From: Arthrospiribacter ruber
Lineage (GTDB): Bacteria > Bacteroidota > Bacteroidia > Cytophagales > Cyclobacteriaceae
Assembly: GCF_019343195.1 (NCBI RefSeq)
Contig: NZ_RPHB01000002.1
Span: 496,001 to 560,000, forward strand
Direction of reading: 5' to 3'
DNA: 64,000 bases
Shown here: positions 1 through 64,000 of the stretch, one piece after another
Layout: the number at the start of each line of letters is the position of its first letter
Position numbering within the stretch: the first letter of the stretch is position 1
The notes under the pieces: model-generated
What the model was told of the DNA's origin: nothing
Database searches by the model: none
What the model saw: the letters and a program-made list of their open reading frames with translations, nothing else
Program-made: the position numbers and the translations under genes

Positions 1-937
<937 letters not shown>

Positions 938-1048
938 CTAATTAAGGATTCACTAAAGGATTGCCTAACAAAGTGGAACAGTTGTTGTTTTTTCTATGAA
1001 GTGCAGACCATTACTGCCCATTTATTGTTAAATCTAAACCAACAGAAT

Positions 1049-1693
1049 ATGAAACCGATCACATTGATATTAGCGTTTATTCTGCTTTTGATGATGGCTT
1101 GTAGCCCTTCTACACAAATCACTGCCAGCTGGAAAAACGAGCAGGAAAGCAGACAGCCCTACTCCAGTATTTTACTGGCCTCTTTTTCAGAAGACCTTTC
1201 ATTAAGACAGTCATTGGAGGGAGAATTTATGTCGCGTTTGCAAAACAGAGATGTAACTGCTATAAGAAGCATTGATGTATTTACCCCAGACTTCTTTTCT
1301 ACCAATGAGCCAAATGAAGATCAGGTGTTGGAGATCCTCAATGAAGTGAATGCAGAAGCAATTATGACCATCACTTTGATCAATGTAGAGGAAGATGAAC
1401 GTTTTGTACCTGGTGGAGGAATGGGACCGATGTTTGCCCCCATGGGCAGATTTGGCTATTATGGTAATTTCTTCGGATACTGGAACCACTGGAATGCTGC
1501 AGGTTGGAACCAGGGATATTATACTACTGACCGTAGGTATTTTATGGAGACCAACCTTTATGATGCAGAATCCCTGAAGCTAATATGGAGCGCACAATCC
1601 AAGACCTTAAATCCTTCTGACATTCAGGCTTTTGCAAAAGAATATGTAGATGCCATCAAAGCTGAAATGAGGGAAGAAAATCTTATCCTTTAA
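1049..1693 (+). CDS. DUF4136-like lipoprotein
   Basis: Predicted lipoprotein of 214 residues. The first 18 residues form a hydrophobic signal ending in the lipobox LMMAC, so the mature protein should begin at that Cys and be membrane-anchored. The frame is open upstream to 893, but only the ATG at 1049 places the signal peptide at the N-terminus, so I use it. The mature part shows the general plan of DUF4136-type proteins: an opening beta-rich stretch (ITASWKNE), a central region about variation of values over time or copies, a Gly/Phe/Tyr/Trp-rich low-complexity segment around residues 120-155, and a closing helix. Function is unknown. It is a single-gene unit ending at a strong bidirectional terminator. 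Family assignment is tentative; lipoprotein status is well supported. Confidence 0.7.
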   Translation: MKPITLILAFILLLMMACSPSTQITASWKNEQESRQPYSSILLASFSEDLSLRQSLEGEFMSRLQNRDVTAIRSIDVFTPDFFSTNEPNEDQVLEILNEVNAEAIMTITLINVEEDERFVPGGGMGPMFAPMGRFGYYGNFFGYWNHWNAAGWNQGYYTTDRRYFMETNLYDAESLKLIWSAQSKTLNPSDIQAFAKEYVDAIKAEMREENLIL

Positions 1694-1696
1694 TAT

Positions 1697-1725
1697 AAAA
1701 AAACCTCCCAAATCGGAGGTTTTTT
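1697..1725. terminator. Bidirectional rho-independent terminator
   Basis: AAAAAAACCTCC pairs with GGAGGTTTTTT across a 5-base loop. The A-run and T-run make it functional in both directions, serving the convergent lipoprotein gene (ending 1693) and fahA (ending 1729). Confidence 0.85.
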
Positions 1726-1728
1726 ATT

Positions 1729-3000
1729 TCATTTGGCTGGTAATACTTTGGAGCTTACTTCTCCAAATCCGACTCTGATATGTTCAAGCTTACAAAAACC
1801 TTTCATCAGAACTGTATCTCCGTCCTCGATAAATTTCCGCTCTGAACCGTCTTCTAGTCTGACAGGCTTGGTTCCTTTCCAGGCCAATTCCAACATAGAG
1901 CCATAGCTGTCCTCTGTCGGCCCTGAAATGGTACCGGAGGCATACATATCTCCCACATTGATATTACAACCATTTACGGTATGGTGTGCCAATTGCTGGG
2001 CGATATTCCAATACATATATTTAAAATTGGAGGTACAAACTTTTTCGGCCTTTTGGTTTTCGGGCTGAATATACACTTCCAAGTTGATATCAAATGCATG
2101 ATCCTTTTCGCACTTGAGATATGGTAAAACTTCGGGTTCCTGGGTCGGGCCGGCTACTCTAAAATTCTCCAGAGCTTCCAAAGTCACAATCCAAGGAGAT
2201 ATGCTGCTGGCAAAATTCTTCCCCAAAAAGGGGCCTAAAGGCACATATTCCCAAGCCTGAATATCACGGGCTGACCAGTCATTGAAAAGAACAAAACCGA
2301 AAATAAAATCTTCTGCTTCACCTGTAGAAATACTGTCACCCATTTTGGTTTGGCGTCCGGTGATAAAAGCTAGCTCCAACTCAAAATCCAATCTTCTGCT
2401 TGGCCCAAATTCAGGTTTTTCCATATTAGGATCTTTGTATTGTCCTTTTGGCCTATGAATCGGAACACCCGAAGGAATGATAGAGGAGGCCCTACCGTGA
2501 TAACCTACAGGAATGTGCTTCCAGTTGGGTAACAAAGCATTGTCAGGATCTCTGAACATAGTACCTACATTGGTAGCATGCTCCATACTGCTATAAAAGT
2601 CTGTATAATCTCCCACTTTTACAGGCATCAGCATTTGGGCTTCCTTTCTATTGACCATTGCTTTGCCCCTTACCTGATGATCCCTTAGCTTTTCATTATC
2701 TGTAAGCAAAAGGTCCTGGACTATCTCACGTACTCTTCTGGTCACTCCCTTACCTAATGAAATGAATTCATTGAGAGAATCCCTAAGAAATATGTCATGA
2801 GGCAACTGGCTCAACTCCGCAAAAAAACCTTCGTCATGAAGAACCGCGAGGTCTACAATTTTATCTCCGATAGCTACCCCAGCTCTCGGTGACAATCTTT
2901 TATTTTGGAAAACACCAAAAGGAAGGTTATAAATCGTAAAATCGGAATCTTTTGGAATCTGCACCCAAGACTCGAGTACAGGTAATTCAGGCTTTGTCAT
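1729..3000 (-). CDS. fahA: Fumarylacetoacetase
   Basis: Hydrolyses fumarylacetoacetate to fumarate and acetoacetate, the last step of tyrosine/homogentisate breakdown; cytosolic. 423 residues, the usual length. The N-terminal domain (about 1-120) begins with the family pattern SWVQIPKDSDFTIYNLPFGVF; the catalytic C-terminal domain carries DFYSSMEHATNVG, the metal- and substrate-binding LDFELELAFITG and FNDWSARDIQAWEYVPLGPF, and SGTISGP. No other tyrosine-degradation gene (hmgA, hppD) lies in the window, so it stands alone here. A TAnnTTTG element lies 23 bases upstream of the ATG. Identification is firm. Confidence 0.96.
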   Translation of the reverse strand: MTKPELPVLESWVQIPKDSDFTIYNLPFGVFQNKRLSPRAGVAIGDKIVDLAVLHDEGFFAELSQLPHDIFLRDSLNEFISLGKGVTRRVREIVQDLLLTDNEKLRDHQVRGKAMVNRKEAQMLMPVKVGDYTDFYSSMEHATNVGTMFRDPDNALLPNWKHIPVGYHGRASSIIPSGVPIHRPKGQYKDPNMEKPEFGPSRRLDFELELAFITGRQTKMGDSISTGEAEDFIFGFVLFNDWSARDIQAWEYVPLGPFLGKNFASSISPWIVTLEALENFRVAGPTQEPEVLPYLKCEKDHAFDINLEVYIQPENQKAEKVCTSNFKYMYWNIAQQLAHHTVNGCNINVGDMYASGTISGPTEDSYGSMLELAWKGTKPVRLEDGSERKFIEDGDTVLMKGFCKLEHIRVGFGEVSSKVLPAK

Positions 3001-3023
3001 AAGTAAAAATTTAATTCGTGGCC

Positions 3024-3031
3024 CAAATTTA
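3024..3031 (-). promoter_or_regulatory. Bacteroidota -7 element for fahA
   Basis: Reads TAAATTTG on the minus strand, an exact TAnnTTTG, 23 bases before the fahA ATG. Role inferred from motif and distance. Confidence 0.5.
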
Positions 3032-3199
3032 GAAGAATAAGGCAGAAGATAAAAATTGATTGTTCTACCAATACTAAAAAGGCCTTTTCAGAATTCGAGG
3101 GCTCTCTTTTAAAGCAAAAAAACCTAAAATTTCCTCTTTTCAACTCTCAATACCTGCCGATTTTGAACAAATTTGGGTAGGGCGGTACTTAATTTGTCT

Positions 3200-3207
3200 T
3201 AATTTTG
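3200..3207 (+). promoter_or_regulatory. Bacteroidota -7 element for valS
   Basis: TAATTTTG, an exact TAnnTTTG, 26 bases before the valS ATG. A TTTG at 3172-3175 is the nearest -33 candidate, but its 24-base spacer is longer than the preferred ~19. Confidence 0.5.
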
Positions 3208-3233
3208 CCAACCGAAGTTCAATTTTAGAAGAT

Positions 3234-5867
3234 ATGTCAATAGCTACCAAATACAATCCAGAATCTGTAGAGTTAAAATGGTACAAGTACTGGATGGAAA
3301 ACCGGTTTTTTGCCTCAAAAGTAGACCCCGATAAAGAACCTTACACCATTGTAATCCCTCCTCCAAATGTAACCGGTGTGCTTCACATGGGCCACATGCT
3401 CAACAACACCATTCAGGATGTCCTCATCCGAAAAGCGAGAATGGAAGGAAAAAATGCCTGCTGGGTACCTGGGACTGACCATGCCTCCATTGCAACAGAA
3501 GCAAAGGTGGTCGCCATGCTTAAAGAAAAAGGCATTGACAAAAACTCTCTGAGCAGGGATGAATTTCTAGAGCATGCCTGGGAGTGGAAGAAAAAATATG
3601 GAGGAATCATTCTCGAGCAACTTCAAAAATTAGGTGCTTCCTGTGATTGGGACAGAACCAAGTTTACCATGGATGAGGACCTCAGCCGAGCAGTAATCTC
3701 TGTTTTTGTAGACCTGCACAAAAAAGGTAAAATCTACAGGGGAATAAGAATGGTCAACTGGGATCCGCAGGGAAAAACAGCCCTTTCAGATGATGAAGTG
3801 ATCATGAAAGAAGTACAGTCCAAACTGTATTATATCCATTACAAAATAGAGGGTTCTGAAAGCGAAACCTTGACAATAGCTACGACAAGACCAGAAACCA
3901 TCATGGCGGATGTAGCGATCTGTATCAATCCCAACGATCAAAGATTCTCCCATTTAAAAGGGAAAAAGGCCATTATCCCTTTGATAGGAAGAGCCATTCC
4001 TATCATTGAAGATGAATATGTAGATATGGAATTCGGAACAGGTTGCCTCAAAGTCACCCCTGCCCATGACCTAAATGACTACGAACTTGGTGTCAAACAC
4101 AAGCTTGAAGTCATTGATATACTCAATGATGATGGTTCTTTGAATGAAAAAGCCCAAATCCTCATAGGCGAAGACAGGTTTGTAGCCAGAAAAAAAATCG
4201 CTAAACTTCTTGATGAAGCAGGTCAACTGGACAAGGTAGAAGACTATAAATCCAACGTGGGCCATTCAGAAAGAACGGATGCGGTAGTGGAGCCAAAACT
4301 TTCTCTCCAGTGGTTCTTGAAAATGGAAGATATCACCAAACCGGCTTTGAAGGCGGTAATGGAAGATATCATTCAACTATACCCACCAAAATTCAAGAAC
4401 ATGTACCGCGCATGGATGGAAAACGTGCGTGATTGGTGTATTTCCAGACAGCTGTGGTGGGGCCATAGAATTCCGGCCTACCACCTCCCTAATGGAGAAT
4501 TTGTGGTCGCGGCCACACAAGCAGAGGCTTTGAAATTGGCAAATGAAAAATTCGGAGATCAATTTACTATCGAAGATCTCAAGCAAGATGAAGATGTACT
4601 GGATACCTGGTTTTCTTCATGGCTATGGCCTATCTCTGTTTTTGACAGCAAAGTTTTTGAAGGTGATGCTCCAAATGCAGATTTAAGGTACTATTACCCT
4701 ACCAATGATCTGGTAACCGCTCCTGAAATTCTCTTTTTCTGGGTGGCAAGAATGATCATTGCCGGGTATGAATACATGGGAGAAAAGCCGTTCAAAAATG
4801 TCTACCTGACAGGAATAGTAAGAGATAAGCAGGGCAGGAAAATGTCCAAATCACTTGGAAACTCTCCGGATCCTCTTGAGCTGATCAAGCAATACGGGGC
4901 AGACGGGGTAAGAACGGGAATGTTATTTTCCTCCCCTGCCGGAAATGATTTGCCGTTTGATGAAAAACTGGTAGAGCAGGGAAGAAATTTCGCCAACAAA
5001 ATATGGAATGCTTTCAGACTGATCAAAGGCTGGGAAGTAGATAGCAAAATTTCAGGTTCAGAAAATAAAGCAAGTATTCACTGGTTTGAAAACCGTTTTC
5101 AGGAAGCATTGGCTGAAATCGAAGATCACTTCGATAAGTTCAGGATTTCTGATGCATTGATGACCACTTACAAATTGGTCTGGGACGATTTCTGCTCTTG
5201 GTATTTGGAAATGATCAAGCCTGCTTATCAGCAGCCTATAGACAAGGAAACCTATGACAAAACCATAGAATTTCTAGAAGATATATTAAGGATCCTTCAT
5301 CCATTTATGCCATTCCTTACAGAAGAAATCTGGCAAACCCTCAATGATAGAGGGCCTGGACATGCATTGATTGTACAGAATTGGCCAGAGAAAAAATCTT
5401 TCGACACCAAGCCAATTGCTGAAGCTGCACAAGTATTTGAGTTGGTCTCACAGGTCAGAAACCTGAGGAGTTCTAAAGGCATGTCACCCAAAGAGACACT
5501 GTCTTTATCCATCAATACCCAACATCCTGAGCTGTATATCAGCTATCAGGCGGTCCTTAAAAAACTGGGGAACCTATCTGAAATTAACTTTGCCGAGAAA
5601 GTCGAAAATGCTGTAAGCTTCCTGGTAAAGGCCGATGAATGCTTTGTGCCAATGACAGAGGACATAGATGTAGAAAAGGAAAAGGAAAGCCTCAGCAACG
5701 AGCTTGAATACACGAAAGGGTTTTTGGCTTCTGTAATGAAAAAACTCAGCAATGAGCGTTTTGTGGCGGGAGCACCGGCAGCAGTTGTAGAAAACGAAAA
5801 GAAAAAACAGGCTGATGCAGAAGCAAAGATCAAAACGCTGGAAGAAGCACTGGCTAAGTTAGGCTAA
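3234..5867 (+). CDS. valS: Valine--tRNA ligase
   Basis: Class I aminoacyl-tRNA synthetase charging tRNA-Val; essential and cytosolic. 877 residues, normal for Bacteroidota ValRS. The HIGH-type motif is HMGH (about residue 51-54, after PPPNVTGVL) and the KMSKS loop is present as [10 protein letters not shown] (about residue 535). The editing domain (about 190-340) includes [13 protein letters not shown]. The anticodon-binding domain follows (about 590-750), and the C-terminal 70 residues are a charged coiled coil ([15 protein letters not shown] onward), as in most ValRS. It is transcribed alone, with a TAnnTTTG element upstream and a hairpin right after the stop codon. Confidence 0.98.
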
Positions 5868-5876
5868 ATGTAAAAA

Positions 5877-5912
5877 GATATCGACCGGTATTTTCGGATA
5901 TTGGTCGATATC
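5877..5912 (+). terminator. Long hairpin after valS
   Basis: GATATCGACC and GGTCGATATC are perfect 10-base inverted copies separated by 16 bases; in RNA the inner bases can extend the stem with A-U and G-U pairs, leaving a very small loop. A T-rich stretch follows about 15 bases later rather than directly, so it is an imperfect intrinsic terminator. Confidence 0.5.
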
Positions 5913-5993
5913 AATCGCTTTAAGATTTTATTTTTTGCATATTTCTTTTCCAAAACCACTAGATTTTAAAAAGTCAAAATTAGCCCTTATCTA

Positions 5994-6295
5994 AGGTGTG
6001 GATTATCAGATAATACGATTAAGCTTATTAGAGATGTATTTTCTAAACATCCTCAAGTCGAAAAGCAGTACTTCATGGCTCTAGGGCTAAGGGTAATTAC
6101 AGGCCAGGGTCAGATATTGACCTAACACTTCTTGAAGCTTCTTTGGATCTCACTGAACTTCAAAAAATCGAACTTGAACTTGACGATCTTCTCCTACCCT
6201 ACAAAATAGATCTTTCTATTTTTCATCATATCAGCAATCCGGAATTTTTAGAACACATTAATAGGGTCGGAATAGATTTTTATAAAAAAGTATAG
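5994..6295 (+). pseudogene. Decayed MNT-type nucleotidyltransferase (antitoxin-like)
   Basis: Reads as a ~100-residue minimal nucleotidyltransferase once one frameshift is allowed. From 6000 one frame encodes GLSDNTIKLIRDVF and ends at VE (6062); from 6065 the frame shifted by one base encodes AVLHGSRAKGNYRPGSDIDL, the hallmark GSRAKG...DxD of this family, then LPYKIDLSIFHHI (third carboxylate) and stops at 6295. A single missing A in the run at 6061-6064 explains the shift. The codon where a start is expected (5994-5996) is AGG, one base from ATG, so the start may be lost too. In the family such proteins act with a HEPN partner; none is visible on either side. Inference: a dead remnant of a HEPN/MNT-like module. 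Confidence 0.8.
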
Positions 6296-6414
6296 GGTAA
6301 TTCAAAAAAGCTGTTCTCATTTTCTAAAACATCATTTTAAATTGCTTTTAGAGTGATTTCAAAACAAAATTTTATTTTTTAGCGTAAAGTCAAAAGACCG
6401 AACCAAATAATCCT

Positions 6415-7467
6415 ATGATGAAAAACCATTTTAGAATACTTTCCTTCGCTTTTGTTTTAATTACGATTTTTTCGTGTGACACTGACGACAACCCCGAACC
6501 CAACCCCATTCAAGACGATTTTCCTGATCTACAGCTTTTTCTGGATAGATTTGCAGAAGAAGCCAGCTTTAGAGGTTTTGACTTAAATTTATCTGGATTG
6601 GATGCTGTGTATGTAGATGAAATAAATAGAAATGATGCACCCTATTGTGGTTATGGATATATCATTCATCCTCAAACAGGACGCAGAACAGTCGAAATTT
6701 CAAGAGCGCCAAACTGTAATTGGGCGGCCCTTTCAGACATTCAAAGGGAAAATCTATTTTTCCATGAAATGGGACATGCCTTTCTTAACCTCCCTCATGA
6801 CAATGCACTCAAATGTGACGGAAGACCTCTTTCACTGATGACTGATGAATTTAATATTTTCGAAATATACAGAGAAGGCGAAGAAGAATTAAGGACTTAC
6901 TACCTTGATGAATTGTTTGACAGGGTAGCAGCCAGTGAACAATGCATTGATTTCGGGCAGGATTTTGATCAGGATCCTGTATTCTTTAAAAATGAGTTAG
7001 AGGATGGATTTTGGAATTTTTCCAATGACAATGGCAACTACCAAGTATCCAGAGGTGTACATGAGGATTCTGGTGTACCCTATCTTGGAATTTCATCCGA
7101 AGGGGACGGTCAAAATACAGGATATATTTATAAAGAAATATTGGTCCCAAATATTCCAGAAGGGGCATCCGTAACGCTAAGAACAAAAATCAATGCAGAA
7201 AATCTGCAAGGCCCTGGAGTCGCAATAGCTTTGAGGATTTATGAAACCGAAATCGGCAATACCGGTGCTAATTTAGTGGAAACAGCTACTTTGACCACTG
7301 AAAATGATCCCATTGGGGGCACCTTGGAAGACCATGTATTAGAACTCACCCTTCCCAATTTTACGAGACGAACAATCTTCATGATCCCTTTTGCTGTCAT
7401 GATGCCTGGCACTGAGGGAAAGGCATATTTTGATGATTTTGAGATAGTAGTAGAAGATGCTTCTTGA
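6415..7467 (+). CDS. Putative zinc metallopeptidase lipoprotein with C-terminal beta domain
   Basis: Predicted lipoprotein, 350 residues. The signal peptide ends in TIFSC (about residue 21), followed by an Asp/Pro/Asn-rich linker. The N-terminal half contains FFHEMGHAFLNLPHDN (about residues 119-134): HExxH followed six residues later by a third His, a plausible zinc site, so a peptidase-like fold is likely. Residues about 190-350 look like a separate beta-sandwich (EDGFWNFSNDNGNYQVSRG... ending YFDDFEIVVED), resembling carbohydrate-binding or jelly-roll modules. It starts ATGATG; either Met is possible. No neighbour points to a substrate. Peptidase activity is inferred from the motif only. 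Confidence 0.65.
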   Translation: MMKNHFRILSFAFVLITIFSCDTDDNPEPNPIQDDFPDLQLFLDRFAEEASFRGFDLNLSGLDAVYVDEINRNDAPYCGYGYIIHPQTGRRTVEISRAPNCNWAALSDIQRENLFFHEMGHAFLNLPHDNALKCDGRPLSLMTDEFNIFEIYREGEEELRTYYLDELFDRVAASEQCIDFGQDFDQDPVFFKNELEDGFWNFSNDNGNYQVSRGVHEDSGVPYLGISSEGDGQNTGYIYKEILVPNIPEGASVTLRTKINAENLQGPGVAIALRIYETEIGNTGANLVETATLTTENDPIGGTLEDHVLELTLPNFTRRTIFMIPFAVMMPGTEGKAYFDDFEIVVEDAS

Positions 7468-7509
7468 AATAAAAGGTTCACAACTTTCATGAGTCAAATC
7501 AATTTTTGC

Positions 7510-7566
7510 CACAAAGCGCAAAGGCACTAAAAAATCACTAATGACTTTGTGAATATTTGTGCCTTT
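7510..7566. repeat. CACAAAG/AAAGGCAC nested inverted repeat
   Basis: Between two convergent genes. CACAAAG (7510-7516) pairs with CTTTGTG (7545-7551), and AAAGGCAC (7520-7527) with GTGCCTTT (7559-7566), giving interleaved inverted copies. Words of this kind (cacaaaggcac) recur between genes in Bacteroidota genomes as far as I recall; only this copy is seen here. Confidence 0.5.
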
Positions 7567-7635
7567 CTGTTTAAGGAGCCATATAAAAGCCTCATGATAA
7601 AATGGTGTTAGAAAAAATAAATCCACCTAATTGTT

Positions 7636-7680
7636 AAAAACCAGAAAGAGAGATCCGATATGATGAAGCTCTCATTTTGG
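7636..7680 (-). terminator. Rho-independent terminator of the DUF4349 gene
   Basis: On the minus strand, right after the stop codon, CCAAAATGAGAG and CTCTCTTTCTGG form a 12-position stem with two mismatches, followed by a run of five T. Confidence 0.65.
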
Positions 7681-7681
7681 T

Positions 7682-8518
7682 TCAGGTTTTATTATTTCTA
7701 CTCCTCATTCTTGTGACTAAAAACCAGATTAAAACACCCAAAATCGCAAAAGGCCAGAGTCTGACAAGAAGCAATACCATATATACAAACAAGTTCCAAC
7801 CGGTGGCAAGAGACTTCAATAATTTACCACCGAAGCTGTCTGAATAGACAGTTGATTTCCGCAGATCTTGATGGAGGTAAACACTTATGGTACTGTAAGC
7901 GATATCATTGCCGAGACTTTTAAATCTCGACTCATTGATTTCAATCTCATTTCTGATGTTGCTGAGGTTCCGCTCTATTTCAATCATATCTCTGATTTCA
8001 GAAGACTTAGAAAGAAGTTCCCTATATCGCTCTTCAAGCATTTTTTTACTTTTCAAAGTAGCCTCCAAGTCGCGATACCTATTGGTAACATCCTCAACAT
8101 TGGAAGATTTATTGATCAAAGAACCTCCAACTGTAGATAAGGTGTCCATTAAACTCGAATACGTATCAGAAGGAACTCTGATATTGAAATTGTAAGAAAC
8201 ACGATCCTTATGGTTATTCAGATTTTCCGATTCCACATAAGCTTGGAATCTGGAGACCAATTTCTTGATTGTAGCATAATCAGCCTGAATATCTCCCGAA
8301 GAAATTTCCAGATACCCCCTTCTTATTAGTTTCCGCTCAAAGGCAGTTTGGTTATCCATAAAAATTTCTTCTTCAGGTGGTGGTGGTTGTTCTGTAAGTG
8401 GAATATCTAAGAACTCTTCAAAATCAGCAGCAAGGTTACTGTCATGACCTCCGTTTTCACAGGAAAAGGCAAAAAGAAAGGCCGAAAAGACCAAGTACAG
8501 GCTAAAATATTTTTTCAT
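7682..8518 (-). CDS. DUF4349 domain lipoprotein
   Basis: 278 residues from the ATG at 8518; the frame is open further upstream, but this Met puts the signal peptide and lipobox (FAFSC) at the N-terminus. The DUF4349 body includes the typical RRGYLEISSGDI strand, a segment on residues of a pair (NFNIRVPSDTYSSLMDTLS), a coiled-coil middle (about 140-200, with repeated Glu/Arg and NRYRDLEATLKSK), and a C-terminal membrane helix (LFVYMVLLLVRLWPFAILG) followed by a basic tail. The topology suggests an envelope protein tethered at both ends. Function unknown in the literature I know. Divergent from the DUF2975 gene, with a G10 tract between them. Confidence 0.85.
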   Translation of the reverse strand: MKKYFSLYLVFSAFLFAFSCENGGHDSNLAADFEEFLDIPLTEQPPPPEEEIFMDNQTAFERKLIRRGYLEISSGDIQADYATIKKLVSRFQAYVESENLNNHKDRVSYNFNIRVPSDTYSSLMDTLSTVGGSLINKSSNVEDVTNRYRDLEATLKSKKMLEERYRELLSKSSEIRDMIEIERNLSNIRNEIEINESRFKSLGNDIAYSTISVYLHQDLRKSTVYSDSFGGKLLKSLATGWNLFVYMVLLLVRLWPFAILGVLIWFLVTRMRSRNNKT

Positions 8519-8634
8519 TTTTATTGAAACAAGAATGCTTAAGGTACGAAAACTATACAATTGATCTTTTTATTCCCTCAAATAAATTACTTCTTAAAAT
8601 ACCAAGGGGTAAAAAAAATATTCATTGATTAACA

Positions 8635-8644
8635 GGGGGGGGGG
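8635..8644. repeat. G10 homopolymer in a divergent promoter region
   Basis: Ten consecutive G in an otherwise strongly AT-rich spacer between the DUF4349 gene (starting 8518, minus) and the DUF2975 gene (starting 8739, plus). Just downstream, AAAATTTATTT (8652-8662) and AAATAAATTTT (8672-8682) form a perfect AT inverted repeat. No other G or C run of comparable length is seen in the window. Confidence 0.9.
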
Positions 8645-8738
8645 TAATAATAAAATTTATTTTATTCAAAAAAATAAATTTTTATTGTATATCAATAATT
8701 TTTTACTGTAATTTGAAAATAATAAAAACACTCACGAT

Positions 8739-9299
8739 ATGACTTGGAAAGAAAATTGGAAGAAAAAATGGGAAAATCAGCCCGGGCTGATGTTGATCAC
8801 CATTGTGATCTGGTCCATCTTCATTGGGCTGTGCATCAAAGCTGGAGCACTGCTCTTTACTTTTACCTACAGCCTTTTTAATGCAGAGGTAGCAAAAAAC
8901 CTTTATGAAGGCCTTAACTTATATGGGCTCCTGGATCAACATTTCTGGAATTACATTGGAGTCATGTCCTTTATATTGGTGATTGCCGGTCAAAAGGCTT
9001 ACATGTTTTATCTTATGATCAGGGTTTTTCTCACTATCGACATGGTACACCCCTTCAGTGCTGAAGTTTCCAAACTGATTACAGAAATCGCCCAAATCGC
9101 AATTCAGATTGGGATCGTCATCATCCTGGCATCAGCCTATTTTTCTTGGTTGGTCAAAAGAGGCTTCGATCTCCCTGCTTTGGGAAGCTATGTTGGAGGG
9201 GCTTTTGAGTATCTGTTGATGGGCGCATTGATTTATGCCATTGCACAAGTATTCAAAAGAGGTGTTGCCATTCAATCGGAAAACGAATTAACCATCTGA
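8739..9299 (+). CDS. DUF2975 integral membrane protein
   Basis: 186 residues with four hydrophobic segments (about 18-42, 68-90, 118-142, 150-175), matching DUF2975 membrane proteins. These are usually encoded with a small Cro/YozG-like HTH regulator, and that partner begins three bases after the stop codon. The pair is thought to form a membrane protein/regulator unit of unknown signal; that role is inference. Upstream, TAATTTG at about 8707 resembles but does not exactly match the -7 consensus, and the G10 tract lies about 95 bases before the start. Confidence 0.85.
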   Translation: MTWKENWKKKWENQPGLMLITIVIWSIFIGLCIKAGALLFTFTYSLFNAEVAKNLYEGLNLYGLLDQHFWNYIGVMSFILVIAGQKAYMFYLMIRVFLTIDMVHPFSAEVSKLITEIAQIAIQIGIVIILASAYFSWLVKRGFDLPALGSYVGGAFEYLLMGALIYAIAQVFKRGVAIQSENELTI

Positions 9300-9302
9300 A
9301 TT

Positions 9303-9518
9303 ATGCCCATAATAGTCAATTTGGATGTAATGATGGCCAAAAGAAAAATGTCTCTCAATGAACTTTCCGAAAAAGTAGACATCACCCTTTCCAACCTTTC
9401 CATACTTAAAACAGGAAAGGCAAAAGCGGTCCGCTTCAATACCCTTGAAGCAATTTGCAAGGCATTGAACTGTCAGCCGGGGGATATTTTGGAGTATTCT
9501 GAAGAAGAAGGAATGTAG
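9303..9518 (+). CDS. Small Cro/YozG-like HTH regulator
   Basis: 71 residues, almost entirely one helix-turn-helix domain: MAKRKMSLNELSEKVDITLSN forms the first helices and NLSILKTGKAKAVRF the recognition region, then TLEAICKALNCQPGDILEY, the typical end of the HTH_26/YozG group. DNA-binding protein, probably autoregulatory on the operon it shares with the DUF2975 gene (three-base gap). Two Met codons near the start (residues 10 and 11) are alternative starts; the first ATG fits the spacing best. Confidence 0.9.
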   Translation: MPIIVNLDVMMAKRKMSLNELSEKVDITLSNLSILKTGKAKAVRFNTLEAICKALNCQPGDILEYSEEEGM

Positions 9519-9538
9519 GCTGGACCAACCTGCATTCC
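9510..9538. terminator. Hairpin between convergent genes
   Basis: GGAATGTAGG (overlapping the stop codon of the HTH gene) pairs with CCTGCATTCC with one mismatch; inner TGG/CCA can pair too. Only three T follow on the plus strand. Likely terminates the DUF2975-HTH operon before the convergent reductase gene. Confidence 0.5.
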
Positions 9539-9558
9539 TTTCAATTTGCAACCTTTGC

Positions 9559-10224
9559 TTACTCCTCAAAAGTAATCCCATCGGGATTCGCTCCTAGGTG
9601 CTTGAGGATTTCACTGACGCCTTCCACCATAGGCTGAGGTCCACATACATAGAACTCTTGAGAAAAATCTTCAATTCTTTCTTTTAAGAAATCCATATTA
9701 ACCCTGCCATGGAAATGGCCTTCCAGTTTCTCTTTATCTAAAATCGAAATAAAATCCTCCCCCAATAGCTCATGAAAGTACGACTCCATGATTACATCTT
9801 TTCCTGTTTTGTTGGCAAAAATCAACTTATTTCCTTCCAATTCACCCTTAGCGGATAAGTCTCTCAGAATACTGATAAAAGGGGTTATCCCAGCGCCCCC
9901 AGCAATAAACACACCTTTGCCTTTATACTGAATAGCTCCCCAGGAATCATCAATAATCAGTTCATCCCCTTCCACCAAGTCTTCAATTTGTTTGGTAACT
10001 CCATCATGGTCACGGTAAAATTTGATCACAAACTCTAAATGATCCTCCTCTGGTAGAGAAGTAAAAGTAAATGGTCTTTTTTCTTCTTTCCAACCCTCTT
10101 TATTGATAGCTACCTCTGTCGCTTGACCGGGTACAAAAGTATAGCCCTTTGGTTTTTCAGTTTTAAACCTTTTTACATCATGAGTCAAGGAAAATGTATC
10201 TGTAATTTTTACTGTATATGGCAT
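9559..10224 (-). CDS. FAD/NAD(P)-binding flavodoxin/ferredoxin reductase family protein
   Basis: 221 residues, a two-domain reductase without a fused Fe-S domain. FAD domain: PGQATEVAIN and the RPFTFTS version of RxYS (about residue 49-55). NAD(P) domain: GVFIAGGAGITPFISILRDL (about 107-126) and the closing FYVCGPQPMVEGV (about 194-206). Transfers electrons between NAD(P)H and an unnamed carrier; partner unknown. It ends with GITFEE; family members commonly end near the CGPQPM motif, so it is complete. It is transcribed alone. Confidence 0.85.
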   Translation of the reverse strand: MPYTVKITDTFSLTHDVKRFKTEKPKGYTFVPGQATEVAINKEGWKEEKRPFTFTSLPEEDHLEFVIKFYRDHDGVTKQIEDLVEGDELIIDDSWGAIQYKGKGVFIAGGAGITPFISILRDLSAKGELEGNKLIFANKTGKDVIMESYFHELLGEDFISILDKEKLEGHFHGRVNMDFLKERIEDFSQEFYVCGPQPMVEGVSEILKHLGANPDGITFEE

Positions 10225-10455
10225 AAAATTTTAATTTGTTATAGTTATATAAACAATGAATTGTAGTATTGTTCAATTTAACAAATTCAAATCCAAAATC
10301 CAGATGAGATGCTCATTAATAGTCATTTTTAAATGGATCAAACCAAGTCATTCTGAAAAATCCCGATTGAAAATGGCGCTTCATCAAACAACAAAACCAT
10401 TTTTAGGTTGTACATTCGATTAATTAATTAACCCATCTACAAAAACAAAACACTT

Positions 10456-11061
10456 ATGAAAAAAACAAAACTATTCATCGCTGCATTGGCAGCCATTTTC
10501 TTTTTTGCTCAGTCTGAGCATGCAGTTGCACAATTGCAGGCGCCTGCACCAAGTCCTGCAGCTACGGTATCCCAAGTAGTAGGCTTTACCAAAATCAGCA
10601 TTGATTATTCATCCCCGGCGGTGAAAGGCAGAAAGGTTTTTGGTGAATTGGAAAAATACGGCACTCCTTGGAGAGCTGGAGCCAATGCCCAGACCATCAT
10701 TGAATTCTCTACTTCTGTCAATATAGGAGGTACCAATCTTCGTCCCGGAAAATACTCCATATTTGTGACTCCAAATGAGTCTGGAGACTGGGTGTTTCAT
10801 TTCAACTCCAAAGGCAACTCGGTATTTGCTTACATGAAAGATGGTAAAATCGATATGGATGCTTTGAGCAAGGACCTAGCAGTGTCCGTGAATGCTGCTC
10901 CTGAAAAATTGGACAAGACCAAAGAAAGACTTCAATATTACATTTCTGCTGAAGACAATAAAGTAGCGAAAGTAAGCCTTGCTTGGGAAAACGTAAAAGT
11001 TTCCTTTATGGTAGATACCCAAGTAGACCAAAAAATGGATGCATTTAAAGCAGCCTTTTAA
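10456..11061 (+). CDS. DUF2911 secreted protein
   Basis: 201 residues. A clear signal peptide (about 1-25, ending AVAQ) precedes the DUF2911 domain, recognised by SPAATVSQVVG, ISIDYSSPAVKGRKVFG, PWRAGANAQTIIEFS and LRPGKYSIFVTP. Function unknown; the family is widespread and often abundant in Bacteroidota. Probably periplasmic. Single-gene unit ending at a good terminator. Confidence 0.92.
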   Translation: MKKTKLFIAALAAIFFFAQSEHAVAQLQAPAPSPAATVSQVVGFTKISIDYSSPAVKGRKVFGELEKYGTPWRAGANAQTIIEFSTSVNIGGTNLRPGKYSIFVTPNESGDWVFHFNSKGNSVFAYMKDGKIDMDALSKDLAVSVNAAPEKLDKTKERLQYYISAEDNKVAKVSLAWENVKVSFMVDTQVDQKMDAFKAAF

Positions 11062-11083
11062 GATAGAAGCAAACTAATCCAAG

Positions 11084-11112
11084 AAGGGAAGTCTAATCGG
11101 CTTCCCTTTTTT
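11084..11112 (+). terminator. Rho-independent terminator of the DUF2911 gene
   Basis: AAGGGAAG pairs with CTTCCCTT over a 9-base loop and is followed by a T-run. Confidence 0.85.
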
Positions 11113-11152
11113 GTTGTGTAATCTTTGATTAAATTCATCAAAATTCAAGGAT

Positions 11153-11614
11153 ATGGACCAATTGCGAATTTCAACAGCCTTACAGGTAGGCAGCACATCT
11201 GACAAAGTTTTCAAAGCTATCATTGATCCTGAAAAGATGAAAAACTACTTCATCTCACATGGTACGGCAATGATGCAACAGGGAGAAACAGTAGAATGGG
11301 AATTCCCCGAATTTCCTGGCGCATTCCCTGTCAGGGTCTTGGAAGTAACGGAAAACCAGAAAATAATTTTTGAATGGGACGGGGACAGCAAAGCACTTAC
11401 AGTAGAGATCAGGTTGGAGGCTGTAAATGACGGACTGGCGACGGTAGTCTATGTGGATGAATACGGAATGGAAAATACAGCGGAAGGCATAAATTGGCTG
11501 AAAGGCAATACTGCCGGCTGGGCGAATTTCTTAGCCTGCCTCAAAGCCTACTTAGAGTTTGGAATTAATTTAAGAAAAGGAGGTTTTGACTTTATGAAAA
11601 AGTCCGATCAATAA
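11153..11614 (+). CDS. AHSA1/START-like (SRPBCC) domain protein
   Basis: 153 residues. Pattern of the activator-of-Hsp90-type START fold: opening strand ISTALQVGSTSDKVFKAIIDPEKM, a Glu/Pro-rich loop (EWEFPEFPGAFPVRVLE), strand IIFEWDGDS, and a closing long helix ending GWANFLACLKAYLEFGINLR. Proteins of this shape bind hydrophobic ligands; no ligand is indicated. The 450 bases downstream hold only small or broken frames. Confidence 0.85.
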   Translation: MDQLRISTALQVGSTSDKVFKAIIDPEKMKNYFISHGTAMMQQGETVEWEFPEFPGAFPVRVLEVTENQKIIFEWDGDSKALTVEIRLEAVNDGLATVVYVDEYGMENTAEGINWLKGNTAGWANFLACLKAYLEFGINLRKGGFDFMKKSDQ

Positions 11615-11624
11615 GTTTTAAACT

Positions 11625-11784
11625 ATGCCCATCAAAAATCTAAGAAGATATATTTCCCAAAGACAGTGATTTTTACAAAAAGCTCGGAAAACAGGGGGCC
11701 ATGCATGTATTGCCTAAAATCATAAGACTACTGAATAACCTTAAATCGGCAGGATATTCTGAGCAAGCGGCTGGAGTAGGCTAA
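11625..11784 (+). pseudogene. Possible frameshifted small gene of unknown function
   Basis: Starting at ATG 11625 the frame reads MPIKNLRRYIS and then stops at 11667. In the next frame, from 11653, an uninterrupted stretch FPKDSDFYKKLGKQGAMHVL and on to AAGVG reaches the stop at 11782-11784. The codon choice looks protein-like and a shift of one base near the TTTCCC at 11653-11658 would join the two parts into a ~53-residue protein. I do not recognise it. It could also be two unrelated chance frames. Confidence 0.35.
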
Positions 11785-11807
11785 ACACCAAATATTTTAA
11801 GTAAAAT

Positions 11808-11963
11808 ATGATTACCTACAGTGTGGACCAAGGAAAAATGTCCCAAGAAGAAGCAGAATCCTATTTCAATTTCAAAAATTACTTGATTCAAAGCGTGATT
11901 TTCGCTCCAATAGCAGGGATTTTCACCTCTGCCATTGTAGCCATATTTACCAGAAAGAAGTAA
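11808..11963 (+). CDS. Small single-pass membrane protein, 51 residues
   Basis: Encodes 51 residues: a hydrophilic, Glu/Tyr-rich N-terminal half (MSQEEAESYFNFKNYL) and one hydrophobic segment SVIFAPIAGIFTSAIVAIF ending in the basic tail TRKK. This resembles the last helix of DUF4199-type membrane proteins (inference). The neat stop after a lysine tail argues for a real gene; no stronger evidence is visible. The remainder of 11615-12061 shows nothing else. Confidence 0.45.
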   Translation: MITYSVDQGKMSQEEAESYFNFKNYLIQSVIFAPIAGIFTSAIVAIFTRKK

Positions 11964-12061
11964 GCTTCACCCTTTTTCCAAAATTATCTCAAAGAAGGAA
12001 AATAAAATAAACATAAAAGTTTAACTTGGTTTCTCGAAAAATTTCAGAAACCTAACATTTT

Positions 12062-13528
12062 ATGAAACCTTCTAAAAAACTAACAACAGCCCAGACCAGA
12101 AGAGATTTTATCAAAAATGCCGCATTGGCTTCTTCCATATTTATTGTTCCAAGACATGTACTTGGAGGGGTAGGCTTTACGGCCCCATCTGACCAACTCA
12201 ACTTGGCCGCTATCGGTGCAGGGGGAAAAGGGATTTCTGACATCAAAAATGCCTCTGTCAATGGAAGGGAAAGAGTGGTAGCCTTATGTGATGTGGACTT
12301 TTCGGGTTCCGCCAAACAATCCATAGAAAATTTTCCTAATGCCAAGCTTTTTGCTGATTACAGGGAAATGCTGGATCAAATGAAAGACATTGATGCAGTC
12401 ACCATTTCCACACCTGACCACGTGCATGGTCCGGCTGCCAAGTATGCCATGGAAAGAGGCAAACATGTCTATGTGCAAAAACCGCTGACCCATAACATCC
12501 GTGAGGCGAGGCTCCTGACCCAAATGGCCAGAGACCAAAAAGTAGTCACCCAGATGGGAAATCAAGGAGCTTCCAACCCATTGCTCGACATGGTTCAAAA
12601 ATGGGTAGATTCAGGCAAAATGGGCAAAATATCCAAAGTTCAGGTCTGGACCAACAGGCCTGTATGGCCACAGGGATTCGCTTTTCCACAACCTGAGCCT
12701 TCCAAAAAACCGGATGATCTTCATTGGGACCTTTGGCTAGGTCCTGCTCCTGAAATTGCCTATACACCAAACCTTCACCCTTTCAATTGGCGGGGATGGT
12801 GGGATTACGGTACAGGTGCACTGGGAGATGTGGGTTGCCATTTGATTGACATTCCGTTCAGGACTTTAGGCCTCCATTATCCCAAAAGTGCAGAATGCAG
12901 TGTAGGCACTGTTTTTTCAAGGATGTGGACTCCTGATTATAATCCTGAAGGTGCCCCGGCTTCTTCCTTTATCACCCTGCATTTTGACGCTACAGACAAA
13001 AGCCAGTCTCCAATAGAAATGACTTGGAGTGATGGAGGTATTCGTCCATCACATCCTGATATCATCCCCGCTGACCATGACATTGGAGGGGCCAATTCTG
13101 CTAATGGGGTATTGATCATAGGAGAAAAAGGGATCATCTCTACCAATATCAATGACAGCTCCCCATTAATGCCCAAGCTGTACCTCAATGATGGAACACA
13201 GGAGTTTGGTCCGGAATCAGAATCCAATGAAGAACCGGAATACGGGCACCAAAGACTATGGGTAGACGCCATCAAAGCTGGATATGGAAGCAAAGAACAC
13301 AAAGCACTTACTTCTTCATTCGACTATGCAGGTCCAATGACCGAAACTGTTTTGATGGGTAACTTGGCTATCAGAAGCTATATGCTGAGAAGGGAAAACA
13401 GTAAAGGACAAATGGAGTTTTACGGCAGAAGGAAGCTCCTCTGGGACGGTGACAATATGCAGATTACCAACTTGGAAGAAGCTAACCAATTTGTCGGCAG
13501 AGAATACCGTACCGGATTTGAAGTTTAA
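12062..13528 (+). CDS. Gfo/Idh/MocA-family oxidoreductase, Tat-exported
   Basis: 488 residues. Twin-arginine signal at the N-terminus (RRDFIKNAALASSIFIVP), so it should be exported folded with its bound cofactor. Rossmann domain: LAAIGAGGKGISDIKNA, DVDFSG, TPDHVHGPAAKYAMERGKHV, and the VQKPLTHN motif with the expected lysine. The C-terminal Gfo domain has DYGTGALGDVGCHLIDIPF and a late NLAIRSYMLRREN. The substrate is a sugar or polyol derivative that cannot be named from sequence; Bacteroidota often have many paralogs in carbohydrate loci, but no glycan-uptake genes sit nearby. A perfect hairpin follows the stop. Confidence 0.9.
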   Translation: MKPSKKLTTAQTRRDFIKNAALASSIFIVPRHVLGGVGFTAPSDQLNLAAIGAGGKGISDIKNASVNGRERVVALCDVDFSGSAKQSIENFPNAKLFADYREMLDQMKDIDAVTISTPDHVHGPAAKYAMERGKHVYVQKPLTHNIREARLLTQMARDQKVVTQMGNQGASNPLLDMVQKWVDSGKMGKISKVQVWTNRPVWPQGFAFPQPEPSKKPDDLHWDLWLGPAPEIAYTPNLHPFNWRGWWDYGTGALGDVGCHLIDIPFRTLGLHYPKSAECSVGTVFSRMWTPDYNPEGAPASSFITLHFDATDKSQSPIEMTWSDGGIRPSHPDIIPADHDIGGANSANGVLIIGEKGIISTNINDSSPLMPKLYLNDGTQEFGPESESNEEPEYGHQRLWVDAIKAGYGSKEHKALTSSFDYAGPMTETVLMGNLAIRSYMLRRENSKGQMEFYGRRKLLWDGDNMQITNLEEANQFVGREYRTGFEV

Positions 13529-13543
13529 GGGAGCTTATTCATT

Positions 13544-13573
13544 TTTCCAGGCATTTTATGGGATGCCTGGAAA
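13544..13573 (+). terminator. Perfect 11-bp hairpin between the Gfo and VOC genes
   Basis: TTTCCAGGCAT and ATGCCTGGAAA are perfect inverted copies separated by 8 bases. No T-run follows, so it may be a processing or attenuating hairpin rather than a full terminator. Confidence 0.45.
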
Positions 13574-13593
13574 TCAAACTTAAAGTAGTATTA

Positions 13594-13995
13594 ATGAAGC
13601 AGACTTTAAATCAAATCACCCTTGTGGTAAAGGATTACGATGAAGCCATCACTTTTTACACCAAAAAATTAAAATTTGATCTGCTTGAAGACACTCCGCT
13701 TTCCAGTGTCAAAAGATGGGTGGTCGTCAGACCTCCAGGAGGTGGAGGCTGTTCGCTTTTGCTAGCCAAAGCTGCCGATGAAAAGCAAAAAGCCAGCATT
13801 GGTAACCAGACCGGTGGTAGGGTATTTCTATTTCTTTATACAGATGACATTGACAGGGATTACCAAAATTTACTTTCCCAAAATATCAGGATAAAAAGAA
13901 TACCCATTATAGAAAAATATGGTAAAGTTTTGGTTTTTGAAGACCTTTATGGCAACCTGTGGGACTTGATACAGATCAACTATCCCAACCCTTGA
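13594..13995 (+). CDS. VOC (glyoxalase/dioxygenase-fold) family protein
   Basis: 133 residues from ATG 13594; the frame extends upstream to 13558 but that part overlaps the hairpin and has no counterpart in the family. Shows the VOC pattern NQITLVVKDYDEAITFYTKKLKF at the N-terminus and a closing YGKVLVFEDLYGNLWDLIQ, one paired beta-alpha-beta-beta-beta unit. The metal-binding residues are partly recognisable (Glu in FEDLYGN). The substrate is not predictable. The hutG ATG follows 11 bases after its stop, so the two are probably co-transcribed. Confidence 0.85.
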   Translation: MKQTLNQITLVVKDYDEAITFYTKKLKFDLLEDTPLSSVKRWVVVRPPGGGGCSLLLAKAADEKQKASIGNQTGGRVFLFLYTDDIDRDYQNLLSQNIRIKRIPIIEKYGKVLVFEDLYGNLWDLIQINYPNP

Positions 13996-14006
13996 AATTA
14001 AACAAA

Positions 14007-14963
14007 ATGGCAAAACACATTCCGGCAAATCAAAAATTATGGAAGGGTAGAAATTCCCAATCTATAGATTATTGGCACCAAGCTATATCTTTTGAATTGA
14101 CCACGCAAAAAAGAAAAGTGGCCATATTGGGCTATTGCGGAGACCAAGGGGTAAAAAGAAACCTGGGCAGGTCAGGTGCTAATGAAGGCCCTGACGCCAT
14201 CAGGAAAGTAATGGCCAGCATGGCATACCACCTACCTGAATCCCTCAGCTTGGTAGACTTGGGCAATATAGAAACCATAGGACAGGACATGGAGGGTTCA
14301 CATGACATGATTTCTGAAAAAGTCGCTGACCTGCTGGAAGGAAATGTATTCCCAATACTACTTGGTGGCGGGCATGACCTGGCATACGCTCATGGAAAAG
14401 CTTTACTTCAACACCTCGAATCCAAAAACCAAACCTTGGGAATCATCAATCTGGATGCCCATTTTGACTTAAGGCCATTGGTCGACGGAAAGGGGCATTC
14501 CGGCTCGCCATTTCACCAACTTTCTCAGGAATTCCCTGATAGCTTTCATTACCTCTGCCTTGGGGTTCAAAAAGCCGCAAACACACCTGGTCTTTTCCAA
14601 GCTGCCAAATCTGCTAAAGCGCGATGGATGGACATGGAAGAATTCAGACCGGACAATTGGGATTACATTGCCGAGCTCTTAAATGGCTTTACGAATAAAG
14701 TAAACAAGATATACCTCACCATCGATCTGGATGGTTTCTCTTCCGCCTTTGCACCGGGAGTCAGTGCCCCATCCCCGATGGGTTTCGGACCTGAATTGGC
14801 CCTCAAAGTGATGGATTGGCTGGCCTTATCAGGCAAAATGATCAGCATGGACGTAGTTGAGATGAATCCCAAATATGACCAGGACAATGCCACAGCACGC
14901 CTTGCTGCCCGTTGCATAGAATTCATGCTTAGGAAGCTTTTCATACGAATGGAAAAACCTTAA
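14007..14963 (+). CDS. hutG: Formimidoylglutamase
   Basis: Arginase-fold Mn enzyme converting N-formimidoyl-L-glutamate to glutamate and formamide, a late step of histidine degradation. 318 residues from ATG 14007; the frame is open to 13959 but would overlap the VOC gene. The Mn ligands are in place: GGGHDLAYAHG (about residue 118-128), NLDAHFDLRP (about 150), and DLDGFSSAFAPGVSAPSP (about 238). hutH, hutU and hutI are not in the window, so hutG is detached from the rest of the pathway here. The arginase family contains close relatives (agmatinase); the overall pattern fits HutG best. Confidence 0.85.
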   Translation: MAKHIPANQKLWKGRNSQSIDYWHQAISFELTTQKRKVAILGYCGDQGVKRNLGRSGANEGPDAIRKVMASMAYHLPESLSLVDLGNIETIGQDMEGSHDMISEKVADLLEGNVFPILLGGGHDLAYAHGKALLQHLESKNQTLGIINLDAHFDLRPLVDGKGHSGSPFHQLSQEFPDSFHYLCLGVQKAANTPGLFQAAKSAKARWMDMEEFRPDNWDYIAELLNGFTNKVNKIYLTIDLDGFSSAFAPGVSAPSPMGFGPELALKVMDWLALSGKMISMDVVEMNPKYDQDNATARLAARCIEFMLRKLFIRMEKP

Positions 14964-15023
14964 AAGTAGGCAATAATAGCTACTGCCATTTCAAACTTTA
15001 ACCCTAATTTTATAACCCAAAAG

Positions 15024-15695
15024 ATGCCCAAAACCATGAACCAAAGATTGGCAATTCTAACTCCACTGATTTTCATTTTATGCCTTTTTTCGGTATCAGC
15101 CCAGACTTTCCGTATTTTTGAGAAACCCATCATATACAATGAAGAAAGAGAAAAATTGTCTTTAGAATATCTGGAGAAAAGACATGGGCTCAGCAGAGAA
15201 AAGGCAGAAATTGACCCGAAAATGGTGGTGGTTCATTGGACGGCTGTACCAACTTTGGAGACCACATTTGATGTTTTCAACCCTGTACACTTGGGTGGGA
15301 GACCTGAACTTACTTCTGCCAGCAACCTGAATGTTTCGGCTCATTTTTTGGTAGACCGGGATGGCACCATATTCAGGCTTTTACCAGATACTGCTTTTGC
15401 CAGACACACCATAGGATTGAATTACATGGCCATTGGCATAGAAAATATTGGAGGACCGGAGGCACCGCTCACCAAAGCGCAACTTAAGGCCAATGCCGAA
15501 TTGATCAGATATCTCCATAAGAAGCATAATATTGAATATGTCATAGGCCATCACGAATATTATGATTTTCAAGGATCTGAACTCTGGAAAGAAACAGACC
15601 CTGATTACCTGACCAGCAAACAAGATCCCGGTGACAGATTTATGAAAAGGCTAAGAAAAAAGCTATCGGACTTAAATTTCAAATCAAATCCCTGA
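15024..15695 (+). CDS. N-acetylmuramoyl-L-alanine amidase (Amidase_2/AmiD type)
   Basis: 223 residues with a signal peptide (cleavage near VSAQ), so periplasmic or membrane-facing. Amidase_2 fold: VVHWTAVP (first His), HFLVDRDGTIFRLLPD, ARHTIGLNYMAIGIENIGG (second His), VIGHHEY and KQDPGDRF (final Asp). Cleaves the amide between N-acetylmuramic acid and the peptide stem. It opens a five-gene run (gaps -8 to +29 bases) that ends in a NagZ-like enzyme, which points to cell-wall turnover and recycling. ATG at 15036 is an alternative start. Confidence 0.9.
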   Translation: MPKTMNQRLAILTPLIFILCLFSVSAQTFRIFEKPIIYNEEREKLSLEYLEKRHGLSREKAEIDPKMVVVHWTAVPTLETTFDVFNPVHLGGRPELTSASNLNVSAHFLVDRDGTIFRLLPDTAFARHTIGLNYMAIGIENIGGPEAPLTKAQLKANAELIRYLHKKHNIEYVIGHHEYYDFQGSELWKETDPDYLTSKQDPGDRFMKRLRKKLSDLNFKSNP

Positions 15696-15724
15696 AATCT
15701 TACTTTAGAATACTAAACAGTACT

Positions 15725-17389
15725 ATGAATAAATACCTTTTTGGCTTACTTATCTGCTTTACTTTCGGGTTGTTTTCATCCTGTAAAACTTCCCAACCAA
15801 CAGCTAGCGGTACTTCTGGACAAAGAAATATTCCTGCAACAAGCCCTGGGAAATCCACTTACCCTGAACGAACTGTCAATGCCCTTCCGGCACCAGAATT
15901 TTACAAGGTCTTGGATACAGCTATAGAACCCAGCCAAAGGGAATTCCGTGCGGTGTGGATAGCTACTGTGGCCAATATTGACTGGCCAAGCGCAGGCCAT
16001 ATTCCCTTCGAAAGGCAAAAAAAGGAATTCACCGACCTCCTGGACTATTACCAAAAGCTGAACTTCAATGCGGTAATCGTACAGATCCGGACATCCGGAG
16101 ATGCCTTTTACCCTTCCAAATACGCTCCTTGGTCAAGGTACCTGACAGGCAAGGAAGGACAAAAACCAAACACTACCGAGGACCCACTTTCTTGGATGAT
16201 TCTGGAAGCACACAGAAGGGGACTCGAATTCCACGCTTGGCTAAACCCCTATCGGGCCACCATGAACCTGGATACTAAAATGCTCAGCCCAGAACATGAT
16301 TTTTTCAAGCATAAAGACTGGATGATCAAATATGACACAAAGTACTACTACAACCCAGGCTTGCCTGAAGTCCGACAACATTTGGTCAACATCATTCAGG
16401 AAGTAGTCAGAAACTACAACATAGACGCCATCCATTTTGATGATTATTTCTATCCCTACAAAGTAGCAAGACTTGATTTTGCTGATGGGGCGAGTTTCAA
16501 AAAATATGGAAAGCCAAATCAGAAAATTGACGACTGGAGAAGAGAAAATGTAAATCTTTTGGTCAAAGAGGTCAATGAAACCATAAAATCAGAAAAACCT
16601 TGGGTGCAATTTGGCATCAGTCCATTTGGTGTATGGAGAAACAGGGACAAAGATCCCAGCGGATCCAACACCAGGGCCGGGCAGACCAACTTTGACGATT
16701 TGTATGCGGATGTCTTGACATGGATGAAAAATGGCTGGATTGATTACCTGATTCCACAACTGTATTGGAGTATGGACTATAATTTGGCCTCATACAGAGA
16801 ATTGGTCAATTGGTGGTCTAGAAACAGTTACAACACCAAAATCTACATCGGTAACGGACCCTACAAGATCCGGGACAATGCAGACAAAGCCTGGGAAAAT
16901 CCTTTGGAAATAATCAATCAGGTCGCTCTTTCCAAAATCACCCCAAACATCTCAGGCAATGCCTACTTTAGCGCAAAATCCATGTACCTTAAAAACAGGG
17001 ATGTAGCAGAACTTCTTCACCAAAACCATTACAAAATTCCGGCACTGACGCCAGATGTCCTTCCTGTGAGTTTCCAACCTCAGTTCAATAAAAGGATGGA
17101 CCTTATACCTCATGGGGATGGCTTCGCTTTCCAGTTTATCCAAAGCTTGGATCCTGATTTTAGATACGCACTCATACACACCGCCCCTACCCTTCAGGAT
17201 TTGCAGCTCAAAAGCGAGCGGAGTTCATCGCAAAAAGTGTATCTTGATGACACCAATAGACTGCTGATTCCGGTTTTGACACCTTTTAGTCAAAAATTTG
17301 TCACCATCAGCTTTATAGACCGGTTCGGAAAAGAAACCAAACCGAAAGTCTTTGAAATCCAACCCAAAAACTTGAGCCAAAACAGATGA
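15725..17389 (+). CDS. GH10-like (DUF187/YngK) glycoside hydrolase lipoprotein
   Basis: 554 residues; lipoprotein signal with lipobox FSSCK (about residue 20). The catalytic domain begins REFRAVWIATVANIDWPS and continues NAVIVQIRTSGDAFYPSKYAPWS, EFHAWLNPYRA, DAIHFDDYFYPY and FGISPFGVWRN, the classic pattern of the family-10-like hydrolases. The probable acidic catalytic site lies around IHFDDYFYP. A C-terminal beta domain follows (about 450-554). In Bacteroidota the family accompanies peptidoglycan recycling genes, as here. Activity on muropeptide glycans is inferred from context. The GNAT gene overlaps its last four bases. Confidence 0.88.
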   Translation: MNKYLFGLLICFTFGLFSSCKTSQPTASGTSGQRNIPATSPGKSTYPERTVNALPAPEFYKVLDTAIEPSQREFRAVWIATVANIDWPSAGHIPFERQKKEFTDLLDYYQKLNFNAVIVQIRTSGDAFYPSKYAPWSRYLTGKEGQKPNTTEDPLSWMILEAHRRGLEFHAWLNPYRATMNLDTKMLSPEHDFFKHKDWMIKYDTKYYYNPGLPEVRQHLVNIIQEVVRNYNIDAIHFDDYFYPYKVARLDFADGASFKKYGKPNQKIDDWRRENVNLLVKEVNETIKSEKPWVQFGISPFGVWRNRDKDPSGSNTRAGQTNFDDLYADVLTWMKNGWIDYLIPQLYWSMDYNLASYRELVNWWSRNSYNTKIYIGNGPYKIRDNADKAWENPLEIINQVALSKITPNISGNAYFSAKSMYLKNRDVAELLHQNHYKIPALTPDVLPVSFQPQFNKRMDLIPHGDGFAFQFIQSLDPDFRYALIHTAPTLQDLQLKSERSSSQKVYLDDTNRLLIPVLTPFSQKFVTISFIDRFGKETKPKVFEIQPKNLSQNR

Positions 17390-17868
17390 AAGACATGCTT
17401 GTCCGCTTAATGGAGCTTCCTGAGGTTGGCCCGGAGGAAATTAAACTCAGAGAGGCCGGCATTATTATCAGAAGACCCATAGCACCGGAAAAATCAATTG
17501 TCTGTGATTGGGTAGAAAAAGAATTCGGACTGTATTGGAAAAATGAAGCCGAAGTGGCCTTTTCCTTTCATCCGGCTCATTGTTTTATTGCCCAAAAAGA
17601 AAATGAAATCCTGGGTTTTGCCTGCTATGAATCTACGGCTAAAAACTTTTTTGGACCTACAGGAACCAAAGAAGGTTGGAGGGGCAAAGGAATTGGAAAA
17701 GTACTTTTGGTCAGGAGCCTATTAGCCCTCAAAGAAATGGGATATGCCTATGCAATTATAGGTGGCGTGGGACCGGCTGATTTCTATAAAAACACAGTGG
17801 GAGCAGTGGAAATAGCAGGTTCTGAAATCAGTATTTACCAAAACCTCCTTCGTCAAACGCATGGATAA
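17386..17868 (+). CDS. GNAT acetyltransferase in the cell-wall recycling operon
   Basis: 160 residues, starting with ATG overlapping the previous stop (ATGA). The acetyl-CoA site is GWRGKGIGKVLL (about residue 98-109, R/QxxGxG/A form), followed by LLALKEMGYAYAIIGGVGPADFYKNTVGA. Substrate unknown; amino sugar or peptide acetylation is plausible from neighbours. The downstream permease overlaps by eight bases, so translation is likely coupled. Confidence 0.85.
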   Translation: MKDMLVRLMELPEVGPEEIKLREAGIIIRRPIAPEKSIVCDWVEKEFGLYWKNEAEVAFSFHPAHCFIAQKENEILGFACYESTAKNFFGPTGTKEGWRGKGIGKVLLVRSLLALKEMGYAYAIIGGVGPADFYKNTVGAVEIAGSEISIYQNLLRQTHG

Positions 17869-19135
17869 GCCTATAAAAAACAATCCCTGGTATTGGGTGC
17901 CGCCGCTGTACCTAACTGAGGGCATCCCCTACGTGCTGATCATCACTGTATCGGTCATCATGTACAAAAACCTAGGTATTTCCAATGCTGACATAGGTCT
18001 GTATACCAGTTTTTTATATCTACCTTGGGTAATCAAACCTTTCTGGAGTCCTTTGGTAGACCTGTATGCTACTAAGAGGAAATGGTTTTTGTGGATGCAG
18101 CTGTTACTTTCTCTGGCATTTCTTGGGGTTGGGCTTTCCTTGCCTACCAATCAGTTCTTTATCATAAGCCTGGCCTTTTTCTGGGTGGCATCTTTTGCTT
18201 CAGCCACCAATGACATTGCTTCTGACGGTTTTTACCTTTTGGCACTCAAAGAAGAGCAACAATCCTTTTTTATAGGACTGAGAAGTACCTTCTACAGAGT
18301 GGCCATGGTCACCGGGCAGGGGCTTTTTGTAATATTGGCCGGCTATCTGGAAGAGAGATTTGGTGACAACACCCAAGCTTGGTCTTTGACCATGGTTTTG
18401 ATTGCGTCTCTCATGTTTTTGCTGACATTGATCAATTTATGGACTACCCCTAATATTGAAAAAGCTAAGGATTACGTAAAAGCGGAATCATTGACATTTT
18501 GGAAGGTTTTTGAGAGTTTTTTCAGCAAGAAAGAAATATGGATCGCATTGGCCTTTATCCTTTTATACAGACTCGGAGAATCCCAACTGGTCAAAATGGC
18601 CTCACCCTTCCTGCTTGACTCGAGGGAAGCAGGAGGGCTGGCACTTAGCACTACAGATGTAGGGCTGATATATGGGACATTCGGCATCATTGCTTTGAGT
18701 CTTGGCGGGATCATCGGAGGGATTGTGATTTCCAGGGATGGTTTGGGCAAATGGATGCTTCCGATGATTCTTGCGCTCAACGTACCTAATGTTTTCTATT
18801 ATTTCCTATCCTATTTCCAGCCCGAATCGGCATTTTATGCCGGTGCAGTAGTGATCATCGAACAATTGGGCTATGGATTTGGATTTGCTGCTTTTATGAT
18901 GTACCTGATTTATGTGGCTGAAGGACCCGCCAAAACTTCCCATTATGCTATTGCCACAGGCTTTATGGCCTTAGGAATGATGATTCCTGGAATGGTCTCC
19001 GGTTTTGTCCAGGAATGGCTAGGCTATGAGGGCTTTTTCCTTTGGGTAGTGTCGGCGGCTATACCGGGAATCATGATGGTGAAATATGTAAAATACCCCT
19101 ATTACTACGGGAAAAAGAAAACTGCAGAAAAGTAA
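17861..19135 (+). CDS. AmpG-like MFS permease
   Basis: 424 residues, about twelve hydrophobic segments. Family-typical motifs include NPWYWVPPLYLTEGIPYVLI near the start, LYLPWVIKPFWSPLVDLYATKRKW (loop 2-3) and FFWVASFASATNDIASDGFYL. This is the AmpG branch of the MFS, known for bringing anhydro-muropeptides into the cytosol. It sits between an acetyltransferase and a cytosolic NagZ-like hydrolase, which fits that role. Exact substrate is inferred. Confidence 0.85.
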   Translation: MDKPIKNNPWYWVPPLYLTEGIPYVLIITVSVIMYKNLGISNADIGLYTSFLYLPWVIKPFWSPLVDLYATKRKWFLWMQLLLSLAFLGVGLSLPTNQFFIISLAFFWVASFASATNDIASDGFYLLALKEEQQSFFIGLRSTFYRVAMVTGQGLFVILAGYLEERFGDNTQAWSLTMVLIASLMFLLTLINLWTTPNIEKAKDYVKAESLTFWKVFESFFSKKEIWIALAFILLYRLGESQLVKMASPFLLDSREAGGLALSTTDVGLIYGTFGIIALSLGGIIGGIVISRDGLGKWMLPMILALNVPNVFYYFLSYFQPESAFYAGAVVIIEQLGYGFGFAAFMMYLIYVAEGPAKTSHYAIATGFMALGMMIPGMVSGFVQEWLGYEGFFLWVVSAAIPGIMMVKYVKYPYYYGKKKTAEK

Positions 19136-19148
19136 AATCAACTATCAG

Positions 19149-20720
19149 ATGACAATTAAAGAAAAAATAGGGCAGCTTTTTTCACCGGCGGCCTTTATTC
19201 ATGATACAGAAGAAAATATTCAGTCCCTTGAAAGGTTGATAAATGAACACAAAATAGGTGGTTTGACTTTTTTTCACAGCAGACATTCAGCTGCCGCAAA
19301 TTTTGAGCAGAGACAGGAAAAGCTCAGCTATGAAAATACCCTTGAAAAACTGGTAGAACTCATCAACCGCTATCAATTGGTGAGTAAAATTCCGCTTTTG
19401 ATCAGTATAGATGCCGAATATGGACTTGCCATGAGAGTAGAAAACACCCCTCAATATCCCTATGCTATCAGCTTGGGGAATATGGACAAGGAAGCAAAGG
19501 AATTGATTTATGACACTGGTAAGAGGATGGCCAAAGACCTAAAAGCCTCAGGCATACACCTCAATTTTGCTCCAGTGGCCGACATCAATACCAATCCAAA
19601 TAACCCCGTGATTGGTTATCGTTCTTTTGGAAACAGAACGGAAAAAGTGAGTGAATTTGCATGGCAAATGTATAAAGGCCATACCGATCAAGGAGTGGGC
19701 GCTTGCTATAAGCATTTTCCTGGACATGGAGATACAGATGTGGATTCCCATTTAGGTTTGCCTATACTCTATAAAAACAGGGAAGCGTTGGAAAAAGAAG
19801 AGTTACTTCCATTCCTGAAAGGTATTGAGGAAGGAATTGATATGATTATGGTAGGGCATTTGGCTATACCAGAGTTGACCGATGGAAAGGAGATTCCCGC
19901 CTCTATCAGTAAGGCAATCATCACAGATCTTTTGAAAAAGGAAATGGGGTATGAAGGACTGGTTGTCTCAGATGCGCTAAATATGAGAAGTGTAGCAGAT
20001 TTGTTTACCGAGCCCGGCCAACTGGAACTGGAAGCCTTCCTTGCCGGTAATGACTTGTTGTGTTTTTCGGAAAATATCCCTGAAGCCATTTCTCTAATTT
20101 CTGAAAAAGCTCCTGAGGAAAAAATTGACGAAAGCTTCAGAAAAATCATGAAATGGAAAGAGAAGTACGGAGTGCTTGAAGCCAAAAAGGTTACAGTTCC
20201 CAGCTTCGATTGGGGGAATCATGCTGAATTTTTAAAAAAAACAGCTCCAAAGTACCTTAGCGAATTACTTGCTATACCTTCTGGATTTGATTTTAAAAAT
20301 TGCCTTAAAATCAGCCTTCATGAGAACGGTGAAAATCACTTCTTCCAGCAATTGGAAGAGCATTGTCATGGTGAAACATTTCAGCTAAAAGACTTTGATC
20401 TTGAAAATCCCCGTTTTAAAAATGCTGAATGGGTATTATCAGCCTTGTTTGTACCTTCAGCCAAGCCAATCAACCATTTCGGCTTGGACAAGGCATTAAT
20501 GGAAAAATTGGTCAATCTGAGTCAGCAAAAAAACACTTGTTTATATGTATTCGGAAACCACCTTGCACTAAGAGAGTTCTCTGATTTATCAGATTTCAAA
20601 GGAATTATATGTGCAGGACAGCAGTTTGAAGAAGTACAAAAAACAGCTGCCCTCCACCTACTTGGAAAAGTAAAGGCAGAAGGCAGCGGGGATATATCAA
20701 CCTCAGTTAATTTCGGGTAA
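19149..20720 (+). CDS. nagZ: NagZ-like GH3 beta-N-acetylglucosaminidase
   Basis: 523 residues, no signal peptide, so cytosolic. The GH3 barrel has VGACYKHFPGHGDTDVDSHL (about residue 180-199), the KH(F)PGHG...DSH loop that marks the NagZ type with its acid/base His, and the nucleophile region LVVSDALNM (about 278). Residues about 350-523 form an extra C-terminal domain, a common Bacteroidota arrangement. It would release GlcNAc from GlcNAc-anhydroMurNAc peptides imported by the permease upstream. Its 3' end overlaps the convergent DUF4136 gene by 14 bases. Confidence 0.88.
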   Translation: MTIKEKIGQLFSPAAFIHDTEENIQSLERLINEHKIGGLTFFHSRHSAAANFEQRQEKLSYENTLEKLVELINRYQLVSKIPLLISIDAEYGLAMRVENTPQYPYAISLGNMDKEAKELIYDTGKRMAKDLKASGIHLNFAPVADINTNPNNPVIGYRSFGNRTEKVSEFAWQMYKGHTDQGVGACYKHFPGHGDTDVDSHLGLPILYKNREALEKEELLPFLKGIEEGIDMIMVGHLAIPELTDGKEIPASISKAIITDLLKKEMGYEGLVVSDALNMRSVADLFTEPGQLELEAFLAGNDLLCFSENIPEAISLISEKAPEEKIDESFRKIMKWKEKYGVLEAKKVTVPSFDWGNHAEFLKKTAPKYLSELLAIPSGFDFKNCLKISLHENGENHFFQQLEEHCHGETFQLKDFDLENPRFKNAEWVLSALFVPSAKPINHFGLDKALMEKLVNLSQQKNTCLYVFGNHLALREFSDLSDFKGIICAGQQFEEVQKTAALHLLGKVKAEGSGDISTSVNFG

Positions 20721-21282
20721 GTAGTCTAAATTGATCCATGACGCGGTAAGTGGCCTTGGTAAGTTCAGTATTAATTTCGGGAGACATAAAATCAAAATTT
20801 GCGGCAGTATACCCCTGCCATATTGTACTCCCTCTTTTATTATCAATTACATAAATAACCAGCATACCGGTATTTTGAAGGTACTTGACGTTATTATAGT
20901 TTTCGTCTCTTTCACGGATCTCTTTTTCCATTTCTTCGGTGATTTCAAATTGTGAAGACCTCCTGGTCAACCAATAATCAAAATTGGGTTGCTCATAACC
21001 CCTATATTTCACCGTGTCTCTAAATATCTTATAGTTGATCAATAAATCAGGTTTGTCAACCTGGACTCTAAAACCTTGAGCATCCAATCTATTGCTGATA
21101 GTATTTTCAATTGTATTGTAAAAAAACGTTGTATCCGGGAATGGATTCTCAACAAAACTAAAAGTCTTATACCTTTTAAAATTTCCTGAATAATTAAAGT
21201 CATATTCTGCGATGTAGTCTTTTTGGCTCATGCAACTGCTCATAATGAACAGGATTGTCAGAATTTTCAGTGTAGCTCTCAT
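20707..21282 (-). CDS. DUF4136 lipoprotein
   Basis: 191 residues; signal with lipobox MSSCM (about residue 16). The DUF4136 pattern is clear: YKTFSFVENPF near the start, IENTISNRLDAQGFRVQVDKPDLLINYKI in the middle, and LVIYVIDNKRGSTIWQGYTAANF near the end. Function unknown; probably envelope-associated. A second relative of this family is at 1049. The 3' end overlaps the convergent GH3 gene; no terminator is visible for either. Confidence 0.88.
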   Translation of the reverse strand: MRATLKILTILFIMSSCMSQKDYIAEYDFNYSGNFKRYKTFSFVENPFPDTTFFYNTIENTISNRLDAQGFRVQVDKPDLLINYKIFRDTVKYRGYEQPNFDYWLTRRSSQFEITEEMEKEIRERDENYNNVKYLQNTGMLVIYVIDNKRGSTIWQGYTAANFDFMSPEINTELTKATYRVMDQFRLLTRN

Positions 21283-21484
21283 CTTTAATAGGGAAATAAG
21301 GTTTGAAATTTATTAATATCTAATTACGCATATTTTTCTAACATCGGATTTAAAAATATTGTTTTGACTATTATACTGAAATACAACTCATTATAGAAAA
21401 TTTTTAAACCGATATCAAGAAATCTTTTATAAATCAGCTACGTTACATAAAAACAACCTTTGTATCACCTAAATTTTTGTTGAA

Positions 21485-22156
21485 ATGGGACTTTTTATTA
21501 TCGGGGATGTTCATGGATGTCTCAACACTTATATTGAACTCATGGAGCATTGGGATCCCAAAACCGAAACCATGATACAGGTCGGAGATCTCATTGACAG
21601 AGGAAAGCACTCTGCATCCTGTGTAAAACTTGCCTTTGAATTGAAAAGTACCTTTAAAGATCAAACCATCTTTTTAAAAGGCAATCACGAGCAAATGATG
21701 ATTGATTTTCTAAAAAATACAGGATCAAAAAACGACTGGCTTAATAATGGTGGTTTTCAGACCATGGAGAATTTTAAAGCAAATGATCTGGACATCCACT
21801 TCTATATGTGTTGGCTGAATACCTTACCTTTGATGTGGAGCAATGAGCATGTAGTAGTCTCCCATGCCGGGTTTTCCACAGCGGCTGATGATCCTTTTGA
21901 TGTAGAAGACCCTAGCGGACTACTGTGGAACAGAAAACCCTTGCTGAATCTGGGGAAGGTACAGGTAATCGGCCATACCCCAAGAATGAACGGCAAGCCT
22001 GAATTCAGTGCCGCCTCCAACTCATGGAATATAGATACTGGAGCATATAGAAATATTTGCCTGACCGGAATCCGACTGAGAGAAGATGGAAAGTTTTTGG
22101 AAGCCATTAATGTCCCTACTAGCGAGAAGGATGTGGATGTAGAAAAGGTTTTTTGA
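21485..22156 (+). CDS. Metallophosphoesterase (PPP-type serine/threonine or Ap4A phosphatase)
   Basis: 223 residues. The metal-binding motifs are in order: GDVHGC (residues 7-12), GDLIDRG (about 36-42), GNHEQM (about 64-69), VVSHAGF and IGHTP. This is the PPP/ApaH branch of the calcineurin superfamily; protein dephosphorylation or Ap4A hydrolysis are both possible. Single gene, with a long untranslated stretch downstream. Confidence 0.9.
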   Translation: MGLFIIGDVHGCLNTYIELMEHWDPKTETMIQVGDLIDRGKHSASCVKLAFELKSTFKDQTIFLKGNHEQMMIDFLKNTGSKNDWLNNGGFQTMENFKANDLDIHFYMCWLNTLPLMWSNEHVVVSHAGFSTAADDPFDVEDPSGLLWNRKPLLNLGKVQVIGHTPRMNGKPEFSAASNSWNIDTGAYRNICLTGIRLREDGKFLEAINVPTSEKDVDVEKVF

Positions 22157-22499
22157 TCAAAAGTTTAAAGAAAGTCCTACCCCACTTCTAAGTAAGCCAA
22201 ATGTCAATTTCAATTGTTGTTGGCGGTACGAGGAAATTATTGAGGAATTATACACTTCAGCTGTCAATCTGGCATTTTAATTCTTTGATTCTCAAGAAAA
22301 AATGAAACTATGTGGTTTCCCTAGTTGAATTAGACGACAGGGTATAAAACAGCTCCAAAAAATTCTATCATGCCACCTCCTACAATCTTGAATAAATGGT
22401 ATTGGAACAAAATGGAGACCATTGAAAATCAAGCAGGTTCATAAACCTTTCCTTAATCAAACCGTCTTCTTTAATATGGGTTGATTAAATTAACACTAA
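22157..22499 (+). other. Intergenic stretch, 343 bases
   Basis: No supported gene. One frame from about 22165 to 22280 lacks stops (SPTPLLSKPNVNFNCCWRY) but has no start or recognised relative. No clear terminator or RNA structure was seen. Confidence 0.5.
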
Positions 22500-22889
22500 A
22501 TGCTAAGGTATTTTGTCATATTGTTTTTTCTGATTTTGGCCTCTTCTTGCGATAGGTCGCTTACCAAAACCCGTCATTATGTAGGTACCTCAAAAGATAT
22601 CTTGGAATTACATATCGGAGCGGCACACATGGAAATCGACAATGGTGAAAAAGGAGAAATCCTCGTTTATTTTTTCAATCAGCGAAACCTAGTAATCGCC
22701 CCACATGGAAATGCTGTGTTTAGGCCACAATTTTCGGACGTAGACCACAGTTTTATTCAGGATATGACCACCTATAATTATACAGTTTTTCTAATTGACC
22801 AAGAAAATAGGGTTTACCATACTTCCAAAAAATTTTATAACATGACTCCAAGGCAGCTCAAAAGGAAACTTTTGGAACAATATGGATAG
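22500..22889 (+). CDS. Small lipoprotein of unknown function
   Basis: 129 residues with a lipoprotein signal ending in LASSC (residue 17). The mature part is polar with two likely beta regions (YVGTSKDILELHIGAAHMEI and YNYTVFLIDQENRVYHTSKK) and a basic C-terminal helix (TPRQLKRKLLEQYG). I do not recognise the family. It is followed by the repeat element and convergent with the ABC gene. Confidence 0.6.
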   Translation: MLRYFVILFFLILASSCDRSLTKTRHYVGTSKDILELHIGAAHMEIDNGEKGEILVYFFNQRNLVIAPHGNAVFRPQFSDVDHSFIQDMTTYNYTVFLIDQENRVYHTSKKFYNMTPRQLKRKLLEQYG

Positions 22890-22949
22890 AAAATCTAAAC
22901 TTCCTTAATCCTTCATCCTTCTGCTCTGACAATACTTTATCATTCTTCA

Positions 22950-23128
22950 TTCGAAATTATGAATATTGAACATCGAATAAAGAATTTCGAAGACATCGTA
23001 TCCCTCATCTCTTGCTTCTGCATGATTTAAGATTTGCGAAGTACGATTTACGAGGCCTTTCAATAATAACGCAAAGCCCAAATCTTCAATCTTAAATCTT
23101 AAATCTTAAATCTTAAATCTTTAATCTT
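22950..23128. repeat. Modular intergenic repeat element with TTAAATC tandem units
   Basis: Between two convergent genes. It contains: TTCGAAATT (22950-22958) inverted with AATTTCGAA (22983-22991); a CT-rich module (CTCATCTCTTGCTTCTG, about 23005-23020); GATTTAAGATTT (23024-23035) that is the exact reverse complement of AAATCTTAAATC (23094-23105 and repeated after it); and four perfect TTAAATC units (23092-23119) followed by degenerate ones. Word-like shuffles of this kind are not coding. A related CT-rich element lies at 49585-49650. Confidence 0.75.
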
Positions 23129-23134
23129 CAAAGT

Positions 23135-24607
23135 CTACAATCCAAACTCCCTATCCACCACCTCCGGAATATCTTCTACATAATGACTCACATAGATCAA
23201 GGTCACGGGAGTCAACTCACAGATTCTATTTACTGTTTCCTTAAAAATCCTTCGCTGCATCATATCCATTCCTTGAGACGCTTCGTCCAGCACCAATAAA
23301 TCAGGTTTTTTGATCAAAGCCCTGGCAAGCAGGATAAAGCGTTGGTTTTCTAAGGAAACTTTACTCAACAATTTATCCGAGGTATCCTCCAAACCAAAAT
23401 ATTGCAACCATTGCAGGGCCAACTTTTCCTGTTCAGAACTGACTTTTTTGAACAGGCCCATGGTATCAAAGAGACCTGAAAGTACCACTTTCAAACAGGT
23501 CTGATTGGCAGGAAAAAACCTACCCAGTTCTGGAGCCACGAATCCTATCCTTTTTTTAATGTCCCAGATACTTTCTCCTGTCCCTCTTTTCCTGTCAAAA
23601 AGGAATATTTCATTGGCATAAGCCTGTGGATTTTCACCCAAAATCAAGCTGAGCAAGGTAGATTTTCCGGCACCATTTTGCCCTTTCAAACTCCATCTTT
23701 CTCCTGATTCCACTTCCCAATTGACATTATGAAGAATTACCTTGTCTCCATAACGGACATGAACGTCCTTCAGCCTGATAATGGAATCATATTCCGGCAA
23801 GGGGTAAGGAAGCAATAATTTGATCAAATTGGCTTCCTCAAAGGTATTGACCTTCTCATTGTCAAATTCCAACTTACTGTTCTCTGAAGAAGGAAACACT
23901 TTGGCCATCTTTTTCTTCCCCAACACCCCTACATTTGTAATACAAGGGGGAATTTCTCCGGGATTGCTTGTCATCAATAAGTGGATGCCTGACGCAGTGA
24001 TTTCTTCCAATATTCCGCCAAAATCCTCTCTGGTCTGTACATCCAGACCGGTAAGCGGCTGATCCATTAATAGTAAACTTGGGTTTTGCATCAGTGCCTT
24101 GGCAATGGCCAACCTTCTGGTTTCGCCATTGGATAGTTTGATGAGTGATTTGTCCCTCAGTTCCTCCAAGCGCATCAGTTGCAGTACCCTTTTCAATGAC
24201 CAATCTCCCGTGACCTTCACTTCTATACTTTCCAGAAAGTCTTCCACAGTAGCCGCTTCCTCTGATTCCATGGAATTGAAACGCTGTTGATAATAAAAAT
24301 TCTGGAGATTGGACTTGTTCCTGAAAGTATATTGCTGCGAAACTACCGCTATCAAGTCCCGAAAAGAATTGACTTTCCCCTCATCAGCCATTTGATTGCG
24401 GTAAGCATTGGAAAAAGGACGGTTTATACTTCCGGCTGTGACCATGCTTCTTCCCAGAAGCGTTTCCAAAAATGCCGTCAACTCGGCTCCTGAATTCCCC
24501 ACCACGGCCCAATGTTGCCCTTCTAGCCAGGTAAAATCCAGCCCTTCAAATACCACCTTGTCCAGGTGTCTTACTGTAGCTTTTGATATGTGGATAAGGT
24601 TTGACAA
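23135..24607 (-). CDS. Tandem-domain soluble ABC ATPase (ModF-like), one canonical site
   Basis: 490 residues, two ABC domains and no membrane segment. Domain 1: the Walker A position reads GNSGAELT (37-44) and has no lysine; signature LSNGE (158-162) is intact; Walker B reads LLLMDQ (178-183) with Gln for the catalytic Glu; and the H-loop reads TSN instead of a His. Domain 2: canonical GQNGAGKS (309-316), LLVLDE (438-442) and VSH (473-475), but the signature reads VSLENQ (417-422) instead of LSGGQ. Starts with TTG at 24607, because the ATG overlapping the dtd stop is not in frame and no ATG follows soon. Last gene of a five-gene operon, 9 bases after dtd. The ModF resemblance is tentative. 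Confidence 0.85.
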   Translation of the reverse strand: MSNLIHISKATVRHLDKVVFEGLDFTWLEGQHWAVVGNSGAELTAFLETLLGRSMVTAGSINRPFSNAYRNQMADEGKVNSFRDLIAVVSQQYTFRNKSNLQNFYYQQRFNSMESEEAATVEDFLESIEVKVTGDWSLKRVLQLMRLEELRDKSLIKLSNGETRRLAIAKALMQNPSLLLMDQPLTGLDVQTREDFGGILEEITASGIHLLMTSNPGEIPPCITNVGVLGKKKMAKVFPSSENSKLEFDNEKVNTFEEANLIKLLLPYPLPEYDSIIRLKDVHVRYGDKVILHNVNWEVESGERWSLKGQNGAGKSTLLSLILGENPQAYANEIFLFDRKRGTGESIWDIKKRIGFVAPELGRFFPANQTCLKVVLSGLFDTMGLFKKVSSEQEKLALQWLQYFGLEDTSDKLLSKVSLENQRFILLARALIKKPDLLVLDEASQGMDMMQRRIFKETVNRICELTPVTLIYVSHYVEDIPEVVDREFGL

Positions 24608-24616
24608 TACTTTTTA

Positions 24617-25069
24617 CTACATTTTATTTTTGGAATCTATGATAATGGTGACTGGACCGTCATTTACCAAGGAAACTTTCATATCTGCTCCAAACTCCCC
24701 TGTTTCTATTTTTTTACCCAATTCTGCTTCTATGGCCAAAATAAATTTTTCATACATAGGTATGGCAAAATCAGGTTTAGCTGCCCTAATATAAGAAGGA
24801 CGGTTTCCCTTTTTGGTGCTGGCATGAAGGGTGAATTGAGAAATCAGCAATACATCCCCACCACTGTCCAAGAGACTCCTGTTCATGACTTCATTTTCAT
24901 CCGGAAAAATCCTGAGGTTGACAATTTTTTTGCTGAGCCAATCTATATCTTCCTGGGTATCCGAGTCCTCAATTCCCAATAGCACCATCAGGCCTTTTCC
25001 TATCTGCCCTATGGTTTTACCATCTACTTTCACGGATGATTCTGAGACTCTTTGAATGACTGCTATCAT
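24617..25069 (-). CDS. dtd: D-aminoacyl-tRNA deacylase
   Basis: Removes D-amino acids (and glycine) wrongly attached to tRNA; cytosolic homodimer. 150 residues, the standard length. Diagnostic motifs are the SQFTLHA loop (about residue 76-82) and the Gly-cisPro-type region RPSYIRAAKPDFA, plus VNDGPVTIIIDS near the end. Third base-tight member of the minus-strand operon: 3 bases after the NAD(P)-binding gene and 9 before the ABC gene. Confidence 0.95.
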   Translation of the reverse strand: MIAVIQRVSESSVKVDGKTIGQIGKGLMVLLGIEDSDTQEDIDWLSKKIVNLRIFPDENEVMNRSLLDSGGDVLLISQFTLHASTKKGNRPSYIRAAKPDFAIPMYEKFILAIEAELGKKIETGEFGADMKVSLVNDGPVTIIIDSKNKM

Positions 25070-25072
25070 GCG

Positions 25073-25789
25073 TTAAAAGTCTTGCATGTCCTTGGAAGGA
25101 ATTACTTCCACTTTCACTTTTTTATCTACATTGGCGTGATGGATCATGGCCTTTGCAACCTGATAATCATAGATCGGCCTGTATTTTTTAGCCAATTTGA
25201 GCCACACCAAAGGCTTGGAGACAATTTTGGCCACCTCCTCGCCCAATCTGAATTCATTTCTGTTACCCAGAAGCAAGGAAGGCTCAAACAGTCCCAAATA
25301 TTCAAAAGGGACAACTTTAAGGTCTTCTTCAATCTCACCTTTGACCTGATTGTAAAAAACATTCGATTGGGGATCAGCACCCAGTGCACTGACATAAAGA
25401 AATTTTTCCGCACCTTGCTGCTGCGCCCAAATGGCAAAGTTGACCACATAGTCATGGTCAATTTCATAAAACTTTTCTTTTGATCCGGCAGATTTGATAG
25501 TGGTACCCAAAGAACAAAAAGCATGGATACTGACAGACTTTTCTTTGAGTGCCTCAATCAGTGGAAAATAAGTCCCACCCATGTCCTCTTCTCGGAGTTT
25601 GGACTCCAGGTTGAGCGTACGGATATTTTTGAAATCCACTTCAACCTGTGCCAGCTTACCGTGTTTGAGTGCAAGCTTGCGTCTTCCAAATGAAATGATC
25701 ATATCATACTCCTCATGTTGAATCAGCTGATGTAAAAGCTGCATTCCGACCAGTCCGGATGTACCTGCCAAAAAAGCTATTTTTTTCAT
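25073..25789 (-). CDS. NAD(P)-binding Rossmann protein (atypical SDR, HTATIP2-like)
   Basis: 239 residues from the ATG at 25789. The frame is open to 25849, but that part would run into the YkvA gene, and only the inner ATG puts the Rossmann motif AFLAGTSGLVGMQLLHQLI at the N-terminus. The second half has FLYVSALGADP and FNVEVIPS-like ends. This is the NmrA/HTATIP2-like group of atypical SDRs; no catalytic Tyr-Lys pair is evident in the expected YxxxK form. Function unknown. Lies between the YkvA gene and dtd in the operon. Confidence 0.8.
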   Translation of the reverse strand: MKKIAFLAGTSGLVGMQLLHQLIQHEEYDMIISFGRRKLALKHGKLAQVEVDFKNIRTLNLESKLREEDMGGTYFPLIEALKEKSVSIHAFCSLGTTIKSAGSKEKFYEIDHDYVVNFAIWAQQQGAEKFLYVSALGADPQSNVFYNQVKGEIEEDLKVVPFEYLGLFEPSLLLGNRNEFRLGEEVAKIVSKPLVWLKLAKKYRPIYDYQVAKAMIHHANVDKKVKVEVIPSKDMQDF

Positions 25790-25802
25790 CGTGTTATTGT
25801 TT

Positions 25803-26219
25803 TTAAAACAACTTGGATTTTTCCCATTTTCTAAAGTCCTCCACTTCATCTTTTACCGTGTTGAATACTGCCAGAAGTACGGAAAGGTCATCTACATATC
25901 CGATCACAGGAATAAAATCCGGAATAATATCAAGTGGAGTCACAAAATAGACCAGTCCCAACACAATCAATCCCAAAGTCCTGTTGGACACTTTGAATTC
26001 CTTTCGCCTATGGGCGATGATCATTCTTTTAAAAACCAGGATAGGTTCCAATGCTTCCTGAATCTTAGGGTTATGGGATACCTGATCCAGCCTCATCCTG
26101 ACCTTCTCCACCAGTTTTTTCAACTTCCCATCTTCTCCTGCGATTTCCTGTGCCTTTTGCTGATAAAGCAATTTTGCTTTGGTAAAAAAATCAATTGATC
26201 TGTCTCTAAATGTACCCAT
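25803..26219 (-). CDS. YkvA/DUF1232 family membrane protein
   Basis: 138 residues. DUF1232 core LIVLGLVYFVTPLDIIPDFIP followed by VIGYVDDLSVLLAVFNTVKDE is present (about residue 80-125). A basic N-terminal region precedes it (about 1-75). Probably a small inner-membrane protein with two closely spaced hydrophobic segments; function unknown. Second in the operon, 14 bases after the leading gene. Confidence 0.9.
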   Translation of the reverse strand: MGTFRDRSIDFFTKAKLLYQQKAQEIAGEDGKLKKLVEKVRMRLDQVSHNPKIQEALEPILVFKRMIIAHRRKEFKVSNRTLGLIVLGLVYFVTPLDIIPDFIPVIGYVDDLSVLLAVFNTVKDEVEDFRKWEKSKLF

Positions 26220-26233
26220 AATGTCTTTTTTGT

Positions 26234-26755
26234 TTAGAAAAATATCCTGATCTCGTCCTTAACTCTCGTAAGGGCTTTCTGAATGGTGTCAGACTTTTGA
26301 TCCAGGGATATTTGGAAAATTTTCTTGGCCAAATCAATCCCTCGTGCCTCATCAGGCATTTCCTGCATGGCCTGATTGACCATAGTGATGACACTTTCCA
26401 CTCCCCTTCTCACACTTTCCCAAGTCTCGTCCGAAAAATAAACCTGTTGGGACAGGTTATGGTTAAATTCTTCCCTTACTTCATGCAGCAACTGATGGTA
26501 AAGGTCTCTGGCAGAATACTCCGGACTGTTGACACGCCTTACCAGATTGTTGGGGGTGATCCTTTCCAACAGCAGACAAATCCTCTCCCCGGCCTGAAGC
26601 CGAATGGGCAAGAGGGTATTTGTATTTTGTGTTTTTAGGTCCACCAGCATTTTTTCTCTCTCTTTTTTGAGGAAGCTCATGATGGTAAGGTACATCCCGT
26701 AGATGACTAAGCCGGCCGGCAAGATGATTTTCAACAAATCAGCCAAGTACTCCAT
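26234..26755 (-). CDS. Membrane-anchored helical protein, first gene of the operon (DUF7935-like)
   Basis: 173 residues. One N-terminal membrane helix (about 8-28, LADLLKIILPAGLVIYGMYL), then a cytosolic helical region that reads like a protein-interaction domain: LPIRLQAGERICLLLERITP, NNLVRRVNSPEYSARDLYHQLLHEVREEFNHNLSQQVYFSDETW. I believe this corresponds to a conserved Bacteroidota family of unknown function (recalled as DUF7935, not verified). It heads the operon with YkvA, NAD(P)-binding protein, dtd and the ABC ATPase, and has a TAnnTTTG element upstream. Confidence 0.7.
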   Translation of the reverse strand: MEYLADLLKIILPAGLVIYGMYLTIMSFLKKEREKMLVDLKTQNTNTLLPIRLQAGERICLLLERITPNNLVRRVNSPEYSARDLYHQLLHEVREEFNHNLSQQVYFSDETWESVRRGVESVITMVNQAMQEMPDEARGIDLAKKIFQISLDQKSDTIQKALTRVKDEIRIFF

Positions 26756-26786
26756 ATTGTATTGATTTTTATTTTTTCTTGTTTGA

Positions 26787-26794
26787 CAAAGTTA
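26787..26794 (-). promoter_or_regulatory. Bacteroidota -7 element for the YkvA-dtd-ABC operon
   Basis: Reads TAACTTTG on the minus strand, an exact TAnnTTTG, 31 bases before the first gene of the five-gene operon. Confidence 0.5.
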
Positions 26795-26958
26795 TCAAGG
26801 ATTATGACTAATTGAGAGTATTGAACTCAAGTAAATCATTTTTCTAAAATACCACCTTTAGGGATTTTGTGCACCACAGCATATGGAATTTAAGGCAATT
26901 AATCCCAAAACAGCTCTCACTTTCAGGTCAGAACTTATTTCTGTTTGACAATTAGAAC

Positions 26959-26966
26959 TAAATTTG
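26959..26966 (+). promoter_or_regulatory. Bacteroidota -7 element for the Fe-S carrier-like gene
   Basis: TAAATTTG, exact TAnnTTTG, 32 bases before the ATG at 26999. The TTTG at 26944-26947 is too close to serve as the -33 element. Its position supports the ATG at 26999 over the upstream frame opening at 26945, which would place the start before the promoter element. Confidence 0.5.
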
Positions 26967-26998
26967 AACTCAAATACCCGAATTTACATTCAATAGTC

Positions 26999-27316
26999 AT
27001 GCTAATTCCTATTCAAATTACACCGAAAGCACAAGAAGAAATCAGAAATATCATTTCGAACAAGAATATCCCTGCTGACTATTCACTAAGAGTAGGGGTC
27101 AGAGGAGGCGGATGTGGAGGAATGTCTTACATGCTAGGTTTTGACAAAGCAAAAGAAGGTGATCAACAATTTGAAATCGACGGGATTCCCGTGTTGATCG
27201 AAAAGAAACACTACATGTTTCTTATGGGAATGCAGGTGGATTTTTATGAAGGCAATGAAGCCAGAGGCTTCACTTTTATCAACCCTGACGTACCCAAAAG
27301 ACACGACGTGGAATAA
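26999..27316 (+). CDS. A-type Fe-S carrier-like protein without the C-terminal CxC
   Basis: 105 residues of the HesB/IscA/SufA family: ITPKAQEEIRNIIS, SLRVGVRGGGCGGMSYMLGFD and a closing GNEARGFTFINPD. Such proteins bind an Fe-S cluster through one Cys in the GGGCGG loop and a C-terminal CxC (usually CGCG). Here the first Cys is present, but the tail reads FINPDVPKRHDVE and ends, with no Cys. So it either cannot hold a cluster alone, uses other ligands, or has a different role. The start at 26999 is chosen from promoter position and family length. Convergent with the next gene with one base between. Confidence 0.85.
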   Translation: MLIPIQITPKAQEEIRNIISNKNIPADYSLRVGVRGGGCGGMSYMLGFDKAKEGDQQFEIDGIPVLIEKKHYMFLMGMQVDFYEGNEARGFTFINPDVPKRHDVE

Positions 27317-27317
27317 T

Positions 27318-27812
27318 TCAGGTATTTCTGATTTTCAACTCTTCTACCATTCTTCTCTCATCGGACTTAAGTTTTAGGAGACGGATTATCCTATCAGGAG
27401 TTGGTTTGCCCAAGGAGAAAAACACCAAAGCCACTGCGAAAGAAATGGTGTATCCTGGATTATTATACACCAACAAACCACCTGCACAGATAAAAACCAC
27501 TACGAATAAAACCCAAAACCTCCTCATTGTAGCCTGAGCGTACCTTGTGATTTTTTCTTCCAGGCTGGCGGAATGGTTTCTTGCTGTCTTGATGGCTTTT
27601 TGAAAATTGATATAATGCAGCCCAAGCATCACGATGACCAAAGTGAGCAAAATGGTATCCAAAATCAAAGGCAATTGGGGCGCCTGATATGAAATGGTAC
27701 TGCTGGTGGTCACCAAATAGGCTAGTGCGAAAAAAGGAAGCGGAATGGCCATCATGATGAGCGCATTCCGTTCCAATCTGTCGAATGTTTTTCGGATATA
27801 TGTTTTGTCCAA
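27318..27812 (-). CDS. Four-helix membrane protein of unknown function
   Basis: 164 residues with four hydrophobic segments (about 16-36, 46-66, 92-112, 116-134) and a charged C-terminal tail (PDRIIRLLKLKSDERRM). Last gene of a three-gene operon after the PaaE-like reductase (7 bases) and the DUF5916 protein. No known family recognised. Its role, perhaps electron transfer to the membrane, is speculation. Confidence 0.65.
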   Translation of the reverse strand: MDKTYIRKTFDRLERNALIMMAIPLPFFALAYLVTTSSTISYQAPQLPLILDTILLTLVIVMLGLHYINFQKAIKTARNHSASLEEKITRYAQATMRRFWVLFVVVFICAGGLLVYNNPGYTISFAVALVFFSLGKPTPDRIIRLLKLKSDERRMVEELKIRNT

Positions 27813-27819
27813 GATTTCT

Positions 27820-28926
27820 TTATTCTATAATGATTTTGATGTCTGAACTCGCAGGCTTTGAAGAACAGCACAAGATATACCCCTCAGCTATTTCTCCTGG
27901 GCTCAGGCCTGCATCTTCGATCATATCCACTTTTCCCGAAATCAACCTTCCTCTACAGGCCGTACAAAGCCCACTTTGACAGCTATACGGCATGTCTACA
28001 TCTTCGTCCAGGCCTGCTTCCAGGATGGTTTTGCCAGCAGGAACCTCAAAAGTAAATGTTTCACCTTCTACCGTAACTTCCACTTCTCGGGTGAGTTCTG
28101 GTGAAAGCTTCCCTGCCTCCTTGAGTTCTTTTTCTTTTGCTTCTAGGTCGTTGTAAAAGCTTTCTTCAAATACCTGATCATTAGGAACCCCAAGAGACTC
28201 CAATGTCTGCAAAGCGGTATCCATCAGGCCTTCTGGACCACATACATAAAACCTATTGGTCAAAAGCCCTGAAGTGACGGTGCTATCCAAAACATCCTTG
28301 ATTTTTGAAGCATCCAACCTGCCCTGAAGCCCTGTCCAATTGCCGGAAGGCTGACTCAGGTTGTGAATCACCATAAAGCGCCCCTCATATTTTTCTTCCA
28401 ACTTCTCCAACTCTTCCCTGAAAATGATTTGCTCCTCGGACCTGCTGCAATAGAGCAAGGTGACCATAGACCCGGGTTCATTCACCAAAACAGACTTGGA
28501 AATACCCATGATCGGGGTAATGCCCGAACCGCCTGCAATCATTACAAAATGTCTCTTGTTTTGGGAATGATACTCGGAAGTAAAATTGCCCAGAGGCTTC
28601 ATGATTTCGATGGTTTTTCCCGGACGAATCTGATCATTGAGGTAATTGGAGACAAGGCCACCTTTTACTCTTTTGACAGTAATCCCAGGAAAAGGATCCA
28701 CAAATGGCGAAGTGCACAGACTGTAAGACCTTCTTTCTTCTTTACCGTTGATGTCCAAAATTACAGTCATGTATTGGCCTGCTTTGTAATCCAAGTAAGG
28801 CTCTGGCTGCTCAAAAAATATGGTGACAGTGTCCGGGGTTTCTTTGACAACCTCCCTGACCTTGATGGATAAGTACTGATCACCTTTGGTATTTTCTTCT
28901 TTTTTCTTCTTAAATAAATTAAACAT
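27820..28926 (-). CDS. PaaE-like ferredoxin-NAD(P)H reductase with fused 2Fe-2S domain
   Basis: 368 residues. FAD domain: AGQYMTVILDI and RRSYSLCTSP (RxYS). NAD domain: VMIAGGSGITPIMGISKSVL and FYVCGPEGLMD. C-terminal plant-type 2Fe-2S domain: PYSCQSGLCTACRG gives three cluster Cys and ILCC the fourth (about residue 308-350). This is the layout of PaaE/hydroxylase reductase and related enzymes. No phenylacetate or hydroxylase genes are nearby, so its electron acceptor is unknown. Between a DUF5916 outer-membrane protein and a small membrane protein in one operon. Confidence 0.9.
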   Translation of the reverse strand: MFNLFKKKKEENTKGDQYLSIKVREVVKETPDTVTIFFEQPEPYLDYKAGQYMTVILDINGKEERRSYSLCTSPFVDPFPGITVKRVKGGLVSNYLNDQIRPGKTIEIMKPLGNFTSEYHSQNKRHFVMIAGGSGITPIMGISKSVLVNEPGSMVTLLYCSRSEEQIIFREELEKLEEKYEGRFMVIHNLSQPSGNWTGLQGRLDASKIKDVLDSTVTSGLLTNRFYVCGPEGLMDTALQTLESLGVPNDQVFEESFYNDLEAKEKELKEAGKLSPELTREVEVTVEGETFTFEVPAGKTILEAGLDEDVDMPYSCQSGLCTACRGRLISGKVDMIEDAGLSPGEIAEGYILCCSSKPASSDIKIIIE

Positions 28927-28938
28927 TCCCTCTTTCCT

Positions 28939-31170
28939 TTACACGTTGATCCAGTAGGTAAGCTTCAAAATTAATGCACGGTTTTTAATTTGTAAGCTCT
29001 CCGGATGATAATTGTCTGTGAAGACAACAAATAAATCCGAAACTGGTTTGAACCTCCATTGAAAACGCGTATTGATGTTGACGTTATCGATTTGGCTGTT
29101 GTATTGGACAAAGGTACTCAGAAACAATTTATCGGTAAAGGATACATCCATTTTAGGACCTATTAGCCAAAGCCTGGCATCATTATAGGGCTCAGGCATG
29201 TCTATTTTGTTGTATTCTGCAAAAAGCGAAATATTGCCATATGGCTGAAAACGGTAATTGATGTTGGTATTGACAAATAGCCTCTCTCCATTAAAATATT
29301 CTCCTGCATACACAGTACTGGAATAATTGAAAAGCTTTCTGGCATCTGAAGTAAAGGTCAACCCTGCTCGGGTGTAAGAATAGTCCGTGTCAGCTGCCAG
29401 CCTTTCTCCACCTGTACGGGTAGGATCAAAAGGGAAAAAGAGGTAGGTATATTCGTTGAAAAGACGAAATTGAACTGTAGAGGTATTTTTGAAATAAAGT
29501 CTGTAGGCAAATGTCATTCTTTCATCGGTTTTTAGCCCGAAACTTTCGTCTGTATACACATCATAGGCTAGCTGGAAAGTCTGTTGAAATACCTGCTTTC
29601 CATTGTTCACCAGTCTGTACATGACGCTGGGCTCAAACCTCCAATACGAAGACCTAGGCACGAAACCAACTTCTGCATTGTAGTTTTCCCCAACGTATTC
29701 ATGGTTCCATCTGGCTATCCATTTTTTGGTGTTATAACTCAGGTGACTGGCATGGGCTTTGGAATCTCCGGTCACTTCTGGACTGAAGGATTGATGGTAA
29801 AAAAACTTTCCGTTCCACTTATTGTCCGCAGAAGCAAGGTTATAATCCAATCCCAAGACCCTATTGTAAGCGGAGATTTCTCTACCAGGCTCCGTGACCA
29901 CACCCGTAGTCTGTCTATTGACAAATATGCCTGCAATGCTGGATCTACTGAAAACTTTCCTCTGTGCCGTAGCTACTGTATAATTTTGTCCCGGATATCC
30001 AATGGCATTTTCGGTATCCGTCTGCATATTCAATAACCCCACCCTTGTATTGTCCCCTACATTTCCATTGAGTCTGGCACCGTAAAGTATCCTGTTGTTG
30101 GAACTTCGCCCCATGCTGTCTGTGGCAATTCCGATTCTTCTGGAGAAAAAGGGCCTTATGCTAGAAAATCCATAATCCGCAAATAGGTCTGCATTTTCCA
30201 GAAAAAACTGTCTTCTCTCAGGGAAGAACAGCTCAAACCTGTTGAGGTTTGTCTGCTGCTGATCTACTTCCACAGTAGAGAAATCAGGATTGAAAGTCAG
30301 GTCCAGGTTCATGGAAGGACTCAATGCTACTTTTGCATCAAATCCTGCGGCTAGACCTGAATTGACTCCATCCTCTGTTCTGTAATCTTTTGATGCATTT
30401 CCGGCGGTATAGGGTATGACCGCTATATTTGATCCAGGCTTTTTCAATGGTCTGTCCCAATTGAGATAACCTGAAAAGGCAATCCCTTGTATACGCTGGT
30501 TTAATGGCACGGGCACCCAGGAAGACCTCTCAAAATTTTTCCTGTCATTCCTAAGAAAGTTCACCCTCCAATAAGTCGATCCTTCTGTGAACCTCAATGT
30601 CTTGAACGGGATGGCCATCTCTACCTCCCAACGGTCATCGTATCTTTTGACGGATGAAAACCACTTATTGTCCCAGACATCCGAGACCCTATCCCCGTGG
30701 TGGACAAGACCTTCCATTTGAATATTATATGGATTTACTGAAAACATAAATCCGTTATTGCCATCATCATAAGGACCAAGCACTACAGCGAAGGCATCGT
30801 TTTCATAAAATCTAAAATCTCTCTTTAAGGATGAAACAACATATCCGCCGGGAGTTTTTTGGTACAGGGTAGCTGCTATGTACAAAAAATCATCATCGTA
30901 CTTGACCCTTACTTCTGTTTTTTCGGTTGCTGCCATTCCTTCATTTGGAATCTGCTGGACAAATCCCGAAATGATCTCCGCATCATCCCACTCTCCTTTT
31001 TCCAAAACACCATCCAGATTGACAGCTTTAAGAGCATAGCCGATTTCCAGGCCAAACTCTTCTTTTGAAGACGCTTTCTCTTTGGTTTCCTTGTCTTTAC
31101 CATCTTTGGCAAAGACCAATAGGGGCATTAAAAGGGCAATTAAAATCAGTAAAGAATAAATAGGTTTCAT
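28939..31170 (-). CDS. DUF5916 outer-membrane protein with N-terminal CBM9-like domain
   Basis: 743 residues from the ATG at 31170; the frame is open to 31197 but the signal peptide (MKPIYSLLILIALLMPLLVFA) starts here. N-terminal region (about 35-230) is CBM9-like: KAVNLDGVLEKGEWDDAEIIS, KVRVKYDDDFLYIAA and WEVEMAIPFKTLRF. Then a DUF5916 beta-barrel with many short aromatic strands and a late membrane-barrel end (LILKLTYWINV). Usually found as an outer-membrane protein of unknown function, likely binding a surface or glycan ligand. First gene of the operon with the PaaE-like reductase. Confidence 0.88.
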   Translation of the reverse strand: MKPIYSLLILIALLMPLLVFAKDGKDKETKEKASSKEEFGLEIGYALKAVNLDGVLEKGEWDDAEIISGFVQQIPNEGMAATEKTEVRVKYDDDFLYIAATLYQKTPGGYVVSSLKRDFRFYENDAFAVVLGPYDDGNNGFMFSVNPYNIQMEGLVHHGDRVSDVWDNKWFSSVKRYDDRWEVEMAIPFKTLRFTEGSTYWRVNFLRNDRKNFERSSWVPVPLNQRIQGIAFSGYLNWDRPLKKPGSNIAVIPYTAGNASKDYRTEDGVNSGLAAGFDAKVALSPSMNLDLTFNPDFSTVEVDQQQTNLNRFELFFPERRQFFLENADLFADYGFSSIRPFFSRRIGIATDSMGRSSNNRILYGARLNGNVGDNTRVGLLNMQTDTENAIGYPGQNYTVATAQRKVFSRSSIAGIFVNRQTTGVVTEPGREISAYNRVLGLDYNLASADNKWNGKFFYHQSFSPEVTGDSKAHASHLSYNTKKWIARWNHEYVGENYNAEVGFVPRSSYWRFEPSVMYRLVNNGKQVFQQTFQLAYDVYTDESFGLKTDERMTFAYRLYFKNTSTVQFRLFNEYTYLFFPFDPTRTGGERLAADTDYSYTRAGLTFTSDARKLFNYSSTVYAGEYFNGERLFVNTNINYRFQPYGNISLFAEYNKIDMPEPYNDARLWLIGPKMDVSFTDKLFLSTFVQYNSQIDNVNINTRFQWRFKPVSDLFVVFTDNYHPESLQIKNRALILKLTYWINV

Positions 31171-31325
31171 TACGGCAATGATACGCCCCCACCACATTAT
31201 TGGCTAACTGAATCTGTCCTAAGGTAAAAATCAGTTGCTGATCCTGAGGATTTAATTATAAATGGAAGGCAGGTTTTTCAATGTGATGGATTAAATTAGC
31301 AGACTCAAAACAAACCCAACCTATA

Positions 31326-32672
31326 ATGGAATTGACACACCTCACTGCTGTATCCTCTGTAGATGGCCGATATGGCCCAAAAACAACTGATTTAAGGGCC
31401 TATTTCTCCGAATTTGCCCTGATCAAATACAGGGTACATGTAGAGATCGAGTATTTTATTGCTTTGTGCGAACTGCCACTGCCTCAACTTGCAGACTTCG
31501 ATCAAAGTCTTTTTGCCCAACTTAGAAATATCAGCAGTGAATTCAGCCTTGATGATGCCAGTGTCATCAAAGAGACAGAAAAAACAACTAACCACGACGT
31601 CAAAGCCGTGGAATATTTTATCAAGGAAAAATTTGACGGACTTGGACTGGAAAAGTACAAGGAGTTTATCCATTTTGGACTGACGTCACAGGACATAAAT
31701 AACACCGCTACACCACTGATGCTCAAAGAAGGCTTGGAGCAGGTTATATTACCCACTTTGGCCAAGGTCTTAGATAAGCTCAAGATCCAGTCGGCTGCTT
31801 GGAAGGATATTCCTATGCTGGCCAAAACACATGGTCAACCCGCTTCTCCGACAATGTTGGGAAAGGAAATACATGTGTTTGTCAACAGATTGGAAAATCA
31901 GCTGAATTTGCTCAAGCAGGTTCCTTACTCGTCAAAATTCGGTGGCGCTACCGGTAATATGAATGCACATCATGTAGCATATCCGGAAACAGACTGGAAT
32001 GCCTTTGCGGAAAGTTTTGTAAAAAACTATCTTGGGCTTGAAAGAAGCTATCCCACCACTCAAATAGAGCATTACGACAACCTTGCAGCGTGCTTTGACG
32101 GTCTGAAAAGAATCAACACCATATTGCTAGATCTATCCAAAGATGTTTGGCAATATGTGGCGATGAATTATTTCAAACAAAAAATCAAAGCAGGAGAAGT
32201 AGGATCTTCGGCAATGCCCCATAAAGTAAATCCTATAGATTTTGAAAACGCTGAAGGGAATCTCGGAATCGCGAATGCATTACTGGAGCATTTGGCTGCT
32301 AAACTCCCAATAAGCAGACTACAAAGGGACCTTACCGACAGTACGGTCCTAAGAGTAATCGGTGTGCCTTTGGCCCACATGCAGATCAGTTTTGAATCCC
32401 TTATCAAAGGTCTTGGCAAGTTGGAACTTAATCAGGCTGCCATAGATGCTGATCTGGAAGAAAACTGGGCAGTAGTGGCAGAAGCCATTCAGACCATCCT
32501 CAGAAGAGAAGGATTTCCAAAGCCTTATGAAGCACTGAAAGAACTTACCCGTACCAATAGCAAAATCACCAAAAATTCTATAAGTGAATTTGTGGAAAAT
32601 CTGCATGTCTCAGATGAAGTGAAGATGGAACTGAAAAAAATCAGCCCTTTCAATTACACTGGTATTTATTGA
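31326..32672 (+). CDS. purB: Adenylosuccinate lyase
   Basis: Splits adenylosuccinate and SAICAR in purine synthesis; cytosolic homotetramer. 448 residues. The signature SSAMPHKVNPIDFENAEGN (about residue 290-308) with the catalytic Ser is present, along with TSQDINNTA (about 118-126) and KTHGQPASPT. A normal-length, complete copy. Ends in a strong terminator. Confidence 0.97.
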   Translation: MELTHLTAVSSVDGRYGPKTTDLRAYFSEFALIKYRVHVEIEYFIALCELPLPQLADFDQSLFAQLRNISSEFSLDDASVIKETEKTTNHDVKAVEYFIKEKFDGLGLEKYKEFIHFGLTSQDINNTATPLMLKEGLEQVILPTLAKVLDKLKIQSAAWKDIPMLAKTHGQPASPTMLGKEIHVFVNRLENQLNLLKQVPYSSKFGGATGNMNAHHVAYPETDWNAFAESFVKNYLGLERSYPTTQIEHYDNLAACFDGLKRINTILLDLSKDVWQYVAMNYFKQKIKAGEVGSSAMPHKVNPIDFENAEGNLGIANALLEHLAAKLPISRLQRDLTDSTVLRVIGVPLAHMQISFESLIKGLGKLELNQAAIDADLEENWAVVAEAIQTILRREGFPKPYEALKELTRTNSKITKNSISEFVENLHVSDEVKMELKKISPFNYTGIY

Positions 32673-32681
32673 TCTTTTTTT

Positions 32682-32718
32682 CACCCATCCAAGGTTTTGC
32701 TAAGGGTGGGTGTTTTTT
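32682..32718 (+). terminator. Rho-independent terminator of purB
   Basis: CACCCATCC pairs with GGGTGGGTG (one wobble position) over a 13-base loop and is followed by six T. Confidence 0.85.
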
Positions 32719-32856
32719 ACAGATTTAACGCCATCCTGGATTTAAGGTATAAATCAAAATTTCTCCTGATTGGCATACCAAACGACTAACCAAAGATATT
32801 AGCAGGGTAATATTTCCAGCTTTTTTTCAGGTGATGTCAATATTTAGTATCATTGT

Positions 32857-32864
32857 TAGTTTTG
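32857..32864 (+). promoter_or_regulatory. Bacteroidota -7 element for the SulP gene
   Basis: TAGTTTTG, exact TAnnTTTG, 49 bases before the ATG. Confidence 0.45.
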
Positions 32865-32913
32865 ATTCCATATCTGCTTAAGGGGAAAGTCAATTTTAAT
32901 ATCAAAAAAAGTT

Positions 32914-34476
32914 ATGAAACCTTCGGGGCAGTATTTTAAACACCTTGAAAAAGACCTTCCGGCAGGATTGGTAGTCTTCCTGGTAGCTTTGCCACTTTGC
33001 CTTGGTATTGCTTTGGCTTCTGGCGCACCTTTGTTTTCCGGTATAATTGCAGGAATCGTCGGTGGCATTGTTGTGGGTTTTATTTCAGGATCACACACCT
33101 CGGTTTCCGGACCTGCGGCTGGGCTGACGGTCATTGTTTTGAGTGCCATTACTGAGCTGGGTTCCTTTGAATTGTTCCTTTCTGCCGTTTTTTTGGCAGG
33201 GATTATACAGGTCATTTTCGGTGTGGTCAAAGCCGGAGTGATTGGGTATTATTTCCCAACAGCCGTTATCAAGGGGATGCTGGCAGGCATAGGGCTAATC
33301 CTTATCATTAAGCAGTTGCCATATGCCTTAGGCTTGAATGGAGAAAGGAACTTTGGAGAGTATTTTCACTTATCAGAAATCTGGAAAGCTGAAATCAACT
33401 TCAGTGGATTGGTAAATGACCTTCATTTTGGAGGAATTCTAATTGCGGGAATTTCCTTAGCTATTTTGATTTTATGGGAAAGACCGGAGATGAAAAGAGG
33501 CAAAATCACCAGTTTGGTACCGGGACCTTTGCTTGTGGTTATAATAGGCATTTTGCTAAATGAGGCGTTCAGAGAGTTCGTCCCATCACTATTTTTGAAT
33601 GCTGCCAGCAAGGTAGAACTACCTATTTTGGAAAAAATCTCCAACTTCCCTGATCTTTTTACTTTACCGGATTTCAGTCAGGTATTTACTTCTGGAGTTT
33701 GGGTTACAGCAATTACCATTAGTATTATAGCAAGCTTGGAAACCTTGCTAAATATGGAAGCTGCAGATAAAATTGATCCTTACAAAAGGGTTTCGCCTCC
33801 CAATAGGGAGCTTTTTGCCCAAGGTTTCGGAAATATGATAAATGGTTTGATTGGAGGCCTTCCTGTGACTGCTGTGATCGTAAGGAGTTCCGCCAATGTA
33901 TCTTCAGGCGCTAGGACGAAGACCTCCACCGTATTTCATGGAATTTTATTGCTGGTGTCGGTAATATTAATTCCCAAAGTACTCAACCTTATTCCGCTTG
34001 CCTGCCTAGCGGCCATTTTGATCTTGATTGGTTATAAATTGACTCGTATCTCCCTCTTCAAAACACAGGCAAAGTTAGGCTGGGATCAGTTTTTGCCTTT
34101 TGTGATCACCATATCCGGAATTTTGATCTATGACCTGCTCATAGGAATAGGCATGGGAATGGTGGTCGCTGTCTTCTTTATCCTTTTGAGAAATTACCAG
34201 ACTTCCATGCTACTGATCAAAGGTTCCGGTCCAGAAAAAAATTCCCTAACCATAAAACTTCCCGAAGAAGTGAGTTTTCTTAATAAAGGCTCCCTGATCA
34301 AAAATCTGGAGGAAATTCCTGACGGTTCTCATCTGATTATCGACGGAAGCGATTCGAGAGTGATAGATTATGATGTTCTTGAGGTGATCGAAAACTTCAA
34401 GGTCACTGCTTCTACAAAAAATATCCTAGTAGAAACCGTCAATATCAAATCGATAAAAATCTCAAGCTTAGACTGA
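32914..34476 (+). CDS. SulP-family inorganic anion transporter
   Basis: 520 residues, about ten to twelve hydrophobic segments, with the conserved LPLCLGIALASGAPLFSGIIAG region and SGPAAGLTVIV near the N-terminus. Residues about 440-520 form a STAS domain (LIIDGSDSRVIDYDVLEVIENF). Such carriers move sulfate or bicarbonate. No carbonic anhydrase or sulfate assimilation gene is next to it, so the anion is not settled. Its last nine bases overlap the convergent ctlX gene. Confidence 0.88.
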   Translation: MKPSGQYFKHLEKDLPAGLVVFLVALPLCLGIALASGAPLFSGIIAGIVGGIVVGFISGSHTSVSGPAAGLTVIVLSAITELGSFELFLSAVFLAGIIQVIFGVVKAGVIGYYFPTAVIKGMLAGIGLILIIKQLPYALGLNGERNFGEYFHLSEIWKAEINFSGLVNDLHFGGILIAGISLAILILWERPEMKRGKITSLVPGPLLVVIIGILLNEAFREFVPSLFLNAASKVELPILEKISNFPDLFTLPDFSQVFTSGVWVTAITISIIASLETLLNMEAADKIDPYKRVSPPNRELFAQGFGNMINGLIGGLPVTAVIVRSSANVSSGARTKTSTVFHGILLLVSVILIPKVLNLIPLACLAAILILIGYKLTRISLFKTQAKLGWDQFLPFVITISGILIYDLLIGIGMGMVVAVFFILLRNYQTSMLLIKGSGPEKNSLTIKLPEEVSFLNKGSLIKNLEEIPDGSHLIIDGSDSRVIDYDVLEVIENFKVTASTKNILVETVNIKSIKISSLD

Positions 34477-35403
34477 GGGAAGAAAAATCTCCGCCATCAT
34501 ACATCTTGCAGAACCTCCGCCTAGCTTTTCGATGGTGGACAGGTCAGGGACTAGCACATCTGTATATCTTTTGATAGCATTCAGCTGAACATCTCCGAGG
34601 GATTCAGAGGCAGATTTTGACATTACGGTGATTTTTGCTCCATCTTTATTCTTCACTTCAAGCATGTTGCCTGCAAAATTGAATTTTTGCTTTTCTGTGA
34701 TCGGTATCATCTTCTTGCCGGTCTTTTCCAAGTGTTCCTGAAGCTTGAGTTTTTCGGTTGCCACCGAAATACTGTCCAAGCACACAATAGCCAATTCTGA
34801 ACCTATGTGCATCATCACATTGGTATGGTAGATGGAAGTGACAATTCCATCTATAGTCTGAGCAGCATCAAACATGACCTTTTCATAACCCATCAACCTA
34901 CAGAAGTAATCCATTGGCACCTCATGAGTTCTTACAGACTTACAAGCATAAGCTACTTTGTTAACCCTATCTAGTATCAGACTTCCAGTTCCTTCCAGAA
35001 ATTGCCCATCTTTTTCAAAAAAAGTAAGGTCTACAATTTCATCAACCTGAAATCCTCTTTTCATAAGCAACTCCATGATGTCCATCCTTCTTTCTTCTCT
35101 ACGATTGGGAGAAAACATGGGATACAGAACAACTTTTCCGTTTTGGTGGGTACTAAACCAATTATTGGGAAAAACCGCATCAGTTTTAGCGGGCGAAACA
35201 GTATCTTCCACTACTATGATATCTACGCCCTTTTGCTCCAAAAGTGAAACAAATGCGTCAAATTCCTTTTGGGCAGCAGTGTTGACTTCCTGGGCTGATC
35301 TCGCATCCCTTTTTTGGTAAAAATTACTTTCTGCTGTTTCAGGATTGAAACCAAAATTGGCTGGCCTGACCATCAAGATGGTAGAAGTCGTCTGTTGTGG
35401 CAT
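34468..35403 (-). CDS. ctlX: CtlX-like citrulline/arginine-related amidinohydrolase
   Basis: 311 residues of the guanidino-group modifying (pentein) superfamily. Motifs: VRPANFGFNPET, TDAVFPNNWFSTH (the catalytic Asp region), EGTGSLILDR, HTNVMMHIGSELAIVCLDSI (His), and the late GGSARCMMAEIF with the active-site Cys. CtlX was described as a hydrolase involved in citrulline use; the exact reaction for this protein is inferred. It follows the gene at 36348 with 27 bases between them. Confidence 0.85.
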   Translation of the reverse strand: MPQQTTSTILMVRPANFGFNPETAESNFYQKRDARSAQEVNTAAQKEFDAFVSLLEQKGVDIIVVEDTVSPAKTDAVFPNNWFSTHQNGKVVLYPMFSPNRREERRMDIMELLMKRGFQVDEIVDLTFFEKDGQFLEGTGSLILDRVNKVAYACKSVRTHEVPMDYFCRLMGYEKVMFDAAQTIDGIVTSIYHTNVMMHIGSELAIVCLDSISVATEKLKLQEHLEKTGKKMIPITEKQKFNFAGNMLEVKNKDGAKITVMSKSASESLGDVQLNAIKRYTDVLVPDLSTIEKLGGGSARCMMAEIFLPSV

Positions 35404-35430
35404 ATTGAGGTGTTTGATAGCCTAAATTAG

Positions 35431-36348
35431 TTATTTTTTGTCGTAACGGTACAAAACAGGCTCGATTTGAAACCTCTTTTCACTTAAGGTAAAATAGGTT
35501 TGGCCATTAGGATGAAAAGCTATAGCCTCTCCCTGAGGTTCTGGCTTATAAGGAAGTATCACAGGATTACGCATTAGCGCATCCGGAATGCTCTCTCCAG
35601 GATTTCTTTCCCAATAAAAGACCGCAAGGTAATTTTTAATCAGGATCTTAGTTCCATCAGCAGAAATATCTCCTGCTACCGACATGGTAAAATCCAAGCT
35701 CATAACTTTCTCCAGTTCCACTTTACCTTTTTTACCGAAGGATTCTTGTGTAGTCCTGTACAGTACATTGGCACTGTCCCGCTTGGAAAGAATGAAAATA
35801 TCATGTGTAATAGGATCCACCATTAGGGTTTCTGCATCTCTTGGCCCATCAGGATATACTAAAGTTAGGATTTCCGGCTGGACCTTATGTGTTTTATCTA
35901 TGCCCTTTGGCTCGGGAAATCTATGAATCTGAATTTCAGGGTATACGGCATTATTGTCTCCAATTTCCCCTACATAAATATATGAAACATCCTTCTGAGG
36001 CCCAGGTCCGACAGCAATATCTTCCCAATCTCTATTTCTCACTCCATCAAGAATGATTTTGCCCCGATCTTTTCCCAAAGTATCGAGCAGAAACACATGA
36101 GGGTCTCCTCCGCTATCATTGTGGGAATACAAAATGCCGGGATGTTTCTGGGAAGCTACCAGCCCACTTGCCTCATCTATGGCTTTGTTTTCCAGTTTAC
36201 CTACTGTTTTCGGTCCACTAAAAAGAGAATCCTGATACATGGGTATCAGCGGCAAATATTTTGCCTGCGGAATCCTCTGGGAAATCAAAAAAGGCAAAGA
36301 CACAAAAATCAGAAATGCCTTAAATAAATAATAGTTCATGCTGTTCAT
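35431..36348 (-). CDS. Exported beta-propeller-like protein of unknown function
   Basis: 305 residues. A hydrophobic N-terminus (YYLFKAFLIFVSLPFLI) suggests export. The body has repeated strands with SGLVASQKHPGILYSHNDSGGDPHVFLLDTLG, GVRNRDWEDIAVGP, and YIYVGEIGDNNAVYPEIQIHRFP, as in propeller-type proteins about calcium- or sugar-linked hydrolases. Family not named with confidence. The start could be ATG 36348 or 36339. Probably co-transcribed with ctlX. Confidence 0.65.
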   Translation of the reverse strand: MNSMNYYLFKAFLIFVSLPFLISQRIPQAKYLPLIPMYQDSLFSGPKTVGKLENKAIDEASGLVASQKHPGILYSHNDSGGDPHVFLLDTLGKDRGKIILDGVRNRDWEDIAVGPGPQKDVSYIYVGEIGDNNAVYPEIQIHRFPEPKGIDKTHKVQPEILTLVYPDGPRDAETLMVDPITHDIFILSKRDSANVLYRTTQESFGKKGKVELEKVMSLDFTMSVAGDISADGTKILIKNYLAVFYWERNPGESIPDALMRNPVILPYKPEPQGEAIAFHPNGQTYFTLSEKRFQIEPVLYRYDKK

Positions 36349-36510
36349 GTTTAGGGTCTACGCAAAGAGCAGACCTAATATGGATAAATAGCGGTTAAGT
36401 AATGTTAAATACAAGTTAATTTGGAGTTTAAAACATCATTTCTAAAATTGTGGGTCATTACATAAGTATAAACCAAAGTTTTGGTTGATTTAAACATCTG
36501 ATGAAAAAAA

Positions 36511-36891
36511 ATGAAAAATTTAATTTGTTTGTGTCTGATCATTATAGCTACATATACGCCTCTTTTTGCCCAGGAAGAAGAAGAAAAGAAGCCCAATAAC
36601 TCATGGGATATTGGATTGGAAGGAATGGCCGGATTTTCTGTTGGCCCTAAGGTAGTAGCTTTCAATGTAGGAGGCCCAAGTCTTTTGTTGAGATTAAATG
36701 ATAAGTTTAAAATCGGTGTAGGTGCTATTCCATCCTTCTTTTACCTGGAAGGAAGGCCAACTGCCAGGCTAGGAGTTGGTCCTAGGATAGATTATGGAAA
36801 TTTTGCATTTTTCGCTCCATTCTTCCACAGAGACATTACGGACGAGTGGCTTTGGTCGGTAGGCTTAGGTTATAAATTTCATCGAAGGTAA
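36511..36891 (+). CDS. Small predicted outer-membrane/periplasmic protein
   Basis: 126 residues. Signal peptide (MKNLICLCLIIIATYTPLFAQ), then an acidic linker and short amphipathic strands (IGLEGMAGFSVGPKVVAFNV, LLLRLNDKFKIGVGAIPSFF, ARLGVGPRIDYGNFAFFAPFF) ending in an aromatic-rich GLGYKFH, like a small beta-barrel. Function unknown. It starts at ATG 36511; an earlier ATG at 36501 is out of frame. Confidence 0.65.
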   Translation: MKNLICLCLIIIATYTPLFAQEEEEKKPNNSWDIGLEGMAGFSVGPKVVAFNVGGPSLLLRLNDKFKIGVGAIPSFFYLEGRPTARLGVGPRIDYGNFAFFAPFFHRDITDEWLWSVGLGYKFHRR

Positions 36892-36908
36892 AATTCCATT
36901 TAGTCATT

Positions 36909-38390
36909 TCAATCGTCGCTTAAATCAGGTTCAGGTAAAAGCAAGGATTTATAAACTGATCTGATGGAATTATCATTCTCAGCCAATATCAATAACTGAT
37001 CACCTGCCTCTATTTCTGTTTGCCCATTTGGAGTAAGGTAGTTTCCCTTTCTTCTCAACATGGCAATGATCGCATTCTTAGGGAAACCTATATCCAATAT
37101 TTTCCTTCCGATCACACTATTACCTTCAGGAATATTGACTTCAATCATAGAAGTTTTCGGAGGTTCATCCAGAAAATAATCCAAAGGAGACCGGGGCTTG
37201 ACTTTTTCTGGCAGTGCTACTTTTAACCAATCCGCTACTTTAGATAAGGTAGTACCTTGTATCAAAACAGATGTTACCGAAATAAAAAACACTATATTGA
37301 AAATAGTATTTGCCTTGTCAATCCCAGCAATCAAGGGATATGTTGCAAACACTATTGGAACAGCCCCCCTCAAACCTACCCATGAAATATACCATCTCCT
37401 TCTCATTTTCATTTTGAAAGGAACTAAGGAGAATAGTACACCTATAGGGCGAGACACAAATATCAGGAACAATGCGATGGCAATACCTAGTCCAATCAAT
37501 GGTATGATATCTACAGGATTGACCAATAATCCCAAAGTGAGGAAAAGAACTATCTGCATCAGCCATGCCAATCCGTCATATAGCTTGAGTATGGTTCGCT
37601 TATGAATAAGGTCCTGGTTCCCCAAATAAACAGCACATAGATAAACTGCCAAAAACCCGTTCCCACCAATCAAATCAGTAAAAGAAAAAGTGATAAACAT
37701 CAATGCAATCACCAATACCGGATAGAGCCCTTCAAAACCAAGATTGATTTTGTTGATAGCTACCTTGCTCAGCCAGCCAAAAGATAAACCCAAGGTACCA
37801 CCGATTACCATTTGACTGATGAAAAGAATAAAGAGATCAAAATATCCAAGATCGGGATTTGTGACCAGACCAAGGAAAGCTATGGTCAGCACATAGGCCA
37901 TCGGGTCGTTACTTCCACTTTCAAGTTCCAGCGTAGATCTTAGCTTATATTTCAATGCAAGGCTTTTAGACCTTAGGATAGAAAAAACTGCAGCAGCATC
38001 CGTAGAAGAAACAATGGCGCCTAATAATAACCCTTCATAAATGGTAAAATCAGTAATCCACCAGACAAATACACCAACTGAAACTGCTGTCATCAACACC
38101 CCAACCGTTGAGAGCATGATACCTTGGCCCAGTACAGGCTTGATTGACCTCCATGAAGTATCCAGTCCCCCTGAAAAAAGAATAAAATTCAGGGAAACAA
38201 TGCCTATAAACTGTGCGGTGCGGGGGTTGTCAAATTCTATCCCGAAACCGTTGGTTCCAGCAGCCATTCCAATAATAAGGAACAACACCAATGTGGGCAC
38301 TCCAAACTTGTAGGAAGTCTTTCCGGCAAGAATACTCACAAATAAAAGTACCGAGCCAACTAAAAGTATATTTTCGATCGTTAGGTTCAT
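36909..38390 (-). CDS. Potassium/proton antiporter (NhaP2/CvrA type)
   Basis: 493 residues. The CPA1 membrane part spans about residues 1-390 with GLDTSWRSIKPVLGQGIM, AIVSSTDAAAVFSIL (the region of the paired acidic transport residues), and LESGSNDPMAYVL. The C-terminal 90 residues are a TrkA-C-like cytosolic domain (SVIGRKILDIGFPKNAIIAML ... EAGDQLLILAEND). Exports K+ in exchange for protons; ion choice is a family inference. A near match to the -7 motif (TAATTTGG) lies just upstream. Confidence 0.88.
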   Translation of the reverse strand: MNLTIENILLVGSVLLFVSILAGKTSYKFGVPTLVLFLIIGMAAGTNGFGIEFDNPRTAQFIGIVSLNFILFSGGLDTSWRSIKPVLGQGIMLSTVGVLMTAVSVGVFVWWITDFTIYEGLLLGAIVSSTDAAAVFSILRSKSLALKYKLRSTLELESGSNDPMAYVLTIAFLGLVTNPDLGYFDLFILFISQMVIGGTLGLSFGWLSKVAINKINLGFEGLYPVLVIALMFITFSFTDLIGGNGFLAVYLCAVYLGNQDLIHKRTILKLYDGLAWLMQIVLFLTLGLLVNPVDIIPLIGLGIAIALFLIFVSRPIGVLFSLVPFKMKMRRRWYISWVGLRGAVPIVFATYPLIAGIDKANTIFNIVFFISVTSVLIQGTTLSKVADWLKVALPEKVKPRSPLDYFLDEPPKTSMIEVNIPEGNSVIGRKILDIGFPKNAIIAMLRRKGNYLTPNGQTEIEAGDQLLILAENDNSIRSVYKSLLLPEPDLSDD

Positions 38391-38917
38391 TTTTCCAAAT
38401 TAGTGTAAAGTAATCCATATGAGTAATTCAATAATAGACTGAGTGAAAGAAATCATATAAATAGTCAAATATTCACGTCAGTCCAATATTAATGAATCAA
38501 GCAGAACATATCCTTATGACTTATTTTATTCGAAAATAATTCCTTATCATGGAATAAAAAACCAACTAATTCAGCTAATACCTGAAAAGAAATGAATCAA
38601 ACCCAAACTTGCATAAATATACTGCATTGGAAAAGATTGTCCATTTGAAGAACTCCTGTTTTAGAACTCCTTTATTTTGCCAGCAATTTACTCTTTGATC
38701 TTGAAAAAAATAAAAACACGAATTGCAGCTTGAAAAATAGACTTTTTTGGAAATAAAGCTTGAAACCATTTAATTAATGCTATCTTGTTAAGTGGTGGAA
38801 TAATTACTAAAACTCCGGAAATGACCATAAAAACGTACATAATAATCGGAAAAAAAGTCAAACTAGCCCATTACAAATGAATAAGCCAGCCTACTAATCC
38901 CCTGATAAGAATTGATT
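38391..38917. other. Intergenic stretch, about 525 bases
   Basis: Nothing supported: AT-rich, no frame longer than about 60 codons with a sensible start or family match, no convincing terminator. GAACTCCT occurs twice (about 38649 and 38665), probably by chance. Confidence 0.5.
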
Positions 38918-39103
38918 ATGAAAATACTGAGAAGCTGGAGAGAACAAAAAGTTCTCCTAAAAAGAAGATTCCCTGTTTTGGAAGATCAGGATTTTGATTT
39001 CCAAGAAGGATATAGAGAAATTATGCTTGAAAAACTATCCGCTAAACTGTCAAAAACACGCTCAGAATTGGAAAAAATCTTTGCAGAGCTCCAACTTTTA
39101 TGA
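38918..39103 (+). CDS. CsbD-like general stress protein
   Basis: 61 residues from ATG 38918 (the TTG six bases upstream is less likely). The pattern WREQKVLLKRRFPVLEDQDFDFQEGYREIMLEKLSAKLSKTRSEL matches CsbD-type proteins (usually near KxxxxxxFxxLTDxDLxxxxGxxxxxLxxL). Such proteins are small, helical and often stress-induced in Bacteroidota; function unknown. Confidence 0.75.
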   Translation: MKILRSWREQKVLLKRRFPVLEDQDFDFQEGYREIMLEKLSAKLSKTRSELEKIFAELQLL

Positions 39104-39198
39104 CTAAGTAAAATCTATACAATCCACCTCTCTTTTAGAACAGCCCCACAACACTTGAAATCATCGAGTAACTACAAATTTACTTGAACAAGACCATT

Positions 39199-40299
39199 AT
39201 GTCCAGAAAAATAAAATTCGGGGAAAGCGATCAATCGCAATTTCTCCAAACAGTTAGAGAAAAGACAAATTCCTATTTCGATAAAAACAATTTATCCAAA
39301 AAAGCCAATTGGCAAATGGTCCTAAAATCCATTATCCTCATTGGACTTTTAGTGGGTCTTTACGGCCTACTGGTATTTGGCCATTTCCCCATTTTCATAC
39401 ACTTCCTGCTCGCAGCAGGGCTGGGGATCACCATGACACTTATCGGCTTCAATATCTGCCATGATGCACTACATGGGTCATTTTCAGATAAGAGGTGGGT
39501 AAATTCAAGCTTAGGATGGCTTTTCAACCTGATCGGTGCTAATGAGTATGTCTGGAAAATCACCCACAATCAAATCCACCATACCCTGACCAATATCGTA
39601 GACCATGATGCTGATTTGGAAGTAGCACCCGGTATCATAAGAATTAATTCTAATGAAGACTGGAAACCCATACACCAATATCAACAATTCTATTCTTTCA
39701 TGCTGTATTCTTTATCTTCTCTTTCCTGGTTTTTCAAAAAAGATTATATGAAGTTTTTTGATGAGACATTAAGAGAAAAAGGGAAAAAACCTCCCAGATC
39801 AGAATACTTCAAACTATTTGGATACAAGGCACTGTATTACACTATTTTTCTTGTTATTCCCCTGATTGTAATGCCCTTTGCCTGGCATATTGTATTAGCA
39901 ATTCTTTTGGTTATGCATTTGGCGGAAGGAATGGTTATGGGCAACATATTCCAATTGGCGCACCTTGTGGAGGAAACAGATATGCCTGAGCCACATTCCA
40001 ACAAAAGTATCTCAGACCCTTGGGCTGTTCACCAAATGAAAACCACAGCAAATTTTGCTCGGAAAAACAGTTTCATCACTTCTATATTTGGAGGGCTAAA
40101 TTACCAGATTGAGCACCATCTCTTCCCAAATATCTGCCATGTGCATTACCCTGCAATTTCCGACATAGTAAAGGAAACCGCTCAAGATTTTGGATTACCT
40201 TATCACGAAAACACCAACTTTTTCGGAGCTGTAAGGTCACATTACAATTTCCTGAAAAAAATGGGTAAAAAACCCCAAATGAAAAGGGTGTTGTCTTAA
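39199..40299 (+). CDS. Membrane fatty acid desaturase
   Basis: 366 residues from ATG 39199; an upstream TTG at 39184 is in frame but unneeded. The three di-iron histidine boxes are present: HDALH (about 93-97), HNQIHH (about 128-133) and QIEHH (about 305-309), in the pattern of delta-5/6-type (linoleoyl-CoA-like) desaturases. Four hydrophobic segments lie between them. Introduces a double bond into membrane lipid acyl chains, needing reduced ferredoxin or flavodoxin. Ends at a bidirectional terminator shared with clpC. Confidence 0.93.
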   Translation: MSRKIKFGESDQSQFLQTVREKTNSYFDKNNLSKKANWQMVLKSIILIGLLVGLYGLLVFGHFPIFIHFLLAAGLGITMTLIGFNICHDALHGSFSDKRWVNSSLGWLFNLIGANEYVWKITHNQIHHTLTNIVDHDADLEVAPGIIRINSNEDWKPIHQYQQFYSFMLYSLSSLSWFFKKDYMKFFDETLREKGKKPPRSEYFKLFGYKALYYTIFLVIPLIVMPFAWHIVLAILLVMHLAEGMVMGNIFQLAHLVEETDMPEPHSNKSISDPWAVHQMKTTANFARKNSFITSIFGGLNYQIEHHLFPNICHVHYPAISDIVKETAQDFGLPYHENTNFFGAVRSHYNFLKKMGKKPQMKRVLS

Positions 40300-40348
40300 T
40301 TCAAAGAGCGATTGAATTAAGAAAAAAGAGCATTATATATAAAACATA

Positions 40349-40376
40349 AAAGCGATCAGCAAATGCTGACCGCTTT
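40349..40376. terminator. Bidirectional terminator between the desaturase and clpC
   Basis: AAAGCGATCAGCA pairs with TGCTGACCGCTTT with one mismatch around a two-base loop, with A/T flanks on each side. Confidence 0.7.
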
Positions 40377-40403
40377 ATTACTAAAATCTGGTGTTAAACA
40401 ACT

Positions 40404-42935
40404 TTACTCGGCTTTTTCCTTTTTGTCAACCTTAATGGTCAACTCCTCTCCTTCTCCTACATAATCAGCCGTAATCACATCACCATCTGACAATTCTCCC
40501 TTGAGGATTTCCTCGGCCAAGGCATCTTCAAGATACTTCTGGATCGCCCTGTTCAAAGGTCTTGCACCATATTGTTGGTCATAGCCCTTATCCGCAATGA
40601 AATCCTTAGCCTTATCCGTCAGCTTTATGGTATAACCTAAGTCGGTAATTCTACTGAACAGCTTATTCAAACTGATATCTATGATCTTATGAATATGTTC
40701 TTTTTCCAAAGAATTGAAAACTACCACATCATCCAGCCTGTTGAGGAATTCCGGACTAAAGGCTTTCTTCAAGGCGCTTTGAATGGTGGATTTCATCACC
40801 TCGTCCATGCTTTGTTGCTTGGCTTTGGAAGCAAATCCAATACCCGCTCCAAAGTCCTTCAGATCTCTCACCCCGATATTGGAGGTCATGATGATAATGG
40901 TATTTCTGAAATCCACTCTTCTTCCAAGACCATCAGTCAAAATCCCGTCATCAAGGACTTGAAGTAGAATATTGAATACATCCGGGTGTGCTTTTTCAAT
41001 TTCGTCCAACAAGACTACAGAATAAGGCTTTCGTCTGACTTTTTCCGTCAACTGACCGCCTTCTTCATATCCCACATATCCCGGAGGTGCTCCTACCAGT
41101 CTGGACACGGAGAATTTTTCCATATACTCAGACATGTCAATACGGATCAAAGAATCTTCTTTGTCAAAAAGATAGGTTGCAAGAATCTTGGCCAATTCTG
41201 TCTTTCCCACACCAGTTGGTCCAAGAAAGATGAATGAGCCAATCGGCTTTTTGGGATCTTTCAGACCTACCCTTGTTCTCTGAATAGCCTTTGTGAGTTT
41301 TTTAATGGCCTGCTCTTGCCCAATTACCCTTCCTGAAAGTTCCTCGCTCATATTCAAAAGCTTTGCTCCTTCATTTTGGGCAATTCTTTTGGCTGGAATT
41401 CCGGTCATCATGGCGATCACTTCAGCCACATTTTCTTCTTCCACAGTGTAGCGCTTGGTCTTGCTCTCTTCCTCCCATCGGGTTTTGGCATTTTCCAGCT
41501 GCTCCAACAATTTCTTTTCTTTATCTCTAAGTTGTGCGGCCTCTTCATATTTCTGGCTTTTCACAACCCTGTTTTTCTCTACTTTGATGTCCTCTACTTC
41601 CTGCTCCAGTTTGAGGATTTCCTCAGGCACATGGATATTGTTGATATGTACCCTTGCTCCTGCTTCATCCAAAATATCAATGGCTTTGTCAGGCAAGAAC
41701 CTGTCAGAGATGTATCTATCAGATAATTTTACACAAGCATCAATCGCTTCATCTGTGTAGATAACATTGTGATGATCCTCATATTTGTCTTTGATGTTGT
41801 TTAGAATCTGTATCGTTTCTTCAGGTGAAGTAGCGTCTACCATTACCATTTGGAATCTTCTTGCCAGAGCACCGTCTTTTTCTATGTACTGTCTGTATTC
41901 ATCCAATGTGGTAGCTCCAATACATTGGATTTCTCCTCTGGCCAAGGCTGGCTTGAACATGTTGGATGCATCCAAAGAACCGCTTGCCCCTCCTGCACCG
42001 ACAATGGTATGCAGCTCATCGATGAAAAGGATCACATTAGGTGATTTTTCCAGTTCATTCATGACCGCTTTCATTCTTTCCTCAAATTGTCCACGGTATT
42101 TGGTACCGGCCACTAGTGAAGCCAAGTCAAGCGTTACTACCCTTTTGTTGAAAAGCACTCTCGATACTTTCTTCTGTATGATCCTCAGGGCAAGACCTTC
42201 CGCTATGGCTGTCTTACCTACTCCCGGCTCACCGATCAGTATGGGGTTGTTTTTCTTTCTTCTGGAAAGAATCTGTGCTACCCTTTCAATTTCTTTTTCT
42301 CTACCAATGATAGGGTCCAATTTGTCATCTTCGGCCATTTTGGTGAGGTCTCTGCCAAAATTATCCAAAACAGGTGTTCTGGATTTTTCTCCTGATGTTT
42401 TGGATGAACTTCCGGAAGAGCTACCTGATGATGAACCGAAAAGCTTGGAACCATCCTCATCAGGATCATCTGCCTCTGCTTTGGACCTTGGTCCTGAATC
42501 TGTTTGGAATTCCAGCATCTCTTTTACCGAATCATAATTGGTGTCGAACTTGTGTAGTATCTGTGTAGCAATATTGTCTTCATCACGAAGTATGGAAAGC
42601 AACAAGTGCTCCGTACCTATCAGTTGGCTTTTGAAAATTTTTGCCTCCAGATAAGTAATCTTCAATACTTTTTCGGATTGTCTTGTCAAAGGAATATTGG
42701 CAAGATTTTTCACATTGTGATTGGCAGTGCCTTTTACAGCCCTCTCAATAGAATTGCGGAGCTCATCTAATGGAACTCCCATTTTTTTCAATATGGAAAC
42801 AGCCACTCCTTCTCCTTCACGAATCATACCCAGCAAGAGGTGCTCTGTACCAATGTAATCATGCCCTAACCGTAGCGCTTCCTCTCGGCTTAGGGAGATC
42901 ACCTCTTTGACCCTGTTTGAAAATTTTGCTTCCAT
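40404..42935 (-). CDS. clpC: ATP-dependent Clp unfoldase ClpC
   Basis: 843 residues. Two N-terminal Clp repeats (about 1-145), a Ser/Gly-rich linker (about 162-182), AAA1 with Walker A GEPGVGKT (about 235-242), a UVR-like coiled region KSQKYEEAAQLRDKEKKL (about 459-476) typical of ClpC rather than ClpA, and AAA2 with GPTGVGKT (about 572-579) and a C-terminal small domain. Works with ClpP on damaged or regulatory proteins. The RBS-like AGAAAGGA lies about ten bases before the ATG, an unusually good one for this genome. Confidence 0.96.
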   Translation of the reverse strand: MEAKFSNRVKEVISLSREEALRLGHDYIGTEHLLLGMIREGEGVAVSILKKMGVPLDELRNSIERAVKGTANHNVKNLANIPLTRQSEKVLKITYLEAKIFKSQLIGTEHLLLSILRDEDNIATQILHKFDTNYDSVKEMLEFQTDSGPRSKAEADDPDEDGSKLFGSSSGSSSGSSSKTSGEKSRTPVLDNFGRDLTKMAEDDKLDPIIGREKEIERVAQILSRRKKNNPILIGEPGVGKTAIAEGLALRIIQKKVSRVLFNKRVVTLDLASLVAGTKYRGQFEERMKAVMNELEKSPNVILFIDELHTIVGAGGASGSLDASNMFKPALARGEIQCIGATTLDEYRQYIEKDGALARRFQMVMVDATSPEETIQILNNIKDKYEDHHNVIYTDEAIDACVKLSDRYISDRFLPDKAIDILDEAGARVHINNIHVPEEILKLEQEVEDIKVEKNRVVKSQKYEEAAQLRDKEKKLLEQLENAKTRWEEESKTKRYTVEEENVAEVIAMMTGIPAKRIAQNEGAKLLNMSEELSGRVIGQEQAIKKLTKAIQRTRVGLKDPKKPIGSFIFLGPTGVGKTELAKILATYLFDKEDSLIRIDMSEYMEKFSVSRLVGAPPGYVGYEEGGQLTEKVRRKPYSVVLLDEIEKAHPDVFNILLQVLDDGILTDGLGRRVDFRNTIIIMTSNIGVRDLKDFGAGIGFASKAKQQSMDEVMKSTIQSALKKAFSPEFLNRLDDVVVFNSLEKEHIHKIIDISLNKLFSRITDLGYTIKLTDKAKDFIADKGYDQQYGARPLNRAIQKYLEDALAEEILKGELSDGDVITADYVGEGEELTIKVDKKEKAE

Positions 42936-43016
42936 TTATATCCTTTCTGATTTGATTTGAAATCTGTATTAATGTTACCTAATTTGTTTTAAAAACACAA
43001 TCCATTTAACGAATGT

Positions 43017-43637
43017 TCAATCATTTTTTTTTGAAGCCCTAATTATTGAGGGTGCTTCCGGACCTTGACAAAACAACAAGTCGATAACACTCAAATTTGG
43101 TACAAAGTCTAGACCAAAAAGCTGATTGTACGGGGAAGGCCTGTAGATTTCACGGCTTTTGTAATCTTCTTTTGCCTTGATAACTCCCCTCAAATCCCTG
43201 AGACCATGATTTTCTCCTGCTTCACTCAATAGCTGCACCTGGATATTGGTCTTCAGTAATTTCAGACAAACTGTCAGTAGCTTCAAGTTTAAATCCATCA
43301 GAAAAGGCACATTTTGTCTGAATACCTGCTCGAAATAAGGAAAATAGAATTCAAAAAAAGGCGCTTTACCGTATGCGGATTGTATACCTCTCAAGTGAAT
43401 ATTGAGCCATTTTTGATGGTAATCTATCCTGATGTCTCTGTAAGGCTTTTGTTTATTGCCTTCATATACGGGAACGGAAAGTGTTTCGGTTTTATTGGCC
43501 AATAGCACAGAAGTTCTGTTTCTATAACTTTGTTTCCTGAAATTCTCACAATCGTCTATCACCAATACACCTTCCCCTTCTATGGCCGTAAAATACTCAA
43601 TATTAGGCAGGTAATACAGTTCTGTTAAAATTCCCAT
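43017..43637 (-). CDS. WbqC-family protein
   Basis: 206 residues from ATG 43637 (an earlier Met at 43658 is possible). WbqC pattern: LYYLPNIEYFTAI, FRKQSYRNRTSVLLANKTETLSVPV, RDIRIDYHQKWLNIHLRGIQSAYGKAPFF and LGLDFVPNLSVIDLLFCQG. Enzymatic role not established; the family often sits near envelope or glycan genes. Four bases from the Sua5 gene, so co-transcribed. Confidence 0.9.
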   Translation of the reverse strand: MGILTELYYLPNIEYFTAIEGEGVLVIDDCENFRKQSYRNRTSVLLANKTETLSVPVYEGNKQKPYRDIRIDYHQKWLNIHLRGIQSAYGKAPFFEFYFPYFEQVFRQNVPFLMDLNLKLLTVCLKLLKTNIQVQLLSEAGENHGLRDLRGVIKAKEDYKSREIYRPSPYNQLFGLDFVPNLSVIDLLFCQGPEAPSIIRASKKND

Positions 43638-43661
43638 TCTGTGTAATTTATTGGACAAATA

Positions 43662-44291
43662 TCAATAAATGTCCTCTATAGGCCCTAGTCCTTCCCGCAC
43701 TATTTCTATTGCCGGACCAGTGCAGTCCAACACTGTAGACGCTACGTTATTGCCATACCCTCCATCAATCACCACATCTACCAGGTCCCTATATTTTTCA
43801 TAAATCAGTTCGGGGTCCGTACTGTACTCGACCACTTCATCTTCATCATGAATAGAAGTAGTCAAAATAGGGTACCCCAGTTCTTTCACCAAAAGTCTGG
43901 GAATCGAATGGTCTGGGACCCTGATACCAACGGTCTTTTTATTGCTGTTCAGGATTTTTGGAACCGAATTGTTTGCCTCCAAAATAAAGGTATAGGGTCC
44001 CGGAAGTGCCTTTTTCATAACTTTAAAAACCGGAGTACTCAGAGCACGGGTGTATTCCGATATGTTGCTCAGGTCATAGCAGATAAATGAAAAATTGTGT
44101 TTTTTGGGCTTAATCCCTTTGATCTGCGCGATCCGCTCTACGGCTCTTTGATTGTGAATATTACACCCCATACCATACACTGTATCAGTAGGATAGATGA
44201 TCACTCCTCCATCTCTAAGTATTTCCACTATCCTTTCAATTTTTTTGATTTCAGGATTTTCGGGATAAAGCTTGATGAATTCTGCAGGCAT
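43662..44291 (-). CDS. tsaC: L-threonylcarbamoyladenylate synthase (Sua5/YrdC)
   Basis: Forms the threonylcarbamoyl-AMP used to build t6A in tRNA. 209 residues: [18 protein letters not shown] (about 30-47), [28 protein letters not shown], and [15 protein letters not shown], the YrdC fold. The longer Sua5 form has an extra C-terminal domain; here only a short tail, so TsaC-like. Co-directed with and next to the WbqC gene. Confidence 0.92.
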
Positions 44292-44381
44292 AAGACTTGG
44301 ATAAAAATTGAGAAAATAATGCTAAATGTAACCAAAATCCAGTTTTTGGCAATTGAAAACCATCACTTAAGATACAATTAT

Positions 44382-44792
44382 TCAACTTAAAGAATCCCTA
44401 AAAAGTTTGATAAACTCCTCCACAATAGGGATATCTGCCTCTGCCCAATCAAGATTCAGTAGTTCAGAAGGTGATAGCCATGCCGCACTTTTATGTTCTT
44501 TTAAAGAAAGTTCTCCTCCCTTATAATGACACAGAAAAGGGATCAAAACAATTTTTTTCTTCTTGGGATACTGATGCACGTTGGGTGATAACTTTTCTAA
44601 GACATCAATATCCAAATTCAGTTCCTCTTTCACTTCCCGAATCAGGCATTCCTCCTCATTTTCAGAGGATTCCACTTTGCCACCGGGAAACTCCCATTTG
44701 AGTGAAAGATGCATTTTTTCGCTTCTTTGGGCAGCCAAAACCCTGCCTTTATGGACAATGATGGCACAGGTTACCCGTATTGGTTTTTCCAT
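44382..44792 (-). CDS. NUDIX hydrolase (MutT-like)
   Basis: 136 residues. Nudix box GGKVESSENEEECLIREVKEEL (a GxxxxxE...REVKEE form, about residue 36-57). Opening IRVTCAIIVHKGRVLAAQRSEKM is typical of MutT-type dGTP/8-oxo-dGTP pyrophosphohydrolases. Substrate inferred from this resemblance; other nucleoside triphosphates are possible. Divergent from mltG. Confidence 0.88.
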   Translation of the reverse strand: MEKPIRVTCAIIVHKGRVLAAQRSEKMHLSLKWEFPGGKVESSENEEECLIREVKEELNLDIDVLEKLSPNVHQYPKKKKIVLIPFLCHYKGGELSLKEHKSAAWLSPSELLNLDWAEADIPIVEEFIKLFRDSLS

Positions 44793-44830
44793 AGATTCAA
44801 TTCTTGACTAGCCCCTTGAACAAAATTCTC

Positions 44831-44838
44831 TATTTTTG
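44831..44838 (+). promoter_or_regulatory. Bacteroidota -7 element for mltG
   Basis: TATTTTTG, exact TAnnTTTG, 28 bases before the mltG ATG. Confidence 0.5.
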
Positions 44839-44866
44839 CCGTTATTCCTTTGGTTAAGCTAAAATT

Positions 44867-45910
44867 ATGTTGGGAGATAAAAAAACCAAATTCCTGCTCA
44901 TCTTTATTGTCACTTTCTCGGTACTGTTGACATCTTTATCCTTTTATTTTTATCAGGCTTTTTTCAGTCCCAATGCACTCGTGGACAAAGAACAGGGAAG
45001 AACCATTAAAATACCAAGTAATGCCACTTTTCAGATGGTGGTAGACACATTGTATCAAAATGACATCATCAACGACGTGGTATCTTTTAGCTTTGTCTCT
45101 AAAATGATGAAATACCAGGAAGCTGTCAGGCCCGGTCTCTATACCATTTCTCCAAAAACCAATAACATCAACCTGGTAAGGATGCTGAGATCAGGTCAGC
45201 AGACACCTGTAATGGTTACTTTCAACAACGTAAGGATCAAAGAGGAACTTGCCGAAAAAATCAGCCGCAATCTGGAAATCAGCGAGCAACAATTCATGGA
45301 TTTGCTCACTGACTCTGTATATATCCGGAAATTCGGGTTTGAAGAAGAAACCATCATGTCCATGTTCATTCCAAACACTTATGAAGTATGGTGGAACACC
45401 TCAGCAGAAAAACTTTTTGACAGGCTTTACAATGAATACAATAAGTTTTGGACGGAAGAACGAAAAAACAAGGCAAGTCAATTGGGGTTGAACCAAACGG
45501 AAGTTTCTACCTTGGCCAGCATAGTACAAGCTGAAACCCAGATGGCTGATGAAAGGCCCAGAGTTGCTGGAGTCTACCTCAACAGGCTTAAGATCAATAT
45601 GCCCTTGCAGGCAGATCCTACCTTGGTATTTGCTGTGGGAGATTTTGGTATAAAAAGGGTTCTCAATGTCCACAAAGAAGTAGACAGTCCTTACAACACT
45701 TACAAATACACAGGTTTGCCTCCCGGCCCTATCAACCTTCCTGAAATCTCCGCACTCGAAGCGGTACTCAATTATGAAGACCATACCTATCTATATTTCT
45801 GCGCCAAGGATGATTTTTCGGGCTATCATGCATTTGCTACCAGCTTCAATGAGCACCTGAGCAATGCCAGAAAATACCAGTCAGCCCTCAACCGATCCAA
45901 AATCTATTGA
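44867..45910 (+). CDS. mltG: Endolytic transglycosylase MltG
   Basis: Cuts nascent glycan strands and sets their length. 347 residues. One N-terminal membrane helix (about 6-28), a LysM-like region, then the YceG domain with LNQTEVSTLASIVQAETQM (the catalytic Glu, about residue 220), RVAGVYLNRLKINMPLQADPT, LPPGPINLPEISALEAVLN and HAFATSFNEHL near the end. First gene of a run with a thioesterase and a BrkB protein. Confidence 0.93.
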   Translation: MLGDKKTKFLLIFIVTFSVLLTSLSFYFYQAFFSPNALVDKEQGRTIKIPSNATFQMVVDTLYQNDIINDVVSFSFVSKMMKYQEAVRPGLYTISPKTNNINLVRMLRSGQQTPVMVTFNNVRIKEELAEKISRNLEISEQQFMDLLTDSVYIRKFGFEEETIMSMFIPNTYEVWWNTSAEKLFDRLYNEYNKFWTEERKNKASQLGLNQTEVSTLASIVQAETQMADERPRVAGVYLNRLKINMPLQADPTLVFAVGDFGIKRVLNVHKEVDSPYNTYKYTGLPPGPINLPEISALEAVLNYEDHTYLYFCAKDDFSGYHAFATSFNEHLSNARKYQSALNRSKIY

Positions 45911-45912
45911 TC

Positions 45913-46320
45913 ATGTTTGAAGCCTCTACCCAAGTCCGAGTCAGATACGCCGAAACCGACCAAATGGCCTATGTTTACTATGGCAACTATGCCATGTATT
46001 TTGAAGTTGCAAGGGTGGAAGCCCTCAGAGCAGCTGGTTTTTCTTACAAACAAATGGAAGAGGACGGGGTTATCATGCCGGTATTGGAGCTGCATACTCA
46101 ATTCATCAAACCAGGCAAATATGATGAGCTTTTGACCATCAAAACCCGAATCCCTGAAATGCCAGGAATAAGGATCAGGTTTGAATATGAAGTATTCAAT
46201 GAAGCAAACGAACTGCTTACAAAAGGCTGGACTACATTGACCTTTTTGAAAAAAGACAGTCATAGACCCTGTAGACCTCCCCAATATTTACTAGATTTAT
46301 TGCAACCGTATTTTGATTAA
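45913..46320 (+). CDS. Acyl-CoA thioesterase (YbgC/FadM type)
   Basis: 135 residues of the hotdog fold from ATG 45913; a TTG six bases earlier overlaps the mltG stop and is not needed. The motif RVRYAETDQMAYVYYGNYAMYFEVARVE (only parts shown, AETDQMAYVYYGNY) contains the catalytic Asp and the family helix. Hydrolyses acyl-CoA thioesters; chain length unknown. Two bases after the mltG stop, so translated with it. Confidence 0.88.
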   Translation: MFEASTQVRVRYAETDQMAYVYYGNYAMYFEVARVEALRAAGFSYKQMEEDGVIMPVLELHTQFIKPGKYDELLTIKTRIPEMPGIRIRFEYEVFNEANELLTKGWTTLTFLKKDSHRPCRPPQYLLDLLQPYFD

Positions 46321-46331
46321 TCGATTTTTCA

Positions 46332-47285
46332 GTGAAAAAATGGATACGCTTATTTTCCATCAAGTTTACCAGAAAGGCAAAGCTTTTGAGGAATATCCAC
46401 TTTGGAAATCCTGATCAGAATGTCTATGATGTAAGTAAGATTTTCCTTGAGCAAATCAGAAAGGATGAAATCAATGAAAGAGCTGGCGCCATGGCCTTTA
46501 GCTTTACGGTAGCCATGTTTCCATTATTGCTTTTTCTACTCAACATCATTCCCTACATCGGTCTGTTTTTTAAAAATGTGACTACCCAAAACATCCTGAT
46601 GTTTATCAATGAATTTATCCCAGAAAGCATCTACCAAGAAGCTGAAGCTACCATAATGGACATTGTCAGCAGGCCTCGGCAGAGTTTGCTCTCCATTGGT
46701 TTTTTCCTAGCACTTTTCCTGGCTACCAACGGGGTAGTATCCATGATGAATGCCTTCAATGCGGTATATAGGACCAAAGAAAACAGGAGTTTTTGGCAAA
46801 CACGACTGATCGCAGTGAGTATTGTCACCGTATTGGTATTGGCCATTTGTGGCGCAGTAATCATCATGATATTGGGCAGTAGTGTGCTTTATGCCATTTC
46901 CGAATGGGAAATCGTTTCCAGCAACCTTTATTACTACATGTTGACGGCCTTCAGGTTTATTGTTCTCCTTTCTGTTTTTACAGTGGCCACAGCATACATA
47001 TTTCGGTTTGCACCTGCTGTACATGACAAATGGAAATTTTTCTCAGTAGGCTCTGTTACAGCGGGTTTTTTGATCAATTTCGGCTTTTATCTTTTCTCTT
47101 TTTACCTGAATAATTTTGCCACATACAACAAACTTTATGGTTCCATAGGGGCGATGATTGCCGTCATGCTCTGGCTTTTTATTACCTCACTGATTATCTT
47201 AGTATGTTTCGAAATCAATGTCAGCTTGGATAAAGCTGCTGACAGAAGGTGGTTTTCCAAAGCTTTAAAAAGACAAGCGAAGTGA
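46332..47285 (+). CDS. YihY/BrkB-family membrane protein, GTG start
   Basis: 317 residues with about six membrane segments. Family motifs: GAMAFSFTVAMFPLLLFLLNI, FLATNGVVSMMNAFNAVYRTKENRSFW, and FLINFGFYLFSFYLNNFATYNKLYGSIGA (parts) with WLFITSLIILVCFEIN at the end. Function unknown, once linked to serum resistance, often called a transporter. The start is GTG at 46332, since the next ATG in frame lies well into the conserved part. Confidence 0.88.
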   Translation: MKKWIRLFSIKFTRKAKLLRNIHFGNPDQNVYDVSKIFLEQIRKDEINERAGAMAFSFTVAMFPLLLFLLNIIPYIGLFFKNVTTQNILMFINEFIPESIYQEAEATIMDIVSRPRQSLLSIGFFLALFLATNGVVSMMNAFNAVYRTKENRSFWQTRLIAVSIVTVLVLAICGAVIIMILGSSVLYAISEWEIVSSNLYYYMLTAFRFIVLLSVFTVATAYIFRFAPAVHDKWKFFSVGSVTAGFLINFGFYLFSFYLNNFATYNKLYGSIGAMIAVMLWLFITSLIILVCFEINVSLDKAADRRWFSKALKRQAK

Positions 47286-47339
47286 TTTAAATCATATTTT
47301 CAGGTCATTTTCATCAGGAAAATCACCTTTGACCTCTCC

Positions 47340-47347
47340 TAATTTTG
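47340..47347 (+). promoter_or_regulatory. Bacteroidota -7 element for pta
   Basis: TAATTTTG, exact TAnnTTTG, 20 bases before the ATG at 47368. It lies inside the open frame that begins with TTG at 47329, which argues against that earlier start. Confidence 0.5.
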
Positions 47348-47367
47348 GGACCTCAAACAATACGTCT

Positions 47368-49467
47368 ATGCAATCTAACAAAAGCATTTTTATAGCTACA
47401 GCAGAGCCATTCAGTGGCAAATCCATCGTCGCATTAGGCCTAGTTGACATGCTTCTGGCGCGCACCCAAAAAATAGGCTACTTCAAGCCCATCATCAATC
47501 AGGAACCAAGCGTAAAGCCGGACAGTCATATTGAAACCCTTATAGGACATTTCAATCTCCCATTACAAATAGAAAAAACCTTTTCTTATACCCGGGAGCA
47601 AGCTAATATCCTAGCACAATCGGGCATGCAAAATGAAATCATCGACACCATCATTTCCAAATTTAAAAGCCTGGAAGCTGATAATGATTTCACCATAATT
47701 GAAGGCAGTGATTTTTTGGGCGAAGGGACTGCTTTTGAATTTGATGCCAATTTGGCCATAGCAAAAAACCTAAACACACCTGTAATCATTGTAACCTCAG
47801 GCGACGGAAAGTCTATTTCACAAATTTGCAGTGCTGTCAATGTCACCATCAACAATTTTCTCCAGCGTAAAGTAAAGGTGATAGCTGTGGTAATCAACAA
47901 AGTAGACCAAGCTGATCTGGAGCAGGTAAAATCAGCCCTTATTCAACAAGTGAAACCTGAGATTCAGATCGCAGTGATTCCAAAAATAACAGCACTGAAA
48001 AGTCCCTCTTTAAGGGAAGTAAAAGAGCATTTGGGTGCTGAAATCATGTTTGGAGAAGAGCAAATGAACAACCGTGCGGACCACTTCATCTTCGGGGCAA
48101 TGCAAATAGGAAACTTTCTCAATCACATTAAGCCCAATGTATTGATTGTGACTCCAGGTGACCGATCTGACATATTATTAGCTACTTTGCAGGCAAGCCT
48201 ATCCAAAAATTATCCTAAAATCGCTGGAATTGTGCTTACTGGTGGCTTTGAGGTACCTGATTCAGTCATCAAACTGATTCAGGGGACCAATACCCTTATG
48301 CCTATTTTAAGAGTTGAGGAGCCTTCATTTTATGCTGCGACCAAAGTAGCCAATATCCACTCCAAATTCAATCCTTCCAATCCTGAGAAAATACATATGG
48401 CCATCAATACTTTCAGAAAGTATATGGATATGGGAAAATTGGAAAAAAACATTGCCTCCTTCAAGGCCTCAGGCATGACTCCGAGGATGTTTCAATACCA
48501 ACTGGTAAGCTGGGCAAAGAGCAAAAAGAAGCACATCGTACTTCCTGAAGGAAATGACGACAGAATACTAAAAGCCGCAGACAGACTGGTGCGCCACGGA
48601 ATAGTCAACATCAGCCTTTTAGGGGACAAAGACGACATTATTTCCTCCATAAACAGGCTAGGATTGAGTCTTGGTCAAGACAATTGCCAGATCATCAATC
48701 CGCAAGACTCCCCTTTTTTTGAGGATTATGCCAACACCCTCTTTGAACTTAGAAAAGGAAAAAACATGCCTATTGGGGTGGCCCGCGACTTAATGACCGA
48801 TGTTGCTTACTTTGGTACCATGATGGTTCATAAAGGACATGCTGACGGAATGGTTTCGGGTGCGGCACATACTACTGCCCATACCATCAGACCGGCCCTT
48901 CAATTTATCAAAACAAAGCCAGGAATCTCACTGGTTTCATCCGTTTTCTTCATGTGCCTACCTGACCGTGTCACCATATTTGGAGACTGTGCGATCAATA
49001 TCAATCCATCGGCTGCTGAACTGGCAGAGATTGCCATTTCTTCAGCAGACACCAGTGCCAAATTCGGAATTGAACCGAGGGTGGCCATGCTCTCCTACTC
49101 CTCAGGAACTTCAGGATCAGGTGAAGATGTGGAAAAAGTGAGACAAGCCACAGAAATAGTGAAAAGCAAAAGACCTGATATAATGGTAGAAGGCCCTATA
49201 CAATATGATGCTGCAGTGGACCCTACAACTGGGAAGCAAAAAATGCCCGATTCGAAAGTAGCAGGAAATGCCTCTGTACTGATCTTCCCAGACCTCAACA
49301 CCGGCAACAACACTTACAAAGCCGTGCAGCGAGAGACTGGAGCCATTGCCATTGGCCCAATGCTACAGGGAATGAACAAACCTGTCAACGACCTCAGTAG
49401 AGGCTGTACAGTAGATGACATCTATAATACAGTAGTCATCACTGCCATTCAGGCGGAAGAAGGGTGA
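47368..49467 (+). CDS. pta: Phosphate acetyltransferase, three-domain type
   Basis: Makes acetyl phosphate from acetyl-CoA and phosphate, in overflow metabolism and acetate use. 699 residues from ATG 47368. N-terminal P-loop-like domain (FIATAEPFSGKSIVALGLV), a DRTGG middle domain (about 220-350), and the catalytic C-terminal Pta domain with HIVLPEGNDDRILKAADRLV, GMVSGAAHTTAHTIRP, and SYSSGTSGSGEDVEKVRQA. This is the E. coli-like long form. The ackA gene follows in the same direction, but 186 bases away behind a repeat element. Confidence 0.95.
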   Translation: MQSNKSIFIATAEPFSGKSIVALGLVDMLLARTQKIGYFKPIINQEPSVKPDSHIETLIGHFNLPLQIEKTFSYTREQANILAQSGMQNEIIDTIISKFKSLEADNDFTIIEGSDFLGEGTAFEFDANLAIAKNLNTPVIIVTSGDGKSISQICSAVNVTINNFLQRKVKVIAVVINKVDQADLEQVKSALIQQVKPEIQIAVIPKITALKSPSLREVKEHLGAEIMFGEEQMNNRADHFIFGAMQIGNFLNHIKPNVLIVTPGDRSDILLATLQASLSKNYPKIAGIVLTGGFEVPDSVIKLIQGTNTLMPILRVEEPSFYAATKVANIHSKFNPSNPEKIHMAINTFRKYMDMGKLEKNIASFKASGMTPRMFQYQLVSWAKSKKKHIVLPEGNDDRILKAADRLVRHGIVNISLLGDKDDIISSINRLGLSLGQDNCQIINPQDSPFFEDYANTLFELRKGKNMPIGVARDLMTDVAYFGTMMVHKGHADGMVSGAAHTTAHTIRPALQFIKTKPGISLVSSVFFMCLPDRVTIFGDCAININPSAAELAEIAISSADTSAKFGIEPRVAMLSYSSGTSGSGEDVEKVRQATEIVKSKRPDIMVEGPIQYDAAVDPTTGKQKMPDSKVAGNASVLIFPDLNTGNNTYKAVQRETGAIAIGPMLQGMNKPVNDLSRGCTVDDIYNTVVITAIQAEEG

Positions 49468-49479
49468 AGGGAAAAATTT

Positions 49480-49650
49480 AGTGAATAGTGAATAGTTATT
49501 TGGTTAATGGTTTATAGTCAACAGTCAATGGTCATTGGTTTATAGTTAATGGTTAATGGTTTTAAGTCGGCTGACCCTATTCTTATTTCTTGTCTCTCGT
49601 CTCTCGCATCTCGCTTCTTGATTCTCACATCTCTCATCTCACATCTCTAA
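49480..49650. repeat. Word-repeat element between pta and ackA
   Basis: A non-coding stretch in two parts. First, repeated permutations of GTGAATAGTGAATAG, GGTTAATGGTTTATAGT and GGTTTATAGTTAATGGTTAATGG (about 49480-49565). Then a pyrimidine-rich strand with TGTCTCTCGTCTCTCGCATC and CTCACATCTCTCATCTCACATC modules (49585-49650), running straight into the ackA ATG. Its CT-rich part resembles that of the element at 22950-23128. Confidence 0.75.
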
Positions 49651-49653
49651 ATC

Positions 49654-50862
49654 ATGAAAATCCTCGTACTCAACTCCGGAAGCAGCTCTCTAAAATACCA
49701 ACTGTTTGATATGCCCAATGAATCACCCATTTGTTCGGGTTTGGTTGACAGGATTGGATTGGATCAATCCACTTTAAAACACAAGATCTTTAAAGATGGA
49801 GGGGAGGAGGTTTTTCAAATATCCCAACCAATCAAAGACCATGAAGAAGGACTTCAACTTATCACAGACCTTTTGGTAGATGGTGAAAAAGGGGTTTTGA
49901 CCAGCATGGAGGAAGTTGAGGCCATAGGTCATAGGGTGGTGCATGGAGGAGATCAGTTTGCATCCACTACGATCATCACGGATGAAGTAAAGCAAAAAAT
50001 TGAATCACTCATAGAACTGGCCCCTTTGCACAATCCGCCAAATCTGTTGGGAATCAAAGTAGCAGAAAGGATTTTCCCAAAAGCCAAACAAGTGGCTGTT
50101 TTTGATACTGCCTTTCATCAGAGCATGCCTGAAAAAGCATACAGATATGCTATCCCAAATGAGTTTTATACCGAGATGGGAATCAGAGCGTATGGGTTCC
50201 ATGGAAGTTCGCACCAATATGTCAGCAAAATCGCATTTGAACTTTTGAATAAGCCCGATGCAAAGATCATCACCATCCATCTTGGAAACGGAAGCAGTAT
50301 GGCAGCTGTAAAAGGTGGAAAATCCATGGACAACACCATGGGACTGGGACCAATGGGGGGCTTGGTCATGGGTACCCGATGTGGAGACATTGATCCTTCC
50401 ATTATTTTCTACTTACTTAATCAAAAAGGCTTCTCTCCAAAAGAAGTCAATGAGCTTCTCAATAAGAAAAGTGGACTTTTGGGAATGACCGGATCAAGTG
50501 ACATGCGGGATGTAAAAAATGCAATCGAAAAAGGAAATAAAAATGCAACTTTGGCTTATGAAATTTACGCTTACCGAATCCAAAAGTATATTGGGGCTTT
50601 CACTGCTGTAATGAATGGATTGGATGCTATAGTTTTTACCGCGGGGATTGGAGAAAATGATCCTGACATGAGAGCGGCAGTATGTAAAAACATGGATTAC
50701 TTCGGAATTCAGGTGGACAATACAGCCAACCAAAAGCATTCTTCAGAAATAAGGGAAATCAATCCTTCCTCTTCCAAAACGAAGGTATTTGTCATTCCTA
50801 CCAATGAAGAACTGGAGATAGGGCAACAGACCTACAGAATCGTAAAGGGAGAAAAAATCTAA
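49654..50862 (+). CDS. ackA: Acetate kinase
   Basis: Converts acetyl phosphate and ADP to acetate and ATP. 402 residues, normal. Family signatures: ILVLNSGSSSLKYQLF at the start, VFDTAFHQSMPEKAYRYAIP, and GFHGSSHQYV, with HLGNGSSMAAVKGGKSMDNTMG. It works with the pta product. Pyrimidine-rich repeat sequence sits right before the ATG with no visible ribosome site. Confidence 0.97.
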   Translation: MKILVLNSGSSSLKYQLFDMPNESPICSGLVDRIGLDQSTLKHKIFKDGGEEVFQISQPIKDHEEGLQLITDLLVDGEKGVLTSMEEVEAIGHRVVHGGDQFASTTIITDEVKQKIESLIELAPLHNPPNLLGIKVAERIFPKAKQVAVFDTAFHQSMPEKAYRYAIPNEFYTEMGIRAYGFHGSSHQYVSKIAFELLNKPDAKIITIHLGNGSSMAAVKGGKSMDNTMGLGPMGGLVMGTRCGDIDPSIIFYLLNQKGFSPKEVNELLNKKSGLLGMTGSSDMRDVKNAIEKGNKNATLAYEIYAYRIQKYIGAFTAVMNGLDAIVFTAGIGENDPDMRAAVCKNMDYFGIQVDNTANQKHSSEIREINPSSSKTKVFVIPTNEELEIGQQTYRIVKGEKI

Positions 50863-50877
50863 TTACTTTTACGCCTT

Positions 50878-51333
50878 TTAAGTTTTTATGAATTTTTCAA
50901 AACACAGGCTGTTTTCAACTCCTTGGTACTGACCATAATTGGGAATTTGTAGGTATCCATTTTTCTGGTAAAGAGCAATGGCTTCCGGTTGATTCACCCC
51001 AGTTTCTAATATACAAAAATCATAACCCAACTCTTCCGCCCAAATTTCCAGTTCCATCAATAGGCCACTCGCTATGCCCTTTCCTCTACAATCCGGTTTG
51101 ACAAACATGCGTTTGATTTCCATACGTTTTTCATCATACTTTTTTATTGCTCCGCAAGCCACAGGGCTGCCAGAAAGGTAGGCAATCACGACATGCTCGA
51201 TTTTATCCAGCTTATTGAACTGATCATAAAATTCGTGATCGTCCCCGTCTCTAACGGCAAGTTCTTTGTCCAAATCTATCACAAGCTCAATAAAATCAGG
51301 ATCAATCGCTTGAGTTCTACTAATTTCTATCAT
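50878..51333 (-). CDS. GNAT N-acetyltransferase
   Basis: 151 residues. AcCoA-binding motif RMFVKPDCRGKGIASGLLMEL (parts, CRGKGIASGLL), followed by YDFCILETGVNQPEAIALYQKNGY, as in general GNAT enzymes. Substrate unknown. Convergent with ackA, 15 bases apart. Confidence 0.88.
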   Translation of the reverse strand: MIEISRTQAIDPDFIELVIDLDKELAVRDGDDHEFYDQFNKLDKIEHVVIAYLSGSPVACGAIKKYDEKRMEIKRMFVKPDCRGKGIASGLLMELEIWAEELGYDFCILETGVNQPEAIALYQKNGYLQIPNYGQYQGVENSLCFEKFIKT

Positions 51334-51443
51334 ATTGACTTAATTATTGAGAGGGAAGCATATTTCTTTGACTTTTAATAAATTATCAAGGTATAGCCAA
51401 TTCCTTTTATTCCAAAATATATCTCAAATTAGCCCTAAAAAAC

Positions 51444-51470
51444 AAAAAGGCCATCCCAAAAGGGATGACC
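51444..51470 (-). terminator. Rho-independent terminator of the DUF4394 gene
   Basis: On the minus strand GGTCATCCC pairs with GGGATGGCC (one mismatch) around TTTT, followed by five T. Confidence 0.7.
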
Positions 51471-51498
51471 TATAGGTGACAAGCAACAGACCATGAAG

Positions 51499-53037
51499 TT
51501 AGAAGCCCAACCCTACTGCCATGGCTGTAGCCTGCACATTGAAGTCCGACACTTTACTTGCTTCACCTGTTGACAAATCAATGCTATATACACCTGTCAT
51601 TCCGTCTACAGTAAGAAGAGCAAATGCCATATCTGACATACCTCCAATGTCAAAACCATTTTCGGCTGTAAATTCCACTCCAAGTGATCCGATCTCTACC
51701 AAGCCTCCATCATTAGGTGGATCTTGTCTGTATAGCATTCCATTATTGCTATCCAGCACAAAAAGAACTGTAGTCTCTGCTGTAGGAATATTGTTTGTAT
51801 ATGCAGCGCCATTTATGAATGGGGTACCTGGATTTAGGTTGCCATCCACTGCCACTACCGTACCCAGATCTGGATGCAATCTCAAATTTTGTCCTGTATT
51901 GCTGACCAACCTTATTCTGTCTACAGTAGGGTTGAAATCAAAACCGAAACTTTCACCTTCAAGCATCGGGGATAGCCCATCTCCTACAGCCATCAAACTA
52001 CCATTGGCTGTATTGACTGTAAACATTCTGCTTTGATTAGAGATCGCGTAAAGGGTCGCATTAGCAGGTCTAAAATCCAATCCTACTATCGTCTCTCCTT
52101 CATTCAATCCATCCAATGCCACTGCATTGCTACTTGGACTCATAGGGTTAAATCTCTCCAACATGTTTCCAGAAGTAGTAGCAAAAGCTACAGGGTCGGT
52201 TTTGAATGCAATTCCCAAAACAGCATTCCCGAAAGTACCTACCCATTGGGCAGCACCTGTTTCCAGATTGATGGTGTATAACCTGGATTCTCCTTCATTC
52301 AAAGTAACTGCAAGGGCAGCACTGTTATCAGGGTTGATATCAAAATTACCCATACCCATAAAATCAACACCCAGATCTCCAACTTCCTGAAGTCCACCAT
52401 CATTTGGCGGGTCTTGGATAAAGAGCTTATTTGCAGAAAAATCAATATCATACAAAGCTGTAGAGGATGCTCCGGCCACGGAATTAGTGTAGGCAACTGC
52501 TCCAATCATAGGATCATCTCCTCCACTGATCATTCCGTCTTCAGCTACTACTGTACCAAGTTCCGGATGAAGACGCAAATTTTGACCACTTGCAGTCACT
52601 AACCTGATCCTGTCTACAGTTGGGTTAAAATCCAAAGAGGCATTGTCACCATCTATGGCAGGAGAAAAAGGTCCTTCACCTAAAGCTGTTGCTTCTCCGT
52701 TGTTTTCATTGATCAAGTAAAGTCTACTGGAGCTTCCCAATCCGTAAAGTTGTCCCGTAGCTGGTCTATAATCAATACTGACTATCATTTCACCGCTTTC
52801 CAAACCTGTAATAGACTTGGAATCCATAGGTGAATCCAAGTCACGGGCATTGAACATCATAATCCTGTTGTCATCAGACAAAGCTGTAAAATTCACATCA
52901 GGTGCCATTCCCGGCATAGGATCATCATCTACTGGAGGGATTGCCGGGTTCTCATCATCATTGCAAGCAAAAGTGAAAGCTGCAACTAAAATCATCATAA
53001 GCCTTGTGGCTCTTAAGGAATTAAAATAATTTTTCAT
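51499..53037 (-). CDS. DUF4394 protein with two tandem copies, lipoprotein signal
   Basis: 512 residues, lipobox FTFAC near residue 25, then an Asp/Pro linker. Two copies of a DUF4394 propeller-like domain: about 46-270 and 271-500. Matching pairs include LDFNPTVDRIRLVTASGQNL/FDFNPTVDRIRLVSNTGQNL (only parts), QDPPNDGGLQEVGDLGVDF/QDPPNDGGLVEIGSLGVEF, and IDYRPATGQLYGL/LDFRPANATLYAI. Family function unknown, probably surface-located. Internal duplication is plain from the sequence. A long spacer precedes it. Confidence 0.9.
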   Translation of the reverse strand: MKNYFNSLRATRLMMILVAAFTFACNDDENPAIPPVDDDPMPGMAPDVNFTALSDDNRIMMFNARDLDSPMDSKSITGLESGEMIVSIDYRPATGQLYGLGSSSRLYLINENNGEATALGEGPFSPAIDGDNASLDFNPTVDRIRLVTASGQNLRLHPELGTVVAEDGMISGGDDPMIGAVAYTNSVAGASSTALYDIDFSANKLFIQDPPNDGGLQEVGDLGVDFMGMGNFDINPDNSAALAVTLNEGESRLYTINLETGAAQWVGTFGNAVLGIAFKTDPVAFATTSGNMLERFNPMSPSSNAVALDGLNEGETIVGLDFRPANATLYAISNQSRMFTVNTANGSLMAVGDGLSPMLEGESFGFDFNPTVDRIRLVSNTGQNLRLHPDLGTVVAVDGNLNPGTPFINGAAYTNNIPTAETTVLFVLDSNNGMLYRQDPPNDGGLVEIGSLGVEFTAENGFDIGGMSDMAFALLTVDGMTGVYSIDLSTGEASKVSDFNVQATAMAVGLGF

Positions 53038-53448
53038 GCTTAGTTGGTTTTAGTAATGACATAAATTACGATGCAGCCTTTCAAACTGGATTTATCAAAA
53101 TGAAAAAAATCTCATTTCGTCTGAAAAAAATTTCTTAAAGGGTTTAAAAAAAATGGATACAATATATTATATGTATATCCGCAATTATACCAATAACCAA
53201 TTTAAATAAGGCTTAGATCAATCCGATACTTATAGATATTGGATATTCATGGATAACTTGTCCCGGTTTATCGGGATTGGCTAGAAATCATAGGTTTATT
53301 CCATTATTTAGATTCTACTTGTAAGTAAGCGAATAATCATAATATATTATTCACAAAAATCAAAAAAACTATACGTTCTAAAAAAAGTAATACAAACATA
53401 GAATTATACCTTAAATCCATTTTGCACTACTTTTGCAAGCTTTAAAAT
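53038..53448. other. Intergenic stretch, about 410 bases
   Basis: Contains no supported gene. An imperfect AT-rich palindrome (GGATAC...GTATATCC, 53155-53180) is visible, and a short TCCCG/CGGGA hairpin around 53264-53279. The right end holds the promoter element for the 53449 gene. Confidence 0.45.
53428..53435 (+). promoter_or_regulatory. Bacteroidota -7 element for the M48-like gene
   Basis: TACTTTTG, exact TAnnTTTG, only 13 bases before the ATG at 53449, implying an unusually short 5' leader. Confidence 0.45.
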
Positions 53449-54015
53449 ATGATCGATACAGGAAACGCAATTTTCAAAGACAATGTGCCCCCAAAAATCA
53501 GGGAAATCAGTATAGAGGCTTTAAGCTACTATCCTGAGCTCAACAATCATAGGATAGAATTTGTCATCAATGACAACATAAGGAAATCAGTAATGCAGGC
53601 TCAACCCAAGTTTGTCACCATGCTGGGATTTTCATCCAGAAGTTACTTGATCAAAATAAGCAAATGTTTCAAATTGAAAGGCAAAAGTATTCCTATCGAG
53701 CAACTGCCTGAAGACGTGCTTTTGGGTTGGATCGGCCACGAACTCGGGCATGTTATGGATTACACCCATAAAAACACTTGGTCAATGATTCTTTTTGGAA
53801 TCGGTTATCTTACCTCTAAAAGTTTTATCATTTCGGCAGAAAGAGCTGCAGATACCTATGCAGTCAATCATGGCTTGGGAGAATATATCCTCAAAACCAA
53901 AGATTTCATCCTCAATCAGGCAGGCATGAGCCCTAGGTATTTGGATAAAATCAATAGGTTATATGTCCCGCCGGAAGAAGTAATGATGATGATGGAGGAT
54001 ATTGGAAAGGCTTAA
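53449..54015 (+). CDS. HExxH zinc-peptidase-like protein (M48-like), cytosolic
   Basis: 188 residues with no signal peptide. WIGHELGHVMDYTHKN (about residue 101-116) contains HExxH, and ERAADTYAVNHGLGEYIL (about 142-159) supplies the second Glu/Asp region, in the order seen in M48-type peptidases. A hydrophobic stretch between them (SMILFGIGYLTSKSFII) could be membrane-associated. Substrate unknown. The stop codon lies in the loop of a strong hairpin. Confidence 0.75.
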   Translation: MIDTGNAIFKDNVPPKIREISIEALSYYPELNNHRIEFVINDNIRKSVMQAQPKFVTMLGFSSRSYLIKISKCFKLKGKSIPIEQLPEDVLLGWIGHELGHVMDYTHKNTWSMILFGIGYLTSKSFIISAERAADTYAVNHGLGEYILKTKDFILNQAGMSPRYLDKINRLYVPPEEVMMMMEDIGKA

Positions 54016-54032
54016 ATGCTTTCCAATATCCT
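53996..54032. terminator. Perfect 14-bp hairpin with the stop codon in the loop
   Basis: AGGATATTGGAAAG and CTTTCCAATATCCT are perfect inverted copies around a 9-base loop that holds the TAA stop of the 53449 gene. It lies between two convergent genes and may terminate both; no long T-run on the plus strand follows. Confidence 0.6.
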
Positions 54033-54041
54033 AATATAAGC

Positions 54042-55565
54042 CTAGAGTTTTTCAATAAATTCCTCCCATTCCTTAAAGTCCTTCTCCTTCATGACGCGAG
54101 GGACTTTTACCTGTCCTCCTTTTTGCTTGGTTTCTTCTGTCCATTTTTGGAAATAAGCATCAGGAACAATTTTGACTTTTACTCCCTTCAGTGCCTTGCT
54201 CCTGGCCACCCTATAATTTTTATTATTCTCCTGTAGAATTCCATCCAGCTTTTGGGCAACTTTTTCCTCATCGAAAGCACAGTCGCCCGAATGTCCTAAG
54301 TACCAGGAATGGTAATAATCTCCGTCTTCTTCCACTGCACTTACGGTAAACTCCTTGATGTCACAGCCAAATTCCTCATCCAAGTCTTCCATAGCTTTGT
54401 TCATCTGTATCACAGAAAGGTGAGACCCTACCACATTTAGAAAATGCTTTGTTCTTCCTGTGATTTTTATTTCTGCACGGCTTTTATCCGTAAATGCGAT
54501 GGTATCACCAATCATGTACCTCCAAGCGCCAGAAACTGTGGATATAATCAGAACATAATCCACTCCTTCTTCGACTTGCTCAATGGTCAATGGTTTTACA
54601 TCTTGCTTTACAGAACCATTTTCATCCATATTGCCCGGTGTAAACGGGACAAACTCAAAATAAATCCCATTGTCTGTAATCAAGGCCATGGCATCTGTTT
54701 CCTTTCGGATCTGAGTGGCAACATACCCCTCTGAGGCCAGGTAAGTATCAATCACGATGATAGGTTTACCGGTGATTTTCTCAAAGCTTTTTCTGTATGG
54801 TTCAAAAGCAACACCCCCTGAAGTATACACCTGAAAGTTAGGCCAGATATCGTGTATCGTGTCTACCCCATGGTATTCAATGACTTTTTTCATCATCAGT
54901 TCGATCCAGGAAGGAATTCCTGAAATCCCACCGATATCCCAATTATGAGCCTCCTTGGCCAATGCCTCGACACGCTCATCCCAATCGTGAATAGAAGAGA
55001 TTTCTTTTCCAGGTCGATAAACCCCTTCAAACCAAAAAGGAATCTGACTTGCAGATATCCCTGATATTTCCCCTTCAAAATGACCATTGACTTCCTTTAA
55101 ATTGGTACTGCTTCCAAACATCAGGATTTCCTTTTCAAAAAATTCAGCAGGCAGATCAAAGTCGGCCAAAGCTTTTATTTGCTGTAGCCCTCCCTTTCGA
55201 ATTGCCTTGATCATCTCATCGGTTACGGGAATATGTTTCTTTGAGCTTGTTGTGCCACTGGAGACAGCAAAATACTCAACTCTCCCCGGCCAGGTAATAT
55301 CAGAAGCCCCATCAATCACCCGTTGCCACCACCTTTCTCTAAGTTGATCATAACTGTGGTAGGGAACCTTTTCAGAAAAGGCTATTCTTGGGTCATCATT
55401 TTCCAAAAGCTTTTTGAATTCGTAGTACAGACCAAAAGATGTATCCTTTGCCTCACTCAGAAGTTCCTTCAAAACTTCTTTTTGAGCATCTGCATGATCA
55501 GAGTTGGTAAAAATCCTGTCAGCAGTCTCCACTGCTTTCTTAATAATTTCTCCTATAAGTGCCAT
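54042..55565 (-). CDS. GH3-family acyl-adenylating enzyme
   Basis: 507 residues. Member of the GH3 family of adenylating enzymes (named for plant auxin-responsive proteins; here bacterial). Motifs: FAVSSGTTSSKKHIPVTDEM (the adenylate P-loop-like SSGTTSSKKK), QVYTSGGVAFEPYRK, and FLNVVGSHLSVIQMNKAM, with the large C-terminal domain ending KEDFKEWEEFIEKL-like. Activates a carboxylic acid for amide formation; substrate unknown. Alone, with a hairpin-forming AT-rich leader. Confidence 0.9.
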   Translation of the reverse strand: MALIGEIIKKAVETADRIFTNSDHADAQKEVLKELLSEAKDTSFGLYYEFKKLLENDDPRIAFSEKVPYHSYDQLRERWWQRVIDGASDITWPGRVEYFAVSSGTTSSKKHIPVTDEMIKAIRKGGLQQIKALADFDLPAEFFEKEILMFGSSTNLKEVNGHFEGEISGISASQIPFWFEGVYRPGKEISSIHDWDERVEALAKEAHNWDIGGISGIPSWIELMMKKVIEYHGVDTIHDIWPNFQVYTSGGVAFEPYRKSFEKITGKPIIVIDTYLASEGYVATQIRKETDAMALITDNGIYFEFVPFTPGNMDENGSVKQDVKPLTIEQVEEGVDYVLIISTVSGAWRYMIGDTIAFTDKSRAEIKITGRTKHFLNVVGSHLSVIQMNKAMEDLDEEFGCDIKEFTVSAVEEDGDYYHSWYLGHSGDCAFDEEKVAQKLDGILQENNKNYRVARSKALKGVKVKIVPDAYFQKWTEETKQKGGQVKVPRVMKEKDFKEWEEFIEKL

Positions 55566-55970
55566 AAAATTTAAATGTTAAAAAAAGGTCTTTGTTTTTA
55601 AATTGAAAAACAGACCATTGTATTCCAATGAAATTCTTTAATATAAATGAATCAAAGACCGAACCATTGTAAAATCAAATCTTGAAATACCTAATCCTTA
55701 ATTAAGTTTACCTAGGATAATTTTCATAATCCAAAATGGATTTAGACCTTTGCTTTGAATAAGATTTGTAAATAGGGCCTTATGCTCAATAACAAAAGTA
55801 TTAGTTTATCGCGTTCTTTATTTGAAAAAAGTGAAGTCTTTCATTCAGATATTGGTTTAATCTGAGCTCCGCATTCAGGTTTTTTGCTTATAAAGTATTA
55901 TGGCGCTGAAATTGATAAACACCTAAAGCAAAAGACCAAGAGGTATAGGAAACTTTTCTAGTTAAAAAAA
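55566..55970. other. Intergenic stretch, about 405 bases
   Basis: AT-rich. Near its left end GGTCTTTGTTTTT and AAAAACAGACC can pair as a leader hairpin for the minus-strand GH3-family gene. From ATG 55782 one frame runs to 55961 with a single in-frame TGA (55863): MLNNKSISLSRSLFEKSEVF, then past the TGA a Lys-rich tail. It might be a decayed small gene, but I recognise no family. Nothing else is seen. Confidence 0.4.
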
Positions 55971-56879
55971 ATGGACAGGGTAATCACTATAATTGTAACA
56001 TATAACGGATCAAAATGGATTCGTAAGTGTCTACAATGTGTATTAAATAACACTACAAAAACAGACATCATGATACTGGACAATAATTCCAGTGACAATA
56101 CACTTGATGTGATTGATCCTTTTCTTGATAAAATCGAACTGATCAAGTTACCTTCTAATCTAGGCTTTGGAAAGGCTAATAACATCGGTATTCAAAAAGC
56201 ATTGAATAAAGGATATTCACATGTTTTTCTTCTTAATCAAGATGCTTATGTACAACAAGATACAATCGCCAAACTATTGGCGACATCTTCCCAAAACCCC
56301 GAATATGGTATTATTAGCCCTCTTCAACTAAAAAATTCCGAAGATGAACTTGATGAGGTTTTCAGCAATCAGGTAAAAAAACATTATCAGCCGGATATTG
56401 ATCAACTTAGAGAGGATTTAAGTAAAAAGAATATTTCAGAGGTTAAAGAAGTCAAGTTTGCAGGTGCTGCTTCTTGGTTTATGACCTCTGAGCTTTTAAA
56501 AAAGGCTGGATTGTTTCACCCCAAATTTTATCATTATGGAGAAGACAATAACCTTGCTGCAAGAGCTCAATACTTTGGTTTTAAAGTCGGGATTCAGGTG
56601 TCCACTTCGATAGTACACGATAGAAAGCCAAGGGTTGCATCAAAATATCTACCAACCAAACTAAGAACCTTTCCCCTCCATTTTTTACTCGATATCAGGA
56701 AGCCTTTTTTAGTTGCCTGGTTAGTAGGCTACTACCAATTGATTCATATCTGGACCAAGCTCCAAAAAATCAGTGGAAAAAAATATGAAAGCCTATTTTT
56801 AGAAACCAAAAATTGGTTCTTTGCCCATGTAAAGGAAGCAAAAATTATTAGAGCCGAACTCAAAGAAGGATATAAATAA
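55971..56879 (+). CDS. Family 2 glycosyltransferase (rhamnosyltransferase-like)
   Basis: 302 residues. N-terminal GT-A fold: VITIIVTYNGSKWIRKCLQ, DIMILDNNSSDNTLDVI and LNQDAYVQQDTI (the metal-binding Asp in the DAY position), then FAGAASWFMTSELLKKAG and HYGEDNNLAARAQYFGF, the acceptor-side motifs. The C-terminal part is basic and amphipathic. Its acceptor is unknown; no other glycan biosynthesis gene lies next to it. Confidence 0.88.
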   Translation: MDRVITIIVTYNGSKWIRKCLQCVLNNTTKTDIMILDNNSSDNTLDVIDPFLDKIELIKLPSNLGFGKANNIGIQKALNKGYSHVFLLNQDAYVQQDTIAKLLATSSQNPEYGIISPLQLKNSEDELDEVFSNQVKKHYQPDIDQLREDLSKKNISEVKEVKFAGAASWFMTSELLKKAGLFHPKFYHYGEDNNLAARAQYFGFKVGIQVSTSIVHDRKPRVASKYLPTKLRTFPLHFLLDIRKPFLVAWLVGYYQLIHIWTKLQKISGKKYESLFLETKNWFFAHVKEAKIIRAELKEGYK

Positions 56880-56994
56880 TTATAATTTTCCCTTAGAATG
56901 TGAGTAAGCACTCAGTTGATCTTTTTATCATTAATTTGCATTGAATGTGAAGTAGTTAAAAAATATTTAACTTTTTTTAGAAAGATGTGCAACC

Positions 56995-57002
56995 TATTTT
57001 TG
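56995..57002 (+). promoter_or_regulatory. Bacteroidota -7 element for the ECF sigma operon
   Basis: TATTTTTG, exact TAnnTTTG, 35 bases before the sigma-factor ATG. The -33 position holds only a T-run. Confidence 0.45.
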
Positions 57003-57037
57003 AAAAGCTGTATCTACCTATTTGAAAGCCAACCAAA

Positions 57038-57607
57038 ATGCTATTTAAGAAAACTTTTACCACAGAAAGAGATTTGCTCAAAGGCTGTCTAAAGGGCGAA
57101 AGAAAAGCCCAACAGCAGCTCTATGAGCAATATTCGGGGAAGTTTCTTGCCATTTGCATCAGGTATGTCAAAGACCGTGACCTTGCGGAAGATGTCATGA
57201 TTGAAGGCTTTATGAAGATCTTTGAAAAACTTACCCAATTTGAGGAAAAAGGAAGCTTTGAAGGATGGATGAAAAGAATCATCGTCACCCAATCCCTGCT
57301 GACCTTGAGAAACAATAAAAACCTCAACATGGAAGTGACAATGGACAGCACACTTCAGGTTTCGGATGCCATATATGAACTCACACATCTCGAAACCAGT
57401 GAACTGCTCGAGCTCATCAAAGAACTTCCAGTGGGATATAGGACGGTATTTAACCTCTACGCTATTGAGGGATACAGTCATGCAGAGATTGCAGATCTTC
57501 TAGGAATTACGGAGTCTACTTCCAAGTCCCAGCTCAATCGAGCAAGAAATGTATTGAAACAAAAAATAGCCGATCAACAAATAAAAGAAAGGAGAATCAA
57601 TGGCTAA
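57038..57607 (+). CDS. ECF-type RNA polymerase sigma factor
   Basis: 189 residues. Region 2 around DRDLAEDVMIEGFMKIFEKL (about 47-66) with SFEGWMKRIIVTQSLL, and region 4 LPVGYRTVFNLYAIEGYSH, then HAEIADLLGITESTSKSQLN, as in extracytoplasmic-function sigma factors. The next gene overlaps its last eight bases and encodes a membrane-anchored protein, likely its regulator. It heads a five-gene operon. Confidence 0.93.
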   Translation: MLFKKTFTTERDLLKGCLKGERKAQQQLYEQYSGKFLAICIRYVKDRDLAEDVMIEGFMKIFEKLTQFEEKGSFEGWMKRIIVTQSLLTLRNNKNLNMEVTMDSTLQVSDAIYELTHLETSELLELIKELPVGYRTVFNLYAIEGYSHAEIADLLGITESTSKSQLNRARNVLKQKIADQQIKERRING

Positions 57608-58352
57608 TAATGAAAAAAACTTTGACCAATTTTTCAAAGAAAAATTGGAAAAACATCAGGAAAAACCATCGGCACTCGCTTGGGAAAGACTGGAAAGTCA
57701 GCTGCCCAAAAAAGAAAAGTCCGGATTTTATCCATTCATGAGCATTGCAGCAGCAATCGTGTTGCTTTTAGCAGCCGGAATAGTCTTGCTCAATTGGTCC
57801 GGTGAATCTCCGGAAACAAAAGACCAGGTAGCCGAACTTCAACCAAACGAATCCAAAGACTCAGGCCATTCTGCTGATACTTCTTTAATGGAAACAGAAG
57901 AAAACACAGGAGTAATTCCTGAGCCAAAAGAGAATAATGGAACAGAGCATAAGCAGGAAAGAAAAACAACCCATCCACAAAAAGGGAATGTTTCTACTCC
58001 TTCCTTTCAAGAACCAAGTTTCGACAAAATGGTAGCAGAAACCAGGAACGGGGAAGACAAGGTCCTTCCGATATCCATAGAAGTGCCCGAAATCAAACTT
58101 CCCGAACCTAAAATCACAGAAACCATTGCCTTGAATACTGCTGTAGAAGAGGAGCCTGTATACAAAGTAACCATCAAATCCAGAGGCTTGAAAGAAGAGG
58201 CTCCTAAACAGGGACTGATAGGGGAGCTGGAAGAAAAAGTAGAAAAAATAGAGGGAATCTGGAACAAACTGGGTCAGGGATTTGCAGACCTGCAGGATGC
58301 AAAAGAAAACCTGTTTGCCAATAACAATCCCCGAAGAGAAAGAAGTAAGTAA
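57600..58352 (+). CDS. Membrane-anchored anti-sigma-like protein
   Basis: 250 residues. Cytosolic N-terminal part (about 1-42, NFDQFFKEKLEKHQEKPSAL, like a sigma-binding segment), one membrane helix (about 45-65, SIAAAIVLLLAAGIVLLNW), and a long Glu/Pro/Lys-rich periplasmic part, ending in a helix (LIGELEEKVEKIEGIWNKLG). No zinc-binding HxxxCxxC is visible, so not a ZAS domain. Anti-sigma role is inferred from the overlap with the sigma gene. Confidence 0.75.
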   Translation: MANNEKNFDQFFKEKLEKHQEKPSALAWERLESQLPKKEKSGFYPFMSIAAAIVLLLAAGIVLLNWSGESPETKDQVAELQPNESKDSGHSADTSLMETEENTGVIPEPKENNGTEHKQERKTTHPQKGNVSTPSFQEPSFDKMVAETRNGEDKVLPISIEVPEIKLPEPKITETIALNTAVEEEPVYKVTIKSRGLKEEAPKQGLIGELEEKVEKIEGIWNKLGQGFADLQDAKENLFANNNPRRERSK

Positions 58353-58376
58353 CCAACTAAAGAAAATAACACACCC

Positions 58377-59405
58377 ATGAAAAAATACATTTTATTGTTT
58401 TGCTTGCTCGGTTTGGTACAGTTTGCATTTGGCAGCTCAAGCGACATGTATCAAGCCCAAAACGACTCTATCATTGTAGAGTTTGGCAAATCCGGCAAGA
58501 TCATACTTGTCATAGACAACAAGGAGGATTTTGAAAGACTCAAAAATATGAATGTCAATCAGATCATCAGAGAACTTGATCTGGAAGTAGATGAGCAGAC
58601 AGGCGAACTGGTAGTAGTAGAAGTGCAGGGCAAAAAAGGAAGCCGTGAAATTGTCCGTGTAAGGGAAGATGGCCCCGAAACAGAAGTTCACATCGGAGGC
58701 ATCAAAATCTATGTGGATGAGTCAGGCAAAGACACCAAGGTAAAAGTAGAAACAGGATCAAGAAGAAGATTAGACCCCCCATTTAGGACATACTTCAACC
58801 TGGATCTGGGTATCAACAATTACTTGTCCGCTGGAGAAACCAGTACAGGCAGCAGCACAGGAGCACCTGCTGTCAAAGGTTGGGGCAGCTGGAATGTAGG
58901 CCTCAACTGGATGGCAAGCCAAAGGCTCAGCAAGGGTTTCCACTGGGATCTGGGCTTGGGAGTACAGTGGTACAATTTCAAGTTTGAAAACAGAGACATT
59001 CAGGCCATCCGTGGTGATGGGGACATTGAGTTTATCCAAAGGACAGATGTCAACGGGTTCAAGAGTAAAATTTCAGCCTCCTACTTGACAGCCATGAGTT
59101 TATTCAAACTGGACTTTGGCCAGATGAATGATCAGGGGAAAAGAGGATTTAGGATTGCAGCAGGCCCTTATGCCGGCTATAGATTGGGAGGAAGAAGCAA
59201 GTATGTATACAGAAGCCTTGAAGGCGGCGGAAGAAGAAAAGATTTTGAGACTGTCGGTACACATCTCAACAACTTCAGATATGGCATCAGGGGTGAGCTC
59301 GGCGTAGGCCGCGTCAACTTCTTTACTACCTATGACCTGAACACGCTTTTCAGAACAGGTTCCCAATACGAACTCAATCCTATTGCATTCGGAATTATTT
59401 TCTAA
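58377..59405 (+). CDS. Outer-membrane beta-barrel protein, copy 1
   Basis: 342 residues with a signal peptide (MKKYILLFCLLGLVQFAFG). An N-terminal region of about 115 residues (IIVEFGKSGKIILVIDNKED, then an acidic DUF-like segment) is absent from the second copy. Residues about 140-342 form a beta-barrel with the motifs WYNFKFENRDIQAIRGD, KISASYLTAMSLF, AAGPYAGYRLGGRSKYVY and HLNNFRYGIRGELGVG. The next gene encodes a clear paralog. Function unknown. Confidence 0.8.
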   Translation: MKKYILLFCLLGLVQFAFGSSSDMYQAQNDSIIVEFGKSGKIILVIDNKEDFERLKNMNVNQIIRELDLEVDEQTGELVVVEVQGKKGSREIVRVREDGPETEVHIGGIKIYVDESGKDTKVKVETGSRRRLDPPFRTYFNLDLGINNYLSAGETSTGSSTGAPAVKGWGSWNVGLNWMASQRLSKGFHWDLGLGVQWYNFKFENRDIQAIRGDGDIEFIQRTDVNGFKSKISASYLTAMSLFKLDFGQMNDQGKRGFRIAAGPYAGYRLGGRSKYVYRSLEGGGRRKDFETVGTHLNNFRYGIRGELGVGRVNFFTTYDLNTLFRTGSQYELNPIAFGIIF

Positions 59406-59429
59406 ACCAACAAACCTAATTCTACGACA

Positions 59430-60254
59430 ATGAAAACGAAACTGATTTTTTTCGCAGTCCTCCTTATGACATCTACCCTGGCCTTTGGTCAGGGAGATAC
59501 AGAGGAAAAAGAACAAGAGGAAACCTCTAAAAAAGCCGTCACGGTATTCTCCATCTTCGACACGAGGATAGAAATTTCTAAAAACAAAGAAGGAAGAAGA
59601 GTTTTCGAATTTTACTCCAGCCCCAAGGTGTACGAGGGTGAAGAATTGGAAAAATACATCAAAAAAGCAAATACCCATAGTACTGATTTGCAATTTGATC
59701 TGGGTATCAACCAGTGGATCGGAAGCTCAGATGCACCGGAAGTCCGTGCTTGGGGAAGCTGGAACCCCGCCATCAACTTTGACTACACTTACAGACCAGG
59801 TAAAAATTTTCGCTTAAAAAGTATGATTGGAGTGAGTTGGTACAATTTTAAGTTTGAGGACAGAAACATTCAGGCCCTTAGAGGTGACGATAGGATTGTA
59901 TTTGAAAACTTCACACCGGGAGGAGGTACCAAATCCAAAATCTCAGCCTCCTACCTCAATGCCGGACTTATTCCGACCTTCACAACCGGAAACGGAAAAA
60001 TCAGAATAGGTGCAGGTCCATACGTCGGCACAAGATTAGGCGGCAGAGGAAAGTTTGTTTACAATAATGATCAGGGCAGAAGAACCAAAGAGTTCCAGAG
60101 AACCAATTTATATGTCAACAACTTCAGGTACGGGGCCAGATTAGAAGTCGGCGTGGCCAACGTGGATCTATTTATGAATTACGATTTGAATGAGATGTTC
60201 CAAACGGACAGGGGACCTCAGGTCAACACCATAAGTTTCGGAATCATACTTTAA
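59430..60254 (+). CDS. Outer-membrane beta-barrel protein, copy 2 (paralog of 58377)
   Basis: 274 residues with signal peptide (MKTKLIFFAVLLMTSTLAFG). Shares with copy 1: WYNFKFEDRNIQALRGD, KISASYLNAGLI, GAGPYVGTRLGGRGKFVYNN, and YVNNFRYGARLEVGVANVDL. It lacks the ~70-residue N-terminal extra region. 24 bases after copy 1, so tandem duplication followed by divergence. Confidence 0.8.
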   Translation: MKTKLIFFAVLLMTSTLAFGQGDTEEKEQEETSKKAVTVFSIFDTRIEISKNKEGRRVFEFYSSPKVYEGEELEKYIKKANTHSTDLQFDLGINQWIGSSDAPEVRAWGSWNPAINFDYTYRPGKNFRLKSMIGVSWYNFKFEDRNIQALRGDDRIVFENFTPGGGTKSKISASYLNAGLIPTFTTGNGKIRIGAGPYVGTRLGGRGKFVYNNDQGRRTKEFQRTNLYVNNFRYGARLEVGVANVDLFMNYDLNEMFQTDRGPQVNTISFGIIL

Positions 60255-60265
60255 AAACTTTAGCT

Positions 60266-61201
60266 ATGAAAAATTTAACAGCACTACCCATTTTATCTCT
60301 GTTCCTTTTTGGAATGGTTTTTACCGCCAAAGCACAAATGAAAACCTTGGTGGATGTAAACAAATCCTACACGGGCATCAACCGGATCGAAGTAAATGGA
60401 GGCGCCTTGGAAATAGAATACGAAGGCAGTCCAAGCTTAGAGGAAATCAATGTAGATGCCTTTTTGGAATCAAACAACCATGAGCAGGACATTATATTTG
60501 TGACTGTAGGAGAAGTGCTTAAGATCTCCCACAAAGTCAACAATTCCAATTCTGGTTGGAGAAATATGAGAACCAAAGGACATATCAAAATCAGGGGTCC
60601 TAGAGATATGGAATTGGAAATGCGAGGTGGCTCAGGCAAAATCCTTGTAGATAATGTTACGGCAGAAAATACAGGTCTGACTGTAGGCTCCGGTACAATT
60701 GTAGCAAGAAATATATCAGGAAACCTGGCAGCTAAGGCTGGATCAGGAAATATCACCCTAAAGAATATTAAAGGAGACGTAGATGGAAGTGTAGGTTCAG
60801 GTAAAACAAAAATTGAAGATGTGATCGGTAATGTCAGCTTTTCTTCCGGTAGCGGAGGTATCAATGCCCAAAATGTGGATGGGTTGATTCATGTAAGCCT
60901 ATCTTCAGGACATGCTAAACTGGAAAACATTGGTGAACTTGGACATCTCAAGCTTTCTTCTGGCAATCTGAACGCAAGCAATGCAGGACTTGGCCCTAAT
61001 ACCAGCCTGAGTGGTTCATCTGGAAATTTCAGGATTCAGACGCCTACCAACCTGAAGGAGTTCAATTTCTATATGAAAGCTACCTCAGGTAATATTACTG
61101 TTGGTAATTCTCGAGGAGGCAGATCTCTGACGCTTGATAATGGTGCTGCACACGACATCAAAGGAAGTATCACCTCGGGAAATATATCTATAGAAAATTG
61201 A
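60266..61201 (+). CDS. DUF4097/GIN-domain secreted protein
   Basis: 311 residues. Signal peptide (MKNLTALPILSLFLFGMVFTAKA), then a right-handed beta-helix-like repeat: GSGKILVDNVTAENTGLTVG, GSGTIVARNISGNLAAKAG, GSGNITLKNIKGDVDGSVG and SSGGINAQNVDGLIHVSLSS, the Gly-Ser-Gly repeated rungs of GIN/DUF4097 proteins. Likely a surface or periplasmic protein. Last gene of the sigma operon, 11 bases after copy 2. Confidence 0.85.
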   Translation: MKNLTALPILSLFLFGMVFTAKAQMKTLVDVNKSYTGINRIEVNGGALEIEYEGSPSLEEINVDAFLESNNHEQDIIFVTVGEVLKISHKVNNSNSGWRNMRTKGHIKIRGPRDMELEMRGGSGKILVDNVTAENTGLTVGSGTIVARNISGNLAAKAGSGNITLKNIKGDVDGSVGSGKTKIEDVIGNVSFSSGSGGINAQNVDGLIHVSLSSGHAKLENIGELGHLKLSSGNLNASNAGLGPNTSLSGSSGNFRIQTPTNLKEFNFYMKATSGNITVGNSRGGRSLTLDNGAAHDIKGSITSGNISIEN

Positions 61202-61355
61202 TTTCTAACCTTTATTAACTTCTGCTTAAAAGGTCAGAAAAGGACTGATAAAACCTGCCAGATCTCTTTCTGGAAAGATGAAGATTACTGCGTGAATGCT
61301 CAAAACCTAACAGATTTAATCTGACCCATTAACTTGAGTAAACAGAACTACTTTG

Positions 61356-61382
61356 AAAAAGCTCTCAGTCAGAGAGCTTTTT
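61356..61382. terminator. Rho-independent terminator of the ECF sigma operon
   Basis: AAAAAGCTCTC pairs perfectly with GAGAGCTTTTT over five bases; works on both strands. Confidence 0.85.
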
Positions 61383-61488
61383 CCATTTTCATTAATCACC
61401 GATTTTTCCCGCTCTTAGATTTTAAGACTTCATTCTGTTAACATTTTCCTAGTTTATTGTTTTATAAGCATCACGAAATCACAATCCT

Positions 61489-62376
61489 ATGACTCCTATC
61501 AAAAAAGAAAATCTGAAACAGGAAATATTTGACCTATATGACCAGTACTGCCACAATGTAATTGACAGACGCAGTTTTATGAGTAAACTCAGCGCATTTG
61601 CTGTTGGGGGATTGACTGTTTCGGCATTGATGAGTTACCTTTTACCCAATTATACAGAGCCCAAAAGATTTGATCTGGATGACCCGAGGGTAGATGCTGA
61701 GTACTTGGAATATGATTCACCAAAAGGAGCCGGAAAAATGAAAGGCCTTCTAAGTAAGCCAAAGGGAAACAAGGGCAAACTTCCTGGAATCATTGTAGTT
61801 CACGAGAATCGTGGTCTCAATCCTTATGTAGAAGACACTGCACATGAAGCTGCTACAGCTGGATTTATTGCTTTTGCCCCGGATGCTTTGACTCCATTTG
61901 GAGGCTACCCAGGCACGGACGATGAAGGCAGGGAAATGCAGGCCAAGCGTGACAGAAATGAGATCCTGGAGGATTTTATCGAAGGATATGAATTGTTGAA
62001 AAACCACCCTGAATGCAATGGAAAAGTGGGTGTGGTAGGGTTCTGTTTTGGCGCCTGGGTGTCCAACATGATGGCCGTAAGACTTCCTGACTTAGGCGCT
62101 TCGGCACCCTTTTACGGAGGTCAGGCACCAGTGGAAGATGTCCCTTCCATCAAGGCTCCATTGCAGTTACATTTTGCGGAATTAGATACAAGAGTCAATG
62201 CCGGATGGCCGGATTATGAAGCGGCTTTAAAAGAGCATGGCAAAGAATATGAGGCGCATTTTTACCCCGAAGTCAATCATGGCTTTCACAACCACTCTAC
62301 CCCAAGGTATGACGAGGAAGCTGCCAACCTGGCCTGGGGAAGGACCATAGATTTTTTTAAAAAGAACCTAAAGTGA
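61489..62376 (+). CDS. Dienelactone hydrolase family protein with Tat-like signal
   Basis: 295 residues. N-terminal twin-arginine-like segment DRRSFMSKLSAFAVGGLTVSAL (only a single Arg pair, parts shown), suggesting export. Alpha/beta-hydrolase of the DLH group: nucleophile VGVVGFCFGAWVSNMMA (Cys, about residue 186), and the late ELDTRVNAGWPDY (acid) and NHGFHN (His), giving the Cys-Asp-His triad. Reaction unknown; no chlorocatechol pathway nearby. Confidence 0.88.
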   Translation: MTPIKKENLKQEIFDLYDQYCHNVIDRRSFMSKLSAFAVGGLTVSALMSYLLPNYTEPKRFDLDDPRVDAEYLEYDSPKGAGKMKGLLSKPKGNKGKLPGIIVVHENRGLNPYVEDTAHEAATAGFIAFAPDALTPFGGYPGTDDEGREMQAKRDRNEILEDFIEGYELLKNHPECNGKVGVVGFCFGAWVSNMMAVRLPDLGASAPFYGGQAPVEDVPSIKAPLQLHFAELDTRVNAGWPDYEAALKEHGKEYEAHFYPEVNHGFHNHSTPRYDEEAANLAWGRTIDFFKKNLK

Positions 62377-62543
62377 AATATGGACCAATAAATAAATGGT
62401 TTGAGTAAAATCGATATGTATGGATATTGCTTCTAAAGCGATGTTTAAATCAAGGTTAAAATGCCTTTTGGTGAGAAAACGGAAAATCAAATATCCCAAT
62501 ATCAATTTAGTATCTTATAATATCTAAAACCTTTAAAACCTTT

Positions 62544-63419
62544 CTAGTTTTCCCCTGTAAAAGCATCATATCCATTGACTTTTAGGTATTCAACCAATTT
62601 ATCTGGTTGCTTACCATAGGCTGAAAGATCCAATATTTCAATTTTTCTAAAATCAACCGGATGACTTTCGCTTTGAAGAGAAATGTAACCTGAGTCCAAC
62701 AGTTTTCCGCCAACTTTGACTTCCGGATCATAGGGGTTTACATTCCCCCCTCCTATTTGCGGTTTTTCATAACTCATCACAGATCTTCCTTCCAAGATGT
62801 GATGAACTATAGAATCTCCTAAAACCATAAATTCAGCAGTCACCCACTGATCTCCATGATAAGTCCTGGAATTGGAGTTGATGCAGTGAGGCTCAAATAG
62901 TTCTCCATTGATGACCACATGTGTGCCAGGGGTACATAGATTGCTGGTAGTTCTGTCATTTGTGCCATCACCTCCCAATAGCTGACCTTCTACAGAAATC
63001 GGGAAGTCCTGATCTTTAAGCATGGTCTTGGGATCTTGGGAATGCAACATGGCACCGGAATTACGGTATGCCCAACCTTCACCACCGGGAGCCTGTTCTC
63101 CCACAAACCTATACTCTACCCTAAGAACATAATATGAAAATGGATCCTTATAAAAAATATGCCCATACTGTTGATCAAAGGCCTCGTATCCATCATACCT
63201 GACTTTCATCAGCCCCTCTTCTACCCTAAAAGTATTTTTGAAATTTTCCCCCAATTCATGTTTTGAAATTTTGATGATCCAATCGTCCATATCTTCCCCA
63301 TTGAAAAGTTGTTTCCACTCTGGCGCTGTTGTGGTTTCCGCTTTTTCTTGAACTTGCCTCTGGCCGCATGAGGCCAGAAAAAGGATAAATACCAAAAGAT
63401 AGGAATGGGTAATCTTCAT
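62544..63419 (-). CDS. DUF1080 (3-keto-disaccharide hydrolase) lipoprotein
   Basis: 291 residues; signal with lipobox LASCG (about residue 18). DUF1080 concanavalin-like fold: WKQLFNGEDMDDWIIKISKHEL, YVLRVEYRFVGEQAPGGEG, RNSGAMLHSQDPKTML and GYISLQSESHPVDFRKIEILDL. Probably an enzyme or binder for sugars at the outer membrane. Next to an EEP hydrolase, with 82 bases between. Confidence 0.88.
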   Translation of the reverse strand: MKITHSYLLVFILFLASCGQRQVQEKAETTTAPEWKQLFNGEDMDDWIIKISKHELGENFKNTFRVEEGLMKVRYDGYEAFDQQYGHIFYKDPFSYYVLRVEYRFVGEQAPGGEGWAYRNSGAMLHSQDPKTMLKDQDFPISVEGQLLGGDGTNDRTTSNLCTPGTHVVINGELFEPHCINSNSRTYHGDQWVTAEFMVLGDSIVHHILEGRSVMSYEKPQIGGGNVNPYDPEVKVGGKLLDSGYISLQSESHPVDFRKIEILDLSAYGKQPDKLVEYLKVNGYDAFTGEN

Positions 63420-63501
63420 CGTTAATTTGGGTTTAGGTGTAATTAGTGATTTTTTAGAAAATTTATAAAAGCCTCCAGTCTAAATACTTCATTTCAATAC
63501 T

Positions 63502-64000
63502 TCATGGCATTTTTATCTCCATCACCAAAGGTAAATGGTCTGAGTAATCTACTGGAATAGTTTGCACAGAGACTACTTTTATCCCGCTATTTTTGGGAAC
63601 CCAGAAGTAGTCAATCCTGATTTTGGGATTTTCACTGGCATAGGTGTTCTCGGGATTATCAACCTCCACTGCTGCGTCTTGAAAATATTCCCTCATCAAG
63701 GCATAACCTCCCTCATCCGATTCAAAATTGAAATCTCCAGTGATGATAACAGGGTAATCTAAATCTTTAAAATACTCCAATATGGTTTTCACTTGAGCTG
63801 CTCTATTGATAGGACTTTCGTGGCATAGATGTGTCCCCGCAAAAGCCAATCTATTGCCACCATCAAGATCTACATGTGCTACCGCCATACTTCTGCCTTC
63901 ACCTCCTTCGGGAACCGGCAAACTTACAGACTCAAACTTGGCTTTGTTTTTGGTCAAAACTGCCTCTCCATATCCGCCTTCACTGAAGTCTATTGCCTTG
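63502..64000 (-). CDS. Endonuclease/exonuclease/phosphatase (EEP) family protein, C-terminal part
   Basis: The minus-strand frame stays open to the window edge (about 165 codons visible), so the 5' end is missing. Although a Leu codon at 63957 could be taken as a TTG start, GYGEAVL before it continues the fold. Motifs: AFAGTHLCHESP, IITGDFNFESDEGG, IRIDYFWVP and VDYSDHLPLVMEI, all EEP hallmarks. Members hydrolyse phosphodiesters or sugar phosphates; substrate unknown, likely secreted with the DUF1080 neighbour (inference). Confidence 0.9.
   Translation of the reverse strand, partial: KAIDFSEGGYGEAVLTKNKAKFESVSLPVPEGGEGRSMAVAHVDLDGGNRLAFAGTHLCHESPINRAAQVKTILEYFKDLDYPVIITGDFNFESDEGGYALMREYFQDAAVEVDNPENTYASENPKIRIDYFWVPKNSGIKVVSVQTIPVDYSDHLPLVMEIKMP

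Follow-up and report, generated by a model that had tools for sequence, protein, structure and literature searches.

To our knowledge, little is known about how outer-membrane damage is sensed in the Bacteroidota. A dual-membrane-spanning anti-sigma (Dma) has been described from Bacteroides and is said to be confined to the Bacteroidota (PMC13088901). As described there, an ECF sigma factor adjoins a protein that begins with a sigma-binding domain, crosses the membrane through one transmembrane (TM) segment and, after a long disordered tether, ends in an outer-membrane barrel. The locus reported here is a five-gene operon in a 64,000-nucleotide stretch of Arthrospiribacter ruber DNA (the window), and Dma is the closest known kind of system. 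Whereas all parts of Dma, including the C-terminal beta-barrel, are contained in one polypeptide, the regulator encoded here has only 250 residues. It was not filed as Dma because it ends in a helix (AF2 model) and the barrel is the next gene; it is proposed to work like Dma. The barrel, fused in Dma, is present here as one or two separate genes, and a Toastrack protein is added to the operon. The cognate sigma factor adjacent to Dma belongs to ECF21; the adjoining, overlapping sigma factor of this operon was assigned by general ECF models. Taken together, the comparison suggests a "split Dma", i.e. a two-gene form. The features of the operon are listed in Table 1.

Table 1. Features of the operon, in window coordinates
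Feature	Position	Strand	Evidence
ECF-type promoter	56989..57016	+	-35 GCAACC (56989-56994), 15-nt spacer, -10 GTATCTA (57010-57016)
ECF sigma factor, 189 aa	57038..57607	+	Pfam, NCBIfam, sigma tree
Proposed anti-sigma, 250 aa	57600..58352	+	Conservation, AF2, N-terminus homology to fused Dma-type proteins
Barrel 1, 342 aa	58377..59405	+	PF13568, alignment, AF2, Foldseek
Barrel 2, 274 aa, paralogue of barrel 1	59430..60254	+	41% identical to barrel 1
Toastrack (DUF4097) protein, 311 aa	60266..61201	+	PF13349 9.8e-17
Terminator-like intrinsic hairpin, 12 pairs, followed by T-rich tail	61355..61383	+	

The open reading frames matched exactly the five-gene order and coordinates given by an earlier sequence-only reading of this DNA. 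Its further claims of an anti-sigma-like gene overlapping the sigma gene (by 8 nt; the product has a single TM segment), of two paralogous barrels and of a terminator after the operon were likewise borne out. Terminator-like sites in 56000-62500 numbered 10 against 6.4 expected, and this hairpin had the longest stem of them. The first protein matched Sigma70_r4_2 (5.5e-17) and Sigma70_r2 (7.4e-11) in Pfam and sigma70-ECF (85 bits) in NCBIfam. FecI/FecR/TonB cell-surface signalling uses a FecR domain and a TonB-dependent receptor; neither was matched among the operon proteins in Pfam or NCBIfam, in agreement with the claim that the operon lacks a TonB receptor, and barrel 1 was modelled as a small barrel. 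Another Bacteroidota ECF sigma factor with a membrane anti-sigma is EcfO/Reo of Bacteroides fragilis.

No family above cut-off was found for the second protein in Pfam or NCBIfam. It consists of two N-terminal helices (residues 6-18 and 25-34), a TM segment (45-66), a disordered tether (about 67-204) and a conserved C-terminal helix (205-241). The C-terminal end was a helix in the AF2 model, a model of low confidence (mean pLDDT 61). We infer that this protein binds and holds the ECF sigma factor, i.e. acts as its anti-sigma. Zinc-binding (ZAS) anti-sigmas carry an HxxxCxxC motif, whereas the window protein has no cysteine and only four scattered histidines and so lacks the motif, as had been claimed; any cysteine was present in only one of 29 aligned relatives. 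The sequence-only reading had also described a Glu/Pro/Lys-rich periplasmic part, which is real, but had missed its conserved end segment. Mean column information was 3.04 bits for residues 187-241, 2.83 bits for residues 1-40 and 1.46 bits for residues 67-186, and the best-conserved decamer was residues 231-240. Among 23 split proteins from distant relatives, a C-terminal profile built on close relatives matched only two at E<0.01; at E<10 it matched 17 of the 23 versus 12 background ORFs. A regular expression for the C-terminus matched 18 of the 23, having been composed after these proteins were viewed.

The relation to Dma was assessed with 26 fused Cytophagales proteins, which were called Dma by their layout. 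An N-terminal profile of split proteins only (35 rows) recovered 26 of 26 fused proteins, with E from 5e-14 to 6e-6, which is a re-test and not an unbiased find because the profile that selected them already held five fused proteins. The split and fused N-terminal domains were aligned by hhalign at 99.4%, and a sigma gene was located directly upstream of all 26 fused proteins. Judged from these profiles, the N-terminal domain is homologous to that of Dma-architecture proteins of the Cytophagales. At the other end, ten fused proteins were tested in Pfam: six matched an outer-membrane barrel family at E<=0.001, two of these above cut-off, and four matched none; PF13568 was above cut-off in barrel 1 and in two of the ten. 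Homology of the fused barrels to barrel 1 was expected, but was not seen by hhalign (probability 1.2%), and the C-terminal helix profile matched none of the 26 fused proteins. In a FastTree analysis of 71 sequences, the 36 sigma factors of Cytophagales split loci formed one clade (support 0.91) with zero intruders. When eight split sigma factors from other orders were added, the smallest clade included 20 of 24 fused-type sigma factors.

An alternative explanation is that the second protein is an ordinary anti-sigma of the RseA/sigma-E type, which makes no contact with the outer membrane. Unfolded barrels or periplasmic signals would trigger a protease, and the barrels would be outputs only. 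Anti-sigmas are commonly subject to regulated proteolysis, which counts for this explanation, as do the single TM segment, the overlap with the sigma gene and the barrel gene behind the promoter. It leaves unexplained, however, that the far C-terminus, beyond a variable tether, is the best-conserved part, that one barrel family adjoins across several orders, and that a homologous N-terminal domain is fused to barrel-like ends elsewhere. We consider it rather unlikely.

Barrel 1 matched PF13568 at 1e-6 in Pfam. It has a signal-peptide-like N-terminus, a conserved periplasmic segment at about residues 30-68 and a barrel, read as eight-stranded, at 136-341. The AF2 model, of low confidence (mean pLDDT 64), contained a small barrel with an ill-defined N-terminal part and gave weak Foldseek matches to small barrels. 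Barrel 2 had no barrel match of its own in Pfam and lacks the periplasmic segment that is conserved in barrel 1. As for the last gene, the previous label of DUF4097/GIN held for DUF4097 and failed for the head-GIN family DUF2807. DUF4097 is the Toastrack domain of PSP/Lia systems. In PMC11237479, Toastrack genes of LiaFSR and PSP systems are located in operons proposed to relay membrane signals to transcription, also via an operon-linked sigma factor, and the domain is predicted to be intracellular. In contrast, the Toastrack protein described here is probably exported, since its N-terminus is hydrophobic and signal-peptide-like by hydropathy alone. No PspA, PspC or LiaF partner was found by Pfam among the five genes of the operon.

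The C-terminal helix could instead bind another periplasmic partner, such as peptidoglycan, an outer-membrane lipoprotein or the Toastrack protein, and barrel 1 would then be a co-regulated porin with no part in signalling. Docking of the helix to barrel 1 is itself only putative, and the missing hhalign homology between split and fused barrels fits such a partner. Barrel 1 was, however, the constant neighbour, whereas the Toastrack gene was present only in the window and in the 12 closest of 40 loci (a hand-chosen set of the best matches and some with long frames; a separate set of 20 loci was chosen from the anti-sigma profile listing for long frames). This alternative appears unlikely.

The gene order is kept far beyond the species of the window. 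The sequence-only reading would have regarded the arrangement as incidental if sigma and barrel genes were mostly unlinked in relatives; instead, 74 of the 77 relatives that have such a barrel carry at least one directly downstream of an anti-sigma-like gene. The barrel scan was seeded by an alignment of closer relatives (A3), not the distant-relative alignment. The barrel rows numbered 99 (98 with E<=1e-40, and G029 at 1.7e-28), and 93 of them were on the same strand and within 4 kb downstream of an anti-sigma row, such rows being profile matches down to about 1e-9 and a few weaker ones. Genome G038 (7.5e-40), in which anti-sigma and barrels adjoin, was left out of this count. The full order was present in 56 of 80 named loci; 15 were without barrel 2, six had no anti-sigma called and three were cut by a coordinate filter. 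Barrel 2 was in the operon in the 56 loci and in the six in which only the anti-sigma was uncalled. The split arrangement is seen again in further orders of the class, where the same barrel family adjoins.

An ECF-type promoter, GCAAC-N18-ATC, precedes the sigma gene in all 80 named loci and, with exact spacing, in 33 of 41 loci of another count. In Pararhodonellum the operon is without barrel 2, and an unlinked barrel-2 gene lies behind the same promoter. Proximity of the sigma pair to surface-protein genes by mere chance is largely contradicted by the linkage, by the conserved promoter and by this unlinked gene, and is very improbable; it draws on three genomes with barrels not behind an anti-sigma match (G079, G010, G086) and two loci with no anti-sigma upstream of the barrel (L344, L348). 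On the genomes compared, the arrangement is not incidental. The same promoter and linkage data agree with the earlier proposal of a sigma regulon that includes its own surface proteins, and the operon probably turns itself on via its own promoter.

The pattern GCAACC-N15-GYATCTW occurred 96 times in 47 genomes versus 10 times for the reversed control. Sites preceded the operon (34), genes for a small single-TM protein (23) and DUF2807 head-GIN genes (6), or were inside coding frames (23); others preceded DUF6600, ABC-transporter and other genes, and one the unlinked barrel-2 gene. In all, 73 sites not classed as coding precede either the operon or a different gene, mostly one of envelope type. 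Since the 23 coding-frame sites exceed the 10 of the reversed pattern, the remaining sites may include chance ones. Counted as coding were the sites in recN (L095, L217) and in other genes, site L307, which a regular expression had marked as a small protein but which crosses a 181-codon frame, and site L078 in the window's own genome, inside an open frame of 651 codons. The small proteins have 29-81 aa and a single TM segment and are encoded before a MOSC gene; they are predicted to be an unrecognised family and a stress output. As far as the sites indicate, some further envelope genes, that of the small membrane protein among them, seem to be under the control of the sigma factor. It would be the sigma factor reading these promoters, which another ECF sigma factor could also use. 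The -10 pyrimidine was equal between operon and other sites in 22 of 29 cases (Fisher p 0.009, site list for 22 genomes), a comparison confounded by kinship and not taken as proof. The fused-type sigma factors were expected to share the promoter, but the split-type motif was found in none of the 26 fused loci, some of which had GCAAC with GGTCTN at -10. The SM6 promoters of Flavobacterium psychrophilum are alike in that an ECF-type motif precedes an ECF/anti-sigma pair and envelope genes, but differ in a CGT box at -10, where the operon has GYATCTW, and in T9SS genes (PMC9723704). The sequence-only reading had not noticed the Dma relation, the conserved C-terminal helix, the promoter sites elsewhere than at the operon, or the small membrane protein.

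The reading we prefer, and consider reasonably probable, is an autoregulated envelope-stress circuit of split Dma design, in which the regulator reaches an outer-membrane barrel via its C-terminal helix. It has a computed basis in the gene order, the promoter, its recurrence before envelope genes, the domain layout and the N-terminal homology to fused Dma-type proteins; the C-terminal docking, proteolysis, signal and envelope sensing are what we infer. The second protein would keep the sigma factor at the inner membrane via its very short N-terminal domain and cross the membrane once, and the disordered tether of about 140 residues would span the periplasm. The C-terminal helix would dock at the outer membrane, most likely at barrel 1, with its periplasmic segment as candidate partner. 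If the barrel were missing, misassembled or ligand-bound, or if the envelope spacing changed, the tether would be released, and the anti-sigma would be inactivated, probably by proteolysis, to free the sigma factor. Once free, the sigma factor would transcribe the operon that encodes it, so that new barrels (as negative feedback) and the exported Toastrack protein are made; it would also transcribe a small trans-regulon of envelope proteins. A wider proposal is offered more tentatively, as possible but short of probable. It is that of a two-part trans-envelope switch found in several orders, sister or ancestral to Dma, in which a mini sigma-binding domain and the tether end in a docking helix that plugs into a separate, sigma-made barrel as a homeostatic readout of the outer membrane, with a dedicated regulon including the small single-TM family before MOSC.

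The operon is a conserved candidate outer-membrane sensor with a clear architecture and a testable docking helix. For dozens of genomes, the precision of its promoter motif allows regulon members to be proposed from the sequence by itself. In the suggested two-gene Dma form, the separate barrel and tether provide a genetic handle that is absent from the fused form.

ORF calling, a terminator scan and searches of Pfam and NCBIfam confirmed the positions that a sequence-only reading had assigned to five genes and a terminator. The genes for the sigma factor and the membrane anti-sigma-like protein (the regulator) do overlap, the regulator's start lying 8 nt inside the end of sigma, the regulator indeed lacks a zinc-binding motif (its cysteine count is 0), and the two barrels taken for paralogs are 41% identical. 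The last gene product had been called a DUF4097/GIN protein; Pfam upheld DUF4097/Toastrack, but the protein does not belong to the head-GIN family DUF2807. It has a signal peptide-like N-terminal start, whereas Toastrack domains are predicted to be intracellular in section 27 of PMC11237479.

Conservation of gene order in Cytophagales had been proposed as a check, and at least one barrel/anti-sigma pair was found in 74 of 77 genomes. Relatives of the regulator were found in 67 of 98 genomes with the window's protein as query, and in 88 of 98 with a profile of the 75 N-terminal residues, the weak matches of which take in FecR-like and other membrane proteins. The barrel profile matched in 87 of 98 genomes at E<=1e-10, and 93 of 99 barrel rows were located at most 4 kb downstream of an anti-sigma row on the same strand. 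From 150 confirmed loci the best 80 were taken as the named set (Cyclobacteriaceae, e.g. Algoriphagus, Belliella, Echinicola, Cyclobacterium, Indibacter and Mongoliibacter); in this set the order sigma, anti-sigma, barrel 1, barrel 2, Toastrack was observed in 56 and barrel 2 was missing in 15; of the remainder, six were without an anti-sigma call by the script and three were cut by the coordinate filter. In a phylum-wide draw of 198 genomes the barrel was found at E<=1e-15 in 37, the window's genome counted, all of them members of the class to which the window belongs. In 28 of 30 fetched loci the N-terminal profile of the anti-sigma matched a protein encoded upstream of the barrel (weakly in L330), with sigma also within the fetched flank in 24; for the 20 loci outside the window's order the numbers were 18 and 15. 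When 40 loci were compared with the window, only the 12 most closely related ones showed the Toastrack gene that the window has.

A promoter (table below) is located 21 nt 5' of the sigma start. GCAAC-N18-ATC was found upstream of sigma with exact spacing in 33 of 41 loci and with any tested spacing in 35; five of the six loci without it are of the fused type described below, and in the sixth (L038) the sigma start was called too far upstream. The promoter was present upstream of sigma in all 80 named loci (best 80 of 150). Some sigma genes beside fused regulators (L052, L070, L180, L182, L183, L189, L191) combine GCAAC with a -10 box of GGTCTN or AGTCTT, which suggests that the -35 box is shared and that specificity is set by the -10 box.

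Features of the sigma operon in the window
Feature	Position	Remark
-35 GCAACC	56989	promoter of sigma operon
-10 GTATCTA	57010-57016	promoter of sigma operon
ECF sigma	57038-57607	
Regulator	57600-58352	proposed anti-sigma
Toastrack (DUF4097)	60266-61201	

The operon promoter site was present in 12 of 12 relatives searched. In the window's genome GCAACC-N16-YATCT occurred at 10 sites, compared to 2 for the reversed control; eight are inside open frames, and the other two precede the sigma operon and a small-ORF/MOSC unit. In a Pararhodonellum genome (G049) the operon is without barrel 2, and an extra site precedes an unlinked barrel 2 gene (E 8e-104). GCAACC-N15-GYATCTW gave 96 sites in 47 named genomes against 10 for the reversed pattern; four of the named genomes scanned were without a match. 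Sorting of the 96 sites was partly by hand. The sigma operon accounted for 34 (23 by sequence, two by profile match, nine by their coordinates or because a locus fetched before covers that position), and 23 were within an open frame of at least 130 codons. Six preceded DUF2807 head-GIN genes (Pfam on two, 3.6e-47 and 3e-46; the other four by likeness), and since such proteins stand behind the operon-type promoter, GIN/Toastrack-type proteins recur as putative outputs. The six, secreted-looking proteins of Algoriphagus genomes, are L255, L274, L276, L280, L281 and L286. Further sites preceded genes for ABC transporters (three sites; MacB/FtsX permease and ATPase, two tested), DUF6600 (two; one tested, 1e-28), a secreted-looking 268-aa protein (two; no Pfam family in the one tested), NAD-binding proteins (two; one tested) and barrel 2 (one). 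The NAD(P)-binding proteins seem to be of a single kind and come from two genera (L088, Mariniradius; L310, Pararhodonellum).

The remaining 23 sites, 13 of which were picked out by script and 10 by eye, preceded the gene of a small single-TM protein of 29-81 aa, with [ED]R-x-[RK]W immediately N-terminal of the TM. With the own genome and G046 added, a MOSC gene came next at 25 of 25 sites. Counted from the first base of the -35 box, the start codon was reached after 34-37 nt at 18 of these and after 95-143 nt at five, and because of the former distance the message may be nearly leaderless at the 18 sites. No Pfam family was found above cut-off for the two small proteins tested. Loci include G000:C7:7626 (L073, L220), L221, L223, L094, L259, L260, L271, L300, L308, L311 and L314, among others.

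The AF2 model of the regulator (mean pLDDT 61) has helices at residues 6-18 and 25-34, a TM helix at 45-66, disorder and a C-terminal helix at 205-241. Mean column information in 29 sequences was 2.83 bits for residues 1-40, 1.46 for 67-186 and 3.04 for 187-241, and the most conserved decamer was 231-240 (3.83). A C-terminal profile matched 17 of 23 distant split proteins at E<10, only two at E<0.01, and none of 26 fused proteins. Two split-type regulators (L062:7230-8321 in G071, and L329) apparently carry the N-terminal motif in two tandem copies before the TM. In the AF2 model of barrel 1, residues 136-341 are read as an 8-stranded barrel; its periplasmic N-terminal part is conserved, with a fold not settled by the model. 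The top Foldseek matches were a Legionella Dot/Icm-associated porin (E 8e-4) and OmpA-, NspA- and OmpX-type small barrels, TM-scores being low for all, the porin included.

The fused form is a single protein of 410-641 aa, encoded directly behind a sigma gene, with the N-terminus of the split regulator and a TM at about 39-62. Its layout is that of Dma, the dual-membrane-spanning anti-sigma of Bacteroides, as described in PMC13088901. Five were found among 40 compared loci and 21 in further loci. A profile of split proteins only (35 rows) recovered all 26 in a pool of 1013 sequences, the 26 having been selected originally by a profile containing five of them. A Pfam outer-membrane barrel family matched the C-terminal half at E<=0.001 in six of 10 fused proteins tested, above the Pfam cut-off in two (L052, L069), and no barrel family matched in the other four; this result cuts both ways and leaves the odds of the explanations as before. 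hhalign gave 99.4% for split versus fused N-terminal domains and 1.2%, no homology, for the barrels. PF13568 was matched by both barrel 1 and two fused proteins. The window's genome carries both forms; its fused protein (L201, G000:C17:101229) has 439 aa, is encoded behind its own sigma and has a weak barrel match (PF13568, 1.7e-4).

A single polypeptide is a feature of Dma that the window system lacks, and the system is therefore not classed as one. No description of the split form, the GCAACC promoter or the small protein was found in open literature searches, which were not aimed at the small protein; the split form may be mentioned in the founding Dma paper (PNAS 2024) or the EcfO/Reo paper, which were outside them. 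The window system would work like a Dma. The N-terminal domain would hold sigma, as gene overlap, homology and the Dma precedent suggest, and the tether of about 140 residues could, if extended, span the periplasm. Conservation, linkage and the fused architecture point to contact of the C-terminal helix with the outer membrane, probably with barrel 1. Release of sigma would probably occur by proteolysis. The conserved promoter argues for an operon that may regulate itself, and the promoter sites for envelope proteins as the likely output.
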